From an uncultured Clostridia bacterium (GTDB lineage: Bacteria > Bacillota > Clostridia > TANB77 > CAG-465): a stretch of 45,615 bases of DNA. The stretch is from assembly GCA_944383035.1 (NCBI GenBank), contig CALWOE010000003.1, forward strand, positions 1 through 45,615, written 5' to 3'. Both the position numbers and the translations under genes were made by a program. Below are positions 1 to 45,615 of the stretch, one piece after another. The notes beneath the pieces are model-generated. The model was not told where the DNA came from, searched no databases, and saw nothing but the letters and a program-made list of their open reading frames with translations. Position 1 is the stretch's first letter. Every line of letters starts with the position of its first letter.

Positions 1-34
1 ATGATTTAATTGCAACTTTTTTATGCCAAAAAAT

Positions 35-64
35 AATGTTGAGGTATATTTTCACCCCAACATT
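35..64 (-). terminator. Possible minus-strand hairpin terminator
   Basis: An imperfect inverted repeat (AATGTTGAGGT at 35-45 against ACCCCAACATT at 54-64, one A/C mismatch) is followed on the minus strand by a run of six T (complement of A28-A33). That is terminator-like for minus-strand transcription, but no minus-strand gene lies just upstream of it here, so its role is unclear. The rest of 1-188 shows only the promoter and RBS of the first gene. Confidence 0.3.
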
Positions 65-107
65 TATTATAGAGCCTAAAATCCATTATCTTTTTTTATG
101 TAAGATA

Positions 108-135
108 TTGATTTTTTTAAAAATAGTATTATAAT
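108..135 (+). promoter_or_regulatory. Sigma-A-type promoter for the first hypothetical gene
   Basis: TTGATT (108-113), 16 bp, TATAAT (130-135), followed by an AGGAGG ribosome binding site just before the ATG at 189. The same TTGATT-16-TATAAT arrangement precedes frr. Confidence 0.6.
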
Positions 136-188
136 ATATATGTAAAAAAAATAAATTACATAAAACATCTTTATTAGGAGGTTTAGCT

Positions 189-662
189 ATGAAGGTTAAA
201 ATAATTAAAGACCAAAAAAGTAACAAACTAGAATTATATTTCTTCGATGAGTTACAAGACGAATTTTGTAAACTAGAAAATTATGAAACTTATTATTTAA
301 AGGATACTTATATTTTAGAGTTTAATAACAAAGTGTATAAAGTAAAAAGAATCGATAGAGAAATCATTAAAAGGGTAATTAAGGGGCTTGTATCAACTAG
401 TATAATAAATGTACAAGAAGTAAAAACTGATAAACTATTATTAGTAAGAGATTTGTATAGTAATGTATATATTAAACAAGATAAAGATAAACATAAAATA
501 ATTTTTAGTATTAATGATGAACGTTATCAAATTAATGATTTAGAAACCAAAAAAAGTTATTGGCCACTTAAAGAAGAAAATATTTTATTAGAAGAATTTT
601 TAGAAGATGAAGTTTTAAATAAAATTAGTATAACTGTTATTTTAGATGAACAAATAGATTAA
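189..662 (+). CDS. Hypothetical protein, 157 aa
   Basis: I do not recognise this protein. It is soluble, highly charged and rich in Lys, Glu and Asp, with no signal peptide, membrane segment, cysteine motif or known catalytic signature. The predicted pattern is mixed strands and helices, with an acidic C-terminal third (repeated EE and ED pairs). The ATG at 189 is fixed by an AGGAGG about 8 bases upstream and a good promoter at 108-135. It is monocistronic and shares a bidirectional terminator (689-719) with the convergent gene at 725-1525. Base composition matches its surroundings. Confidence 0.7.
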   Translation: MKVKIIKDQKSNKLELYFFDELQDEFCKLENYETYYLKDTYILEFNNKVYKVKRIDREIIKRVIKGLVSTSIINVQEVKTDKLLLVRDLYSNVYIKQDKDKHKIIFSINDERYQINDLETKKSYWPLKEENILLEEFLEDEVLNKISITVILDEQID

Positions 663-688
663 GGTCTATTTGTTTTTCTTTAAATCAT

Positions 689-719
689 AAAAGAACTATC
701 TTATTTTGATAGTTCTTTT
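689..719. terminator. Bidirectional intrinsic terminator
   Basis: A perfect 12-bp stem (689-700 with 708-719, core AAGAACTATC/GATAGTTCTT) with a 7-base loop has T-rich sequence on both sides. It lies between two convergent genes ending at 662 and 725. Confidence 0.85.
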
Positions 720-724
720 AAATT

Positions 725-1525
725 TTAAATAACATCTAAATTTAATTTATATAGTTTTAAAATAAACTTATTTTCATAGCAAAATATTATTTCTATTTCA
801 TATATATAAATTTTATTGTTTGATAGTTTAATGTAATAAAGTTTTGTTTTATCGTATAATTTAAAATTTGGTATCTTATCAATTGGAATAGATGTAAAGT
901 GATAATTTTTTATATTTAAAGTAGATAAAAACTGATAAATATTTGAAGAATTTCTTAATGAATTAAAATACAAATATGAGATATTATTATTATTTAAATT
1001 AAAAATCTTATTTTTAAAAGATATATTATTAATAGTATCATTAATATAAATAAAACCATTAGATAAATTATATACAAATTTTGATGTGTTTGAATTCGTT
1101 TTTGTTAAATAATTTTCTATTATTTCATTAGTTACATAAAAAATATATTTACTTTTTTGTTTTAATTCAGAAATTTTATAAATTATCATTTTAGTTACGT
1201 CTTTATCATTTTTTGAAAAATATAATAAATTAATATCATATTTTTTGTTAAACTCTGATGTATCATATCTTTTTACTTTATTAAATACTATATATTTTTT
1301 ATTATACTTAAAATAAAAATCGTTATATAAATATTTAGTATTTATATTTTTTACTGGAAAAGATAAATTTCGTACAAGTTTATAATAATCTTTTAATTCT
1401 AAAAAATCTTTTTCAAAATATACTACTTTATTATCTTCAATTATCATAGAAATTGAAAATTTTGCTAATGTTATTTTAATTTTATTATCTATTATATTAT
1501 TATTATCAATAGTTATTGATTCCAT
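725..1525 (-). CDS. Hypothetical protein, 266 aa, Asn/Tyr/Lys-rich
   Basis: I do not recognise this protein. It is extremely rich in Asn, Ile, Lys and Tyr, and has no obvious signal peptide, transmembrane helix or catalytic motif. Short alternating hydrophobic stretches suggest a mostly beta architecture. The start is supported by AAGGAG 7-8 bases upstream (read on the minus strand). It ends 5 bp from the bidirectional terminator shared with the upstream plus-strand gene and is transcribed divergently from topB. The low-complexity runs of Asn may simply reflect the AT bias. Confidence 0.65.
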   Translation of the reverse strand: MESITIDNNNIIDNKIKITLAKFSISMIIEDNKVVYFEKDFLELKDYYKLVRNLSFPVKNINTKYLYNDFYFKYNKKYIVFNKVKRYDTSEFNKKYDINLLYFSKNDKDVTKMIIYKISELKQKSKYIFYVTNEIIENYLTKTNSNTSKFVYNLSNGFIYINDTINNISFKNKIFNLNNNNISYLYFNSLRNSSNIYQFLSTLNIKNYHFTSIPIDKIPNFKLYDKTKLYYIKLSNNKIYIYEIEIIFCYENKFILKLYKLNLDVI

Positions 1526-1679
1526 AAATTCACTCCTTAAAAAATTTTTTTTAAATATCTATTATTATCATGCTTATTATATCATTTTTGCTTTGATATT
1601 TCAATTAAATTTAATTTTATATGCTTTGTAAAAGTAAAATAATTATTAAAAATTATATGATTAATTATATAAAATATGA

Positions 1680-1685
1680 TATAAT
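1680..1685 (+). promoter_or_regulatory. Probable -10 box for topB
   Basis: TATAAT sits 29 bases before the topB start. The best -35 at the right distance (TGATTA, 1658-1663) is weak. The remainder of the divergent gap 1526-1714 is AT-rich without other clear signals. Confidence 0.4.
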
Positions 1686-1714
1686 TAATCTGTATGTAAA
1701 ATAAGAGGTAGAAA

Positions 1715-3742
1715 ATGAGCAAGAAAGTAATTATAGCAGAAAAGCCAAGTGTAGCACGAGAATTTGCAAAAGTTTTAGGAATAAATGGTGTAAATAATAA
1801 TGGATATATCGAATCTGAAGATTATATTGTAACTTGGTGTGTTGGACATTTAGTTACAATGAGTTATCCAGAAAAATATGATGAGAATATGAAATATTGG
1901 AGATTAAATACTTTACCATTTATACCTAAAGAATTTAAATATGAAGTTATAGATAGTGTAAAAAAACAGTTTGATATTGTATCAAATATTTTAAATAGAG
2001 AAGATGTTTCTTTAATATATGTTTGTACCGACTCTGGAAGAGAAGGAGAATATATTTATAGGCTTGTTGACAGTATGGCTGGAAATCCAAGCAAAGAGAA
2101 AAAAAGAGTTTGGATAGATTCTCAAACTAAAGAGGCTATTTTAAATGGTATAAAAGATGCAAAAGATATATCTTGTTATGATAGTTTATCAGATGCAGCT
2201 TACCTTAGAGCACAAGAAGATTATTTAATAGGAATTAATTTTTCAAGACTTTTATCTATTGCTTATGGTAATATACTTGCAAAAAAATTAAATGAAAAAA
2301 GAGTAGTAATATCAATAGGAAGAGTAATGACATGTGTCTTAGGAATGATAGTTGAAAGAGAAAGAGAGATAAAAAATTTTAAAAAGAAGTCTTTTTATAA
2401 AATACAAGTAAAACTTGGGGAAAATATTAATAATACTTTTACAGCAGATTTTAAAGTATCCACAAAATCAAAGGTATATAATGATCCAAGATTATATAAT
2501 GATTCTGGATTTAATAAAAAAGAGGATGCAAAAGAATTTATATCATACTTAAAATCACTATCTTCTGATATGATTATAGATCAAATAACAAAAAAACAAA
2601 CAAAAGAAAAGCCACCACTTTTATTTAATCTTGCAGAAATTCAAAATGAATGTTCAAAAAGATATAAAATAAGCCCAGACGATACTTTAAATATTATTCA
2701 AAATTTATATGAAAAAAAATTAGTAACTTATCCTAGAACCGATGCAAGAGTATTATCAAGTGCTGTTGCAAAAGAAATAAATAAGAATTTAAATGGTCTT
2801 ATTAAATCAAATCTAGATAATGATATAAAAGGATTTTTAAATAAAATGGTTAAAGAAAAATATAGTATAAAATTAGAAAAAACAAAGTATGTTGATGATT
2901 CTAAAATAACAGACCATTATGCTATAATTCCAACTGGACAAGGATTTGAAAATTATGAAAAATTAAATGTTCTGGAAAAAAAGATATTTCATTTAATAGT
3001 TAAAAGATTTATTGCTATATTTTATCCTGAAGCTAAGTACAGCAAAATATCATTAACTGCAAAAATTGGTGAAGAAACTTTTATAGCTAGTGGAAAAGTA
3101 TGTATAAGTGAAGGATATTTAGAAGTAGCTAAAAGCATTGATAAATTAGAAACAAAAGATAAAGAAAAAGAAGATATAAATTTTAAAAATGAAAATACTT
3201 ATATTCAAATGGATAAAACTGAAAAACAAGATCAAGAAGAAAATAAAAAGAATAATATTGAAATACTATCAAAATTAAAAAAAAGCGATAAATTAAATAT
3301 TTTAGATTATATAATAAAAGAAGGAGAAACAACACCACCAAGTAGATATTCTTCTGGATCTATGATACTTGCAATGGAAAATGCAGGTAAATTAATAGAA
3401 GACGAAAAATTACGTGAACAAATAAAGCGGAGTGGAATTGGTACAAGTGCAACTCGTGCTGAAATTATAAAAAAATTAGAAAGAATAGATTATATAAAAG
3501 TAAATAAAAAAACTCAAATTTTAACGCCATCACAAAGAGGAGAGGCAATATATGATGTAGTAAAAAAGACTATGCCTGACTTACTAAATCCAAAATTAAC
3601 AGCTAGTTGGGAAAAAGGTCTTACAATGGTTGCACAAAATGAAATAAAAAAAGAAGAATTTAAGACAAAATTGGAAGATTATATAAAAAATAAAGTAATA
3701 AAATATAAAAAAGCAAGAAATGAGTTTTTATACGGAATATAA
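1715..3742 (+). CDS. topB: DNA topoisomerase III (type IA)
   Basis: Type IA topoisomerase that cuts one DNA strand through a 5'-phosphotyrosine and resolves recombination and replication intermediates in the cytoplasm. The Toprim domain starts at residue 3 (IIAEKPSVA), with the acidic motif TDSGREGE at 105-112. The SIGRV motif is near 200, and the active-site tyrosine is Tyr339 in YPRTDAR. A PPSRYSSGSMI segment and GIGTSATRAEII follow in the C-terminal half. At 675 aa it is close to TopB length and has no C-terminal zinc fingers. An acidic, Lys/Glu-rich insert lies near residues 480-520. The start is ATG after AGAGGT. It stands alone; TopB-like enzymes are also common on mobile elements, but no transfer genes are nearby. 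The assignment to TopB rather than TopA rests on the missing zinc domains and the motif spellings. Confidence 0.88.
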   Translation: MSKKVIIAEKPSVAREFAKVLGINGVNNNGYIESEDYIVTWCVGHLVTMSYPEKYDENMKYWRLNTLPFIPKEFKYEVIDSVKKQFDIVSNILNREDVSLIYVCTDSGREGEYIYRLVDSMAGNPSKEKKRVWIDSQTKEAILNGIKDAKDISCYDSLSDAAYLRAQEDYLIGINFSRLLSIAYGNILAKKLNEKRVVISIGRVMTCVLGMIVEREREIKNFKKKSFYKIQVKLGENINNTFTADFKVSTKSKVYNDPRLYNDSGFNKKEDAKEFISYLKSLSSDMIIDQITKKQTKEKPPLLFNLAEIQNECSKRYKISPDDTLNIIQNLYEKKLVTYPRTDARVLSSAVAKEINKNLNGLIKSNLDNDIKGFLNKMVKEKYSIKLEKTKYVDDSKITDHYAIIPTGQGFENYEKLNVLEKKIFHLIVKRFIAIFYPEAKYSKISLTAKIGEETFIASGKVCISEGYLEVAKSIDKLETKDKEKEDINFKNENTYIQMDKTEKQDQEENKKNNIEILSKLKKSDKLNILDYIIKEGETTPPSRYSSGSMILAMENAGKLIEDEKLREQIKRSGIGTSATRAEIIKKLERIDYIKVNKKTQILTPSQRGEAIYDVVKKTMPDLLNPKLTASWEKGLTMVAQNEIKKEEFKTKLEDYIKNKVIKYKKARNEFLYGI

Positions 3743-3746
3743 TTTC

Positions 3747-3763
3747 ATTACAATAATATTACA
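3747..3763 (-). promoter_or_regulatory. WalR-like box upstream of frr
   Basis: ATTACA (3747-3752) and ATTACA (3758-3763) are spaced by 5 bases. On the minus strand this reads TGTAAT-N5-TGTAAT, an exact match to the WalR consensus TGTWAH-N5-TGTWAH. It lies 25 bp upstream of the frr -35 box. Confidence 0.45.
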
Positions 3764-3788
3764 GAATACCAAATATTGTTTTACTTAC

Positions 3789-3816
3789 TTGATTTTTTAA
3801 CATTTTGTTGTATAAT
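3789..3816 (+). promoter_or_regulatory. Promoter of the frr-cdsA-rseP operon
   Basis: TTGATT (3789-3794), 16 bp, TATAAT (3811-3816), 32 bases before the frr ATG, which has an AAAGGAG ribosome binding site. Confidence 0.65.
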
Positions 3817-3847
3817 ATTTATATGATATTTAAAGGAGAGAATATTT

Positions 3848-4396
3848 ATGGAATTTGATTTAATAGAAAAAAGAATGGAAAAAACAATTGAACATCTAGA
3901 AGATGAATTAGCAGATATAAGAGCTGGAAGAGCTAATCCAGCTATATTAAATAAGGTAATGGTAGATTATTATGGTATGCCAACTCCAGTTAATCAAGTT
4001 GGAACTATTTCAGTACCAGAAGCAAGACAAATACTTATAACTCCTTGGGATAAATCTACTTTATCAAAAATAGAAAGAGCTATTCAAAAATCAGATATTG
4101 GAATTAATCCCACAAATGATGGAAACTGTATTAGAATAGTATTTCCTGAATTAACTGAGGATAGAAGAAAAGAATTGGTTAAAAATGTAAAATCAATTGC
4201 TGAGGAAACTAAAGTAGCAATAAGAAATATAAGACGTGACGGTATAGATGAAGCAAAGAAAAAACAAAAATCATCAGAAATTACAGAAGATGATTTAAAA
4301 TCATCAGAAGAAAAGATACAAAAAATAACTGATAAATTTATTAATAACGTAGAAGAAATTATTAATAAGAAGGAAAAAGAAATAATGGAAATATAA
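3848..4396 (+). CDS. frr: Ribosome recycling factor
   Basis: Splits post-termination 70S ribosomes together with EF-G. The 182-aa length is typical. Hallmarks include the N-terminal helix with DIRAGRANP, the domain II strand region ending in PLT-like FPELTEDRRKELVK, and the C-terminal Arg/Lys-rich helix with RNIRRDG. The ATG at 3848 follows AAAGGAG. It is the first gene of a compact operon; cdsA begins 17 bp downstream. In most Firmicutes pyrH precedes and uppS follows frr, and neither is here. Confidence 0.97.
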   Translation: MEFDLIEKRMEKTIEHLEDELADIRAGRANPAILNKVMVDYYGMPTPVNQVGTISVPEARQILITPWDKSTLSKIERAIQKSDIGINPTNDGNCIRIVFPELTEDRRKELVKNVKSIAEETKVAIRNIRRDGIDEAKKKQKSSEITEDDLKSSEEKIQKITDKFINNVEEIINKKEKEIMEI

Positions 4397-4413
4397 AATA
4401 TAGGAGTGATTTA

Positions 4414-5226
4414 GTGAAAACGAGGATAATTTCAGCTTTAATATTTGCATTAGTATTATTAGTAATTCTTGTTATTAATAATCCAATAGTCGATACATTA
4501 TTTATTACTATACTATCGCTTATTGGGGTATATGAATATAATAAAGCTTTTAAAGATGCAGGATATAATCCTATATCATGGATTGGATATATTGGATGTT
4601 TAAGTATTTTTGCAATAGGAGATCTAATACAAGATGATTTAAAAATTTCAGCTATAAGAATAGTTCTTCCGATTTTCTTAATTGCTATGTTTGCATATAT
4701 ATTGTTTACTAATTTAAAAAGATCAGTTATAGATATTGCAATAAGTATTTTATCTGTATTGTGCATTCCATATTTGTTTTCATATATAAAACAAATATTA
4801 GTAATGGATAATGGTAGAATACTTATATGGTTCGTAATTTTAGGAGCATTTGCATCAGATACATTTGCGTATTTTATAGGTTCTAAATTTGGAAAGAAAA
4901 AATTATGTCCAAATATAAGTCCTAAAAAAACAGTAGAAGGTGCAATAGGAGGAATTATTGGAGTTTTAATTTCATATACTTTATTGATGTTAATAGCTAA
5001 TACATTTTTTAGTATGAATTTTGAAATATTACATATAATAATTTCAGCTATAATAGCTAGTATTGCAGGACAAATTGGCGATTTATCTTTTTCTGCAATA
5101 AAAAGATTTTGTAAAATAAAAGATTTTGGAACTATAATTCCTGGACATGGTGGGATTTTAGATAGATTTGATAGCATATTATTTGTAGCTCCAATTATAT
5201 ATGTTTTATTATATTTTTTTATATAA
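4414..5226 (+). CDS. cdsA: Phosphatidate cytidylyltransferase (CDP-diglyceride synthase)
   Basis: Integral membrane enzyme that makes CDP-diacylglycerol from phosphatidate and CTP, the branch point for phospholipid synthesis. The 270-aa protein has about eight hydrophobic segments. The family signature is complete near the C terminus: S-x-S-A-I-K-R, then KDFG, PGHGG and LDRFD (about residues 226-256). The start is GTG at 4414, set by AGGAG 8 bases upstream. It sits between frr and rseP with short gaps (17 and 28 bp), so it is almost certainly co-transcribed with them. Confidence 0.95.
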   Translation: MKTRIISALIFALVLLVILVINNPIVDTLFITILSLIGVYEYNKAFKDAGYNPISWIGYIGCLSIFAIGDLIQDDLKISAIRIVLPIFLIAMFAYILFTNLKRSVIDIAISILSVLCIPYLFSYIKQILVMDNGRILIWFVILGAFASDTFAYFIGSKFGKKKLCPNISPKKTVEGAIGGIIGVLISYTLLMLIANTFFSMNFEILHIIISAIIASIAGQIGDLSFSAIKRFCKIKDFGTIIPGHGGILDRFDSILFVAPIIYVLLYFFI

Positions 5227-5254
5227 TGTAATTTTAAAGGAGGAGAGTTTTTAA

Positions 5255-6496
5255 TTGATAGCTTTTTTAATTACAGTAATTAAATTGTTAATTATACTTG
5301 CTTGCGTAGCTGTAATTCATGAATTTGGACATTTTATTTTTGCAAAATTATTTAAAATGGATGTAAATGAATTTTCAATTGGCTTTGGACCAAAAATAGT
5401 ACAAAAAAAATATAAAGGTACTATGTATTCATTAAGATGGATACCTCTTGGTGGATATTGTGCTATTGAAGGTGAAGATGGAGAATCAGAAACAGAAGGT
5501 TCATTTGCAAAAAAAGGAACATTTGCCAAACTTGTAGTGTTAATAGCTGGCGCAACATTTAATGCAATACTTGCTTTTGTACTTTTCATATCAGTTGCAT
5601 ATACTGTTCCAACATATAACACAAAAATAACAGGATTATCAGAAAATTCAGTTGCAGCAAATGCGGGTCTTCAAGTAGGAGATGAAATTGTTTCAATAAA
5701 TGGAAAAGATGTTCATTTACAGTCAGAACTTATAAATAGAGATGAAGATGGAAATGATGCAGTCATAGAGTATATACGTAATGGTAAAACAGAAACAGTT
5801 ACAGTAAAAGATGCAACTCAAAATATAGGATATATAGGAGTATCATTTCTAGCAACAAATGATGCAAGTAATACTATAGAAATGGTTGCATCTGGAGGAA
5901 AAGCTGCAGATAATGGTCTTAAAGCTGGAGATCAAATATTATCTATTAATCGGACTGCCACAAACACTGCAGATGAAGTTGTAAATTATATAAGAGAAAA
6001 TCCAGATAAACAACTTGATTTTGAAATAAAAAGAGATAATGAAACTTTTAATGTTAGTTTTACACCAGATTCAAAAAGAAATTTTGATTTAGGTATTACT
6101 TCAACTGAGCAAATTAAAACCAATTTTAAATATGCAATGTATACAACTTTTGATAATATAAAAACAATAGTTGGTTCATATGTTGATTTATTTAAAGGAA
6201 AAGTAGGACTTGATCATATGTCTGGAATTGTTGGAATTGGTGAAGTAGTATCAAAAACAAGTGGATTTATACCATTTTTGAATTTAATGGCAATAATTAG
6301 TTTAGCTGTTGGTGTTGCAAATATTATGCCATTTCCACCACTTGATGGAGGTAAAATGGTAATTGTTATAGGAGAAGCGATAACAAGAAAGAAAATGCCA
6401 ATAAATGTTGAGGCTATACTTTCATATATAGGACTTGGATTACTTATACTTCTAACGATATTTGTAACATATAATGATATAGTTAGAATATTTTAA
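5255..6496 (+). CDS. rseP: Site-2 intramembrane metalloprotease RseP/RasP
   Basis: Zinc protease that cleaves transmembrane substrates such as anti-sigma factors and signal-peptide remnants within the membrane. The HExxH motif is HEFGH at residues 22-26 in the first membrane helix. Two PDZ-like repeats are visible (AGLQVGDEIVSING near 137-150 and NGLKAGDQILSIN near 220-232). The second catalytic motif, in MPFPPLDGGK (about 367-376), supplies the zinc-binding Asp. The start is TTG at 5255 with a strong AAAGGAGGAG. It is the last gene of the operon and is followed by a terminator at 6510-6536. The usual dxr between cdsA and rseP is missing. Confidence 0.94.
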   Translation: MIAFLITVIKLLIILACVAVIHEFGHFIFAKLFKMDVNEFSIGFGPKIVQKKYKGTMYSLRWIPLGGYCAIEGEDGESETEGSFAKKGTFAKLVVLIAGATFNAILAFVLFISVAYTVPTYNTKITGLSENSVAANAGLQVGDEIVSINGKDVHLQSELINRDEDGNDAVIEYIRNGKTETVTVKDATQNIGYIGVSFLATNDASNTIEMVASGGKAADNGLKAGDQILSINRTATNTADEVVNYIRENPDKQLDFEIKRDNETFNVSFTPDSKRNFDLGITSTEQIKTNFKYAMYTTFDNIKTIVGSYVDLFKGKVGLDHMSGIVGIGEVVSKTSGFIPFLNLMAIISLAVGVANIMPFPPLDGGKMVIVIGEAITRKKMPINVEAILSYIGLGLLILLTIFVTYNDIVRIF

Positions 6497-6509
6497 TGAT
6501 TAAATTTTC

Positions 6510-6536
6510 AAACCTAGTATTTTACTAGGTTTTTTG
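6510..6536 (+). terminator. Terminator after rseP
   Basis: A 10-bp stem (AAACCTAGTA/TACTAGGTTT, 6510-6519 and 6523-6532) with a 3-base loop runs into a T tract. Confidence 0.85.
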
Positions 6537-6541
6537 CGTAT

Positions 6542-6580
6542 ATAACAATAGTATTACAAAAATATAACAAAAAAATTACA
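6542..6580 (-). promoter_or_regulatory. Array of four WalR-like half-sites
   Basis: Hexamers ATAACA, ATTACA, ATAACA and ATTACA start at 6542, 6553, 6564 and 6575, an exact 11-bp period. Read on the minus strand each fits TGTWAH with N5 spacing, giving three overlapping WalR-type boxes. The array ends 35 bp before the -35 box of the next promoter (6616). Confidence 0.5.
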
Positions 6581-6615
6581 AATAGCATAGAAAGTATAAT
6601 GTTGTAAAAAAATAC

Positions 6616-6643
6616 TTGAAAAAATATAAAAAATATGTATAAT
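6616..6643 (+). promoter_or_regulatory. Promoter of the FxLYD-like remnant
   Basis: TTGAAA (6616-6621), 16 bp, TATAAT (6638-6643), with an AAAAGGGG ribosome binding site ahead of an ATG at 6706. Confidence 0.6.
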
Positions 6644-6705
6644 TTTGTTATAAATTGGAAATTAATAAATAATATCAAAAAAAATATATGTAAACTAAAA
6701 GGGGT

Positions 6706-7169
6706 ATGAGTATGAATGTACTACACACAGCAAAATTTGTAAAAAATGTAATTTAAAAAATTGGAAAATAAAAATAGAAAAAAATAATAATGATAATAAT
6801 GGTGGTAATGTTACTGAAAGTCAAGATAATTATACTAAGATTTTAGATGATACAACAAAAATTAATATTAGTGAAAAAATAAAGGAAGAAAAGAAGATTT
6901 CAAATCTTGTAATATCCGATATTAAAATCGAAGAAGTGGATAATGTGAGTAAGTTTACTGCAAATGTTAAAAATAATGGGAATTATGAGATTAAAGATTT
7001 AATTCTTAGTATAAAACTTGTTAACAGCAAAAATGAAGAAATAACAACTATTTCTGGATATGTAGGGAATATAAACCCTGGAGAAGTTTTGAAATTAGAT
7101 ACACAAGCTACATTTGATTTTTCAAATGCTTATGATGTACAAATAACTATAAAAGACTCAAAAAATTAA
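6706..7169 (+). pseudogene. Frameshifted zinc-ribbon/FxLYD-like protein remnant
   Basis: A promoter and ribosome binding site lead to ATG 6706, but that frame stops at 6754 (TAA). A second frame is open from about 6702 to 7167. Its start reads CTTHSKICKKC, like a degraded zinc ribbon, then an Asn-rich linker, then an immunoglobulin-like domain with FTANVKNNGNYEIKDLILSIKLVN and VGNINPGEVLKL. The C-terminal part looks like the FxLYD/DUF3426 type of extracellular domain. A single-base change near 6712-6717 would join the two frames. No transmembrane helix is left between ribbon and domain. A shorter product from GTG 6936 (77 aa) is possible but lacks a convincing ribosome binding site. The family assignment is tentative. 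Confidence 0.5.
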
Positions 7170-7198
7170 AAGGCATTTTTATGTGCCTTTTAATTTTT
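7166..7198 (+). terminator. Terminator after the FxLYD-like remnant
   Basis: A 10-bp stem (TTAAAAGGCA/TGCCTTTTAA, 7166-7175 and 7184-7193) with an 8-base loop is followed by TTTTT. Confidence 0.8.
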
Positions 7199-7209
7199 AC
7201 CATTTTTTA

Positions 7210-7238
7210 TTTACAACTAACATATTATGTGGTATAAT
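7210..7238 (+). promoter_or_regulatory. Promoter of the 154-aa hypothetical gene
   Basis: TTTACA (7210-7215), 17 bp, TATAAT (7233-7238). The leader then holds a small perfect hairpin (AATAGTTT/AAACTATT, 7265-7284) before AGGAGG and the ATG at 7322. A near-match to a WalR box, TGTTGA-N5-TGTAAT (7251-7267, one mismatch), overlaps the leader. Confidence 0.65.
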
Positions 7239-7321
7239 ATATAGTGCACTTGTTGATAAAGTGTAATAGTTTGATTAAACTATTTAGTTTTTCAAAAATA
7301 ATTATTTAGGAGGAAAGTAAA

Positions 7322-7786
7322 ATGAAAGAAAAAGAAGTTTTTGAAGTATTACAAAAATTAGATTTGGCAGAAAATGAAGAAAGAAAAAAGATTTTAATGA
7401 ATTGCAATATTGATGAATTATCAATGTTACAAAATAATGCTGAAACTAATAAAAAATTAAAACTTGAAAATCAAAAACAAGTTTTAACTGCTATTTTAGA
7501 TGCATTATCAATTTATCATCTTTTACTATCTAAAGATAGATATAAAGAAAGTAGAAATGATATTAGTCTGAAAGATTATCAAGAAATTATTTTTACATGT
7601 ACAAATGAAGAATTTTTAAATTTAATTATGCTTGGTAAAGAATATTTTAGAAAAAAAGTCACTTCTATGAACAAGGTTGATTTGAATTTTTATTTATACA
7701 GATTAAGCCAATGTGGTGAATTATTTGATATTGCTTCTAAATATTGTGGTGATAATTTAAAAGAAAATTTATTTATATTTAGTTAA
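7322..7786 (+). CDS. Hypothetical all-helical protein, 154 aa
   Basis: I do not recognise this protein. It is cytoplasmic, with no signal peptide or membrane segment, and reads as almost entirely alpha-helical: charged amphipathic segments with Leu spacing throughout (for example MKEKEVFEVLQKLDLAENEE). There are five cysteines but no metal-binding pattern. The start is well supported by AGGAGG 8 bases upstream and a near-consensus promoter. It is monocistronic and ends at a strong bidirectional terminator shared with pdaA. Its position beside a sporulation cluster does not by itself imply a spore role. Confidence 0.7.
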   Translation: MKEKEVFEVLQKLDLAENEERKKILMNCNIDELSMLQNNAETNKKLKLENQKQVLTAILDALSIYHLLLSKDRYKESRNDISLKDYQEIIFTCTNEEFLNLIMLGKEYFRKKVTSMNKVDLNFYLYRLSQCGELFDIASKYCGDNLKENLFIFS

Positions 7787-7793
7787 AACTTCT

Positions 7794-7836
7794 AAGAGTA
7801 AAGAATCTAAATTATTAGATCTTTACTCTTTTTTAT
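7794..7836. terminator. Bidirectional terminator between the hypothetical gene and pdaA
   Basis: A stem of 11 bp (AAGAGTAAAGA, 7794-7804, with TCTTTACTCTT, 7820-7830), extendable inward, is followed by TTTTT. Two convergent genes end at 7786 and 7833. Confidence 0.85.
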
Positions 7837-8627
7837 TTAGGTAATTCATCTAAATTTTTAAATGTATATCCTGAAGATTTTAAATCTGTAATTAAAGTAT
7901 CTAATATATCTGCATTTGTTTTAGATGTACTATGTAATAAGATAATTGCACCATTATGTATTCTACTTTTTATTTTTTCTAAAGCAGTTTTTGTATCTGG
8001 TTGACTATCTTGTTTCCAGTCAACATAAGCTAAACTCCAAAATATAGTTTTGTAACCAAGTTCTTTTGCCATTTCTAGATTTTTTGTTGAATATATTCCT
8101 TGAGGAGGTCTATAATATTTTTTAAATTCTTGACCAGTACATTCTTTAAATAATTTTTCTACCGGTTCAATTTCATTTTTAAATTCATCTAGAGTGGACA
8201 TTTTACTCATATTAGGATGATTCATTGTATGATTTCCAACAATGTGTCCGTCTGCTACCATTTGTTTTACAAGATCTGGATTTGTTTTTATATAACTACC
8301 AACTACAAAAAAAGTAGCTTTTATATCATGTTTTTTTAATATTTCAAGAATTTTAGGCATATATCCGTTTTCATATCCACAATCAAATGTTAAATATATA
8401 TTTTTTTGATTGGTATCACCAATATAATATGAATTGTAATTTTTTAAAAATTCAGGTGAAGCATTACCAACTGGAGTTTCACCAGTTTTTTTAAATGAAA
8501 GTCCCCAATTAGTATTATCTGATTTTGCCATTAATGTTGCTTTATTTATACAGAATATAGAGAATACTGTTATGAAACAAATAAAAAGAGTTAATATAAT
8601 AGAATTTTTTCTTATAACTAAATACAT
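7833..8627 (-). CDS. pdaA: Delta-lactam-biosynthetic polysaccharide deacetylase PdaA
   Basis: Peptidoglycan N-acetylmuramic acid deacetylase needed for muramic delta-lactam in the spore cortex, which germination enzymes recognise. Residues 9-30 form a signal or membrane anchor. NodB-type motifs are in order: LTFDCGYENG (79-88), HTMNH (133-137), RPPQG (about 173-177) and LLHS near 230. The motif-1 spelling FDxGYENG and the flanking WGLSFKK are PdaA hallmarks rather than generic NodB. At 264 aa it has normal length. The start is ATG with GGTGAT upstream. It lies next to bofA, sleB and ypeB, as expected of a sporulation cluster; before the hipA-like insertion it was probably divergent with bofA. 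Confidence 0.92.
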   Translation of the reverse strand: MYLVIRKNSIILTLFICFITVFSIFCINKATLMAKSDNTNWGLSFKKTGETPVGNASPEFLKNYNSYYIGDTNQKNIYLTFDCGYENGYMPKILEILKKHDIKATFFVVGSYIKTNPDLVKQMVADGHIVGNHTMNHPNMSKMSTLDEFKNEIEPVEKLFKECTGQEFKKYYRPPQGIYSTKNLEMAKELGYKTIFWSLAYVDWKQDSQPDTKTALEKIKSRIHNGAIILLHSTSKTNADILDTLITDLKSSGYTFKNLDELPK

Positions 8628-8668
8628 TTAATCACCATATCCTTATTAATATATATTTTTTATTATTT

Positions 8669-8721
8669 AAAAATATACAAAATATTACAAAAAAAGATAA
8701 ATAATATATTCATAAAAAAAA
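8669..8721 (+). repeat. 53-bp direct repeat, copy 1
   Basis: Identical over 53 bp to 9695-9747 (offset 1026 bp). The core contains ATACAAAATATTACA and ATAATATATTCATA. It lies between the pdaA start and the end of the hipA-like gene and supplies the T tract of that gene's terminator. Confidence 0.95.
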
Positions 8722-8745
8722 ACTATACGTGTTAATTTCGTATAG
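8714..8745 (-). terminator. Terminator of the HipA-like gene
   Basis: Stem CTATACG/CGTATAG (8723-8729 and 8739-8745), loop of 9, then on the minus strand a run of nine T. The hairpin is outside the 53-bp repeat while the T run lies almost entirely inside it. Confidence 0.75.
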
Positions 8746-8746
8746 C

Positions 8747-9607
8747 TTATTTATTTAATTTTTTATATGTATCTTTTATTATGTTATATCTTAAGTTTAG
8801 TATTTTTTTATAAAAATTTTTTCTTGAAATAGATATACATTCTATATTATCAATAAAATTTTTGATTTTTTCAATATTAATTTTTTTAAATATTCTTATT
8901 ATTGCATCGTTGCATTCATTATTTTTCATTTTAGATATGAATGTCATATAATTAATCTTCTTCCCATTATCTTTTATACATGAATAACAGTTTATTGCAA
9001 GATTCTTTAGTTCTGTTTCTGATATATTTTTTAAAGTATTATCTTCTAGCATTGGATTAAGACATGAGCCACAATCATATATTGGAGAGAATTTAACTTC
9101 ATTTGTATTTGTATTTAATAAAAATCCCCAATTTCCATTGTGTCTATCTGTATTACCAATTAAACTATCAATAATGAACATATTCCAAAATTTTTTTTTA
9201 GTTTCATAAGTTTCAATCATTTTATTTTGTTCTATAACTTCCATTATATCATTTAAATCAGTTCCAATTTTTTTATCTGGATTTGTACTTAGTGCAATAT
9301 TTTCAAACTCATATAGTATATTTTCTTTATTTGTAAAATCTTCACATGCACATACTATTTTCTTTTTGTTATTATATTCATATTCTCCAAGTATTGTATT
9401 TTGAGTCTCAAAACCAGTAAGTTTAAAAATATTACTTCCAATATATTCAGAATATGCATTATTAATATATGATATATTTTTATTTTTTTCTCTTATGGGG
9501 TCAGGAAATTTAACTAAATATTTTTTATTATTGTATATTAAGGTTTTCTTCTTTTCAGATCCTTTATAGTTATTAAATTCTTCTATTGCATTTGTAAAAT
9601 CAATCAT
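8747..9607 (-). CDS. Solitary HipA/CtkA-like kinase-fold protein
   Basis: A HipA-C/CtkA-type Ser/Thr kinase-like protein of 286 aa. The ATG at 9607 is chosen because GGAGGAG lies 6-7 bases upstream; a longer in-frame reading to 9643 would include that ribosome binding site. Visible motifs: KKYLVKFPDP near 28-37 (ATP-site Lys region), IGNTDRHNGNWGFLL near 150-164 with the catalytic Asp and downstream Asn, and FSPIYDCGSCL near 173-183 as the metal-binding loop. No HipB-like antitoxin or DNA-binding partner is adjacent, and the N-terminal HipA domain is absent. The gene with its terminator sits between perfect 53-bp direct repeats, which marks it as a recent insertion between pdaA and bofA. The substrate is unknown. 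Confidence 0.75.
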   Translation of the reverse strand: MIDFTNAIEEFNNYKGSEKKKTLIYNNKKYLVKFPDPIREKNKNISYINNAYSEYIGSNIFKLTGFETQNTILGEYEYNNKKKIVCACEDFTNKENILYEFENIALSTNPDKKIGTDLNDIMEVIEQNKMIETYETKKKFWNMFIIDSLIGNTDRHNGNWGFLLNTNTNEVKFSPIYDCGSCLNPMLEDNTLKNISETELKNLAINCYSCIKDNGKKINYMTFISKMKNNECNDAIIRIFKKINIEKIKNFIDNIECISISRKNFYKKILNLRYNIIKDTYKKLNK

Positions 9608-9694
9608 TATTTCTCCTCCATTTATATAATTATAGTATATCATAAAATATATAAATTGACTATATTTTAAATTTATTAATTAAATTTTAATATA

Positions 9695-9747
9695 AAAAAT
9701 ATACAAAATATTACAAAAAAAGATAAATAATATATTCATAAAAAAAA
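9695..9747 (+). repeat. 53-bp direct repeat, copy 2
   Basis: Perfect duplicate of 8669-8721, located between the hipA-like gene and bofA. Together the two copies bracket 973 bp that contain only the kinase gene, its terminator and its leader. Confidence 0.95.
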
Positions 9748-9781
9748 TATGAAAAAGTATAATTTAGTAGAGGTTTTTATT

Positions 9782-10033
9782 ATGGAATATGTTATTTTAA
9801 TTTTATGTATTATAGCAGTTATAATTGTTGCAAAAGTATTTTCATGGCCATTTAAAAAAATTTTAAAACTTGTATTAAATATTATTGTTGGACTCTTTTT
9901 AATATTAGTAATAAACAACTTTGGTGCAAGTATAAATCTTCATATACCATTTAATAAAATTACAGCACTAATAGCAGGTATACTTGGAATACCAGGAGTA
10001 ATTGCACTTGTTATAATTTGTTATATTTTTTAA
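9782..10033 (+). CDS. bofA: Pro-sigma-K processing inhibitor BofA
   Basis: Small membrane protein that holds the SpoIVFB protease inactive in the outer forespore membrane until the engulfment checkpoint is passed. Two hydrophobic segments and the C-terminal family block NFGASINLHIPFNKITAL, then GILGIPGVIALV, are clear; the protein is 83 aa. The start ATG 9782 has AGAGGT about 9 bases upstream and gives the family's usual N terminus; an upstream in-frame ATG at 9749 would add 11 residues. Its spacer and ribosome binding site match those of spoIIIAF. The presumed promoter region overlaps copy 2 of the 53-bp repeat. Confidence 0.88.
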   Translation: MEYVILILCIIAVIIVAKVFSWPFKKILKLVLNIIVGLFLILVINNFGASINLHIPFNKITALIAGILGIPGVIALVIICYIF

Positions 10034-10089
10034 AAAAAGAGTATATATTTTATTTAGTTTGTAAAAAATAACATATAGTGGTGATATTT

Positions 10090-10644
10090 ATGAACTTAAA
10101 AAAATATATACTTCTTTTTGCTTTATTATTTGTATCTATCATTTTATTATATTATTCACAAAATGGTTATGATATAAAAGATATATTAAAATTATTTGAT
10201 AATAGTGTTTATGCAGAAGAAGTTGATTTAGAATACAAAAAGAATGAAAGTTCAATTAGTACAGAAGATGGTGAACTTGGAAATGATATGGTAAATCTCT
10301 TAGCAAGACTTATAAATGCAGAAGCAAGAGGAGAACCATATATTGGTCAAGTTGCAGTTGGTGCAGTTATATTAAATAGAGTTAAAAGTCCAAAATTTCC
10401 AAATACAATTGCTGGAGTTATATATCAAAATAATCAATTTTCATCAATAAAAGATGGACAATTTAATGTGCCAATAGAAGAAGGTTCTAGTGTGTATAAA
10501 GCAGCAGAAGATGCTATAAATGGTTCAGATCCTACAAATGGAGCACTTTATTTTTATAACCCAAATAAGACAAAAAATAAATGGTTATTTAGTTTAAAAA
10601 CAAGTATTGAGATTGGATCTCATAGATTTGCATTTGGAGAATAA
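10090..10644 (+). CDS. sleB: Spore cortex-lytic enzyme SleB (hydrolase-2 family)
   Basis: Germination lytic enzyme that degrades the muramic-lactam-containing cortex. The 184-aa protein starts at ATG 10090 (GGTGAT 6 bases upstream; the GTG at 10078 overlaps the ribosome binding site). Residues 4-24 are a signal anchor. The SleB/CwlJ catalytic domain covers about 58-184: LLARLINAEARGEPYIGQ with the catalytic Glu, VILNRVKSPKFP, NNQFSS, and the terminal GSHRFAFG. The N-terminal peptidoglycan-binding domain found in Bacillus SleB is missing. ypeB, its partner, follows after 3 bp. Confidence 0.9.
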   Translation: MNLKKYILLFALLFVSIILLYYSQNGYDIKDILKLFDNSVYAEEVDLEYKKNESSISTEDGELGNDMVNLLARLINAEARGEPYIGQVAVGAVILNRVKSPKFPNTIAGVIYQNNQFSSIKDGQFNVPIEEGSSVYKAAEDAINGSDPTNGALYFYNPNKTKNKWLFSLKTSIEIGSHRFAFGE

Positions 10645-10647
10645 TAT

Positions 10648-12042
10648 ATGTTAGAAAAATTAGAAATAAAAATAAATAAACTAAAAAAGAAAGTAAATAA
10701 AAAATATTTGGGTGTATTTTTATTCATGCTATTTGGAGCAATGAGTATTTTTGCTATGGAAATGTTAAATAATTTTAAAAGACAAAAAGATATGACTCAA
10801 AATTTCTATACAAAAGCGATGTATGAAACTGTTGGATATATTAAAAATGTTGAACTTGAATTAACTAAATTAAAACTTGCAACAACTCCTAAATATACAA
10901 CTACAACTCTAGCAACTATTTGGAGAGAAACTAACCTTGCAAAAGAAAATATAGAAAGTTTACCAACCGCTCAAAATGTGTTATCTAAAGTTGCTAACTA
11001 TCTTGCACAAGTAAGTGATTTTTCATATAGTTTAATGAAAAATGTAGCAAGTGGTAATACTTTAACACAAAAAGATTATGAAAATGTAAATTATATACAG
11101 GAAAATTCTGTGGAACTTTCTAAAATAATTCAAAATATTTATGAAGAACTAAATAGTGGTAAGATAAAGTGGGATGAAGTAGAAAAATTAACAAATGAAA
11201 AATTAAACAATTTAGATATAAGTATTGAAGTATCTAATTTTGGAAAATTAGAAAAAGCTTTTCAAGAATATGAAGGGCTAATTTATGATGGAGCATATTC
11301 TAATCATATATTAAATATTAAGCCAAAGTGGTTAAGTGATAAAGAAATTTCAAATGAAGAAGGAATAGAAAAAATAAAAAAATATTTTAAAAAAGAAAAT
11401 ATTGAAAATATTGAATTTAAACGGGAGATTAATGGAAATCTTAATTTATATAAATATGAAGTAAAACTAAAAAATATTGAAGATAAAAAACAAATTGAAC
11501 TTACAAAAAATGATGGAAAAATATATCTTATGATTAGTGATAGAAAAGTTTTAAGTCAAAATATAGATATAGATGAAGCTAAAAGAAAAGCTATAGAATT
11601 TTTAAATAATATTGGAATTTATGATATTAAAGATACTTATTATGGTATCTTAGATAATATGATAACTATTAATTTTGCAGGGTATGAAAATAATATAGTA
11701 ATGTATACAGATTTAATAAAAGCAAAGGTTGCATTAGACAATGGAGAGATAATGTGTGTTGAATCACAAGGTTATATATTTAATAAAAGACAAAGAGAAA
11801 AAGAGGAATTAATACCACTTATTAGTATAGATGAAGCAAAAGACAAATTAAATAAAAATTTAGATATAAAAGCATCAAATCTTGCTATAATTCCTACGGA
11901 TTCTAAAGGTGAAATATTAACATATGAATTTATAGGAATTATAGATGAAAAAGAATACTTGATATATATTAATGCTAAAACTGGTGAAGAAGAGAATATA
12001 TTACTTGTTGTTGATAATAAAAACGGTAAACTTACAATGTAG
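10648..12042 (+). CDS. ypeB: Germination protein YpeB
   Basis: Membrane-anchored spore protein required for stable incorporation of SleB. The 464-aa protein has one TM helix (about 20-40), a helical domain with TLATIWRETNLAKENIESLP and FSYSLMKNVASG-type sequences, and C-terminal PepSY-like repeats (near 300-340, 385-420 and 425-460). The ATG at 10648 uses a GGAG located inside the end of sleB, so the pair is translationally coupled. The last 12 codons and the stop are part of a 46-bp sequence that recurs at 15011-15056. Its own terminator appears to have been displaced to 15053-15084 by the inserted island. Confidence 0.9.
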   Translation: MLEKLEIKINKLKKKVNKKYLGVFLFMLFGAMSIFAMEMLNNFKRQKDMTQNFYTKAMYETVGYIKNVELELTKLKLATTPKYTTTTLATIWRETNLAKENIESLPTAQNVLSKVANYLAQVSDFSYSLMKNVASGNTLTQKDYENVNYIQENSVELSKIIQNIYEELNSGKIKWDEVEKLTNEKLNNLDISIEVSNFGKLEKAFQEYEGLIYDGAYSNHILNIKPKWLSDKEISNEEGIEKIKKYFKKENIENIEFKREINGNLNLYKYEVKLKNIEDKKQIELTKNDGKIYLMISDRKVLSQNIDIDEAKRKAIEFLNNIGIYDIKDTYYGILDNMITINFAGYENNIVMYTDLIKAKVALDNGEIMCVESQGYIFNKRQREKEELIPLISIDEAKDKLNKNLDIKASNLAIIPTDSKGEILTYEFIGIIDEKEYLIYINAKTGEEENILLVVDNKNGKLTM

Positions 12043-12050
12043 TTAAAAAG
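12005..12050 (+). repeat. 46-bp direct repeat at the ypeB 3' end, copy 1
   Basis: The final 38 bases of ypeB including its stop, plus 8 bases, are identical to 15011-15056 (offset 3006 bp). Contains the ACGGTAAACTTACAATGTAG stretch. Confidence 0.95.
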
Positions 12051-12085
12051 TGGTTGAAAAATAATTTCTTTATAATTAAGAATAA

Positions 12086-12124
12086 AATCCTTGAAATAAT
12101 ATATGTAATTTCAAGGATTCTTTT
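12086..12124 (+). terminator. Terminator at the left end of the KilA-N/RhuM island
   Basis: A perfect 12-bp stem (AATCCTTGAAAT/ATTTCAAGGATT, 12086-12097 and 12108-12119) is followed by TTTT. It lies inside the inserted DNA and now serves ypeB. Confidence 0.8.
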
Positions 12125-12188
12125 ACCCAAATTAACTTATGTTTGAATTTTTTAGCTTAAGTTAACTTATTTTTAAAAATTATAAAAA

Positions 12189-12202
12189 TGAACAAAAGTT
12201 CA
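12189..12202 (+). promoter_or_regulatory. LexA-like inverted repeat
   Basis: TGAACAAAAGTTCA contains GAAC-N4-GTTC, the core of the Gram-positive LexA (DinR) box, although flanking bases differ from the CGAAC...GTTCG ideal. It sits 9 bp upstream of the -35 box for the kilA-N gene. Confidence 0.4.
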
Positions 12203-12211
12203 AAAAAAAGA

Positions 12212-12240
12212 TTGCTATATATATAAAAGTATGATATAAG
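12212..12240 (+). promoter_or_regulatory. Promoter of the kilA-N gene
   Basis: TTGCTA (12212-12217), 17 bp, TATAAG (12235-12240). An AGGAGG and the ATG at 12301 follow. Confidence 0.5.
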
Positions 12241-12300
12241 TATAAAAAATTAAATAGATGTATATATTTATTAATTAATATGAATGATAGGAGGTGGATA

Positions 12301-12847
12301 ATGTCTGAATTAACGGTTTTAGACCAAAAAATATCATATTTTAAAATAAAAAATGAAGACTATATATCAATTACAGATATGTTAAAATCTAAAGATGGAA
12401 ATTTTTTTATATCAGATTGGTTAAGAAATAGAAATACTATTGAATTTTTAGGTATTTGAGAAGAAATTCATAATCCAAATTTTAATTATGGCGAATTCTC
12501 CATAATTAAAAGTCAAGCTGGGTTAAATAGCTTTAAAATTAGTGTGAAAGAATGGGTAGAAAAAACTAATGTAATTGGTATAATTTCGAAGGCAGGAAGA
12601 TATGGTGGTACCTATGCTCATAAGGATATTGCTTTTGAATTTGGAATGTGGATTAGTCCAAAATTTAAACTGTTGTTAATTAAAGAATTTGAACGATTAA
12701 AATCAGAAGAGCAAAAACAAATTGGATGGAATGCCAAAAGAGAACTTTCAAAAATAAATTATAGAATACATACGGATGCCATCAAACAAAATTTGGTACC
12801 TACAGAGTTGACTAAAGAACAGATTAATTATATTTACTCAGAGGAAA
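12301..12847 (+). pseudogene. KilA-N domain protein, 5' part (stop codon, then interrupted)
   Basis: The frame opens at ATG 12301 with AGGAGG upstream and reads MSELTVLDQKISYF, YISITDMLKSKDG and NRNTIEFLGI. A TGA at 12457-12459 replaces the tryptophan expected in LGIWEE. It continues in the same frame with KEWVEKTNVIGIISKAGRYGGTYAHKDIAFEFGMWISP, the diagnostic core of KilA-N phage-antirepressor-like proteins, then KINYRIHTDAIKQNLVP. Homology ends exactly at CTCAGAGGAAA (12837-12847), and the C-terminal part resumes at 14656 after the same 11 bases. It is thus broken by a nonsense codon and by an insertion of about 1.8 kb. Confidence 0.88.
12837..12847 (+). repeat. 11-bp direct repeat at the left junction in kilA-N
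   Basis: CTCAGAGGAAA, identical to 14656-14666. The kilA-N coding frame is continuous if one copy and the DNA between are removed. Confidence 0.85.
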
Positions 12848-12898
12848 TGAGATATTTAAGCCAAATCAAGGAATGCCTAGATTACTAGATGGTTTTGA

Positions 12899-12914
12899 GT
12901 TTTACTAGTAAAAC
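12899..12914. repeat. Perfect 16-bp palindrome
   Basis: GTTTTACTAGTAAAAC lies just inside the left end of the insertion in kilA-N. It could be an operator or just a remnant; nothing else defines it. Confidence 0.5.
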
Positions 12915-12951
12915 ATTCAATCAATATAAAAAAGAAAATATTTAAAAATTT

Positions 12952-13143
12952 TTGTATGCAGTTAGAATATTTTTAATTATTGGGTTTGCCATTAGATCAG
13001 GAGTAGATTATTTTAAATATGACGATACAGCTAATTCGGCACCATTTTATGCTTTTATAATTGAAAGAGTTGTTGAATTTATAGTACCAAGTATTATAGT
13101 ATTTACTGTAGGAACAGTAATGAAAAAGAAATATTCAAGGTAA
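12952..13143 (+). CDS. Small membrane ORF, possibly truncated
   Basis: A 63-aa frame starting at TTG with no recognisable ribosome binding site. Two hydrophobic stretches (about 4-14 and 42-58) flank a polar loop with YFKYDDTANSAP, and a KKKYSR tail ends it. I cannot assign a family. It is within the insertion that splits kilA-N and is probably the 3' remnant of a longer membrane protein gene. Confidence 0.35.
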   Translation: MYAVRIFLIIGFAIRSGVDYFKYDDTANSAPFYAFIIERVVEFIVPSIIVFTVGTVMKKKYSR

Positions 13144-13233
13144 TTGTTAAATTACAAGTTGCAAGGAAAAATTTTACTAACAATAGTATTTTAATTGCTT
13201 TAATGGCTATATTGTGAAAGGAAGATAAAATCT

Positions 13234-13388
13234 ATGAAAATGGAATTTATATTTGATAATTTCCATATACAAGTCGGTTCTTAAAAGTAATTAAAGAATA
13301 GTATTGGTATGTAGATGAAGGCGATAGACAAGAAGAGAAAAAAGAAAATTGTTTAGAGGCATATTACGAAATAAAAGCAGTAAATTAA
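13234..13388 (+). pseudogene. Broken small gene upstream of rhuM
   Basis: ATG 13234, with AAAGGAAG upstream, encodes MKMEFIFDNFHIQVGS and then stops. A different frame carries on at once as FLKVIKE, a TAG, then YWYVDEGDRQEEKKENC and LEAYYEIKAVN to 13388. The consistent, low-gap reading after one frameshift and one nonsense codon suggests a decayed gene of about 50 codons. The family is unknown. Confidence 0.45.
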
Positions 13389-13417
13389 AAAAATTAAAGG
13401 AAATGGAGTGATATTGA

Positions 13418-14476
13418 ATGGGCAAAAAGAAAAATGAAATAACAATTCGTTCCAGTGCTGCTGAGTATTTAACTTATGTAGCAGCAGTAGGAGATAATCC
13501 AGAATCTATAGAAGTTAGATATGAAGACGAAAATATATGGCTGACACAGAAAATGTTGGCAACTTTATATAATGTAAATGTTGCCACAATTAATGAACAT
13601 ATTGCAAATATATATAGAGATAATGAACTAGAAAAAGATTCAACTATTAGGAATTTCCTAATAGTTCAAAAAGAAGGAAATAGAGATGTTTCAAGAAATG
13701 TTGCACATTACAATTTACAAATGATTATTGCTGTGGGCTTTAAAGTGAACAATGAAAGAGCTGTACAATTTAGAAAATGGGCAAATCAAATTGTAAAAGA
13801 TTATACAATAAAAGGTTGGGTAATGGATGACGAACGTCTAAAAAACGGTGGCTCAATTCTAACAGAAAAATATTTTGAAGAGCAATTAGAACGTATAAGA
13901 GAAATAAGAATGTCAGAAAGAAAATTTTATCAAAAAATCACTGATATTTATGCAACTTCAATTGATTATGATAAAACAGCAAAAGCTACAATTAGATTTT
14001 TTACATCAATTCAAAACAAATTACATTATGCAGTTTCTGGAAATACAGCTGCTGAAATAATTTATAGCAGAGCGGATAGTACTAAAGAACACATGGGTCT
14101 AACTTCATGGGAAGGAGCACCGAATAGTAAAATACATAAATATGATGTTACTGTTGCCAAAAATTATTTATCTGAAAAAGAAATAGGACAATTAGAAAGA
14201 ATAGTATCTGCATATTTAGATTTAGCAGAAATGCAGGCTATGAGACATATTCCAATGACAATGGCAGATTGGGAAGAAAGATTAAATGGATTTTTAAAAT
14301 TATGGGATCATGAAATTTTAAAAGATAATGGGAAAATCTCAGCAGAGATGGCAAAACTTCATGCAGAAACAGAATTCGAAAGATATAGAATAATACAAGA
14401 TAGAATTTATGTATCAGATTTTGATGAACTTTTATTAAATACTAAAAATCTGAGCAAAAGAGAAAATAAACAATAG
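13418..14476 (+). CDS. RhuM family protein
   Basis: Full-length (352 aa) member of the RhuM family, which is found on pathogenicity islands, prophages and defence-rich accessory regions; its biochemical role is not established. Family marks: VRYEDENIWLTQKMLATLYNV near 34-54, a DNA-binding-like N-terminal region; NEHIANIYRDNELEKDSTIRNF; the FRKWANQIVKDYTIKGWVMDDERLKN block (about 121-146); and the C-terminal YLDLAEMQA...MTMADWEERLNGFL block with GKISAEMAKLHAE. The start is ATG 13418 with GGAGTGA upstream. It is the only intact gene in the insertion splitting kilA-N, and its codon use is slightly less AT-extreme than its neighbours', consistent with acquisition. Confidence 0.88.
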   Translation: MGKKKNEITIRSSAAEYLTYVAAVGDNPESIEVRYEDENIWLTQKMLATLYNVNVATINEHIANIYRDNELEKDSTIRNFLIVQKEGNRDVSRNVAHYNLQMIIAVGFKVNNERAVQFRKWANQIVKDYTIKGWVMDDERLKNGGSILTEKYFEEQLERIREIRMSERKFYQKITDIYATSIDYDKTAKATIRFFTSIQNKLHYAVSGNTAAEIIYSRADSTKEHMGLTSWEGAPNSKIHKYDVTVAKNYLSEKEIGQLERIVSAYLDLAEMQAMRHIPMTMADWEERLNGFLKLWDHEILKDNGKISAEMAKLHAETEFERYRIIQDRIYVSDFDELLLNTKNLSKRENKQ

Positions 14477-14616
14477 AAGATTATATATTATGACCACAAA
14501 AACGGACAAACCTTTATATATAAAGGAAAATTTTGGACTTTTAAATAGGCTAAAAACTCGAATTTTTAAACCAAAATGACTCTAAATGTAGTTATATCAA
14601 GAACTTTAAGGAGTAA

Positions 14617-14640
14617 TGTCAGGGTACGCAAATTTTGACA
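14617..14640. other. Short inverted repeat resembling an insertion-element end
   Basis: TGTCA (14617-14621) and TGACA (14636-14640) bracket GGGTACGCAAATTT about 15 bp before the right-hand 11-bp repeat. It looks like a transposon terminal sequence but no transposase is present, and I cannot name a family from it. The surrounding 14477-14655 shows no gene. Confidence 0.25.
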
Positions 14641-14655
14641 GTTAAATAGGAAAAG

Positions 14656-14917
14656 CTCAGAGGAAACTGATGTTTTAAATATGGCGCTATTTGGAATGAC
14701 TGCTAAACAATGGAGAAACAAAAATCCGAATTTAAATGGAAATATTAGGGATTATGCAACTATAAATGAATTAATATGTTTAGCAAATTTAGAAAACTTA
14801 AATGCTGTTTTTATAAATGATAGATAAAAACAACCAGAAAGATTAGAAAAACTAAATAAAACAGCTATTTCTCAGATAAAAATTCTTAATGATTCTGATT
14901 TGAAATATCTTAAATAA
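14656..14917 (+). pseudogene. KilA-N domain protein, 3' part
   Basis: Starts at the second CTCAGAGGAAA and reads SEETDVLNMALFGMTAKQWR, then NPNLNGNIRDYATINELICL and LANLENLNAVFIND. An in-frame TAA (14827-14829) interrupts it; QPERLEKLNKTAISQIKIL follows and the frame ends at 14917. This is the missing C-terminal half of the kilA-N gene that begins at 12301. Confidence 0.85.
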
Positions 14918-15010
14918 AAATAATTAGAATAGTAAAAATTGATAATATTTATAACAAATAAAACTATAAAGTAATAAATAATTAAAATTTCATTATATAA
15001 AAAATACTAT

Positions 15011-15056
15011 TTGTTGTTGATAATAAAAACGGTAAACTTACAATGTAGTTAAAAAG
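15011..15056 (+). repeat. 46-bp direct repeat of the ypeB 3' end, copy 2
   Basis: Identical to 12005-12050. The few codons just before it (ATA CTA TTT) also resemble the ypeB codons at the same place (ATA TTA CTT) but are diverged. The sequence between the kilA-N remnant and this repeat (14918-15010) is AT-rich without a visible gene. Confidence 0.95.
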
Positions 15057-15084
15057 GATTTAGAATAATTTATCTAAATCCTTT
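15053..15084. terminator. Terminator, probably the original one for ypeB
   Basis: A perfect 12-bp stem (AAAGGATTTAGA/TCTAAATCCTTT, 15053-15064 and 15073-15084) directly follows and overlaps the second 46-bp repeat. It serves the minus-strand gene ending at 15060 and would have served ypeB before the island was inserted. Confidence 0.75.
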
Positions 15085-15425
15085 AATTTGTATTCATATT
15101 TTACATTTTGTGTTAACTTATTTGTGATAAGTAATGTTATTAAATCGTTATTTTTAGTAAAAGATAATTTTTCATACACTTTAAGACTAACGGGTATATT
15201 TTTTCTTATAATTTTAATATCTATTTTATCAAAATTATAAGCTATATTTTTTCTAAAATAACTCCATAATACTGTGGATATGTTTGAGCCTGGATAGTTA
15301 AAATTGTATTTTATTTTTCCATCCACATATAAAACAATAGTGTAATTATTAATTTTGTTTTCTATACAATAATCAATAGAACTTACAAAAAAATTTTTAA
15401 AATTACTATAACAAATTTTATTCAT
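15060..15425 (-). CDS. Hypothetical protein, 121 aa
   Basis: I do not recognise this protein. The ATG at 15425 is preferred because AGAAGGT lies 6 bases before it; an in-frame ATG at 15449 lies upstream of that ribosome binding site. It is cytoplasmic, with no membrane segment, and has an alternating strand-like pattern (NYTIVLYVDGKIKYNF, DLITLLITNKL) with Lys/Asn richness. It probably bordered ypeB before the 3-kb island was inserted. Confidence 0.6.
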   Translation of the reverse strand: MNKICYSNFKNFFVSSIDYCIENKINNYTIVLYVDGKIKYNFNYPGSNISTVLWSYFRKNIAYNFDKIDIKIIRKNIPVSLKVYEKLSFTKNNDLITLLITNKLTQNVKYEYKLKDLDKLF

Positions 15426-15535
15426 AAAATAGACCTTCTTTCTTTCCAATAGTTTAAAAAAGTATATTAAATTATTCAGACATATTATAATTTATTTTAA
15501 CATTTCTGTCAACATAAAAATAATATAAAAATTGT

Positions 15536-15564
15536 TTGACAATTAAAAAAAATAGATATAAAAT
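15536..15564 (+). promoter_or_regulatory. Promoter of corA
   Basis: TTGACA (15536-15541), 17 bp, TAAAAT (15559-15564). The leader to the ATG is only about 40 bases, so no M-box riboswitch is present. AAGGAGG precedes the start. Confidence 0.7.
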
Positions 15565-15605
15565 ATTATAAATAAATATATTAATTACGTATAAGGAGGA
15601 TACAA

Positions 15606-16550
15606 ATGATAAATATATACAAAACTAATATAAAAACTGGCTTAATAGATAGTATTGAAAAGCCAGTAAAAGGATGTTGGATTAATTTAGTAAAACCAAC
15701 TGATAAAGAGATATCAGATATAGCCAAATTAGTTAATATTGAAGAACATTTATTAAAATATCCACTAGATATAGCAGAAAAAGCACATATAGATTTTGAA
15801 GACGATGCAGTACTTATAGTTGTTGATTCTCCAGCAACAGAGTATAAAAAGAAGAAAAAATATTATACAACATTACCACTTGGTATGATACTTGTAAGAG
15901 ATGATATTTTTATTACCATTTCTCAAGTAAATATCACAAGTGTTGATCAAATATTAAATAATTCAAAGCCATATCTTGTAGAAACACAAAAAAAATCAAG
16001 ATTTGTGTTTAAAATTTTGTATAATATGGCTCAAGATTATATAAGATATCTTACATATATAAATCAAGATTTAGAAAATTTTGAAAGTAAAATGGAAAAA
16101 ACAATGAGCAATGAAGAGTTAATGAATATTTTAAATTTTGAAAAAACAATGATATATTTTAATGCTTCAGTTAAAGCAAATCAAGTGGTATTGGAAAAAT
16201 TAAATAGAGGAAAAGCAATAAAATTATATGAAGAAGATGAAGATATATTAGAAGATACTTTAATTGAAAACAGACAGGCAATAGAAATGATTCAAACATA
16301 TAGCGAAATATTAAATGGAATAACTGATATATTTGGAACAATAGTATCAAATAACTTAAATAATGTTATGAAATTTTTAACATCAATTACAGTAATAATT
16401 TCACTTCCAACAATGATATCTAGTTTTCTTGGAATGAATGTAGATTTCCCATTTAGAACAGATATAATTGGATTTATATGTGTAATAGTTGTATCTATAG
16501 TAATAACGGTACTTGCAACTTTATGGCTTAGTAAGAAAAAGATGTTATAG
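15606..16550 (+). CDS. corA: CorA-type magnesium transporter
   Basis: Pentameric Mg2+ (or Co2+/Ni2+) channel of the plasma membrane. At 314 aa it has the normal size: an N-terminal cytoplasmic alpha/beta domain, a long stalk helix (about 130-260) and two C-terminal TM helices (about 252-272 and 285-306). The selectivity motif GMN is present in SFLGMNVDFPF between them. The ATG follows AAGGAGG. A DUF6873-like gene follows after 17 bp and is probably co-transcribed. Confidence 0.93.
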   Translation: MINIYKTNIKTGLIDSIEKPVKGCWINLVKPTDKEISDIAKLVNIEEHLLKYPLDIAEKAHIDFEDDAVLIVVDSPATEYKKKKKYYTTLPLGMILVRDDIFITISQVNITSVDQILNNSKPYLVETQKKSRFVFKILYNMAQDYIRYLTYINQDLENFESKMEKTMSNEELMNILNFEKTMIYFNASVKANQVVLEKLNRGKAIKLYEEDEDILEDTLIENRQAIEMIQTYSEILNGITDIFGTIVSNNLNNVMKFLTSITVIISLPTMISSFLGMNVDFPFRTDIIGFICVIVVSIVITVLATLWLSKKKML

Positions 16551-16567
16551 TAAAAAAAGAGGAATAA

Positions 16568-17287
16568 ATGAAAAAATATTTTTTAATTGATGAAAGAATA
16601 AGAAAAGAAGAATATGATTTATTATCTAAATATGGGCATGTAATAACCATACAAAAAAACAATAATTTATATGAAGAAATATCATCTCATACAGATATTC
16701 TATGTACTAAAGTATTAAACACATTAATTGTTGATAAATCAAATTATGATAATTTAAAAAATAGTATAAAAAATAATGATATAAAAATAGTTTGCGGAAA
16801 AACAGATTTAAAAGAAAAATATCCATATGATATTTGCTATAACGTTTGTATATTAAATAATATTGCTATACATAATTTTAAGTATACAGATAAAATTGTA
16901 AAAACTATAATAGATAAAAATGGTATAAAAAAAATATCTGTAAAACAAGGCTATACAAAATGTAGTATTGCAGTAATAGATGATACATCAGTAATAACAA
17001 CGGATAAAAAAATTAAAGAAAAATTAGAAGATTTTAATATAGATGTTTTATACTTAGATTATATACCAGATATAAAATTATACAATAATAATTCGTATTC
17101 TACTATGAATGGATTTGTTGGAGGAGCTATATCTATTTTAGACGAAAATAATGTTGTAATCTTTGGTGATTTAAACAAAATAGATAAAAATGATAAAATA
17201 AAAAAATTTATATTATCAAAAAATAAAAATATAATTGATTTTAAAAATTTAGATGTTGTTGATTATGGTGGAATGATAGCTTTTTAA
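16568..17287 (+). CDS. Probable DUF6873 (GME-fold) family protein
   Basis: A 239-aa cytoplasmic protein that resembles the clostridial DUF6873 family, thought to share the guanidine-modifying-enzyme fold. Supporting segments are GYTKCSIAVIDDTSVITTDKK (about 137-157) and the Gly-rich GFVGGAISILDENNVVIFGD (about 180-199), which have the repeated strand-turn pattern of that fold. No clear catalytic Cys-His-Glu set can be assigned by eye. The start is ATG with AGAGG upstream. It lies 17 bp after corA and before a terminator, so it is likely the second gene of that operon. Function unknown. Confidence 0.6.
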   Translation: MKKYFLIDERIRKEEYDLLSKYGHVITIQKNNNLYEEISSHTDILCTKVLNTLIVDKSNYDNLKNSIKNNDIKIVCGKTDLKEKYPYDICYNVCILNNIAIHNFKYTDKIVKTIIDKNGIKKISVKQGYTKCSIAVIDDTSVITTDKKIKEKLEDFNIDVLYLDYIPDIKLYNNNSYSTMNGFVGGAISILDENNVVIFGDLNKIDKNDKIKKFILSKNKNIIDFKNLDVVDYGGMIAF

Positions 17288-17312
17288 GACTAAAATATAC
17301 ATAATATTTTGG

Positions 17313-17360
17313 CAGTCTAAAAAACAAAAGTTTTGCTTGTTTTTTAGATTGTTTTTTTTT
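17313..17360 (+). terminator. Strong terminator after the corA operon
   Basis: A 15-bp stem (17313-17327 with 17337-17351, one G-T pair) and a run of nine T. The T run overlaps the -35 region proposed for pcrA. Confidence 0.9.
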
Positions 17361-17377
17361 GTATGTTTTGGTATAAT
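17349..17377 (+). promoter_or_regulatory. Promoter of pcrA
   Basis: TTGTTT (17349-17354), 17 bp, TATAAT (17372-17377). AGGAGAG and the ATG at 17420 follow. Confidence 0.5.
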
Positions 17378-17419
17378 AAAATAGCAAACTAAGGTTTGTT
17401 TGGAATAGGAGAGTAATGT

Positions 17420-19720
17420 ATGAGTGATATACTAGAAAATTTAAATGATAAACAAAAAGAAGCAGCAGAATATGTTGATGGACCATTATTAATACTTGCT
17501 GGTGCTGGTTCTGGAAAAACAAGAGTGCTTACATATAAAATAGCATATTTATTAGAAAAAGAAATTGTAAAACCATGGCAAATACTTGCTATTACATTTA
17601 CAAATAAAGCTGCAAAAGAAATGAAAGAAAGAGTAAATTCATTAATAGGAGATATAGCAAATGATATTTGGCTTGGAACATTCCATTCAGTATGTGTAAG
17701 AATTTTAAAAAGAGAAATAACACTGTTAGGTTATGGAACAGATTTTAATATATTTGATGAATTAGATAAAGAAAAAGTATTAAAAGAAGTAGTAAAAAAA
17801 CTTAATTTAGATGATAAAAAATATCCGATCTCGTATTTAAAAAGTGAAATTAGTAAAGCAAAAGAAAATATGAAAGATGCAAAAAAATACCAAGCAGAAT
17901 CTATTGGAGATTTTAGAAAAGAACAAGTATCAAAAGTATATTTTATGTATGAAGATACCCTAAAGAAAAATAATTCTATAGATTTTGACGATATAATTAT
18001 GCTTACAGTTGAACTTTTTGTAAAATATCCTGATCGACTTATATATTATCAACAAAAATTTAGATATATATTAGTAGATGAATATCAAGATACAAATAAA
18101 ATTCAATTTTTGCTAATAAGTCTTTTATCATCAGCACATGGAAATATATGTGTAGTTGGTGATGAATCTCAAAGCATATATGGATTTAGAGGTGCAGATA
18201 TATCTAATATATTAAATTTTGAAAATGAATTTCCAAATGCTAAAATAGTAAAATTAGAGCAAAATTATAGAAGCACAAAAAATATATTAAATGCAGCGAA
18301 TAATGTGATAAAAAATAATAAATCTAAAATAGATAAAAAATTATGGACTGATAATAATGACGGAGAAAAAATAGAATATAAAACACTTGGTAATGAATAT
18401 GAAGAAGTAGAGTATATTGTAGATGAAATAGATAAAATATGTAGAGAGGACAAAAAAACGTATAAAGATTTTGCAGTGCTTTTTAGAACAAACGCTCAAG
18501 CACGTGTTTTAGAAGAAGTCTTTATGAGAAGTGGCACACCATATAAATTAATAGGTGGAATAAAATTTTATTCAAGAAAAGAAATAAAAGATTTAACAAG
18601 TTATTTAAAATTAATACAAAATGTAAATGATAATATTGCTCTAAAAAGAATAATTAATGAACCAAAAAGAGGTATAGGTGAAAGAGCTATAGATAAACTT
18701 GATCTTCTTGCTGCATCAAATAATATGTCTATTTTTGAATATATTCAAGATCCAGTAAATATTACAGGTCTTAGATGTCAAGCAAATTTAATACATTTTA
18801 GAGATATGATAAATGATTTAATTGAAAAAAAAGATAAAATAAAAATCTCTGAATTAATGAAGTTGATATTAAAAAATTCAGGATATGAAGATATGTTAAA
18901 TGAGAACGACTCAAAGGAAAATGAAATGAGATTTGAAAATCTTATGGAATTTATCGGCGTTGCAATTGAGTTTGAAAATGAAAATGCAGATAACAAGTTA
19001 TCAGATTTCTTAGATAGTATAGCCTTAGTTTCAGATGTTGATAAATTAGATGAAACAAATGAAGCAGTTACTTTAATGACAATGCACAGTGCAAAAGGAC
19101 TTGAATTTCCAGTAGTATTTTTGGTTGGAATGGAAGAAGGATTATTTCCATCAAAACGTTCAATTGAAGAAGATGAAGAAGTAGAAGAAGAAAGAAGACT
19201 TTGCTATGTTGGAATTACACGTGCAAAAGAAAAATTATATATTACGAATGCTTCAAAAAGAACACTGTATGGATCAACTACATATACAATGCCATCAAGA
19301 TTTGTTGGAGAAATACCAGAGGAGCTACTAACAGATACTGCAAAGGAAAATTCAAGCTTAAGAAAAAGGAAATCTGAAAAATATCTAGATAAAGAGTACT
19401 CAGTAGTAAATAGTTTTATAGATAATAGTTATAAATCTATTAAAAATAATGTAGATAATACTATAAAATCAAAACCTAAATTTGGTCTTAGTGTAGATAC
19501 ATTTTTAAGTAATATAAATAGTATGCCAAATAAAATAGATATTACAGCTAGAAGTTTTAATTATGAAATAGGTATGAAAGTAAAACATAAAAAGTTTGGA
19601 GTGGGTATCATTGAGAAAATAGAACCAGAAGGTGATGATTTTAAACTTGATATAAGATTTGAAAAATCTGGTTTTAAAAGATTAATGGCAAACTTTACGC
19701 CACTTGAAGTAATAGAATAA
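17420..19720 (+). CDS. pcrA: ATP-dependent DNA helicase PcrA/UvrD
   Basis: Superfamily 1 3'-5' helicase for repair, rolling-circle replication and removal of RecA filaments. The 766-aa length is typical. Motifs in order: Walker A AGAGSGKT (27-34), ITFTNKAAKEM (Ia), Walker B VDEYQDTN, GDESQSIYGFRGAD, LEQNYRST, TMHSAKGLEF, and RRLCYVGITRAK (VI). The C-terminal tail ends in a Tudor-like domain (VKHKKFGVGIIEKIEPEG), typical of PcrA, which binds RNA polymerase. The start is ATG with AGGAGAG. Monocistronic. Confidence 0.96.
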   Translation: MSDILENLNDKQKEAAEYVDGPLLILAGAGSGKTRVLTYKIAYLLEKEIVKPWQILAITFTNKAAKEMKERVNSLIGDIANDIWLGTFHSVCVRILKREITLLGYGTDFNIFDELDKEKVLKEVVKKLNLDDKKYPISYLKSEISKAKENMKDAKKYQAESIGDFRKEQVSKVYFMYEDTLKKNNSIDFDDIIMLTVELFVKYPDRLIYYQQKFRYILVDEYQDTNKIQFLLISLLSSAHGNICVVGDESQSIYGFRGADISNILNFENEFPNAKIVKLEQNYRSTKNILNAANNVIKNNKSKIDKKLWTDNNDGEKIEYKTLGNEYEEVEYIVDEIDKICREDKKTYKDFAVLFRTNAQARVLEEVFMRSGTPYKLIGGIKFYSRKEIKDLTSYLKLIQNVNDNIALKRIINEPKRGIGERAIDKLDLLAASNNMSIFEYIQDPVNITGLRCQANLIHFRDMINDLIEKKDKIKISELMKLILKNSGYEDMLNENDSKENEMRFENLMEFIGVAIEFENENADNKLSDFLDSIALVSDVDKLDETNEAVTLMTMHSAKGLEFPVVFLVGMEEGLFPSKRSIEEDEEVEEERRLCYVGITRAKEKLYITNASKRTLYGSTTYTMPSRFVGEIPEELLTDTAKENSSLRKRKSEKYLDKEYSVVNSFIDNSYKSIKNNVDNTIKSKPKFGLSVDTFLSNINSMPNKIDITARSFNYEIGMKVKHKKFGVGIIEKIEPEGDDFKLDIRFEKSGFKRLMANFTPLEVIE

Positions 19721-19726
19721 TAATAA

Positions 19727-19748
19727 AGCCCCCAATAAAAAGGGGGTT
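19727..19748. terminator. Short GC-rich hairpin between pcrA and the DUF1287 gene
   Basis: CCCCC (19729-19733) pairs with GGGGG (19742-19746), extended by G-T and A-T pairs. It is the most GC-rich hairpin in the region and lies between convergent genes, but the T tract is weak. Confidence 0.6.
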
Positions 19749-20391
19749 AACTTATTCTATAATGACCGATAATATCATCTCTATTTTCTAAAATGTCTTC
19801 TTCATATCTTATTTGAAATGGGTTAGAATGATGAATTACAAAAGGGATACCATTTTGGTTTCTTTTGTCTGATATAAGCCCAATATGTTCTTTAAAAACT
19901 ACAATATCTCCTCCTTGCCATTCATCAATTTTAGTTATATCTGTTGTAAGACTTATATGATTATTTTTAAAATATACATTTAAGTTCCTAACTCTTCTAA
20001 AGTCAATATTTCTATCAATAGTGTCGATATCGTAATTTTGTTTATTTTGTAAAATATCTTGATATACAAGTTCTTGTAAATCATATCCTGAATTTAAAAG
20101 AGAAATAGCAATAACATCAGTACAGACACCATATTCATCATTTGGATATCCAGTAGAGTAATATTTGCTTTTGTATTTAGGTCTTCTTTTTATATATTCT
20201 TTAGCATTTTGTAATATATCAGTTTGATCATCTACATTATCATTATCCATGTCTATATTACTTTTATAGGTTAGTATATTAAAGTAATTATTATCATATG
20301 ATTTATGAGGAATTACATTTAAAAAGTAGAATATATATGTTATAAAAATTATGAGTAAAACAATAAAAATAAAAAATAAAAATTTTTTCAT
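19747..20391 (-). CDS. DUF1287 family secreted/anchored protein
   Basis: DUF1287 proteins are extracytoplasmic with an NlpC/P60-like look; their activity is not established. The 214-aa protein has an N-terminal membrane anchor (about 4-24). Family motifs: YPNDEYGVCTDVIA with Cys89 or Cys90 as the putative nucleophile, the NIDFRRVRNLNVYFKNN block, GGDIVVFKEHIGLISDKR with a His, and the terminal GHYRIS. An acidic stretch DMDNDNVDDQTD (47-58) resembles a calcium-binding loop and is unusual for the family. The start has AAGGAG. It is divergent from ddl, with a WalR-like box in the shared gap, which fits a cell-wall role (inference). Confidence 0.82.
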   Translation of the reverse strand: MKKFLFFIFIVLLIIFITYIFYFLNVIPHKSYDNNYFNILTYKSNIDMDNDNVDDQTDILQNAKEYIKRRPKYKSKYYSTGYPNDEYGVCTDVIAISLLNSGYDLQELVYQDILQNKQNYDIDTIDRNIDFRRVRNLNVYFKNNHISLTTDITKIDEWQGGDIVVFKEHIGLISDKRNQNGIPFVIHHSNPFQIRYEEDILENRDDIIGHYRIS

Positions 20392-20415
20392 ATAATTCTC
20401 CTTATATTTACTTTA

Positions 20416-20444
20416 ATTATAACAAAAATATATAAAAATAACAA
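20416..20444 (-). promoter_or_regulatory. Promoter of the DUF1287 gene
   Basis: On the minus strand: TTGTTA (20444-20439), 17 bp, TATAAT (20421-20416). The WalR-like box at 20456-20472 is 12 bp upstream of this -35. Confidence 0.5.
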
Positions 20445-20454
20445 ATTTTTGTTA

Positions 20455-20483
20455 TTGTAATTTATTTGTAATCGTAGTATAAT
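20455..20483 (+). promoter_or_regulatory. Promoter of ddl
   Basis: TTGTAA (20455-20460), 17 bp, TATAAT (20478-20483). The WalR-like box overlaps the -35 and spacer. GAGGTGAT precedes the ATG. Confidence 0.6.
20456..20472 (+). promoter_or_regulatory. WalR-like box between the DUF1287 gene and ddl
   Basis: TGTAAT (20456-20461) and TGTAAT (20467-20472) with 5 bases between: an exact match to TGTWAH-N5-TGTWAH. It could act on both divergent genes. Confidence 0.5.
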
Positions 20484-20506
20484 AAGAAAGCCTGAGGTGA
20501 TTTATA

Positions 20507-21532
20507 ATGAAACTAAAAATGCTAGTATTTTTCGGCTCAAGTTCTACAGAACATGAAATTTCTTGTAGATCGGCAGCTAATATTTTGCAAAATATTGACA
20601 CATCAAAATATGATGTTACAAAAATAGGAATAGATAAAAATGATGAATTTTATATATACAGTGGAGATATAGAAAAAATAAAACAAAATAAATGGTTAAA
20701 AGATGAAAAAAATAAGTATAGGATTACAAACATAATAGATTTTTTAAGAAATTATGATGTCGCATTTCCAGTTTTACATGGAAAGTATGGTGAAGGTGGA
20801 AAAATTCAAAAGATATTTGAACTTGCAAATATAAAATATATTGGATGTAGTTCACTTGAAAGTTCAGTTGCAATGAATAAACTTTTATGTAAAAAATTAG
20901 TCTCATCAATAAACATTGATGTTGTTGATTATGTGGATATCTCAAAAGAAAAATATGAAAATAGTGATAAAAAAGAATTAATTGAAAATATACAAAATAA
21001 ATTAGATTTGCCTTTATTTGTAAAACCAAATAAAGAAGGATCTTCATATGGTGTATCGAAAGTAGATAATATATCAAAATTATACGAAGCAATGAAAAAA
21101 GCTTTTACATATGATGATACAGTACTTGTTGAAAAGTATATATCAGATAAAAAGGAAATTGAATGTGGAGTTATTCAAAAAGATAAAAAAATAATTGTAA
21201 CTACACCTGGTGAAATCTATAGTGAGAATGAGGTTTATGATTATTATTCAAAATATAGTAGTGAAAAATCATATACTAAAGTACCTGCAATTATAAAGGA
21301 AGAAACTAAAGAGAAAATAAAAAAATATTCTAAAGATATTTTTAAAATTTTGAATTTAACATCACTAGCAAGAGTAGACTTTTTTGTTACAAAAGAAAAG
21401 ATTTATTTTAATGAAGTAAATACAATGCCTGGTTTTACTGATATAAGTATGTATCCAAAAATGTTAATTAATGATGGTTTTACTTATACTGAGATTATTG
21501 ATACTTTGGTAGATAATGCATTAAATAAGTAA
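20507..21532 (+). CDS. ddl: D-alanine--D-alanine ligase
   Basis: ATP-grasp enzyme that makes the D-Ala-D-Ala dipeptide for peptidoglycan. The 341-aa length is normal. Motifs: FFGSSSTEHEIS near the N terminus, HGKYGEGGKIQ (loop with the family Glu), LPLFVKPNKEGSSYGVSKV (ATP-grasp lysine and Gly-rich loop), LARVDFF and NEVNTMPGFTDISMYPK (Mg2+ ligands). The omega loop has VYDYYSKYSSEKSYT, with the Tyr expected of D-Ala-D-Ala rather than D-lactate ligases. The start is ATG with GAGGTGAT. Monocistronic, ending at a strong terminator. Confidence 0.95.
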   Translation: MKLKMLVFFGSSSTEHEISCRSAANILQNIDTSKYDVTKIGIDKNDEFYIYSGDIEKIKQNKWLKDEKNKYRITNIIDFLRNYDVAFPVLHGKYGEGGKIQKIFELANIKYIGCSSLESSVAMNKLLCKKLVSSINIDVVDYVDISKEKYENSDKKELIENIQNKLDLPLFVKPNKEGSSYGVSKVDNISKLYEAMKKAFTYDDTVLVEKYISDKKEIECGVIQKDKKIIVTTPGEIYSENEVYDYYSKYSSEKSYTKVPAIIKEETKEKIKKYSKDIFKILNLTSLARVDFFVTKEKIYFNEVNTMPGFTDISMYPKMLINDGFTYTEIIDTLVDNALNK

Positions 21533-21536
21533 TATA

Positions 21537-21570
21537 AAAACTTGAAATTTTAAATTTCAAGTTTTTTTTA
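21537..21570. terminator. Bidirectional terminator between ddl and the hydrolase gene
   Basis: A 13-bp stem (AAAACTTGAAATT/AATTTCAAGTTTT) with a 3-base loop and a long T run lies between convergent genes ending at 21532 and 21583. Confidence 0.88.
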
Positions 21571-21582
21571 TACTTATATATT

Positions 21583-22518
21583 TTATTTAATATATTTGTC
21601 TATGAATTTAAATATACTAGAGAAATATTTTTCTTTATTTGTAGTACAACATTTTGAGTGTTTTGCATTTTTTATCACAACTTTTTCTTTTTCACAAATA
21701 GCACTATTATACAAAATATCTAGCATATAAAATGGTACATAATCATCTTTACTACCATGAATAAAAAGAATAGGAACTTTATTTTTCTTTAATACGTCAA
21801 CACATGAGGCTTTAGAAATATTATATTTGGCTTTATATAAAATGTATAATTTACCAATATATAAAAAAGGAAAACTTGGAAGTTTATAAAACTTCTTTAA
21901 TTGATACTTAAATTCATCAAATACAGAAGTATATCCACAATCTTCAATGGCACATACAACATTTTTAGGAATATCTTGACCAAGTGTTAGCATAGTTGTA
22001 GCAGCTCCCATTGAAACACCTGCAAGAATAATTTTAGCATTTTTGTTTTTATTTACAATGTAGTTGATAAAATACAAAATATCTTTTGCATCATTTACTC
22101 CCATACCAATATAATTTCCTTCACTTTTACCATGTCCACGTAAGTTTGGCAATAAAATATTATAGTTTTTTTCAATGTATGGATAAATATATTTATACAA
22201 ATCATAAATTAAGCCACCATATCCATGAGAAAAAATTATATATATGTTTTGATCTTTATTTTCCTTCAAATATCCATATAATTTTAGATTATCAAAAGAA
22301 GTTATACATATTTCTTTTGTTTCTTTTGATATAAAATCTTTCATTTTATCAACATTTTCTTTGTATTTTTTATCTTTTTTATATTTTATTTTCTTCTCTT
22401 CGTATTTTTTTAGAACATTTCTTTTGTCTATTGAAACATTATAAAAATATTTACCTATGAAAAAACCTAAAAAAAATAATAAAATTAATATAATAGTAAA
22501 TATTAATATTAAATACAT
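21583..22518 (-). CDS. Membrane-anchored alpha/beta hydrolase
   Basis: Serine hydrolase of the alpha/beta fold, substrate unknown. The 311-aa protein has an N-terminal membrane anchor (about 3-25), then a Lys-rich region, then the catalytic domain. Motifs: FSHGYGG oxyanion region (97-102), NLRGHGKSEG (125-134), nucleophile elbow AGVSMG with Ser169, acid in HGSKDDYVPF near 258, and histidine in KNAKHSKC near 293. It is similar to the YqkD/peptidase S9-like clostridial hydrolases. The start is ATG with GGTGAT. The promoter has a WalR-like box just upstream of the -35, suggesting activation. It is divergent from the GH18 gene. Confidence 0.85.
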   Translation of the reverse strand: MYLILIFTIILILLFFLGFFIGKYFYNVSIDKRNVLKKYEEKKIKYKKDKKYKENVDKMKDFISKETKEICITSFDNLKLYGYLKENKDQNIYIIFSHGYGGLIYDLYKYIYPYIEKNYNILLPNLRGHGKSEGNYIGMGVNDAKDILYFINYIVNKNKNAKIILAGVSMGAATTMLTLGQDIPKNVVCAIEDCGYTSVFDEFKYQLKKFYKLPSFPFLYIGKLYILYKAKYNISKASCVDVLKKNKVPILFIHGSKDDYVPFYMLDILYNSAICEKEKVVIKNAKHSKCCTTNKEKYFSSIFKFIDKYIK

Positions 22519-22533
22519 ATAATCACCATTTTT

Positions 22534-22561
22534 ATTATATCATAAAAGTTATATATATCAA
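22534..22561 (-). promoter_or_regulatory. Promoter of the alpha/beta hydrolase gene
   Basis: On the minus strand: TTGATA (22561-22556), 16 bp, TATAAT (22539-22534). Confidence 0.5.
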
Positions 22562-22563
22562 AT

Positions 22564-22580
22564 ATTACAAAAATATTACA
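22564..22580 (-). promoter_or_regulatory. WalR-like box upstream of the hydrolase -35
   Basis: ATTACA (22564-22569) and ATTACA (22575-22580); on the minus strand TGTAAT-N5-TGTAAT. It ends 2 bp upstream of the -35 box, a standard activator position. Confidence 0.5.
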
Positions 22581-22627
22581 CTTTGTCCATAAAAACCTAA
22601 AATATTACAAAAAAATAATAATTTATA

Positions 22628-22656
22628 TTCACAAATTGTAAAAAATATTGTATAAT
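22628..22656 (+). promoter_or_regulatory. Promoter of the GH18 gene
   Basis: TTCACA (22628-22633), 17 bp, TATAAT (22651-22656); AGGAAGG precedes the start. Confidence 0.55.
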
Positions 22657-22682
22657 TATAAATCATAGGAAGGTTGATGAAA

Positions 22683-24320
22683 ATGTTAAAAGAATTAAAA
22701 AGGTTACCATATTTAATAATACTTTTAATCTTTGTTGTACTTATATTTTTTAAAGTAGTGCCTACAAATAGAATCAAAAATACAACAAGTTCAGATTTAG
22801 TAGTATTTGGTGATAATATAAAAACAGATTATAAACCATTTATAGAAAATGGTGGAATATATATTTCTACTGATACTATTTCAAAACTTATAGATAGTGA
22901 TATATATTATGATAAGGTGGCAACTAAATTAATTATAACAACTTCTGATAGATTAATAAAATTTAAAATAGATGAAAACAAAATGACAGAAAATTTTGTT
23001 GATAAACAAATTACTACACCAGCAAAAATTGTAAATGATATGTCATATCTAGACATTAACTTAGTAAAAGATGTATATGGTGTAAAAGTTGAATATAATG
23101 AGAAAACTAATACAATAACAATAGATAAAAAAGATACTAGTGGAATAGCAGTAAAATATAATAGGGTAAATGTATATGAAGATTTATCCACAAAATCTAA
23201 TGTTATAGAACATTTAAATAATACAAATACAGTAACTGTATATGATGAAAGCTTAAATCATAACAGATGGTATAAAATCAAAACAGATACTGGTGTTGTT
23301 GGATATATTTCAAAAAATAATGTTGATTTAAATAACACAAATAATGAAAATAAAAATGAAACTGACAATACAACTCAAACTTCTAATGAAAAAATAACAA
23401 TGTTTTGGCAATATGGTAGTGATTTAAATACACTTGGAAGTAAAATAGAAGGTGTTGATGTAGTATCTCCAACATGGTATGAATTAAGTAATAAAAATGG
23501 CGAAATATCATCAAAATATAGTAGTGCATATTTTAATCAAGCAAAACAAAACGGATATAAGTTATGGCCAATTGTAACAAATGGTATTGATGATGTAAAT
23601 TATACACCAGATGTTACATCTGCTATGTTAAATAGCGAGCAAAATAGGGAAGCTTTTATAAAAAATTTACTTAGAATAGCAAAAGAAGATAAAATAGATG
23701 GAATTAATATAGACTTTGAACAATTATATGATAATGATAGGGATGTGTTCACACAATTTATAAAAGAATTAACTTCTATATTTAGAAGTGAGAATATAAC
23801 TGTATCAGTAGATACATATTTTGTAAGATATCTAGATAGACAAAATATTGGTAGATTTTGTGATTATATGATACTTATGGGATATGATCATAGAGGTTCT
23901 TGGTCATCAGAGGCTGGTTCTATCGCAGATATCCCTTGGGTTGAAGAAAATATTGTTTCAATGTTAAATGATTCTAATATACCAGCAAGTAAAATAATTC
24001 TTGGAGTTCCTTTTTACACTAGAATATGGAGAACAAATACAAGCACAAATAATTTAACATCTAGTATATATTCAATGGAAGATTGTGTAGATTTTATAAA
24101 TAGAAATGATTTAGCAAAAGTTTGGGATGCAGATGCTGGTCAAAACTATGTTGAAACACAAGTAGGAAATACAAAATATCAATTATGGATTGAAGATGCG
24201 GATTCTATGAAACAAAGAATAGAAATTGTAAAAAAATATAATTTGGCTGGAATTTCTGCATGGAGAAAAGGTTTAGAAACAAATGATATATGGAATGTGA
24301 TATTAGAGAATATGAAATAA
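22683..24320 (+). CDS. GH18 glycosidase with SH3b domain (spore-type)
   Basis: Exported GH18-fold protein of the spore or envelope type that acts on peptidoglycan or other N-acetylglucosamine polymers. Start ATG 22683 gives AGGAAGG at 9 bases; an ATG at 22677 and a TTG at 22674 are too close to it. Order of parts: membrane anchor (about 8-27), a Cu-amine-oxidase-N-like domain (about 38-150), a bacterial SH3 domain (about 155-215, with VNVYEDLSTKSNV and VVGYISKNNV), an Asn/Thr linker, then the GH18 barrel with DGINIDFE at about 338-345, whose last Glu is the catalytic acid. It is similar to YaaH/YdhD-like germination glycosidases. 24 bp separate it from the SNF2 gene. Confidence 0.88.
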   Translation: MLKELKRLPYLIILLIFVVLIFFKVVPTNRIKNTTSSDLVVFGDNIKTDYKPFIENGGIYISTDTISKLIDSDIYYDKVATKLIITTSDRLIKFKIDENKMTENFVDKQITTPAKIVNDMSYLDINLVKDVYGVKVEYNEKTNTITIDKKDTSGIAVKYNRVNVYEDLSTKSNVIEHLNNTNTVTVYDESLNHNRWYKIKTDTGVVGYISKNNVDLNNTNNENKNETDNTTQTSNEKITMFWQYGSDLNTLGSKIEGVDVVSPTWYELSNKNGEISSKYSSAYFNQAKQNGYKLWPIVTNGIDDVNYTPDVTSAMLNSEQNREAFIKNLLRIAKEDKIDGINIDFEQLYDNDRDVFTQFIKELTSIFRSENITVSVDTYFVRYLDRQNIGRFCDYMILMGYDHRGSWSSEAGSIADIPWVEENIVSMLNDSNIPASKIILGVPFYTRIWRTNTSTNNLTSSIYSMEDCVDFINRNDLAKVWDADAGQNYVETQVGNTKYQLWIEDADSMKQRIEIVKKYNLAGISAWRKGLETNDIWNVILENMK

Positions 24321-24344
24321 CTAAATGTAATAGGAGTATAAAAA

Positions 24345-27300
24345 ATGCTTATTAATCCAGATGAAATAAATAAAATATTAAATCTTGTTGATACTAAAAC
24401 TATAACAGTTGGGAAAAAATTATTTGAACAAAGTAAAATAGATATTAATCATGTAAATTATGTTTCAAATAAAAAATATGTTATTGATGCTACAATTTAT
24501 GATAAAGACGAGTTTTATAAAGCAAGAGTTAATAGAAAAGAAAATTTATTAAATTATCATTGTACATGTAAAGAGGCATCTAAAAAGGGTGCCTTTTGTC
24601 CGCATATAGTAGCACTTATTTTTGATATATTTATAAATAGTGAAAAATATATAAATTTTGTAAATAAAAAAGTTACAGAAGATGATGAAATAATAAATAG
24701 TGTATATAAAAGCAGTGATAATAATAATGAAAAATCACAAAATGATAACTTAATTTCATATTATGAAAATCTAGAATTTGAAAAATATACACCACTTAAT
24801 ATGGAAATAGTTCCAATATTAAAACTTACTGGATTTAAAAATAAAGAGTTAGAAGTATATTTTAAAGTTGGTAAAGAAAGAAAATATATTTTAAGAGATA
24901 TTTATAAATTTGGAAATGCTATGATAAATAACATGGAATATAGTTATGGTAAATTATTATCATTTAGACATAATATTAATGCTTTTTCCGACAGTTATAA
25001 AGATATAGCAGAGTTTGTTACAAAAAAAGCAATTGAGTATAATGAGTTTTCAAAACTTGGTACATATAACTTTTCATTAGATAAAAGGTATCGTGGTGTT
25101 TTGAAGTTAAAGTATAATGTACTAGATGAATTTTTTGAATTAATGGAAAATAAAAAAGTAAAGATTGAAGGCTATTATTTAGATGATGGCGAAAATGAAA
25201 TTATAACTGATATAAAGTTTGTAGATAAAGATCCTGAATTTAATTTTGAAATTACAGAAAAAGAAGATGAGGGACTTAATATTAAAAGACTTGAAAATGA
25301 TTATTTTGTATTACCAGGTAGCAAAACTATATATATTTTGTATAATAATAAATTATATAGATGTTCAAAAAGATTTAGAGAAATGGCATATAAATTTTTA
25401 ACTATTTTTAATGATGTAACAGAAGATAATGTAAATATTGAAAAAAAGGATGCCACTAATTTTTGTGAATATGTTTTGCCTAAAATTACTGATATTTTAA
25501 ATATAAATATAAATCAGGATGTAATAGAAAAGTATAAAGCAAAACAATTAAATGTTAAAGTATACTTAGATATAGCAAATAATCAAGATGTGATATGTAA
25601 TGTAGAATTTATATACGATGATGTGAGTTTTAATCCTTTTGATGATAATTTAAAAATTACATGTAATAGAAATATTGTAGAGGAAACAAAAACAAAAGAA
25701 ATATTTTCTAAACTTAAATTTTTACTTGATAGAAAAAATAAAAGACTTTATATAAAAAATGATGAGGATATTTATAATTTTTTAAATAGCGGAATTAATT
25801 TTTTTATACAGAAATTTGAAGTTATGGCAACAGATAAAATTAAGTCTAAAAAAGTAATTAATCTAAGAAAAATAAATGTTGGTGTAAGAATAGAAAATGA
25901 TTTGTTAAATATAGACTTTACTAATTTAGATTTTGATGAAAAAGAGTTAGTTGAGATTTTAAAAAATTATAATTTAAAGAAAAAATACTACAGGTTAAAA
26001 GATGGAAGTTTTGTTAATATGGATTCTGATGGCGTTAATACAATGGTAAGCATTGCACGTGAGCTAAATCTATCGTTAAAAGATTTTGATGGCGCAAATA
26101 TAAAAGTTCCAAAATTTAGAGCTCTTTATTTAGATAATATATTAAAAAATAATAATGAAAATATAATTCTATCTAAAGATGATAGTTTTAAAAAGATAAT
26201 AAAAGATATAAAAAATGTTAATGATATTTCATTTACTCCAAAGTTTAATATTAATAGACTTCTTAGAATTTATCAAAAAACAGGATATAATTGGTTAAAA
26301 AATCTTGAATATTATGGATTTGGTGGAATACTTGCTGATGATATGGGACTTGGAAAAACAATACAAGTAATAGCACTTTTAGAAGATAGTGTAAATAACA
26401 AGATACCATCTATAGTTATTTGCCCAAGCTCATTATATATAAATTGGGAAAAAGAAATCAAAAAGTTTGCTGAAGATATAAAAATATTAGTAATTTCTGG
26501 TAATGCAAATGAAAGAGAAAAACTTATAAGTAAAATTAATAGTTATGATGTTGTTATAACATCTTATGATTTATTAAAAAGAGATATTGATAGTTATGAA
26601 AAAAAAGAATTTAATTATGTTATTGCAGATGAGGCACAATATATAAAAAATAATAATACAAAAAATGCTAAAGCATTAAAAAAATTAAAGAGTAAAACAA
26701 GATTTGCTCTTACAGGAACACCTATTGAAAATTCTTTATCTGAGCTTTGGTCTATTTTTGATTTTATAATGCCTGGTTATTTATTTTCATACAAGAAATT
26801 TAAAGAGGAATTTGAAAATCCAATTATAAAAGATGACGATAATAATGCAAAAGAAAGATTAAAAAAGCTAGTTAGTCCTTTTATTTTAAGACGTGTAAAA
26901 AAAGAAGTTTTAAAAGAGCTTCCAGATAAAACTGAAACAATAATGTACAGTAAAATGGAAAAAGAACAAGAGCAAATATATATGGCATATTTAAAGAAAG
27001 CAAAAAAAGAAATGAATGAAGAAATCAGTATTAATGGATTTGAAAAATCAAAACTTAAAATCTTATCACTTATAACAAGATTAAGACAAATATGTTGTCA
27101 TCCCTCTCTTTTCTTAGATAATTATAATGGTGATAGTTCAAAACTAAATCAATGTATAGAAATAATAAAAGATGCTACAAATTCTGGACATAAAATATTG
27201 CTTTTTTCAGGCTTTACATCAATGTTTGATATAATAACCAAAAGATTAGATGAGAATAATATAAAATATTTTATGCTTACAGGAAAAACAAAATCAGATA

Positions 27301-27650
27301 TAAGAGTTGAGATGGTCGATAAATTTAACAAATCTGAAGATGTAAAAGTATTTTTAATATCACTAAAAGCTGGAGGAACAGGTCTTAATCTTACTGGTGC
27401 TGATATGGTAATACATTATGATCCTTGGTGGAATTTATCAGCTCAAAATCAAGCCACAGATAGAGCATATAGAATTGGTCAAAGAAGTAATGTACAAGTT
27501 TTTAAACTTATTACTCAAAATAGTATAGAAGAAAAAATACTTAAATTACAAGATAAGAAAATGGATATAACAAATGCAATAATAAAAGAAGGAGAAACAT
27601 TTATTAGTAAAATGTCGAAAGAAGAAATACTTGATTTATTTGAATTATAA
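24345..27650 (+). CDS. SWIM zinc-finger SNF2-family helicase
   Basis: RapA/SNF2-like DNA translocase of 1101 aa, cytoplasmic. The SWIM zinc finger is at residues 73-87 (CTC...CPH). A bacterial SNF2-associated domain fills the middle. The motor has DDMGLGKTIQ (about 665-674), DEAQYIKN (about 762), LTGTPIENSLSELWSIFDF, then the helicase C lobe with ILLFSGFTSMFD, GGTGLNLTGADMVIHYDPWW and QATDRAYRIGQ. The start is ATG with AGGAG. It is typical of the single SNF2 protein found in many Clostridia; its in vivo role is unclear. It follows the GH18 gene closely and is probably co-transcribed. Confidence 0.93.
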   Translation: MLINPDEINKILNLVDTKTITVGKKLFEQSKIDINHVNYVSNKKYVIDATIYDKDEFYKARVNRKENLLNYHCTCKEASKKGAFCPHIVALIFDIFINSEKYINFVNKKVTEDDEIINSVYKSSDNNNEKSQNDNLISYYENLEFEKYTPLNMEIVPILKLTGFKNKELEVYFKVGKERKYILRDIYKFGNAMINNMEYSYGKLLSFRHNINAFSDSYKDIAEFVTKKAIEYNEFSKLGTYNFSLDKRYRGVLKLKYNVLDEFFELMENKKVKIEGYYLDDGENEIITDIKFVDKDPEFNFEITEKEDEGLNIKRLENDYFVLPGSKTIYILYNNKLYRCSKRFREMAYKFLTIFNDVTEDNVNIEKKDATNFCEYVLPKITDILNININQDVIEKYKAKQLNVKVYLDIANNQDVICNVEFIYDDVSFNPFDDNLKITCNRNIVEETKTKEIFSKLKFLLDRKNKRLYIKNDEDIYNFLNSGINFFIQKFEVMATDKIKSKKVINLRKINVGVRIENDLLNIDFTNLDFDEKELVEILKNYNLKKKYYRLKDGSFVNMDSDGVNTMVSIARELNLSLKDFDGANIKVPKFRALYLDNILKNNNENIILSKDDSFKKIIKDIKNVNDISFTPKFNINRLLRIYQKTGYNWLKNLEYYGFGGILADDMGLGKTIQVIALLEDSVNNKIPSIVICPSSLYINWEKEIKKFAEDIKILVISGNANEREKLISKINSYDVVITSYDLLKRDIDSYEKKEFNYVIADEAQYIKNNNTKNAKALKKLKSKTRFALTGTPIENSLSELWSIFDFIMPGYLFSYKKFKEEFENPIIKDDDNNAKERLKKLVSPFILRRVKKEVLKELPDKTETIMYSKMEKEQEQIYMAYLKKAKKEMNEEISINGFEKSKLKILSLITRLRQICCHPSLFLDNYNGDSSKLNQCIEIIKDATNSGHKILLFSGFTSMFDIITKRLDENNIKYFMLTGKTKSDIRVEMVDKFNKSEDVKVFLISLKAGGTGLNLTGADMVIHYDPWWNLSAQNQATDRAYRIGQRSNVQVFKLITQNSIEEKILKLQDKKMDITNAIIKEGETFISKMSKEEILDLFEL

Positions 27651-27679
27651 AATGGGTTCGTTTAGAATCCATTTTTTTT
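27650..27679 (+). terminator. Terminator after the SNF2 gene
   Basis: A stem of 10 bp with one G-T pair (AAATGGGTTC/GAATCCATTT) and a run of eight T. Confidence 0.8.
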
Positions 27680-27776
27680 GCCAAAACTAGATAAAAAATT
27701 TAGTGTAAAACATTACTTTTCAACATTTTTTTTAAAACTATTATTGTATAACTATAATATAAAAATGGAGGCAAGT

Positions 27777-28691
27777 ATGGAAGAAATTTATAAAGTATTA
27801 CCGGAAATTTTAACACAGAAAATAAAAAATATCGGTTCTAATACTGGTATTAGTGAGATTAGGTTACGAGTTAATAAAAATTGTATTGTTATAACTTCTA
27901 GTATTGAAATAGTACTTGAATATATAGTTAGTTTAAAAGATATATTAGATATATTAATAAAAGTATCAAAAAATTCAATTTATTCTATTCAAAATGATAT
28001 AAATAATGGTTTTATAGTAATAAATGGTGGACATAGAATTGGAATTTGTGGTGAAGCAGTTGTTTTAGATGGAAATATTAAAAATATAAAAAATATTAAT
28101 AGCTTAAATATAAGAGTAGCACATCAAATTATTGGTTGTGCAGATAAAATACTTACTCAAATAATAGAAGATGGTATATTTTATAACACACTTATAGTAT
28201 CACCACCGGGATGTGGTAAAACAACTTTATTAAGAGATATTATAAGACAAATTAGTAATGGTGTAGATTACTTAAAATTAAAAGGTTTAAACGTGGGTCT
28301 TGTAGATGAAAGAGGAGAGATAGCTTCTGTATGTAATGGTATTTGTAATTTAGATGTTGGTCTTAGAACTGATGTGATGTCTAATATTTCTAAATCAAAA
28401 GGAATAGAAATGATTACAAGAAGTATGGGAGTAAATGTAATAGCAACAGATGAGATTGGAACAACAGATGATGTAAAAGCTATTAATTATGCTGTTTGTA
28501 GTGGTGTGTCTTTAATATTTACTGCTCATGGGAATAGTATAAAGGATATATCTTTAAAAGAAGGATTTGATAAACTTTTAGAAAACAATATATTTAGAAA
28601 TCTAATAATATTATCAAATAAAAATGGTCCGGGAACTATAGAAAAAATGTATAAGTTGAATAATGATGATAAGTTAAAAAATGTATCTTAA
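27777..28691 (+). CDS. spoIIIAA: Stage III sporulation protein AA (ATPase)
   Basis: Secretion-ATPase-like motor of the SpoIIIA-SpoIIQ channel that connects the mother cell with the engulfed forespore. The start ATG 27777 follows GGAGG; a longer frame from 27678 would overlap the preceding terminator. 304 aa. Walker A PPGCGKTTLLRD is near residue 143-154, Walker B is in VGLVDERGEIAS and the ATIATDEIG-type segment is NVIATDEIGT. First gene of an intact eight-gene operon, expected to be sigma-E controlled; no unambiguous sigma-E promoter is visible, although the gap has CTATAAT close to the start. Confidence 0.95.
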   Translation: MEEIYKVLPEILTQKIKNIGSNTGISEIRLRVNKNCIVITSSIEIVLEYIVSLKDILDILIKVSKNSIYSIQNDINNGFIVINGGHRIGICGEAVVLDGNIKNIKNINSLNIRVAHQIIGCADKILTQIIEDGIFYNTLIVSPPGCGKTTLLRDIIRQISNGVDYLKLKGLNVGLVDERGEIASVCNGICNLDVGLRTDVMSNISKSKGIEMITRSMGVNVIATDEIGTTDDVKAINYAVCSGVSLIFTAHGNSIKDISLKEGFDKLLENNIFRNLIILSNKNGPGTIEKMYKLNNDDKLKNVS

Positions 28692-28704
28692 GGAGGAATA
28701 TATT

Positions 28705-29223
28705 ATGATTATAATAAAACTCATAATATCTTTTTTAATAGTTGCACTTGCAGGCTATATTGGAATACAAAAAGCAGGAGGTTTATCAAAAAGAGAGTAT
28801 ATATTAAGAGATATGATAACATTTTTAAAAAATGTGAAAAATGAAATAGTATATATGCAAACTATTTTACCAAATGCTTTTGAAATAGCAAGACAAAATG
28901 TATATTTTGAACTTAAAGATGCAATAGGACAAATTATAATTGATATGTTAAATCAAAAAAGTGATTATATAAAAGATGAAAGTATAGTAGTAAACATCTC
29001 AAGAATAAAAAATTTAACTGATTATGATAAAAATGTATTTATATCAATTATAAAAAGTTTAGGTAGAGGAGATGTAACAACACAAATTAATATAATAGAC
29101 AATGGAATAAATACACTTGAAAATCAAGTAAAAGAAGCCAATGAATATAAACTTAGTAATGCAAAAGTATATAAAAAGATGGGATTTATAATGGGACTTA
29201 TAATTGTTATTATCTTTATTTAA
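28705..29223 (+). CDS. spoIIIAB: Stage III sporulation protein AB
   Basis: SpoIIIA channel component with a GspF-like topology. 172 aa; start ATG 28705 is set by AAGGAGG, which lies within an apparent longer frame starting at 28681. TM helices near 3-22 and at the C terminus (152-171) bracket a helical domain with GGLSKREYILRDMITFL. Follows spoIIIAA by 13 bp. Confidence 0.92.
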   Translation: MIIIKLIISFLIVALAGYIGIQKAGGLSKREYILRDMITFLKNVKNEIVYMQTILPNAFEIARQNVYFELKDAIGQIIIDMLNQKSDYIKDESIVVNISRIKNLTDYDKNVFISIIKSLGRGDVTTQINIIDNGINTLENQVKEANEYKLSNAKVYKKMGFIMGLIIVIIFI

Positions 29224-29233
29224 GGAGGTATTT

Positions 29234-29428
29234 ATGGATATAGATTTGTTATTTAAAATAGCTGGTATTGGTATTTTAGTTGCTGTATTAAATCAAGTTT
29301 TAACAAAAGCAGGAAGAGAAGATCAAGCTATGATGACAACCATAACAGGACTTATTATAGTATTAATGTTAGTAATAACACAAATTAGTAATTTATTTGA
29401 AACAGTAAGAACAGTGTTTAAATTGTAG
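29234..29428 (+). CDS. spoIIIAC: Stage III sporulation protein AC
   Basis: Small two-helix membrane protein of the SpoIIIA channel, 64 aa. LLFKIAGIGILVAVLNQVL with the conserved AGREDQ is characteristic. Start ATG 29234 has AAGGAGG 7 bases upstream; the frame extending to 29204 lies inside spoIIIAB. Confidence 0.93.
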   Translation: MDIDLLFKIAGIGILVAVLNQVLTKAGREDQAMMTTITGLIIVLMLVITQISNLFETVRTVFKL

Positions 29429-29436
29429 GTGGTTTA

Positions 29437-29820
29437 ATGGATGTACTAAAGATATTAGGATTCGCGATAATATCAGTGATATTAATTGTGGTTTTAAAAG
29501 AACAAAAAAAAGAGATTGCTTTAATAATGACAATATTTGCTTGTGTTATTTTAATGTTATTTGCAATGACAAAAATGGAAAGTGTAATAGGTGTTATTGA
29601 ATCTTTAATAAATAAATCTGGTATAAACAAAGATTTTTTCTTAATTATCTTAAAAGTTACAGGAATAGCATATTTAATAGAATTTGGAAAAAATATATGT
29701 ATTGATGCGGGACAAAAAGCAATTGCTACAAAACTTGAAATGGCCGGCAAAGTTATAATACTTACAATTTCTTTACCCGTTATTAGTGCTTTAGTTAATG
29801 TTATAAGCGGGTTGATTTAA
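29437..29820 (+). CDS. spoIIIAD: Stage III sporulation protein AD
   Basis: Membrane component of the SpoIIIA channel, 127 aa, with about four hydrophobic segments. KEQKKEIALIMTIFACVILM and the KVTGIAYLIEFGKNICIDAGQKAIA block are family hallmarks. Start ATG with GGTGG; 8-bp gap after spoIIIAC. Confidence 0.94.
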   Translation: MDVLKILGFAIISVILIVVLKEQKKEIALIMTIFACVILMLFAMTKMESVIGVIESLINKSGINKDFFLIILKVTGIAYLIEFGKNICIDAGQKAIATKLEMAGKVIILTISLPVISALVNVISGLI

Positions 29821-29822
29821 AA

Positions 29823-31019
29823 ATGAAAAAAAGAAAATTTCTTGTAATAATATTTATAATATTTACAATTTTTTCTAATGTAATATGCTATGGGAATGAA
29901 AATAATAATACTGAAAGTAATAATCAAAATGAAAATTTAGATATAAATGATGTAAATGAAAAAGTAAAGGAAAATGCTAATTTTGATGAGTATATAAAAG
30001 CTATAGATGATGAATTAAAGAAAAATAATATAGATGATATAGATATATATGATATGTCTAATAGTTTATTAGAAGATGGAAGTATAGATTTTAATAATTT
30101 ATTTTTTAAAATACTTGGCCTTTTTTCAAAGGAGTTTAAAAATGTTATAAATAGTGCTGTGATTATTTTTATAATAGTACTTGTAATGTCGGTATTATCG
30201 AGTTTTGAACTTGAAAAAGGAAGCCAAATTTTAAATATAGCAAATTTAGTATGTTTTTTTACACTTGCAACAATAATTATAAAAAGTTTTATAGAAATTA
30301 TAGGAGTTTTTAAAAATACAATTACATCACTTACAACATTAATGCAAATTGTATCACCATTTTTAATGGCAATTTTAATATCAACTGGAGCAATTAGTAC
30401 AACTGGAATTATAAAGCCACTTGTACTTTTTATAGCAAGTGCAGTAGGTTTTATAATAAATTATATAGTGGTTCCATTTATTAGTATATCAGCTGCTTTA
30501 AAAATTATTAATAATTTTTCAGATAATATAAAAATAGGTAAAATGTCAAGTTTGTTTTCATCCTCTGCACTTTGGATTGTTTCAATATCTTTTACAATAT
30601 TTTTAGGAATATTATCACTTGAGACTACTATTTCTTCATCTGTAGATTCTCTTGCGGTTAAAACTATGCAAAATGCGGTTTCAAATTTTGTACCAGTTGT
30701 TGGAAAGTTTTTTTCTGATAGTTTTGAAACAGTTGTTGGTGCTACAAAAGTTATAAGTAATGTTTCAGGAGTAATAGGAATTATAACTATAGTTACAATT
30801 GCAATAATACCAGTTTTAAAAATTTTATGTGTGTATATATTATACCAAATCTTATCTGCAATTATAGAACCAATTTGTAATAATAAAACATTAAGTAATT
30901 TTATTTCTGATTTTGCAGGACTTTATAAGTTATTACTTGGAATATTAATTGGTGTGTCGATACTGTTTGTTATATCTAGTGGTATAATATTAAATTTAGT
31001 TAGTAGTGTAGTAAAGTAG
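29823..31019 (+). CDS. spoIIIAE: Stage III sporulation protein AE
   Basis: Large polytopic component of the SpoIIIA channel, 398 aa. A signal peptide (about 5-22) is followed by an acidic, Asn-rich extracytoplasmic segment and then about seven membrane helices with SPFLMAILISTGA, PLVLFIASAVGFIINY and VKTMQNAVSNFVPVVGKFFSD segments typical of the family. Begins 2 bp after spoIIIAD. Confidence 0.94.
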   Translation: MKKRKFLVIIFIIFTIFSNVICYGNENNNTESNNQNENLDINDVNEKVKENANFDEYIKAIDDELKKNNIDDIDIYDMSNSLLEDGSIDFNNLFFKILGLFSKEFKNVINSAVIIFIIVLVMSVLSSFELEKGSQILNIANLVCFFTLATIIIKSFIEIIGVFKNTITSLTTLMQIVSPFLMAILISTGAISTTGIIKPLVLFIASAVGFIINYIVVPFISISAALKIINNFSDNIKIGKMSSLFSSSALWIVSISFTIFLGILSLETTISSSVDSLAVKTMQNAVSNFVPVVGKFFSDSFETVVGATKVISNVSGVIGIITIVTIAIIPVLKILCVYILYQILSAIIEPICNNKTLSNFISDFAGLYKLLLGILIGVSILFVISSGIILNLVSSVVK

Positions 31020-31030
31020 AGGTTTTTATT

Positions 31031-31546
31031 ATGATAGATTTATTTAAAAATTTTGTTAATTCATTGCTATGTATTGGAATATTCATCACATTTATAAAAC
31101 TCATAATGCCTAGTGGTAAAGTAAAAAAATATATATATTCATTAATTGGAATAATAACAATCATTACAATAGTATCTCCATTTATTAATTTTATGCAAAA
31201 TGTTGATGTAGAAGAAAGTATAAAAGATGTTATATCAAATATTGATATGTCAGAAAATACAAGTGATGATAAAGAACAAACAAGTACAAATTCTTCAGTT
31301 AAAGATGTCTTTTTAGATAAGTTAAAAACTGATATTAAAGATAAGTTATCACAAAATAGTGTAACAACAGATAAAATAGAAATTTACATTGATGATAGTT
31401 ATAACATAGAAAAAATGGAAATAAATATTAAAAATCTAAGAAAAACAAATAGTAGTCTTGAAAATGTTAATAAAGTTGTAAATTATATAAATCAAGAATA
31501 TGGTATAGCTTATGAAAAAATTAATATTATTGAGGAGGGAGTATAA
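31031..31546 (+). CDS. spoIIIAF: Stage III sporulation protein AF
   Basis: Channel component with two N-terminal TM helices (about 9-25 and 34-51) followed by an extracytoplasmic ring-building-motif-like domain near 95-170. 171 aa. Start ATG with GAGGT, in the same sequence context as bofA. spoIIIAG starts 1 bp after its stop. Confidence 0.88.
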   Translation: MIDLFKNFVNSLLCIGIFITFIKLIMPSGKVKKYIYSLIGIITIITIVSPFINFMQNVDVEESIKDVISNIDMSENTSDDKEQTSTNSSVKDVFLDKLKTDIKDKLSQNSVTTDKIEIYIDDSYNIEKMEINIKNLRKTNSSLENVNKVVNYINQEYGIAYEKINIIEEGV

Positions 31547-31547
31547 T

Positions 31548-32090
31548 ATGAATTATTTGGAAACTCTTAAAAATATTGCCAAAAATAAAGAAAAAAGAAC
31601 AGAAAATTTAATTTTTTTAGTTATAATGTTAGTTATATTATTAATAGCAATAAATTATATATTTTTCCCAAAAGTAGAAGATAAAGAAAATACTAGTAAT
31701 AATGATACAATAAATGATAATATAATGGTTAGTGAAGAAGTAGCAAAAACTGATCTTGAACAAAAACTAGAAAGTGTGTTATCACAAATATCAGGTATTA
31801 CAGAAGTATCAGTTGTTTTAACATATTCTACAGATAAGGTAACAACTCCAATATATAATACTAAAGAAACAACAAAAGATGGTGAAACAACAAACGAAAA
31901 AAGTGTAGCATATAATGAAGACGGAAGTAAAAAAACTGCAATAATAGAAAGTGTTGAATTACCAAAAGTAGAAGGTGCAATTGTTGTTGCAAAAGGAGCA
32001 GATACAGTTGAAAAAAGATCGAAAATATCATCTGCTATTGCAGCTGTTACAAATATTGCAGCATATAAAGTACAAGTTTTTGAAAAATAA
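31548..32090 (+). CDS. spoIIIAG: Stage III sporulation protein AG
   Basis: Forms the large ring of the SpoIIIA channel in the intermembrane space. 180 aa; TM helix about 20-37, then a ring-building domain with LEQKLESVLSQISGITEVSVVLTY and VEGAIVVAKGAD, typical of the SpoIIIAG/FliF-like fold. Start ATG 31548 follows GAGGAGGGA; an upstream in-frame ATG at 31512 lies inside spoIIIAF. Confidence 0.93.
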   Translation: MNYLETLKNIAKNKEKRTENLIFLVIMLVILLIAINYIFFPKVEDKENTSNNDTINDNIMVSEEVAKTDLEQKLESVLSQISGITEVSVVLTYSTDKVTTPIYNTKETTKDGETTNEKSVAYNEDGSKKTAIIESVELPKVEGAIVVAKGADTVEKRSKISSAIAAVTNIAAYKVQVFEK

Positions 32091-32104
32091 GGTTGGTGAT
32101 TTTT

Positions 32105-32683
32105 TTGAAAATTATAAAAAATGGTAAAATTGCAGCATTATCACTTGTAATGATGCTTGTAGTTGCAGGATATATTAATTATAAATATGATCCAGAAAGA
32201 GAAAAAGATTTAGGAAAGACAGTTTATGTCAATGCTAAAGACAATTTTGCATATGAAGATGTTGATATATATTCTAATGAAAATGTGAATAAAAATGATA
32301 CAAATGCAAATAATACTACTGAAGAAGAAAGTTCAATTGCTGTTTTTAAATATGACAGAGATAATATGTTCTCAGAACTTAGTGAAAATTATACAAATAT
32401 AATACAAAATGAAAATACATCAAAGGAACAAGCAAATGTATATCAGCAAAAATTAAGCGAACTTATTTCTAAAAAAAATTTAATTACAATGGTAGAAAAT
32501 GTAATAAAGTCTAAAGGAATAGAAGACTTAGTAATAATACCAACGAGCAATGATAATATAAATGTGGTTGTAAAATCAAAAGAAGCTTTAAAAGATGAAG
32601 ATGTAGCAAAAATACAACAAATTATAGTAGATCAATTAGGAGCTAATGCAAACAAATTGAGTATAACTTGTACAGATAAATAG
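32105..32683 (+). CDS. spoIIIAH: Stage III sporulation protein AH
   Basis: Mother-cell partner of forespore SpoIIQ; its YscJ/FliF-like domain forms a ring. 192 aa. TM helix near 9-26, a linker rich in Asn/Asp/Glu, then the domain with KNLITMVENVIKSKGIEDLVII and VAKIQQIIVDQLG. TTG 32105 is the likely start, with GGTGAT 5 bases before it. Last gene of the operon, with a terminator overlapping its stop. Confidence 0.9.
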   Translation: MKIIKNGKIAALSLVMMLVVAGYINYKYDPEREKDLGKTVYVNAKDNFAYEDVDIYSNENVNKNDTNANNTTEEESSIAVFKYDRDNMFSELSENYTNIIQNENTSKEQANVYQQKLSELISKKNLITMVENVIKSKGIEDLVIIPTSNDNINVVVKSKEALKDEDVAKIQQIIVDQLGANANKLSITCTDK

Positions 32684-32713
32684 ATAGGCATTATGCTTAT
32701 CTATTTTGCTTTG
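32678..32713 (+). terminator. Terminator of the spoIIIA operon
   Basis: A 12-bp stem (32678-32689 with 32695-32706, one G-T pair) with a moderately T-rich tail. Confidence 0.7.
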
Positions 32714-32751
32714 TTACAAAAATATTACATGGATGTAAAAAAAAAATTACG
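32713..32751 (-). promoter_or_regulatory. WalR-like box upstream of mnmA and the pilus operon
   Basis: GTTACA (32713) and ATTACA (32724), 11 bp apart, fit the WalR pattern on the minus strand. Two weaker units in the same register follow (GTAAAA at 32735 and ATTACG at 32746). Confidence 0.4.
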
Positions 32752-32764
32752 ATAAAAATATGTA

Positions 32765-32793
32765 TTGAAAATAATAATAAAATATGGTAAATT
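32765..32793 (+). promoter_or_regulatory. Promoter of mnmA and probably the pilus operon
   Basis: TTGAAA (32765-32770), 17 bp, TAAATT (32788-32793). Confidence 0.45.
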
Positions 32794-32817
32794 ATAATCA
32801 CAATGAGGTATTATGAA

Positions 32818-33873
32818 ATGTCAAAAAAAATATTAGTTGCAATGAGTGGTGGAGTAGATAGTACCTATGTTGCATATATACTTAAAAATCAAGGATATGA
32901 AATAATGGGACTTACTTTTTTAGTAGATCATAGTGATAATTCAAAAAAATCTGTTTTGGATGCTAAAAATGTTTGTGATTTACTTGGTATAAAACATGTT
33001 ACACTTGATTTAAAAAACGAATTTGAAGAAAAAGTAATAAATTATTTTATTAATGAATATAAGTCTGGTGATACACCAAATCCTTGTGTTATATGTAATA
33101 AGTTTATAAAATTTGATTTATTAAATGAAATAAGAAAAAAATATAATTTAGATTATGTGGCAACTGGTCATTATGTTAGAACTATTAAACATGATGGAAA
33201 TTACTTAATTAGATGTGCGAAAAATGTAAAAAAAGATCAATCATATTTTTTAAATCAAGTAGATCCTAAAATTTTGCAATATTTCATTTTCCCTTTAGGT
33301 GATGTTGAAGATAAAGAGTATGTAAGAAACTATTTAAAGGATAAAAATATAAGTATTGCATCAAAAAAAGAATCACAAGAGATTTGTTTTATTGATACTA
33401 AAAATATAGGTGAATATTTAGAAAAATATATTAAATTTAAAGATGGAAACATAGTAGATGAAAATGGTAATATATTAGGTAAGCATAAAGGTGTGTACAA
33501 ATATACTATTGGTCAAAGAAAAGGTTTAGGAGTATCGTATAAATATCCACTATATATTTTAAGTACAGATGTAAAACGAAATGAGATTGTTGTTGGTGCA
33601 AAAGAAAAAATCTATTCGGATTACATTGAAGCAAGTAATGTGAATATATTTGATTATAAATTATTAAAAGAAGAAGGATCATTAAAAGCAAAAATTAGAT
33701 ATAAATCTAACTTTTCTGATGTAGAAAGTATAAAATATGATGAAAAAAAAGATACTGTATATATAAAACTTAAGGAAAAACAAAAAAGCATTACACCAGG
33801 GCAATTTGTTGTTTTGTATAAAGATGATTTAATTGTTCTTGGCGCAAAAATAAAAAACATAAGATTAAAGTAA
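32818..33873 (+). CDS. mnmA: tRNA-specific 2-thiouridylase MnmA
   Basis: Thiolates U34 of tRNA-Lys, Glu and Gln with sulfur from a cysteine desulfurase. The 351-aa protein has the PP-loop AMSGGVDST at residues 8-16, the nucleophile region NPCVICN (about 88-94), QSYFLNQV, the persulfide cysteine in SQEICFI near 188, and the TIGQRKGLG and SITPGQFVVLY segments of the C-terminal barrel. Start ATG 32818 uses the GAGG at about 32806; the ATG at 32803 precedes this ribosome binding site. Only 11 bp separate it from pilM-N, so it probably heads the pilus transcript. Confidence 0.94.
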   Translation: MSKKILVAMSGGVDSTYVAYILKNQGYEIMGLTFLVDHSDNSKKSVLDAKNVCDLLGIKHVTLDLKNEFEEKVINYFINEYKSGDTPNPCVICNKFIKFDLLNEIRKKYNLDYVATGHYVRTIKHDGNYLIRCAKNVKKDQSYFLNQVDPKILQYFIFPLGDVEDKEYVRNYLKDKNISIASKKESQEICFIDTKNIGEYLEKYIKFKDGNIVDENGNILGKHKGVYKYTIGQRKGLGVSYKYPLYILSTDVKRNEIVVGAKEKIYSDYIEASNVNIFDYKLLKEEGSLKAKIRYKSNFSDVESIKYDEKKDTVYIKLKEKQKSITPGQFVVLYKDDLIVLGAKIKNIRLK

Positions 33874-33884
33874 AGGAGATTGTT

Positions 33885-35510
33885 ATGGCAAGTTGTTTAG
33901 GTATTTATTTAGGCAGCGATATAGTAAGATATGCTAAATTAGATATTGATGCCAGTAAAAATGTAGAACTCAAAAATTATGGTGTTAGATTTGTAAAAGG
34001 AAACCTTAAAGAAGTATTAAGCAATATTGTTGAGGAAACTAACTCACAAGGATTGCCAATTGCTATTAATCCCGAAAACAGCATTTATTTTAATACCCAA
34101 ATGTTTGAACAAAGTGAACAAATAGGCACATATATAAAAGATGTTGTAAATATGGAATTTGAAGCATGGTGCGAAAAAAATGCTAAATCAAAAGAAAAGT
34201 ATAATCATGTTTATATGCTATCTGATTTAAAAGGTTCAGATAACAAAAGAAGTTTGATTATTAACCTTTTAGAAAAAAGAGAATTAGAAGAACAAAGCAA
34301 GATTGGGGATAACGATGTTACTAATATGATTCCTGGTCAGCTTACAACTGTTTCTCTTGTTCCAAAAGAAGAACAAAATTATATTTTGGTAGATTTAGAT
34401 ACAAAACTTGTAGTTACAACAGTTTTAAATGGTAAGATTGGTAATATTAGTTATAGTGAAAATGGAATGCGTAAAATTTTTGCGGATATGCAATTAAGAC
34501 TTGGTTCATATCAAAAAGCATATGAAGCATGTAAACAGATTAATGTTTATTCTGAAGATGGAAATACAAATAATGATCCAGCGCTAGAAAAAATTGTTGA
34601 ACCAGTTTTACAAAATGTTTTAAAAACTGTACTTGTTGAAGTCAATAGAAACAGAAAGCAAATTACTAAAGTATTGATAAGTGGTTCAGGTATATTATTT
34701 ACTAATATTGATATATTATTTAGTGAATTTTTAGGTGTAAAAACTGAAATATTAAAGCCAAGTTTTGTTAATGCTAAAAATGGTATTAAAAATATAGCTG
34801 AAGTTTTAGAAACAACAGAAGCAATATCTCTTGCATATGAAGCTATAAATCATAATTTTAAAGAATTAGAATATATAGTCGGAAATAAAAAAGTAAAAAG
34901 AGATGTTAAAGATTGGTTTAAAAAATTAACTACAAAGAAAAAAGAAGAACTAAAAGAAATAGCAAAAGAGAGAAATGTAGATAAGGTTGTAGATCCAGAT
35001 GCAATACCATCAAATTTAGTTTGTGTGGCAATAGTATGTTCAATATTTGCTGTTTCATATTTAGCATTCTCTATAATATTTAATATTGTAAGTAATAATT
35101 CAATTAAAAGACTTGATGCAAAAAGAGCTGAAGTTGAAAAAGCTACACAAGAAGTAATGTCTGATTATACATATATATCTTCAAATACTTCTCAATATAC
35201 AGAAATTACTGATAGAGTAGAATCTATAATCAAACAAATAGAAAATGGTGAGATTGGTAAGTTCCATACATATAATGTAGCTGCATTTATGCAAAATATT
35301 CTAAAAATCACACCAAACGCAGTTGTCTTAAAATCTTTAAGTTCTGATGATGATAAGAATGTAACTATAGTTGCTCGATCTGCAAGTTATCCAGATCTTG
35401 GATATTTCTTAGCACAATTAAAAGCAGATGGAACTTTGAAAAATATAAAAATTAAAAATATTACAAATGGTAGTACTTCAGAAATTGAGATAGGTGGTGA
35501 GCTTCCATGA
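33885..35510 (+). CDS. PilM-PilN fusion protein
   Basis: Type IV pilus inner platform. Residues 1 to about 350 look like PilM, an actin-like cytoplasmic protein: LGIYLGSDIVRYAKLD phosphate-1-like start, YILVDLDTKLVVTTVLNG, and ITKVLISGSGILF. A basic linker (KDWFKKLTTKKKEELKE) leads to one TM helix (about 377-400), followed by a coiled coil and a ferredoxin-like domain (NAVVLKSLSSDDDKNVTIVARS, FLAQLKADGTLKNIKI), which is PilN. The two are separate genes in most bacteria. 541 aa; start ATG with AAAGGAG. Its stop overlaps the next start (ATGA). Confidence 0.85.
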   Translation: MASCLGIYLGSDIVRYAKLDIDASKNVELKNYGVRFVKGNLKEVLSNIVEETNSQGLPIAINPENSIYFNTQMFEQSEQIGTYIKDVVNMEFEAWCEKNAKSKEKYNHVYMLSDLKGSDNKRSLIINLLEKRELEEQSKIGDNDVTNMIPGQLTTVSLVPKEEQNYILVDLDTKLVVTTVLNGKIGNISYSENGMRKIFADMQLRLGSYQKAYEACKQINVYSEDGNTNNDPALEKIVEPVLQNVLKTVLVEVNRNRKQITKVLISGSGILFTNIDILFSEFLGVKTEILKPSFVNAKNGIKNIAEVLETTEAISLAYEAINHNFKELEYIVGNKKVKRDVKDWFKKLTTKKKEELKEIAKERNVDKVVDPDAIPSNLVCVAIVCSIFAVSYLAFSIIFNIVSNNSIKRLDAKRAEVEKATQEVMSDYTYISSNTSQYTEITDRVESIIKQIENGEIGKFHTYNVAAFMQNILKITPNAVVLKSLSSDDDKNVTIVARSASYPDLGYFLAQLKADGTLKNIKIKNITNGSTSEIEIGGELP

Positions 35511-36256
35511 TGCCAGAGAGTAAAACAAAAGCATTAATTTCTATTCTTCTTATTGTTATATCAGTAGCTATAATAGTTTTTTCAATGTGGAAAGGTTTAA
35601 AAATAGGGAATTTTGAAATCTTGTCAATTGAAGGAATACTTGCAAAAAGAGATACAGTTATAGCAGCAGAAGAAAAATTAAATGATGCAAATGATGAATA
35701 TGAGCAAAGCATATCAAGAGTAAATACAGCAAAAAATACTTTCGATAAAGAAAAAGAAAAATATGAAGCTATTAGTGATGAAACTATAAGTATTGTAAAA
35801 GAGGCAACATTAGAAGATGATTATGATATTGAATATATTTGGGTAACACTTGGAAATTATGCTAAAGCAAATAATTTAAATATAATATTATATGAACCAG
35901 GTAGTGATGATGATAGAACACAAACTCAAATAACAGATGAAGAAGAAACAACAACAAATACAACTACTAATACAACAACAACTCAAAATAATGTTACAAC
36001 TATAACAGAAGGAACTAATGAAGAAGGTTTAACAAATAATATTAATGAAGATATTACAAATAATTCTTCATCAAGTTCAGATGATTCAGTATTATCAATA
36101 CAAGTTACTGGTAGTTATATAGATTTATGTGATTTTGTATTTGAAGTTGAAAATGATGATTCTTTAAGATTTAAACTTGATAACATTAGTATGTCAGGTA
36201 GTTCTCAAGCTGTAACAGCAACATTTGATGTTAAAAATACAATAGTAATTAAATAG
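35507..36256 (+). CDS. PilO-like pilus assembly protein
   Basis: PilO partner of PilN by position and architecture: short cytoplasmic start, TM helix (about 8-27), coiled coil (about 46-90), then an extracytoplasmic ferredoxin-like domain. The domain is split by a low-complexity Thr/Asn/Ser/Asp-rich segment (about 140-200). The final part, LSIQVTGSYIDLCDFVFEVEN and FKLDNISMSGSSQAVTATFDVK, matches the PilO C-terminal pattern. 249 aa. The ATG overlaps the pilM-N stop by 4 bases, indicating translational coupling. The low-complexity insert is unusual. Confidence 0.8.
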   Translation: MMPESKTKALISILLIVISVAIIVFSMWKGLKIGNFEILSIEGILAKRDTVIAAEEKLNDANDEYEQSISRVNTAKNTFDKEKEKYEAISDETISIVKEATLEDDYDIEYIWVTLGNYAKANNLNIILYEPGSDDDRTQTQITDEEETTTNTTTNTTTTQNNVTTITEGTNEEGLTNNINEDITNNSSSSSDDSVLSIQVTGSYIDLCDFVFEVENDDSLRFKLDNISMSGSSQAVTATFDVKNTIVIK

Positions 36257-36272
36257 AAAGGAGCTATAATTT

Positions 36273-36701
36273 ATGAATAAAACATATATTTTAACATTTT
36301 GTATTTCATTACTTACATTTTTTGTAGTAGCAGTTATAGCTCTACTATTACTTATTCCACAACAAGGAAAAGTTTTGAATGGAACTATAACAAAGTATGA
36401 TGGAATAACAAAATCTGAATATACTTTTGAAAAGACAAAAGATATATCAAAAGATGCACTTGTTAATGTTCATGAAATTACTGCAGATGATTTAAATACT
36501 TTCAAAGAGAATAACCAATATAGAGCAGAAAAAGATAATCCATTCTCTGAAAATACCGGTTTAAAATCAGATGGAACATATGCAGATGAAGAAGGAAATG
36601 GAAGTACATCATCTGGCAGTTCACAAGCACAACAAGATGCGATAGATAAAACAACTAATAGTAATGGTGGAGTAGCTAACCCACCAGCTACAACAAAATA
36701 A
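36273..36701 (+). CDS. Small pilus-operon membrane protein, PilP-like
   Basis: 142 aa with one N-terminal TM helix (about 6-28), an extracytoplasmic stretch, a conserved-looking RAEKDNPFSENTG block (about 85-97) and a Ser/Gly/Gln-rich disordered tail. The DNPF motif and gene order after pilO recall PilP or GspC-like connectors, but there is no pilotin lipobox, so the name is tentative. Start ATG with AAAGGAG; 16-bp gap from pilO. Confidence 0.55.
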   Translation: MNKTYILTFCISLLTFFVVAVIALLLLIPQQGKVLNGTITKYDGITKSEYTFEKTKDISKDALVNVHEITADDLNTFKENNQYRAEKDNPFSENTGLKSDGTYADEEGNGSTSSGSSQAQQDAIDKTTNSNGGVANPPATTK

Positions 36702-36713
36702 GGAGTGAAATTT

Positions 36714-37214
36714 TTGAAAAAAGACAAAATAAAAAATATAGCAATAATAATATTAGTTGTAATAATTATAATTCTTGCAATATTTTTAATAATGAGTAAA
36801 ATTAATCAAAAAGACTATACTGAGATTTCTAAACTTACACAAAAGATTCAGGAATCTCAAAAAGAATTATCTTTATACTTAGGAAAGATGAAGTCTGATA
36901 CATATGGTATTTATAATGATATACAAATATTATCAGGAGTAGTTACAGAAGATAAAAAAGAAGAAATAAAAGATACAAATGATAAAGTTTTAACTCCTAT
37001 AATTGATCTTTCTAGTAAAAAAGAAATTAATAATAAAGTATATTATAAAGTAAATACTACTAATTTTAATCAAATATTAAAAATGGACCTGCCACTTTAT
37101 GATAATCAAGTTACTTGGTATATTGAGGATGGAAATTTATTAAAAGTTGATTTTCAAACAGAACCTGAATGGTGGTCAAGTAATTTTAATTATTTAAAAG
37201 TCGGTAATAATTAA
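36714..37214 (+). CDS. Unknown membrane protein of the pilus operon
   Basis: 167 aa. The start is chosen as TTG 36714, since AAGGAG at 36700-36705 covers the alternative GTG at 36705. One TM helix (about 8-29) is followed by a short coiled coil (QKIQESQKELSLYLGKM) and a soluble domain ending in WYIEDGNLLKVDFQTEPEWW. I know of no family. Its position between the PilP-like gene and the pilins suggests an extracytoplasmic assembly or pilus-base role. Confidence 0.6.
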   Translation: MKKDKIKNIAIIILVVIIIILAIFLIMSKINQKDYTEISKLTQKIQESQKELSLYLGKMKSDTYGIYNDIQILSGVVTEDKKEEIKDTNDKVLTPIIDLSSKKEINNKVYYKVNTTNFNQILKMDLPLYDNQVTWYIEDGNLLKVDFQTEPEWWSSNFNYLKVGNN

Positions 37215-37222
37215 TTTAGGTT

Positions 37223-37250
37223 AAAACATAATCATTTTAGTTTATGTTTT
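37223..37250 (+). other. Stem-loop before pilin 1
   Basis: AAAACATAA/TTATGTTTT with a 10-base loop. A related stem-loop (38263-38287) stands at the same distance before pilin 2. The two pilin leaders are clear duplicates, with the same 20-base AT-rich stretch after the hairpin and the same GGAGGGGCTTT ribosome binding region. Confidence 0.6.
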
Positions 37251-37289
37251 GATAAATATATTTTATATTAATTATAAGGAGGGGCTTTT

Positions 37290-38132
37290 ATGAAAGCAAA
37301 CAAAAAGGGTATATCCCTAATCGTATTAGTTGTAACTATTATAGTTATAATTATACTAGCAGCTGCTGTTATTATGAATTTAAATAATAATAACCCAGTA
37401 AAAAGCGCAAATGCTGCTAAATACATGAGTGATAGAGATAACGTACAATCTGCTATTACTATGTATATATCAAAATTATATTCAATAAAAAGATCTGAGT
37501 TAGTTATCAACAAAGGAGATAACTTACATATGGGACCAAATGCATTTTCAGATGGAATTGGTAGACTAGTAGTTCGTTTCTCAGTACCAAGTGATTATGT
37601 AATCGATGCTGCTGCAAAACAAACTGGTTATGAAAAATTTGTTACAGGTTTAAATGCTGGTGATGCTTATACTGAACTATTAGAACAAGAAGATTTAGGA
37701 GAAACTCCTGTTGCTACTAATCCAAACCATTATGAAAATAAAGGTTATGTTAAAAAAATAGCAAAATTTGATTCAAATGACAATCAATCAATACACTTTA
37801 CAATGCCAGATTATAATACAAATTATAACTGGAGTATGACAAGTGCTGGTAATGTTGTACTTGGTGTACGTGCTGATGGTACAACAGGACTTGCAGATGT
37901 AACAGATACATATTTTGGAGATGCAGAAGGAAAAGTTACACATACATATAAAGATGATAAAGGTGTAGATATTCCAAATGTAGATTCACCAGAAGATTAT
38001 TATAAATGGTTACATGGAACTTTAGTTAATGATCCTGGAGCTTCAAGATATGATGCTACAGAAAATAATATATTTAGTGCAATAGGCAATGGTACACCAT
38101 ATAATGCTGGTACATTTGGTCAAACTAGATAA
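37290..38132 (+). CDS. Type IV pilin 1
   Basis: Prepilin with a short basic leader (MKANKKG), cleavage expected after Gly7, and a hydrophobic helix ISLIVLVVTIIVIIILAAAVI. Position +5 of the mature form is Val, not the usual Glu. The 280-aa protein has a soluble domain whose segments alternate between near-identity with pilin 2 (to about residue 108; VKKIAKFDSNDNQSIHFTMP through YFGDAEGKV; terminal FGQTR) and divergence (about 110-145 and 220-240). Abundant, well-initiated (GGAGGGG), and likely the major or co-major pilin. Confidence 0.85.
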   Translation: MKANKKGISLIVLVVTIIVIIILAAAVIMNLNNNNPVKSANAAKYMSDRDNVQSAITMYISKLYSIKRSELVINKGDNLHMGPNAFSDGIGRLVVRFSVPSDYVIDAAAKQTGYEKFVTGLNAGDAYTELLEQEDLGETPVATNPNHYENKGYVKKIAKFDSNDNQSIHFTMPDYNTNYNWSMTSAGNVVLGVRADGTTGLADVTDTYFGDAEGKVTHTYKDDKGVDIPNVDSPEDYYKWLHGTLVNDPGASRYDATENNIFSAIGNGTPYNAGTFGQTR

Positions 38133-38191
38133 TAATCAAATATTAAAATATATTATAATTAGTGGTTAATAATATTAAAATAAAGCTTGAT

Positions 38192-38224
38192 ACTAAAATT
38201 ACCTATTTTAATGGTAATTTTAGT
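38192..38224 (+). other. Stem-loop between the two pilin genes
   Basis: A perfect 12-bp stem (ACTAAAATTACC/GGTAATTTTAGT) with a 9-base loop and no T tract. It probably protects or punctuates the pilin transcript rather than ending the operon. Confidence 0.6.
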
Positions 38225-38262
38225 TATCAATATGTATTGTATGTATTATAAATTTAGATTAG

Positions 38263-38287
38263 AACATAAATTATTTTAATTTATGTT
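38263..38287 (+). other. Stem-loop before pilin 2
   Basis: AACATAAATT/AATTTATGTT, a 10-bp stem with a 5-base loop, equivalent to the hairpin at 37223-37250. Confidence 0.6.
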
Positions 38288-38333
38288 TTGATAAATATAT
38301 TTTATATTATTAAATTTTTTTAGGAGGGGCTTT

Positions 38334-39161
38334 ATGAAAGCAAACAAAAAGGGTATTTCCCTAATCGTATTAGTTGTAACTATTATAGTTATAATTATAT
38401 TAGCGGCTGCTGTTATTATGAATTTAAATAATAATAACCCAGTAAAAAGTGCAAATGCTGCTAAATACATGAGTGATAGAGATAATGTTCAATCAGCTAT
38501 TACAATGTATGTATCAAAATTATATTCAATAAAAAGATCTGAGTTAGTTATTAACAAAGGTGACAACTTACATATGGGACCAAATGCATTCTCAGATGGA
38601 ATTGGTAGACTAGTAGTTCGTTTCTCAGTACCAAGCGATTATGTAATTGATGATGCAGCTCAACTAACTGGTTTAGAAAAATTCGTTGCTGGTTTAAATG
38701 CTGGTGATGCAGATTCAGCTACAAATGTTGGATATGTTAAAAAAATAGCAAAATTTGATTCAAATGATAATCAATCAATACACTTTACAATGCCAGATTA
38801 TAACACAAATTATAACTGGAGTATGACAAGTGCTGGTAATGTTGTACTTGGTGTACGTGCTGATGGTACAACAGGACTTGCAGATGTAACAGATACATAT
38901 TTTGGAGATGCAGAAGGAAAAGTATCACATACATACTATGATGATGATGGTACAGTATTAGATGATGATGATATTGTTACTGGTGCTGTAGCAGGAAATA
39001 ATGGAAAATTTGACTCACCAGAAGATTACTATGTATGGTTACATGGAACATTAGTTGGTGATCCAGGAAAAACAAAATATAATGCTGCTAAAGATCAAAT
39101 ATTTAATTCAATAGGTAGTGGTACACCATATAATGCTGATACATTTGGTCAAACTAGATAA
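38334..39161 (+). CDS. Type IV pilin 2 (tandem paralogue)
   Basis: 275 aa with the same basic leader and Gly7 cleavage site as pilin 1, and again Val at mature +5. The first 100 or so residues and a central block of about 60 residues are almost identical to pilin 1, at DNA level as well. Two segments differ: a shorter central variable loop (about 110-128) and a longer Asp/Gly-rich one near 205-230 (DDDGTVLDDDDIVTGAV). The pattern suggests tandem duplication with later exchange. Confidence 0.85.
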   Translation: MKANKKGISLIVLVVTIIVIIILAAAVIMNLNNNNPVKSANAAKYMSDRDNVQSAITMYVSKLYSIKRSELVINKGDNLHMGPNAFSDGIGRLVVRFSVPSDYVIDDAAQLTGLEKFVAGLNAGDADSATNVGYVKKIAKFDSNDNQSIHFTMPDYNTNYNWSMTSAGNVVLGVRADGTTGLADVTDTYFGDAEGKVSHTYYDDDGTVLDDDDIVTGAVAGNNGKFDSPEDYYVWLHGTLVGDPGKTKYNAAKDQIFNSIGSGTPYNADTFGQTR

Positions 39162-39202
39162 TTATAAAATGATATAGAATTTATTAAGATACGATTAGAG
39201 AT

Positions 39203-39227
39203 AGGGCATATACAATGTATATGTCCT
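39203..39227 (+). other. Stem-loop after pilin 2
   Basis: An 11-bp stem (39203-39213 with 39217-39227, one G-T pair) with a 3-base loop and no T tract. Could attenuate transcription into the lower-expressed downstream pilus genes. Confidence 0.6.
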
Positions 39228-39301
39228 TCCCAATATTATATGTATGTTTTAGAGTATAAGAATATGTATTGTAAAATGTATATATGACAGGAGGGAATAC
39301 A

Positions 39302-40108
39302 GTGGATTTAGAACTTTTTTTAAATATATTTATAATAGTTTGCATGTTTATAATTGGAAGTTTATTTGGAAGTTTTTTCTCACTTGCAACATATAGAATT
39401 CCAAGAAGACAAGATATAGTAGCAACAAGATCATATTGTCCAACTTGTAAACATAGGCTAAACTTTTTTGATTTAATACCTGTATTAAGCTATATATTCT
39501 GTTTAGGAAAATGCAGATATTGTGGTGAAAAGATTAGTTTAAGATATTTTTTACTTGAAACAATAAATGGTGTTATATTTGTACTGATGTATTTAGTATT
39601 AGGATATAATTTAAAACTTGTAATTGCTATTTTAATTTATGCTATTTTATTTGTTATAATAGGATCATATATAATGTCAAAAAAGATGACAGATGAAGAA
39701 AAAAAAGAAGTTGTAGAATTAAAACTTAGTAAAAAAAGAGGTGTATTTATATCTGAAATTGTTGTTGGAATGATAGCTTTTTCTATATTTCTTGCAACAG
39801 CTCTTGTTTTAACGAGAAACTATACAACAAATTCTGTATATACAATTGCAAATGCTAATGCATATAATTTTGCATTAAATAGTATTGAAATAGCACTTGT
39901 AAGTGATTATGATGAGTTAGAAGATTTTACATTAAATCAAACTATAGATAATATTGTTTATACCTCAAATGTTACAATAGAAAAATATAGTGAAACTGGT
40001 AATGACATAGAAGATATAGTAAAGAAAATTAATGTAAAAGTAAATTATACAGTAAATGGTGAAAATAAAGAAGTAAGTTTAAATACTTTAAAAGGAAAGG
40101 TGTTGTAG
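39302..40108 (+). CDS. Prepilin-peptidase N-domain fused to a pseudopilin
   Basis: 268 aa; GTG 39302 is the start, since AGGAGGG at 39290-39296 lies inside a longer frame from 39284. Residues 1-105 match the N-terminal domain of prepilin peptidases: TM1, GSFFSLATYRIPRR, zinc cysteines YCPTC (46, 49) and CRYC (71, 74), then TM2. After TM3 (about 106-124) the aspartic protease domain with its GxGD motif is absent. Instead comes SKKRG (143-147) and VFISEIVVGMIAFSIFLATALVL, a class III prepilin signal with Glu at +5, followed by a small extracytoplasmic pseudopilin-like domain. Predicted topology puts SKKRG on the cytoplasmic side, where prepilin peptidase cleaves. No frameshift is apparent. Confidence 0.75.
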   Translation: MDLELFLNIFIIVCMFIIGSLFGSFFSLATYRIPRRQDIVATRSYCPTCKHRLNFFDLIPVLSYIFCLGKCRYCGEKISLRYFLLETINGVIFVLMYLVLGYNLKLVIAILIYAILFVIIGSYIMSKKMTDEEKKEVVELKLSKKRGVFISEIVVGMIAFSIFLATALVLTRNYTTNSVYTIANANAYNFALNSIEIALVSDYDELEDFTLNQTIDNIVYTSNVTIEKYSETGNDIEDIVKKINVKVNYTVNGENKEVSLNTLKGKVL

Positions 40109-40109
40109 T

Positions 40110-40586
40110 ATGCAAAAAAGATCTGGTATAACAATGCTTTCTATGGTAATATATGTAACATTATTTTTTGCATTTACAGCTCTTGCAATATCAATGGGAA
40201 GCAATACGAATTATTCTTCTTTAGTTCAAAAAGGAAAGTTGTATATAAATGAAGAAGCTTCAAAAATACAATATAATTTAGTAAATAGTGCAAAGTCAAG
40301 TGATGATATAAATAATATATATGGTAAGTTAGTGTTTTCAAATAATGATGAATATACTTATGATAACGCTACAAAAAAACTATTAAAAAATGGTGGAGTA
40401 CTAGCAACAGATGTTGAAGAATTTAAAATAATAGATGTATATAACATGGACTTTGTAAATGACGAAGTATATAAAAAAATAGATACAAGTATACCAAGTA
40501 CTTGCGTTGAGATCAAATTAAAAAAATATGGGCAAGAAAAAAAAGTACAAATATTTGTATCTGCAGGAGATGAAGTAAATGAATAA
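40110..40586 (+). CDS. Minor pilin-like protein
   Basis: 158 aa with the leader MQKRSG and a hydrophobic segment ITMLSMVIYVTLFFAFTALAI. Position +5 is Ser. The soluble part, with KIQYNLVNSAKSSDDINNIYGKLVF, CVEIKLKKYGQEKKVQIFVSAG, looks like a PilW/ComGF-type minor pilin. Starts 1 bp after the fusion gene and overlaps the next gene by 8 bp. Confidence 0.7.
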   Translation: MQKRSGITMLSMVIYVTLFFAFTALAISMGSNTNYSSLVQKGKLYINEEASKIQYNLVNSAKSSDDINNIYGKLVFSNNDEYTYDNATKKLLKNGGVLATDVEEFKIIDVYNMDFVNDEVYKKIDTSIPSTCVEIKLKKYGQEKKVQIFVSAGDEVNE

Positions 40587-40785
40587 GAAAATAAAAGGAT
40601 CTGCTATAGTTGTTGTAATGTTAGTTTCAATAGCATTTTCTGTTTACGTTACATCTACATATCTAGAGCAGGAACATTTTAATTTATTACAAACTAAATA
40701 TGAAAATAATTTAAAAGATATTTATGAAAAAGATATTAATAATATCCAAGATTATTATAATAAAGTTTTAGAAAACATTAAATAA
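40579..40785 (+). CDS. Small PilX/GspK-like membrane protein
   Basis: 68 aa with MNKKIKGSAIVVVMLVSIAFSVYVTSTY at the N terminus, which resembles the PilX-type start, then a short charged helix. No larger domain is present. Overlaps the preceding gene by 8 bases and lies 22 bp before pilB. It may be a very small minor pilin or accessory subunit. Confidence 0.6.
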   Translation: MNKKIKGSAIVVVMLVSIAFSVYVTSTYLEQEHFNLLQTKYENNLKDIYEKDINNIQDYYNKVLENIK

Positions 40786-40807
40786 TATTAATAAGGAGGA
40801 GAAAATA

Positions 40808-42445
40808 ATGTTTGAAAGTGTAAAAGCAAGAAGAAACCCAGTTGGTGTTGAGTTTATTAAAAGAGGACTTTTAACAGAAGTACAAGTAGATAGGGTACTT
40901 GAATATCAAAAAGATCATAAAGATCTAAAATTTGGTGAAATAGTAGATATTCTCGATATGTGCGATAAGAAACAATTATTAGAAACTTTAGCATATAAAA
41001 TGCAAGTTACACCTGTAATGTTAGATGGTGATTTGGATGTAAATCCAGTAAATTATTTACCACGTGATGTTATTATAAATTATAAAGTTCTTCCTTTTGA
41101 TTTAGAGGGAAATAAATTAAAAGTTGCTTTCTGTGATCCACAAAATGCAACAAAAGTTCGTGAGATAGAATTACTTCTTATGAATCAAGGCTATGATATG
41201 GAAGTATATCTTACACTTTATACTAGTATAATGCGTCAAATATCTAATATTAGAACTGTAACAACAAGTTATGTTGATAAAGAAGAAAAAGATATTACAA
41301 AATTAATCGATAATATCATTGTTACAGCAATGCAAAAAAGAGCTTCAGATATACATATAGAACCAATGGAAAATAAAGTTAGGGTAAGATATAGAATTGA
41401 TGGTGAACTTATAACTGTAACAGAACTTCCAAAGGATAGACAAGATATAATAACAGGAAGAATAAAATCAATTTCTGGAATGCATCAAGAAATTGTATAT
41501 GACCAAGATGGAAGTATAACAACTTATGATGACTATAGCATTCGTGTATCTTCACAAAAAAATGTATATGGTGAAAAATTCGTTTTAAGACTTTTAAAGA
41601 AAAATGTTGACAAAAAAAACTTATTTGAACTTGGATTTTTTGAAGATAAAGAATTAGTTGAAAAATCTTTTGATAAAAGAAATAGTGTTATAGTTGTTTG
41701 TGCACCAACAGGAGAAGGTAAAACAACAACTTTATATAGTGTTCTTGAATATTTAGATAGACCTGAAATAAATATTATATCAATAGAAAATCCAGTTGAA
41801 CGTAGATTACCAGGTATTAACCAAGTAGAAATTGGTAATAATGTTACATTTGTATCTGCTTTAAGAACTGTTTTAAGACAAGACCCTGATATTATCTTGG
41901 TTGGTGAGGTAAGAGATGAAGAAACAGCAAAAACAGTTATTGAAGCTGGTCAAACTGGTCACTTAGTTTTAACTACAATACATACAATTGATGCAATCGA
42001 GGCGATTACAAGACTTAGAAAAATGGATGTATCAAATTATGATATCTCAGCAACACTTGTAACTTCAATATCACAAAGATTAGTTAGAAGACTTTGTAAT
42101 AAATGTAAAAGACCACATAAATTAACAGAAGATGAATTAAAATATATAGATAAGGTTACAAGAAGAACTGGAGTAAAATTTGATTTAGAAAATGCAGAAC
42201 TTTTTGAACCAGTTGGATGTGAATATTGTGATAATATAGGTTATTACGAAAGAATAGGTGTATTTGAAGTATTATGTTTTGATGAATATTTAAAAGATAT
42301 GATATCAGATGGAAAATCAACAATAGATATAAGAAAATATGCTTTAGAAAATACTGAATATAAACCACTTATTGTAGATGGTATAAATAAAGTATTACAA
42401 GGACATACAACAATTGATGAAATAAGAAGAAAACTAACAATATAA
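40808..42445 (+). CDS. pilB: Type IV pilus extension ATPase PilB
   Basis: Hexameric motor that drives pilus growth, 545 aa. An N-terminal MshEN-type domain (about 10-150) is followed by the ATPase core with ASDIHIEP (N2 domain), Walker A CAPTGEGKTTTLYS (near 298, with Glu where Ser is typical), Asp box SIENPVERRLPG, Walker B DIILVGEVRDEETA, and His box TTIHTIDA. The four-cysteine zinc motif is CNKC ... CEYC near 430-478. Start ATG with AAGGAGG. Confidence 0.94.
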   Translation: MFESVKARRNPVGVEFIKRGLLTEVQVDRVLEYQKDHKDLKFGEIVDILDMCDKKQLLETLAYKMQVTPVMLDGDLDVNPVNYLPRDVIINYKVLPFDLEGNKLKVAFCDPQNATKVREIELLLMNQGYDMEVYLTLYTSIMRQISNIRTVTTSYVDKEEKDITKLIDNIIVTAMQKRASDIHIEPMENKVRVRYRIDGELITVTELPKDRQDIITGRIKSISGMHQEIVYDQDGSITTYDDYSIRVSSQKNVYGEKFVLRLLKKNVDKKNLFELGFFEDKELVEKSFDKRNSVIVVCAPTGEGKTTTLYSVLEYLDRPEINIISIENPVERRLPGINQVEIGNNVTFVSALRTVLRQDPDIILVGEVRDEETAKTVIEAGQTGHLVLTTIHTIDAIEAITRLRKMDVSNYDISATLVTSISQRLVRRLCNKCKRPHKLTEDELKYIDKVTRRTGVKFDLENAELFEPVGCEYCDNIGYYERIGVFEVLCFDEYLKDMISDGKSTIDIRKYALENTEYKPLIVDGINKVLQGHTTIDEIRRKLTI

Positions 42446-42478
42446 TTTTTGAAATTAAACAAAAGAAGGAGAAAAAAT

Positions 42479-43588
42479 ATGGATTTATTAAATCAAATAC
42501 TTCAAAAAGCTATAAGTCTAGGTGCAACTGATGTTCATCTTGCACCAGACGTTGTACCTGTATATAGAATAAGTAGGAGACTGTTTTATGATGATAGTAA
42601 ATTTCCACTTTCTAAAATGTCACTTGTTCAAATCGTAGAAGATTTTTACAAAGAAAGACCAAATTTAGAAAAAGATTTTGAGGAAAGAAGACAATTAGAT
42701 GTTTCACATACTTACGGTGATCATAGATTTAGAATTAATATATCACTTACAAAAGGTATTCCAACTTTTTCTATTAGAATAATTCCAAATACAATGCTTG
42801 ATGTATCAGATCTTGGTTTAAAAGACATTATTAATAAAATGAAAAAGATTAATTCAGGATTAATACTTTTAACAGGTAAAGTAAATTCTGGTAAATCTAC
42901 TACTTTAAATGCTTTTGTTCAAGAATTAAATAAAGAAGTAAATAAAAAAATAGTAACTTTAGAAGATCCAATTGAATATGAGCATAAATCAAATAAATGT
43001 ATTATAATTCAAAAAGAAATTGGAAGAGAATCTGATGTTTTAAGCTATTATGATGGATTAATAAATCTATTGAGAGAAGATGCAGATATTGCAATTTTAG
43101 GAGAAATTAGAGATAAAAGAACAATGGATGTAGCACTTGACTTATCAGAATCTGGTGGACTTGTAATAGGTACACTACATACACGTTCATGCGGTGAGAC
43201 ACTAGAGAGAATTATAAGTATGTATCCTCCTGCTGATCAAGCAACAATTAAAAATACAGTTTCATCTGTATTAAAAATGGTTGTTTCTCAAAAGTTAGTA
43301 GTTGATACAGAAGGAAAATTACTAATGATACCTGAAATTATGATGGTAAATCATACTATTGCAGCACTTATAAGACAAGAGAAATTTAGTGTTGGTGACT
43401 TAGAAGATTCAATTCATGCACAACGTGATATTGGTTCTTTAAGTTTTGAATATTCTTTAGCTGATTTATATTCAAGGGGAAAAATTGATATGGAAACAGT
43501 AAAAGCAAATGCAGATGAAAATAGAATGGAAACAATTAAAAACCTAATTTTAACTTATGGTGGTAATTTAGATGATGTTGATTTTTAG
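42479..43588 (+). CDS. pilT: Type IV pilus retraction ATPase PilT
   Basis: Retraction motor, 369 aa, cytoplasmic. Start ATG 42479 (AAGGAG 8 bases before); a TTG at 42449 precedes the ribosome binding site. GATDVHLAPDVVPVYR at the N terminus, Walker A TGKVNSGKSTTL (about 132-143; PilT usually has GPTGSGKST), LEDPIEYEHKS, Walker B IAILGEIRDKRTMD, His box GTLHTRSCGETLERI, and ALIRQEK in place of the AIRNLIRE motif. It has no zinc motif, in contrast to PilB. Presence of PilT implies retractile pili. Confidence 0.9.
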   Translation: MDLLNQILQKAISLGATDVHLAPDVVPVYRISRRLFYDDSKFPLSKMSLVQIVEDFYKERPNLEKDFEERRQLDVSHTYGDHRFRINISLTKGIPTFSIRIIPNTMLDVSDLGLKDIINKMKKINSGLILLTGKVNSGKSTTLNAFVQELNKEVNKKIVTLEDPIEYEHKSNKCIIIQKEIGRESDVLSYYDGLINLLREDADIAILGEIRDKRTMDVALDLSESGGLVIGTLHTRSCGETLERIISMYPPADQATIKNTVSSVLKMVVSQKLVVDTEGKLLMIPEIMMVNHTIAALIRQEKFSVGDLEDSIHAQRDIGSLSFEYSLADLYSRGKIDMETVKANADENRMETIKNLILTYGGNLDDVDF

Positions 43589-43607
43589 TTTGAAAGGGGT
43601 GGATTAG

Positions 43608-44978
43608 ATGCCAAATTATAAATATAAAGTTGTTTTTAGTGATGGAAAAATTGGTAGAGGAACAATAATGGCAACTAGTAAAGCACATGCCATTGAGAGT
43701 CTAAAAAAAGATAACAATCAACCTGTAAAAATAAAAAGACTTCGTGATAGTTCTCAAAGATATAAAAAACTAGATTATAATAAAATAGCAAGACAAGCTA
43801 AAAAACAACAATTAGAGGCAATAAGAAAAAATAATTCTGAAAAAAGAAAAAAGAAGACAAATGATGAAAAGAAGAAAATGGCATTAAAAGATTTAGCAAA
43901 AATTGAAGTACATCCATTTCAAATGATAACAACTGAGGATATTATAATTTTTGTAAATAATTTATATATCTTAAAAAAAGCTAGATTTAATAATGTTCAA
44001 GCCTTACAAGCAATATACGATGGAACAGAAAATACAAGATTTAAAGATATTATAGAAGATATTCTAATTGGTGTTCAAGCCGGTGAAAGAATGTATAAAG
44101 TAATGGAAGCTTATCCAAAAGTTTTTAAACCAATGTTTATAAACTTTATTAGAGTTGGTGAAGAAACTGGTACATTAGATGATGCCTTACTTTATGCTAG
44201 AGATTATATAGAAAACTCTACAAAATTACAAAAGAAAATTAGAAATACAGTAATTCCTAAGGTTTTACAATTTTTTGCAATAATGATAATGATGTTTGTT
44301 GCAGTTATTTACGGTGTTCCGATACTAGAAGATGTATATGAAATGTTTAATTCATCTACACAAGTTCCAGAAGCTACAATGGCAACTTTACATGCAGCTA
44401 GATGGCTAATGGATAATTGGTGGTGGATAGTTATAGCAATTGGTTCTGTGATAGCAGGATTTTTAGTATATAGAGCAACTCCAAGAGGAAGATATGCTAT
44501 AGATAAATTTATGGTTACAAATAAACTTTTTGGTCCACTTATGCTTAATTTAACAGTAAGTAAATTCTTTAGAGCGATGCTTCTTAATTTAAAGAATGGC
44601 ATGAGAATTCAAGAAAGTTTAGAAATTTCAAAAAATGTAACATCAAATTATTATTTCTTATCAGCAGTAGAAGCTGGTAAAGTAAATGCTTTAAGTGGTG
44701 AATCTTGGATAGAACCATTTATACAAAATAAATTGTTTAATCCTATGACTGCTGAAATGATAACTATAGGTATGCAAACTGATTTGGCTGAAATGATGGA
44801 AAAAGTTAATGAATATATTGAAATGAGAATAGAAGAATCATTACAATTATTTATTAAATTATTACCAAATGTTACATATAGCTTTGTTGGTGTAGCACTA
44901 ATAGCATTTGTTATTGTAGTTGTTGTACCACTTGTAAATGTTTATATGGGATCATTTATAGAAATGCCAGCAAGATAA
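43608..44978 (+). CDS. pilC: Type IV pilus inner-membrane platform protein PilC
   Basis: GspF/PilC family platform protein, 456 aa. The N-terminal ARASP-like segment MPNYKYKVVFSDGKIGRGTIMAT is followed by a Lys-rich linker (about 45-95). Two T2SSF repeats follow, each with helices and TM segments (TM near 223-245, 270-288 and 425-447). FINFIRVGEETGTLDDAL and the second-repeat AEMITIGMQTDLAEMMEKV are the conserved cores. Start ATG with GAAAGGGG. Last gene of the pilus operon. Confidence 0.92.
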   Translation: MPNYKYKVVFSDGKIGRGTIMATSKAHAIESLKKDNNQPVKIKRLRDSSQRYKKLDYNKIARQAKKQQLEAIRKNNSEKRKKKTNDEKKKMALKDLAKIEVHPFQMITTEDIIIFVNNLYILKKARFNNVQALQAIYDGTENTRFKDIIEDILIGVQAGERMYKVMEAYPKVFKPMFINFIRVGEETGTLDDALLYARDYIENSTKLQKKIRNTVIPKVLQFFAIMIMMFVAVIYGVPILEDVYEMFNSSTQVPEATMATLHAARWLMDNWWWIVIAIGSVIAGFLVYRATPRGRYAIDKFMVTNKLFGPLMLNLTVSKFFRAMLLNLKNGMRIQESLEISKNVTSNYYFLSAVEAGKVNALSGESWIEPFIQNKLFNPMTAEMITIGMQTDLAEMMEKVNEYIEMRIEESLQLFIKLLPNVTYSFVGVALIAFVIVVVVPLVNVYMGSFIEMPAR

Positions 44979-45009
44979 AATATGTTTGTCAAAACACACT
45001 TAAAATGAC

Positions 45010-45040
45010 AAACTGGACTTTAACGGTCCAGTTTATTTTT
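45010..45040 (+). terminator. Terminator of the pilus operon
   Basis: A 9-bp stem (AAACTGGAC/GTCCAGTTT) with a 7-base loop, followed by TTATTTTT. Confidence 0.85.
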
Positions 45041-45052
45041 GGTATTAGTGAA

Positions 45053-45536
45053 AACCCCATGCTATGCGTGGGGTTCAAAAAAGCTTAAAGCGTTGAGAAG
45101 CGTAATGTAAAAAACATCTCCTTATGATATAATTTAAGAGGTTCGGCAACCAAATAAATTATAAAAAGGAGATGATTACGTATGAAAAAAACTCATACTC
45201 AGAAAGTTTATCACATATAACATGGGAATGCAAGTATCATGTTGTATTCGCACCAAAATTTAGAAGACAAGAAATATATGGAAATCGTGTCTTCTAGGCA
45301 AAAGGATATTTTGTAAGTACAGTAGGAAAAAATAAAAAGAAAATAGAAGAATATATAAGAAATCAAATAAAAGAAGACATGATAAATGATCAGATGACAA
45401 TAAAAGAATATATAGACCCTTTTAAAGGGGAGCAAGTAAAAAAAATCGCGGTTGTCGGATCAAAAATACCTCTTAAGAGGTTGCTCGCGTTAGTCCCTTA
45501 TAGGGCGCAAAGAAAAACCACGTGTTATACGCGTGG
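45053..45536 (+). mobile_element. Internally deleted IS200-type element
   Basis: Left-end hairpin AACCCCATGC-TAT-GCGTGGGGTT (45053-45075), a tnpA remnant, and right-end hairpin CCACGTG-TTATA-CGCGTGG (45518-45536) match the layout of IS200: subterminal imperfect hairpins and no terminal inverted repeats. The leader keeps CATCTCCTT (45115-45123), complementary to the tnpA ribosome binding site AAGGAGATG (45166-45174), as in the known IS200 translation block, with TATAAT (45128-45133) in between. The outer borders are approximate. Confidence 0.8.
45182..45440 (+). pseudogene. IS200 transposase TnpA remnant
   Basis: ATG 45182 with AAAAGGAG begins the gene, which is frameshifted after about three codons. 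The family sequence SESLSHITWECKYHVVFAPK, FRRQEIYG then joins directly to GNRVF, a TAG where Trp is expected, AKGYFVSTVGKNKKKIEEYI and KEYIDPFKG. About 80 codons with the catalytic HUH motif are missing, while the Tyr in EEYI is kept. Junction at TGGAAA suggests deletion between short repeats. It cannot make an active transposase. Confidence 0.85.
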
Positions 45537-45550
45537 ATTTTTATTTGTAT

Positions 45551-45615
45551 GACGGGCATATCAATGCTCTGTGGTGAAAGTCCACCGAGGCGTAGTTACC
45601 GACGAACTCTTAAGC
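45551..45615 (+). other. Possible 5' end of a group II intron
   Basis: The last 65 bases contain GTGGTGAAAGTCCACC (a stem with a GAAAGT loop) followed by GAGGCGTAGTTACCGACGAA and CTTAAGC. They are markedly GC-richer than the rest of the window. The pattern resembles domain I of bacterial group II introns, but the window ends before any reverse transcriptase or further domains, so this rests on resemblance only. Confidence 0.3.

Follow-up and report, generated by a model that had tools for sequence, protein, structure and literature searches.

The pilus operon and its fused gene

The window, that is the whole 45,615-nucleotide stretch of DNA analysed, from an uncultured Clostridia bacterium, carries a pilus operon in which a single reading frame joins the N-terminal (A24_N) domain of a prepilin peptidase to a prepilin. 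The features of the operon and of the fused gene are collected in Table 1. The claim of the earlier note that such a fusion exists holds, including its coordinates, the A24_N match and the prepilin that follows. For a longer frame from the ATG at 39284, a ribosome-binding site was searched upstream and none was found.

Table 1. Genes and features of the pilus operon in the window (TM, transmembrane; aa, residues of the fusion protein).
Feature	Position	Strand	Evidence and remarks
PilM-type protein	33885..35510	+	alignment; co-occurs with the fusion in 19/36; name from position and size
PilN-position membrane protein	35507..36256	+	conserved gene order; name from position
orf142, small membrane protein at the PilO position	36273..36701	+	conserved gene order
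orf169, small membrane protein	36705..37214	+	conserved gene order
PilA1, major-pilin-like, Val at +5	37290..38132	+	
PilA2, near-identical tandem copy of PilA1, Val at +5	38334..39161	+	
Ribosome-binding site AGGAGG of the fusion gene	39289..39294	+	7 nt upstream of GTG 39302
Fusion gene	39302..40108	+	268 aa: A24_N domain, TM3, linker, I-type prepilin
A24_N domain	39350..39595	+	aa 17-98; Pfam PF06750 E 8e-30; own-genome profile match
Third TM helix	39611..39682	+	aa 104-127; AlphaFold2 model
Gly147, position -1 of the prepilin cut site	39740..39742	+	invariant 18/18
Predicted mature I-type minor pilin	39743..40105	+	aa 148-268; GspI/EpsI fold
Glu152 (+5) of the predicted mature I pilin	39755-39757	+	invariant 18/18
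J-position minor pilin, Ser at +5	40110..40586	+	
Short K-position minor pilin, Val (hydrophobic) at +5	40579..40785	+	
PilB extension ATPase	40808..42445	+	TIGR02538 E 2e-115, below the curated cut-off
PilT retraction ATPase	42449..43588	+	gene order and PilT/PilB similarity among relatives; name inferred
PilC platform protein	43608..44978	+	T2SSF domains; GspF/PilC models below cut-off

In PilD, four cysteines bind zinc, and removal of the zinc stops N-methylation but not cleavage; two neighbours of the third Cys, one a Gly and the other basic, also matter for methylation (PMC3584216). The corresponding cysteines of the fusion are Cys 46, 49, 71 and 74 (CxxC...CxxC), which are invariant in 18 of 18 fusions, while Gly69 is kept in 17 and the basic residue 70 in all 18. 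The aspartic-protease half is missing, as had been claimed: Peptidase_A24 (PF01478) has no Pfam match in the fusion frame, the C-terminal part of which is a pilin. Consequently, the protein is not classed as a peptidase. In the alignment with relatives, the joint lies just past the column of their first catalytic Asp (G-I-D). The NCBIfam models returned nothing useful for the fusion or for the separate peptidase described below, and a sequence search for solved structures related to the PilD N-domain returned none. Matches of the N-domain to opsins (E 0.01) were weak and were taken as chance.

An AlphaFold2 model of the fusion, built from an input alignment of 18 sequences (mean pLDDT 79.9), places helices at residues 3-32, 80-100 and 104-127, followed by the linker, by a 53-residue helix (148-200) that starts directly after Gly147, and by four strands. 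The proposal that the cut site faces the cytoplasm is supported, as is the same location for the zinc domain; this is the side on which the peptidase works. The fusion carries a class III prepilin signal (KKRG/VFISE, with the slash at the cut), a charged stretch followed by a hydrophobic helix and then a small sheet.

The pilin half of the model was compared with known structures using VIA-align. The top match is EpsI (2ret_A, Z 10.7, rmsd 2.4 over 82 residues), and other top matches are E. coli GspI (3ci0_I, Z 10.4) and XcpV (9.7); the I-type PilA of S. sanguinis scores Z 7.2, too low to be relied on by itself. Residue 148 of the fusion is aligned to residue 1 of XcpI in 9a1f. Foldseek gave weaker results for this half, with a best E of 8e-3, likewise to XcpI. 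The N_methyl profile (PF07963) has no match in the fusion and matches stand-alone homologues in L075 (E 2e-5) and, marginally, L070. Because the modelled fold is GspI-like and genes at the J and K positions lie downstream, the fused pilin is, by structure prediction, an I-type (GspI/PilV-class) minor pilin; pilins of this class build the tip complex together with J and K. The earlier description of this part as pseudopilin-like is thus retained as regards a pilin and narrowed to the GspI class. The I pilin resembles GspI, EpsI and XcpV in its predicted fold, its Glu5, its class III cut site and its place before J- and K-like genes. Unlike these proteins, which have ordinary leaders, it has as its "leader" a three-TM enzyme domain of 147 residues; the range quoted for prepilin leaders is 6-51 residues (PMC6916266).

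Within the operon, Glu at +5 is found only in the I pilin of the fusion; the uniqueness claimed for it is borne out by Val in both PilA copies, Ser in the J-like and Val in the K-like pilin. The same holds for this operon type in general, where J-like pilins have Ser and K-like pilins a hydrophobic residue at +5 and the I pilin alone is acidic. The order of an I pilin followed by J and K is conserved across four families (f1, the family of the fusion, and f3, f4 and f5). Glu5 is usually called essential for pilus assembly. Across the order, the major-pilin-like proteins of this pilus type nevertheless have no Glu at +5 (37290-39161 in the window; L062-L099): the residue is Val in 30/30 proteins of f1, almost always Ala in f3 and f4, and Ala, Ser or Thr in f5. 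The number of PilA-type copies among relatives ranges from 1 to 6, with six in L087. The PilT gene is absent from the locus in two genomes of the same genus, G002 and G024 (L082 and L090), which suggests pili without a retraction motor.

Conservation and origin of the fusion

The earlier note raised the question of whether related genomes carry the same fusion, and it is found in 18 genomes of five genera, all within one family (f1). The 18 complete fusions align end to end, with 36-61% identity to that of the window. The A24_N part is better conserved than the pilin, with about 30 invariant residues, including the four cysteines; beyond this domain few residues are invariant, two of which are Gly-1 and Glu+5. 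In six pairs, the A24_N half has dN/dS ratios of about 0.03-0.17 and the pilin half has ratios of 0.13-0.34; both are under purifying selection. The PilM gene is present in 19 of the 36 f1 genomes, which are not independent of one another, and the A24_N gene occurs in exactly these 19; the A24_N half is never lost in f1 while the pilus locus is present. The named relatives returned by a close search are mostly metagenome-assembled genomes of gut Clostridia.

In the nineteenth genome, G011, the A24_N frame and the prepilin frame are two open reading frames that overlap at ATGA (L085:8429-9387). G011 is nested within its genus in the PilM-PilB-PilC tree (support 0.998), and the arrangement is therefore a later split or an indel; it might be a sequencing indel. 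As the parts stand there in two frames, the halves can exist as separate chains. This bears on the idea that the fusion is never cut, so that the A24_N domain and TM3 would anchor the I pilin as a scaffold at the assembly platform and bring the peptidase or new pilins to it. Such an arrangement would agree with the short linker and with a fusion fixed in the family. It is nevertheless improbable: not only does G011 encode the parts separately, but Gly-1 is invariant in 18/18 fusions despite a linker that varies freely in length and sequence, and an uncut I pilin, held by four TM helices, would be unable to pass from the membrane into the filament.

The linker also contains candidate internal starts, from an ATG 13-33 codons before the cut site, which would yield an additional prepilin with a short leader. 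A Met stands at the same place in 14 of the 18 linkers, and in the window an AGGA lies 9 nt upstream of it. However, this AGGA overlaps the codon of an invariant Gly, four linkers have no Met there, and a ribosome site is missing from most of the remaining linkers; real genes of the operon mostly have AGGAG or AGGAGG. An extra product of this kind is very unlikely, and as a general source of free pilin the internal start is weak by this survey of Met codons and ribosome sites.

The operons of the sister families f3, f4 and f5 encode an A24_N protein of 250-280 aa, mostly followed by a separate prepilin with an acidic +5 residue. In the canonical PilD columns, this protein has both catalytic Asp in 7/8 cases in f5, the first Asp in 19/20 but the second (GxGD) in none in f3, and neither Asp in f4 (3/3). 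In f1, the sequence after TM3, the old site of the first Asp, is replaced by the pilin. Read from these alignments, the operon PilD appears to have decayed by grades, being intact in f5, without GxGD in f3, without both Asp in f4 and replaced in f1. The Cys half persists after the catalytic loss in f3 and f4.

This stepwise loss of the catalytic half at one locus is what would be expected if the A24_N half were a decaying remnant of PilD that a neutral deletion had fused to the pilin and that was now being lost. That explanation is highly improbable for f1, where the A24_N half is the better conserved of the two, has the low dN/dS ratios and the invariant residues given above, and is kept wherever the pilus locus is present. 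According to the earlier note, relatives with separate complete genes at this place would mark the fusion as a local deletion artefact. Separate A24_N and pilin genes do exist in the sister families; the artefact reading fails, because an entire family has the fusion as a fixed trait, maintained by purifying selection, and most of the separate A24_N proteins have already lost catalytic residues. The occurrence in 18 genomes of five genera rules out an assembly or local-deletion artefact.

The family f1 is monophyletic in the PilM-PilB-PilC tree (support 1.0), and one fusion event is therefore enough. No fusion was found in other families of the order among the matches listed (385 genomes sampled), nor in other Clostridia and other phyla among 80 loci. 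Stand-alone A24_N proteins of 127-150 aa are present in pilus loci of f2 and of Lachnospiraceae; consequently, several lineages are able to maintain this half apart from the catalytic one. Examples of about 140 aa (L146:7944-8360, L155:7959-8381 and L168:2324-2761, from Lachnospiraceae and other Clostridia) lie in loci with ordinary Glu5 pilins. In f2 (L062, L066), a differently built type IV pilus locus has an A24_N-only protein of 127-134 aa, and the genome has two other A24 peptidase genes.

A peptidase on a second gene

Profile searches of the host genome (1.28 Mb, 99% complete) gave one A24_N match, which is the fusion, and one Peptidase_A24 match (PF01478, E 3e-19), a protein of 252 aa designated L001, the gene of which lies beside that of a YqeG-like HAD phosphatase on contig C45. 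L001 keeps TM1 with an "N..LP" remnant and has Asp92 and Asp155 (the latter in GFGD), and the zinc loop is absent. Both residues are invariant in 25/25 L001-type peptidases of f1, f3 and f5, in which the loop is without the Cys motif. The model of L001 resembles FlaK with a probability of 0.99, but with a Foldseek E of 0.41. The expectation that an intact peptidase would be encoded apart from the fusion is thus confirmed as regards a second gene with both Asp; a full-length PilD was searched for in the rest of the host genome and none was found, the zinc-loop-free peptidase being the only one there. Because A24_N occurs only in the fusion and both catalytic Asp are on L001, the two halves of PilD are, as judged from sequence, carried by two genes in a reciprocal split.

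Both products can be compared with known enzymes. The fusion is like PilD/PulO (P. aeruginosa PilD) in having an A24_N domain with the methylation residues, three N-terminal TM helices and a place in the pil operon; it differs in that a pilin replaces the catalytic half and catalysis is assigned to a second gene without the zinc loop. L001 is like TadV, FppA and FlaK in having both Asp and no Cys domain. In contrast to these enzymes, which have no A24_N partner, it retains the "N..LP" remnant in TM1, and the pilus operon of its genome codes for an A24_N protein.

An A24 peptidase is present in 16 of the 19 genomes of the fusion set. The three in which it was undetected (G009, G024 and G027) are incomplete drafts (85, 92 and 96%), and incompleteness is perhaps the cause. 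The peptidase is also retained in 15 of the 17 f1 genomes without the pilus locus, nearly all of which lack a PilC-type platform. It is therefore not dedicated to this pilus and probably has other substrates. In a phylogeny of the catalytic domains, the L001-type peptidases of families f1, f3 and f5 group together with a support of 0.94. The position of this group relative to PilD, which bears on whether the two genes arose by duplication or separately, has a support of 0.05.

The complementary halves might together form one PilD-like enzyme of two chains, in which the zinc half completes the peptidase in trans, through folding, substrate capture or activity. The match between the halves is exact, the zinc loop of the partner is gone order-wide, and the A24_N half keeps the two TM helices that in PilD pack on the peptidase domain (PMC10191384). 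This explanation is nonetheless unlikely, given that the 15 pilus-less genomes keep the partner without any A24_N, where it must be useful alone, that TadV and FlaK cut without an A24_N domain, and that f5 genomes have an L001-type partner alongside a full PilD.

Proposed function and meaning

The best reading, for which the chances are about even, is that the fusion is a polyprotein that is cut by the separate peptidase to give a zinc N-methylase domain and a tip I pilin. It is favoured because the methylation residues are kept and because a cytoplasm-facing three-TM part of 147 residues precedes the cut site. According to this reading, the bifunctional PilD would have been divided between two genes order-wide, with the zinc-loop-free peptidase on contig C45 doing the cutting and the operon copy keeping only the zinc-cysteine half, the part that serves N-methylation. 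In f1, the zinc half would then have been joined in frame to the next gene, that of the I-type minor pilin that initiates the tip. Three TM helices and the cytoplasmic zinc domain would form the "leader" of one chain, which the peptidase would cut after Gly147. Each translation would thus deliver a methylase domain in the membrane and a mature I pilin, in equal numbers and side by side, and the methylase would act on the N-termini of new pilins, above all on the I pilin. Cutting, methylation, substrate preference and the pairing of the two halves are what we infer here from sequences and models.

The suggestion that the N-domain is a scaffold that brings substrate to the peptidase gives way to the zinc N-methylase, which is more likely by analogy with PilD, since the residues needed for methylation are kept (PMC3584216). 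The I pilin is probably the main substrate of this methylase, because it is the only pilin of the operon with an acidic +5 residue. Mutations of Glu5 in the pilin of P. aeruginosa reportedly affect N-methylation (Macdonald 1993, cited in PMC4010543). Glu5 also serves pilus assembly (PMC5207764), so its presence is no proof of methylation, and it could be retained on the I pilin for assembly alone. A more specific proposal is that of a self-supplying cassette, in which an N-methylase is made joined to its own, possibly only, substrate and is freed by a peptidase encoded elsewhere, so that methylation would mark the initiating subunit alone. This remains a tentative and rather doubtful extension of the polyprotein reading. 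To our knowledge, no A24_N domain on its own has been reported to catalyse methylation.

Gene fusion and fission are known among the parts of type IV filament systems, such as the PilM-PilN fusion in C. difficile and the fission of TadB/TadC (PMC6916266, PMC6668835). Those cases concern parts of the machine, whereas here a domain of the processing enzyme is joined to its likely substrate. A search of the open literature, with subscription papers outside it, found no account of such a fusion.

The arrangement is best described as what appears to be a split PilD with its zinc half fused to a likely substrate. The two activities of PilD would have been cleanly separated by evolution, with relatives that form a graded series of intact, half-dead, dead and replaced copies. 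If the zinc half methylates alone, methylation could be removed with cleavage untouched, and the purpose of pilus methylation, so far unexplained, would be easier to test in this system. The pilus of this operon seems to consist of subunits that lack Glu5, the residue being confined to the tip subunit that is fused to the probable methylase domain. If the cassette reading is true, pilin methylation would have a specific role in the initiation or docking of the tip.
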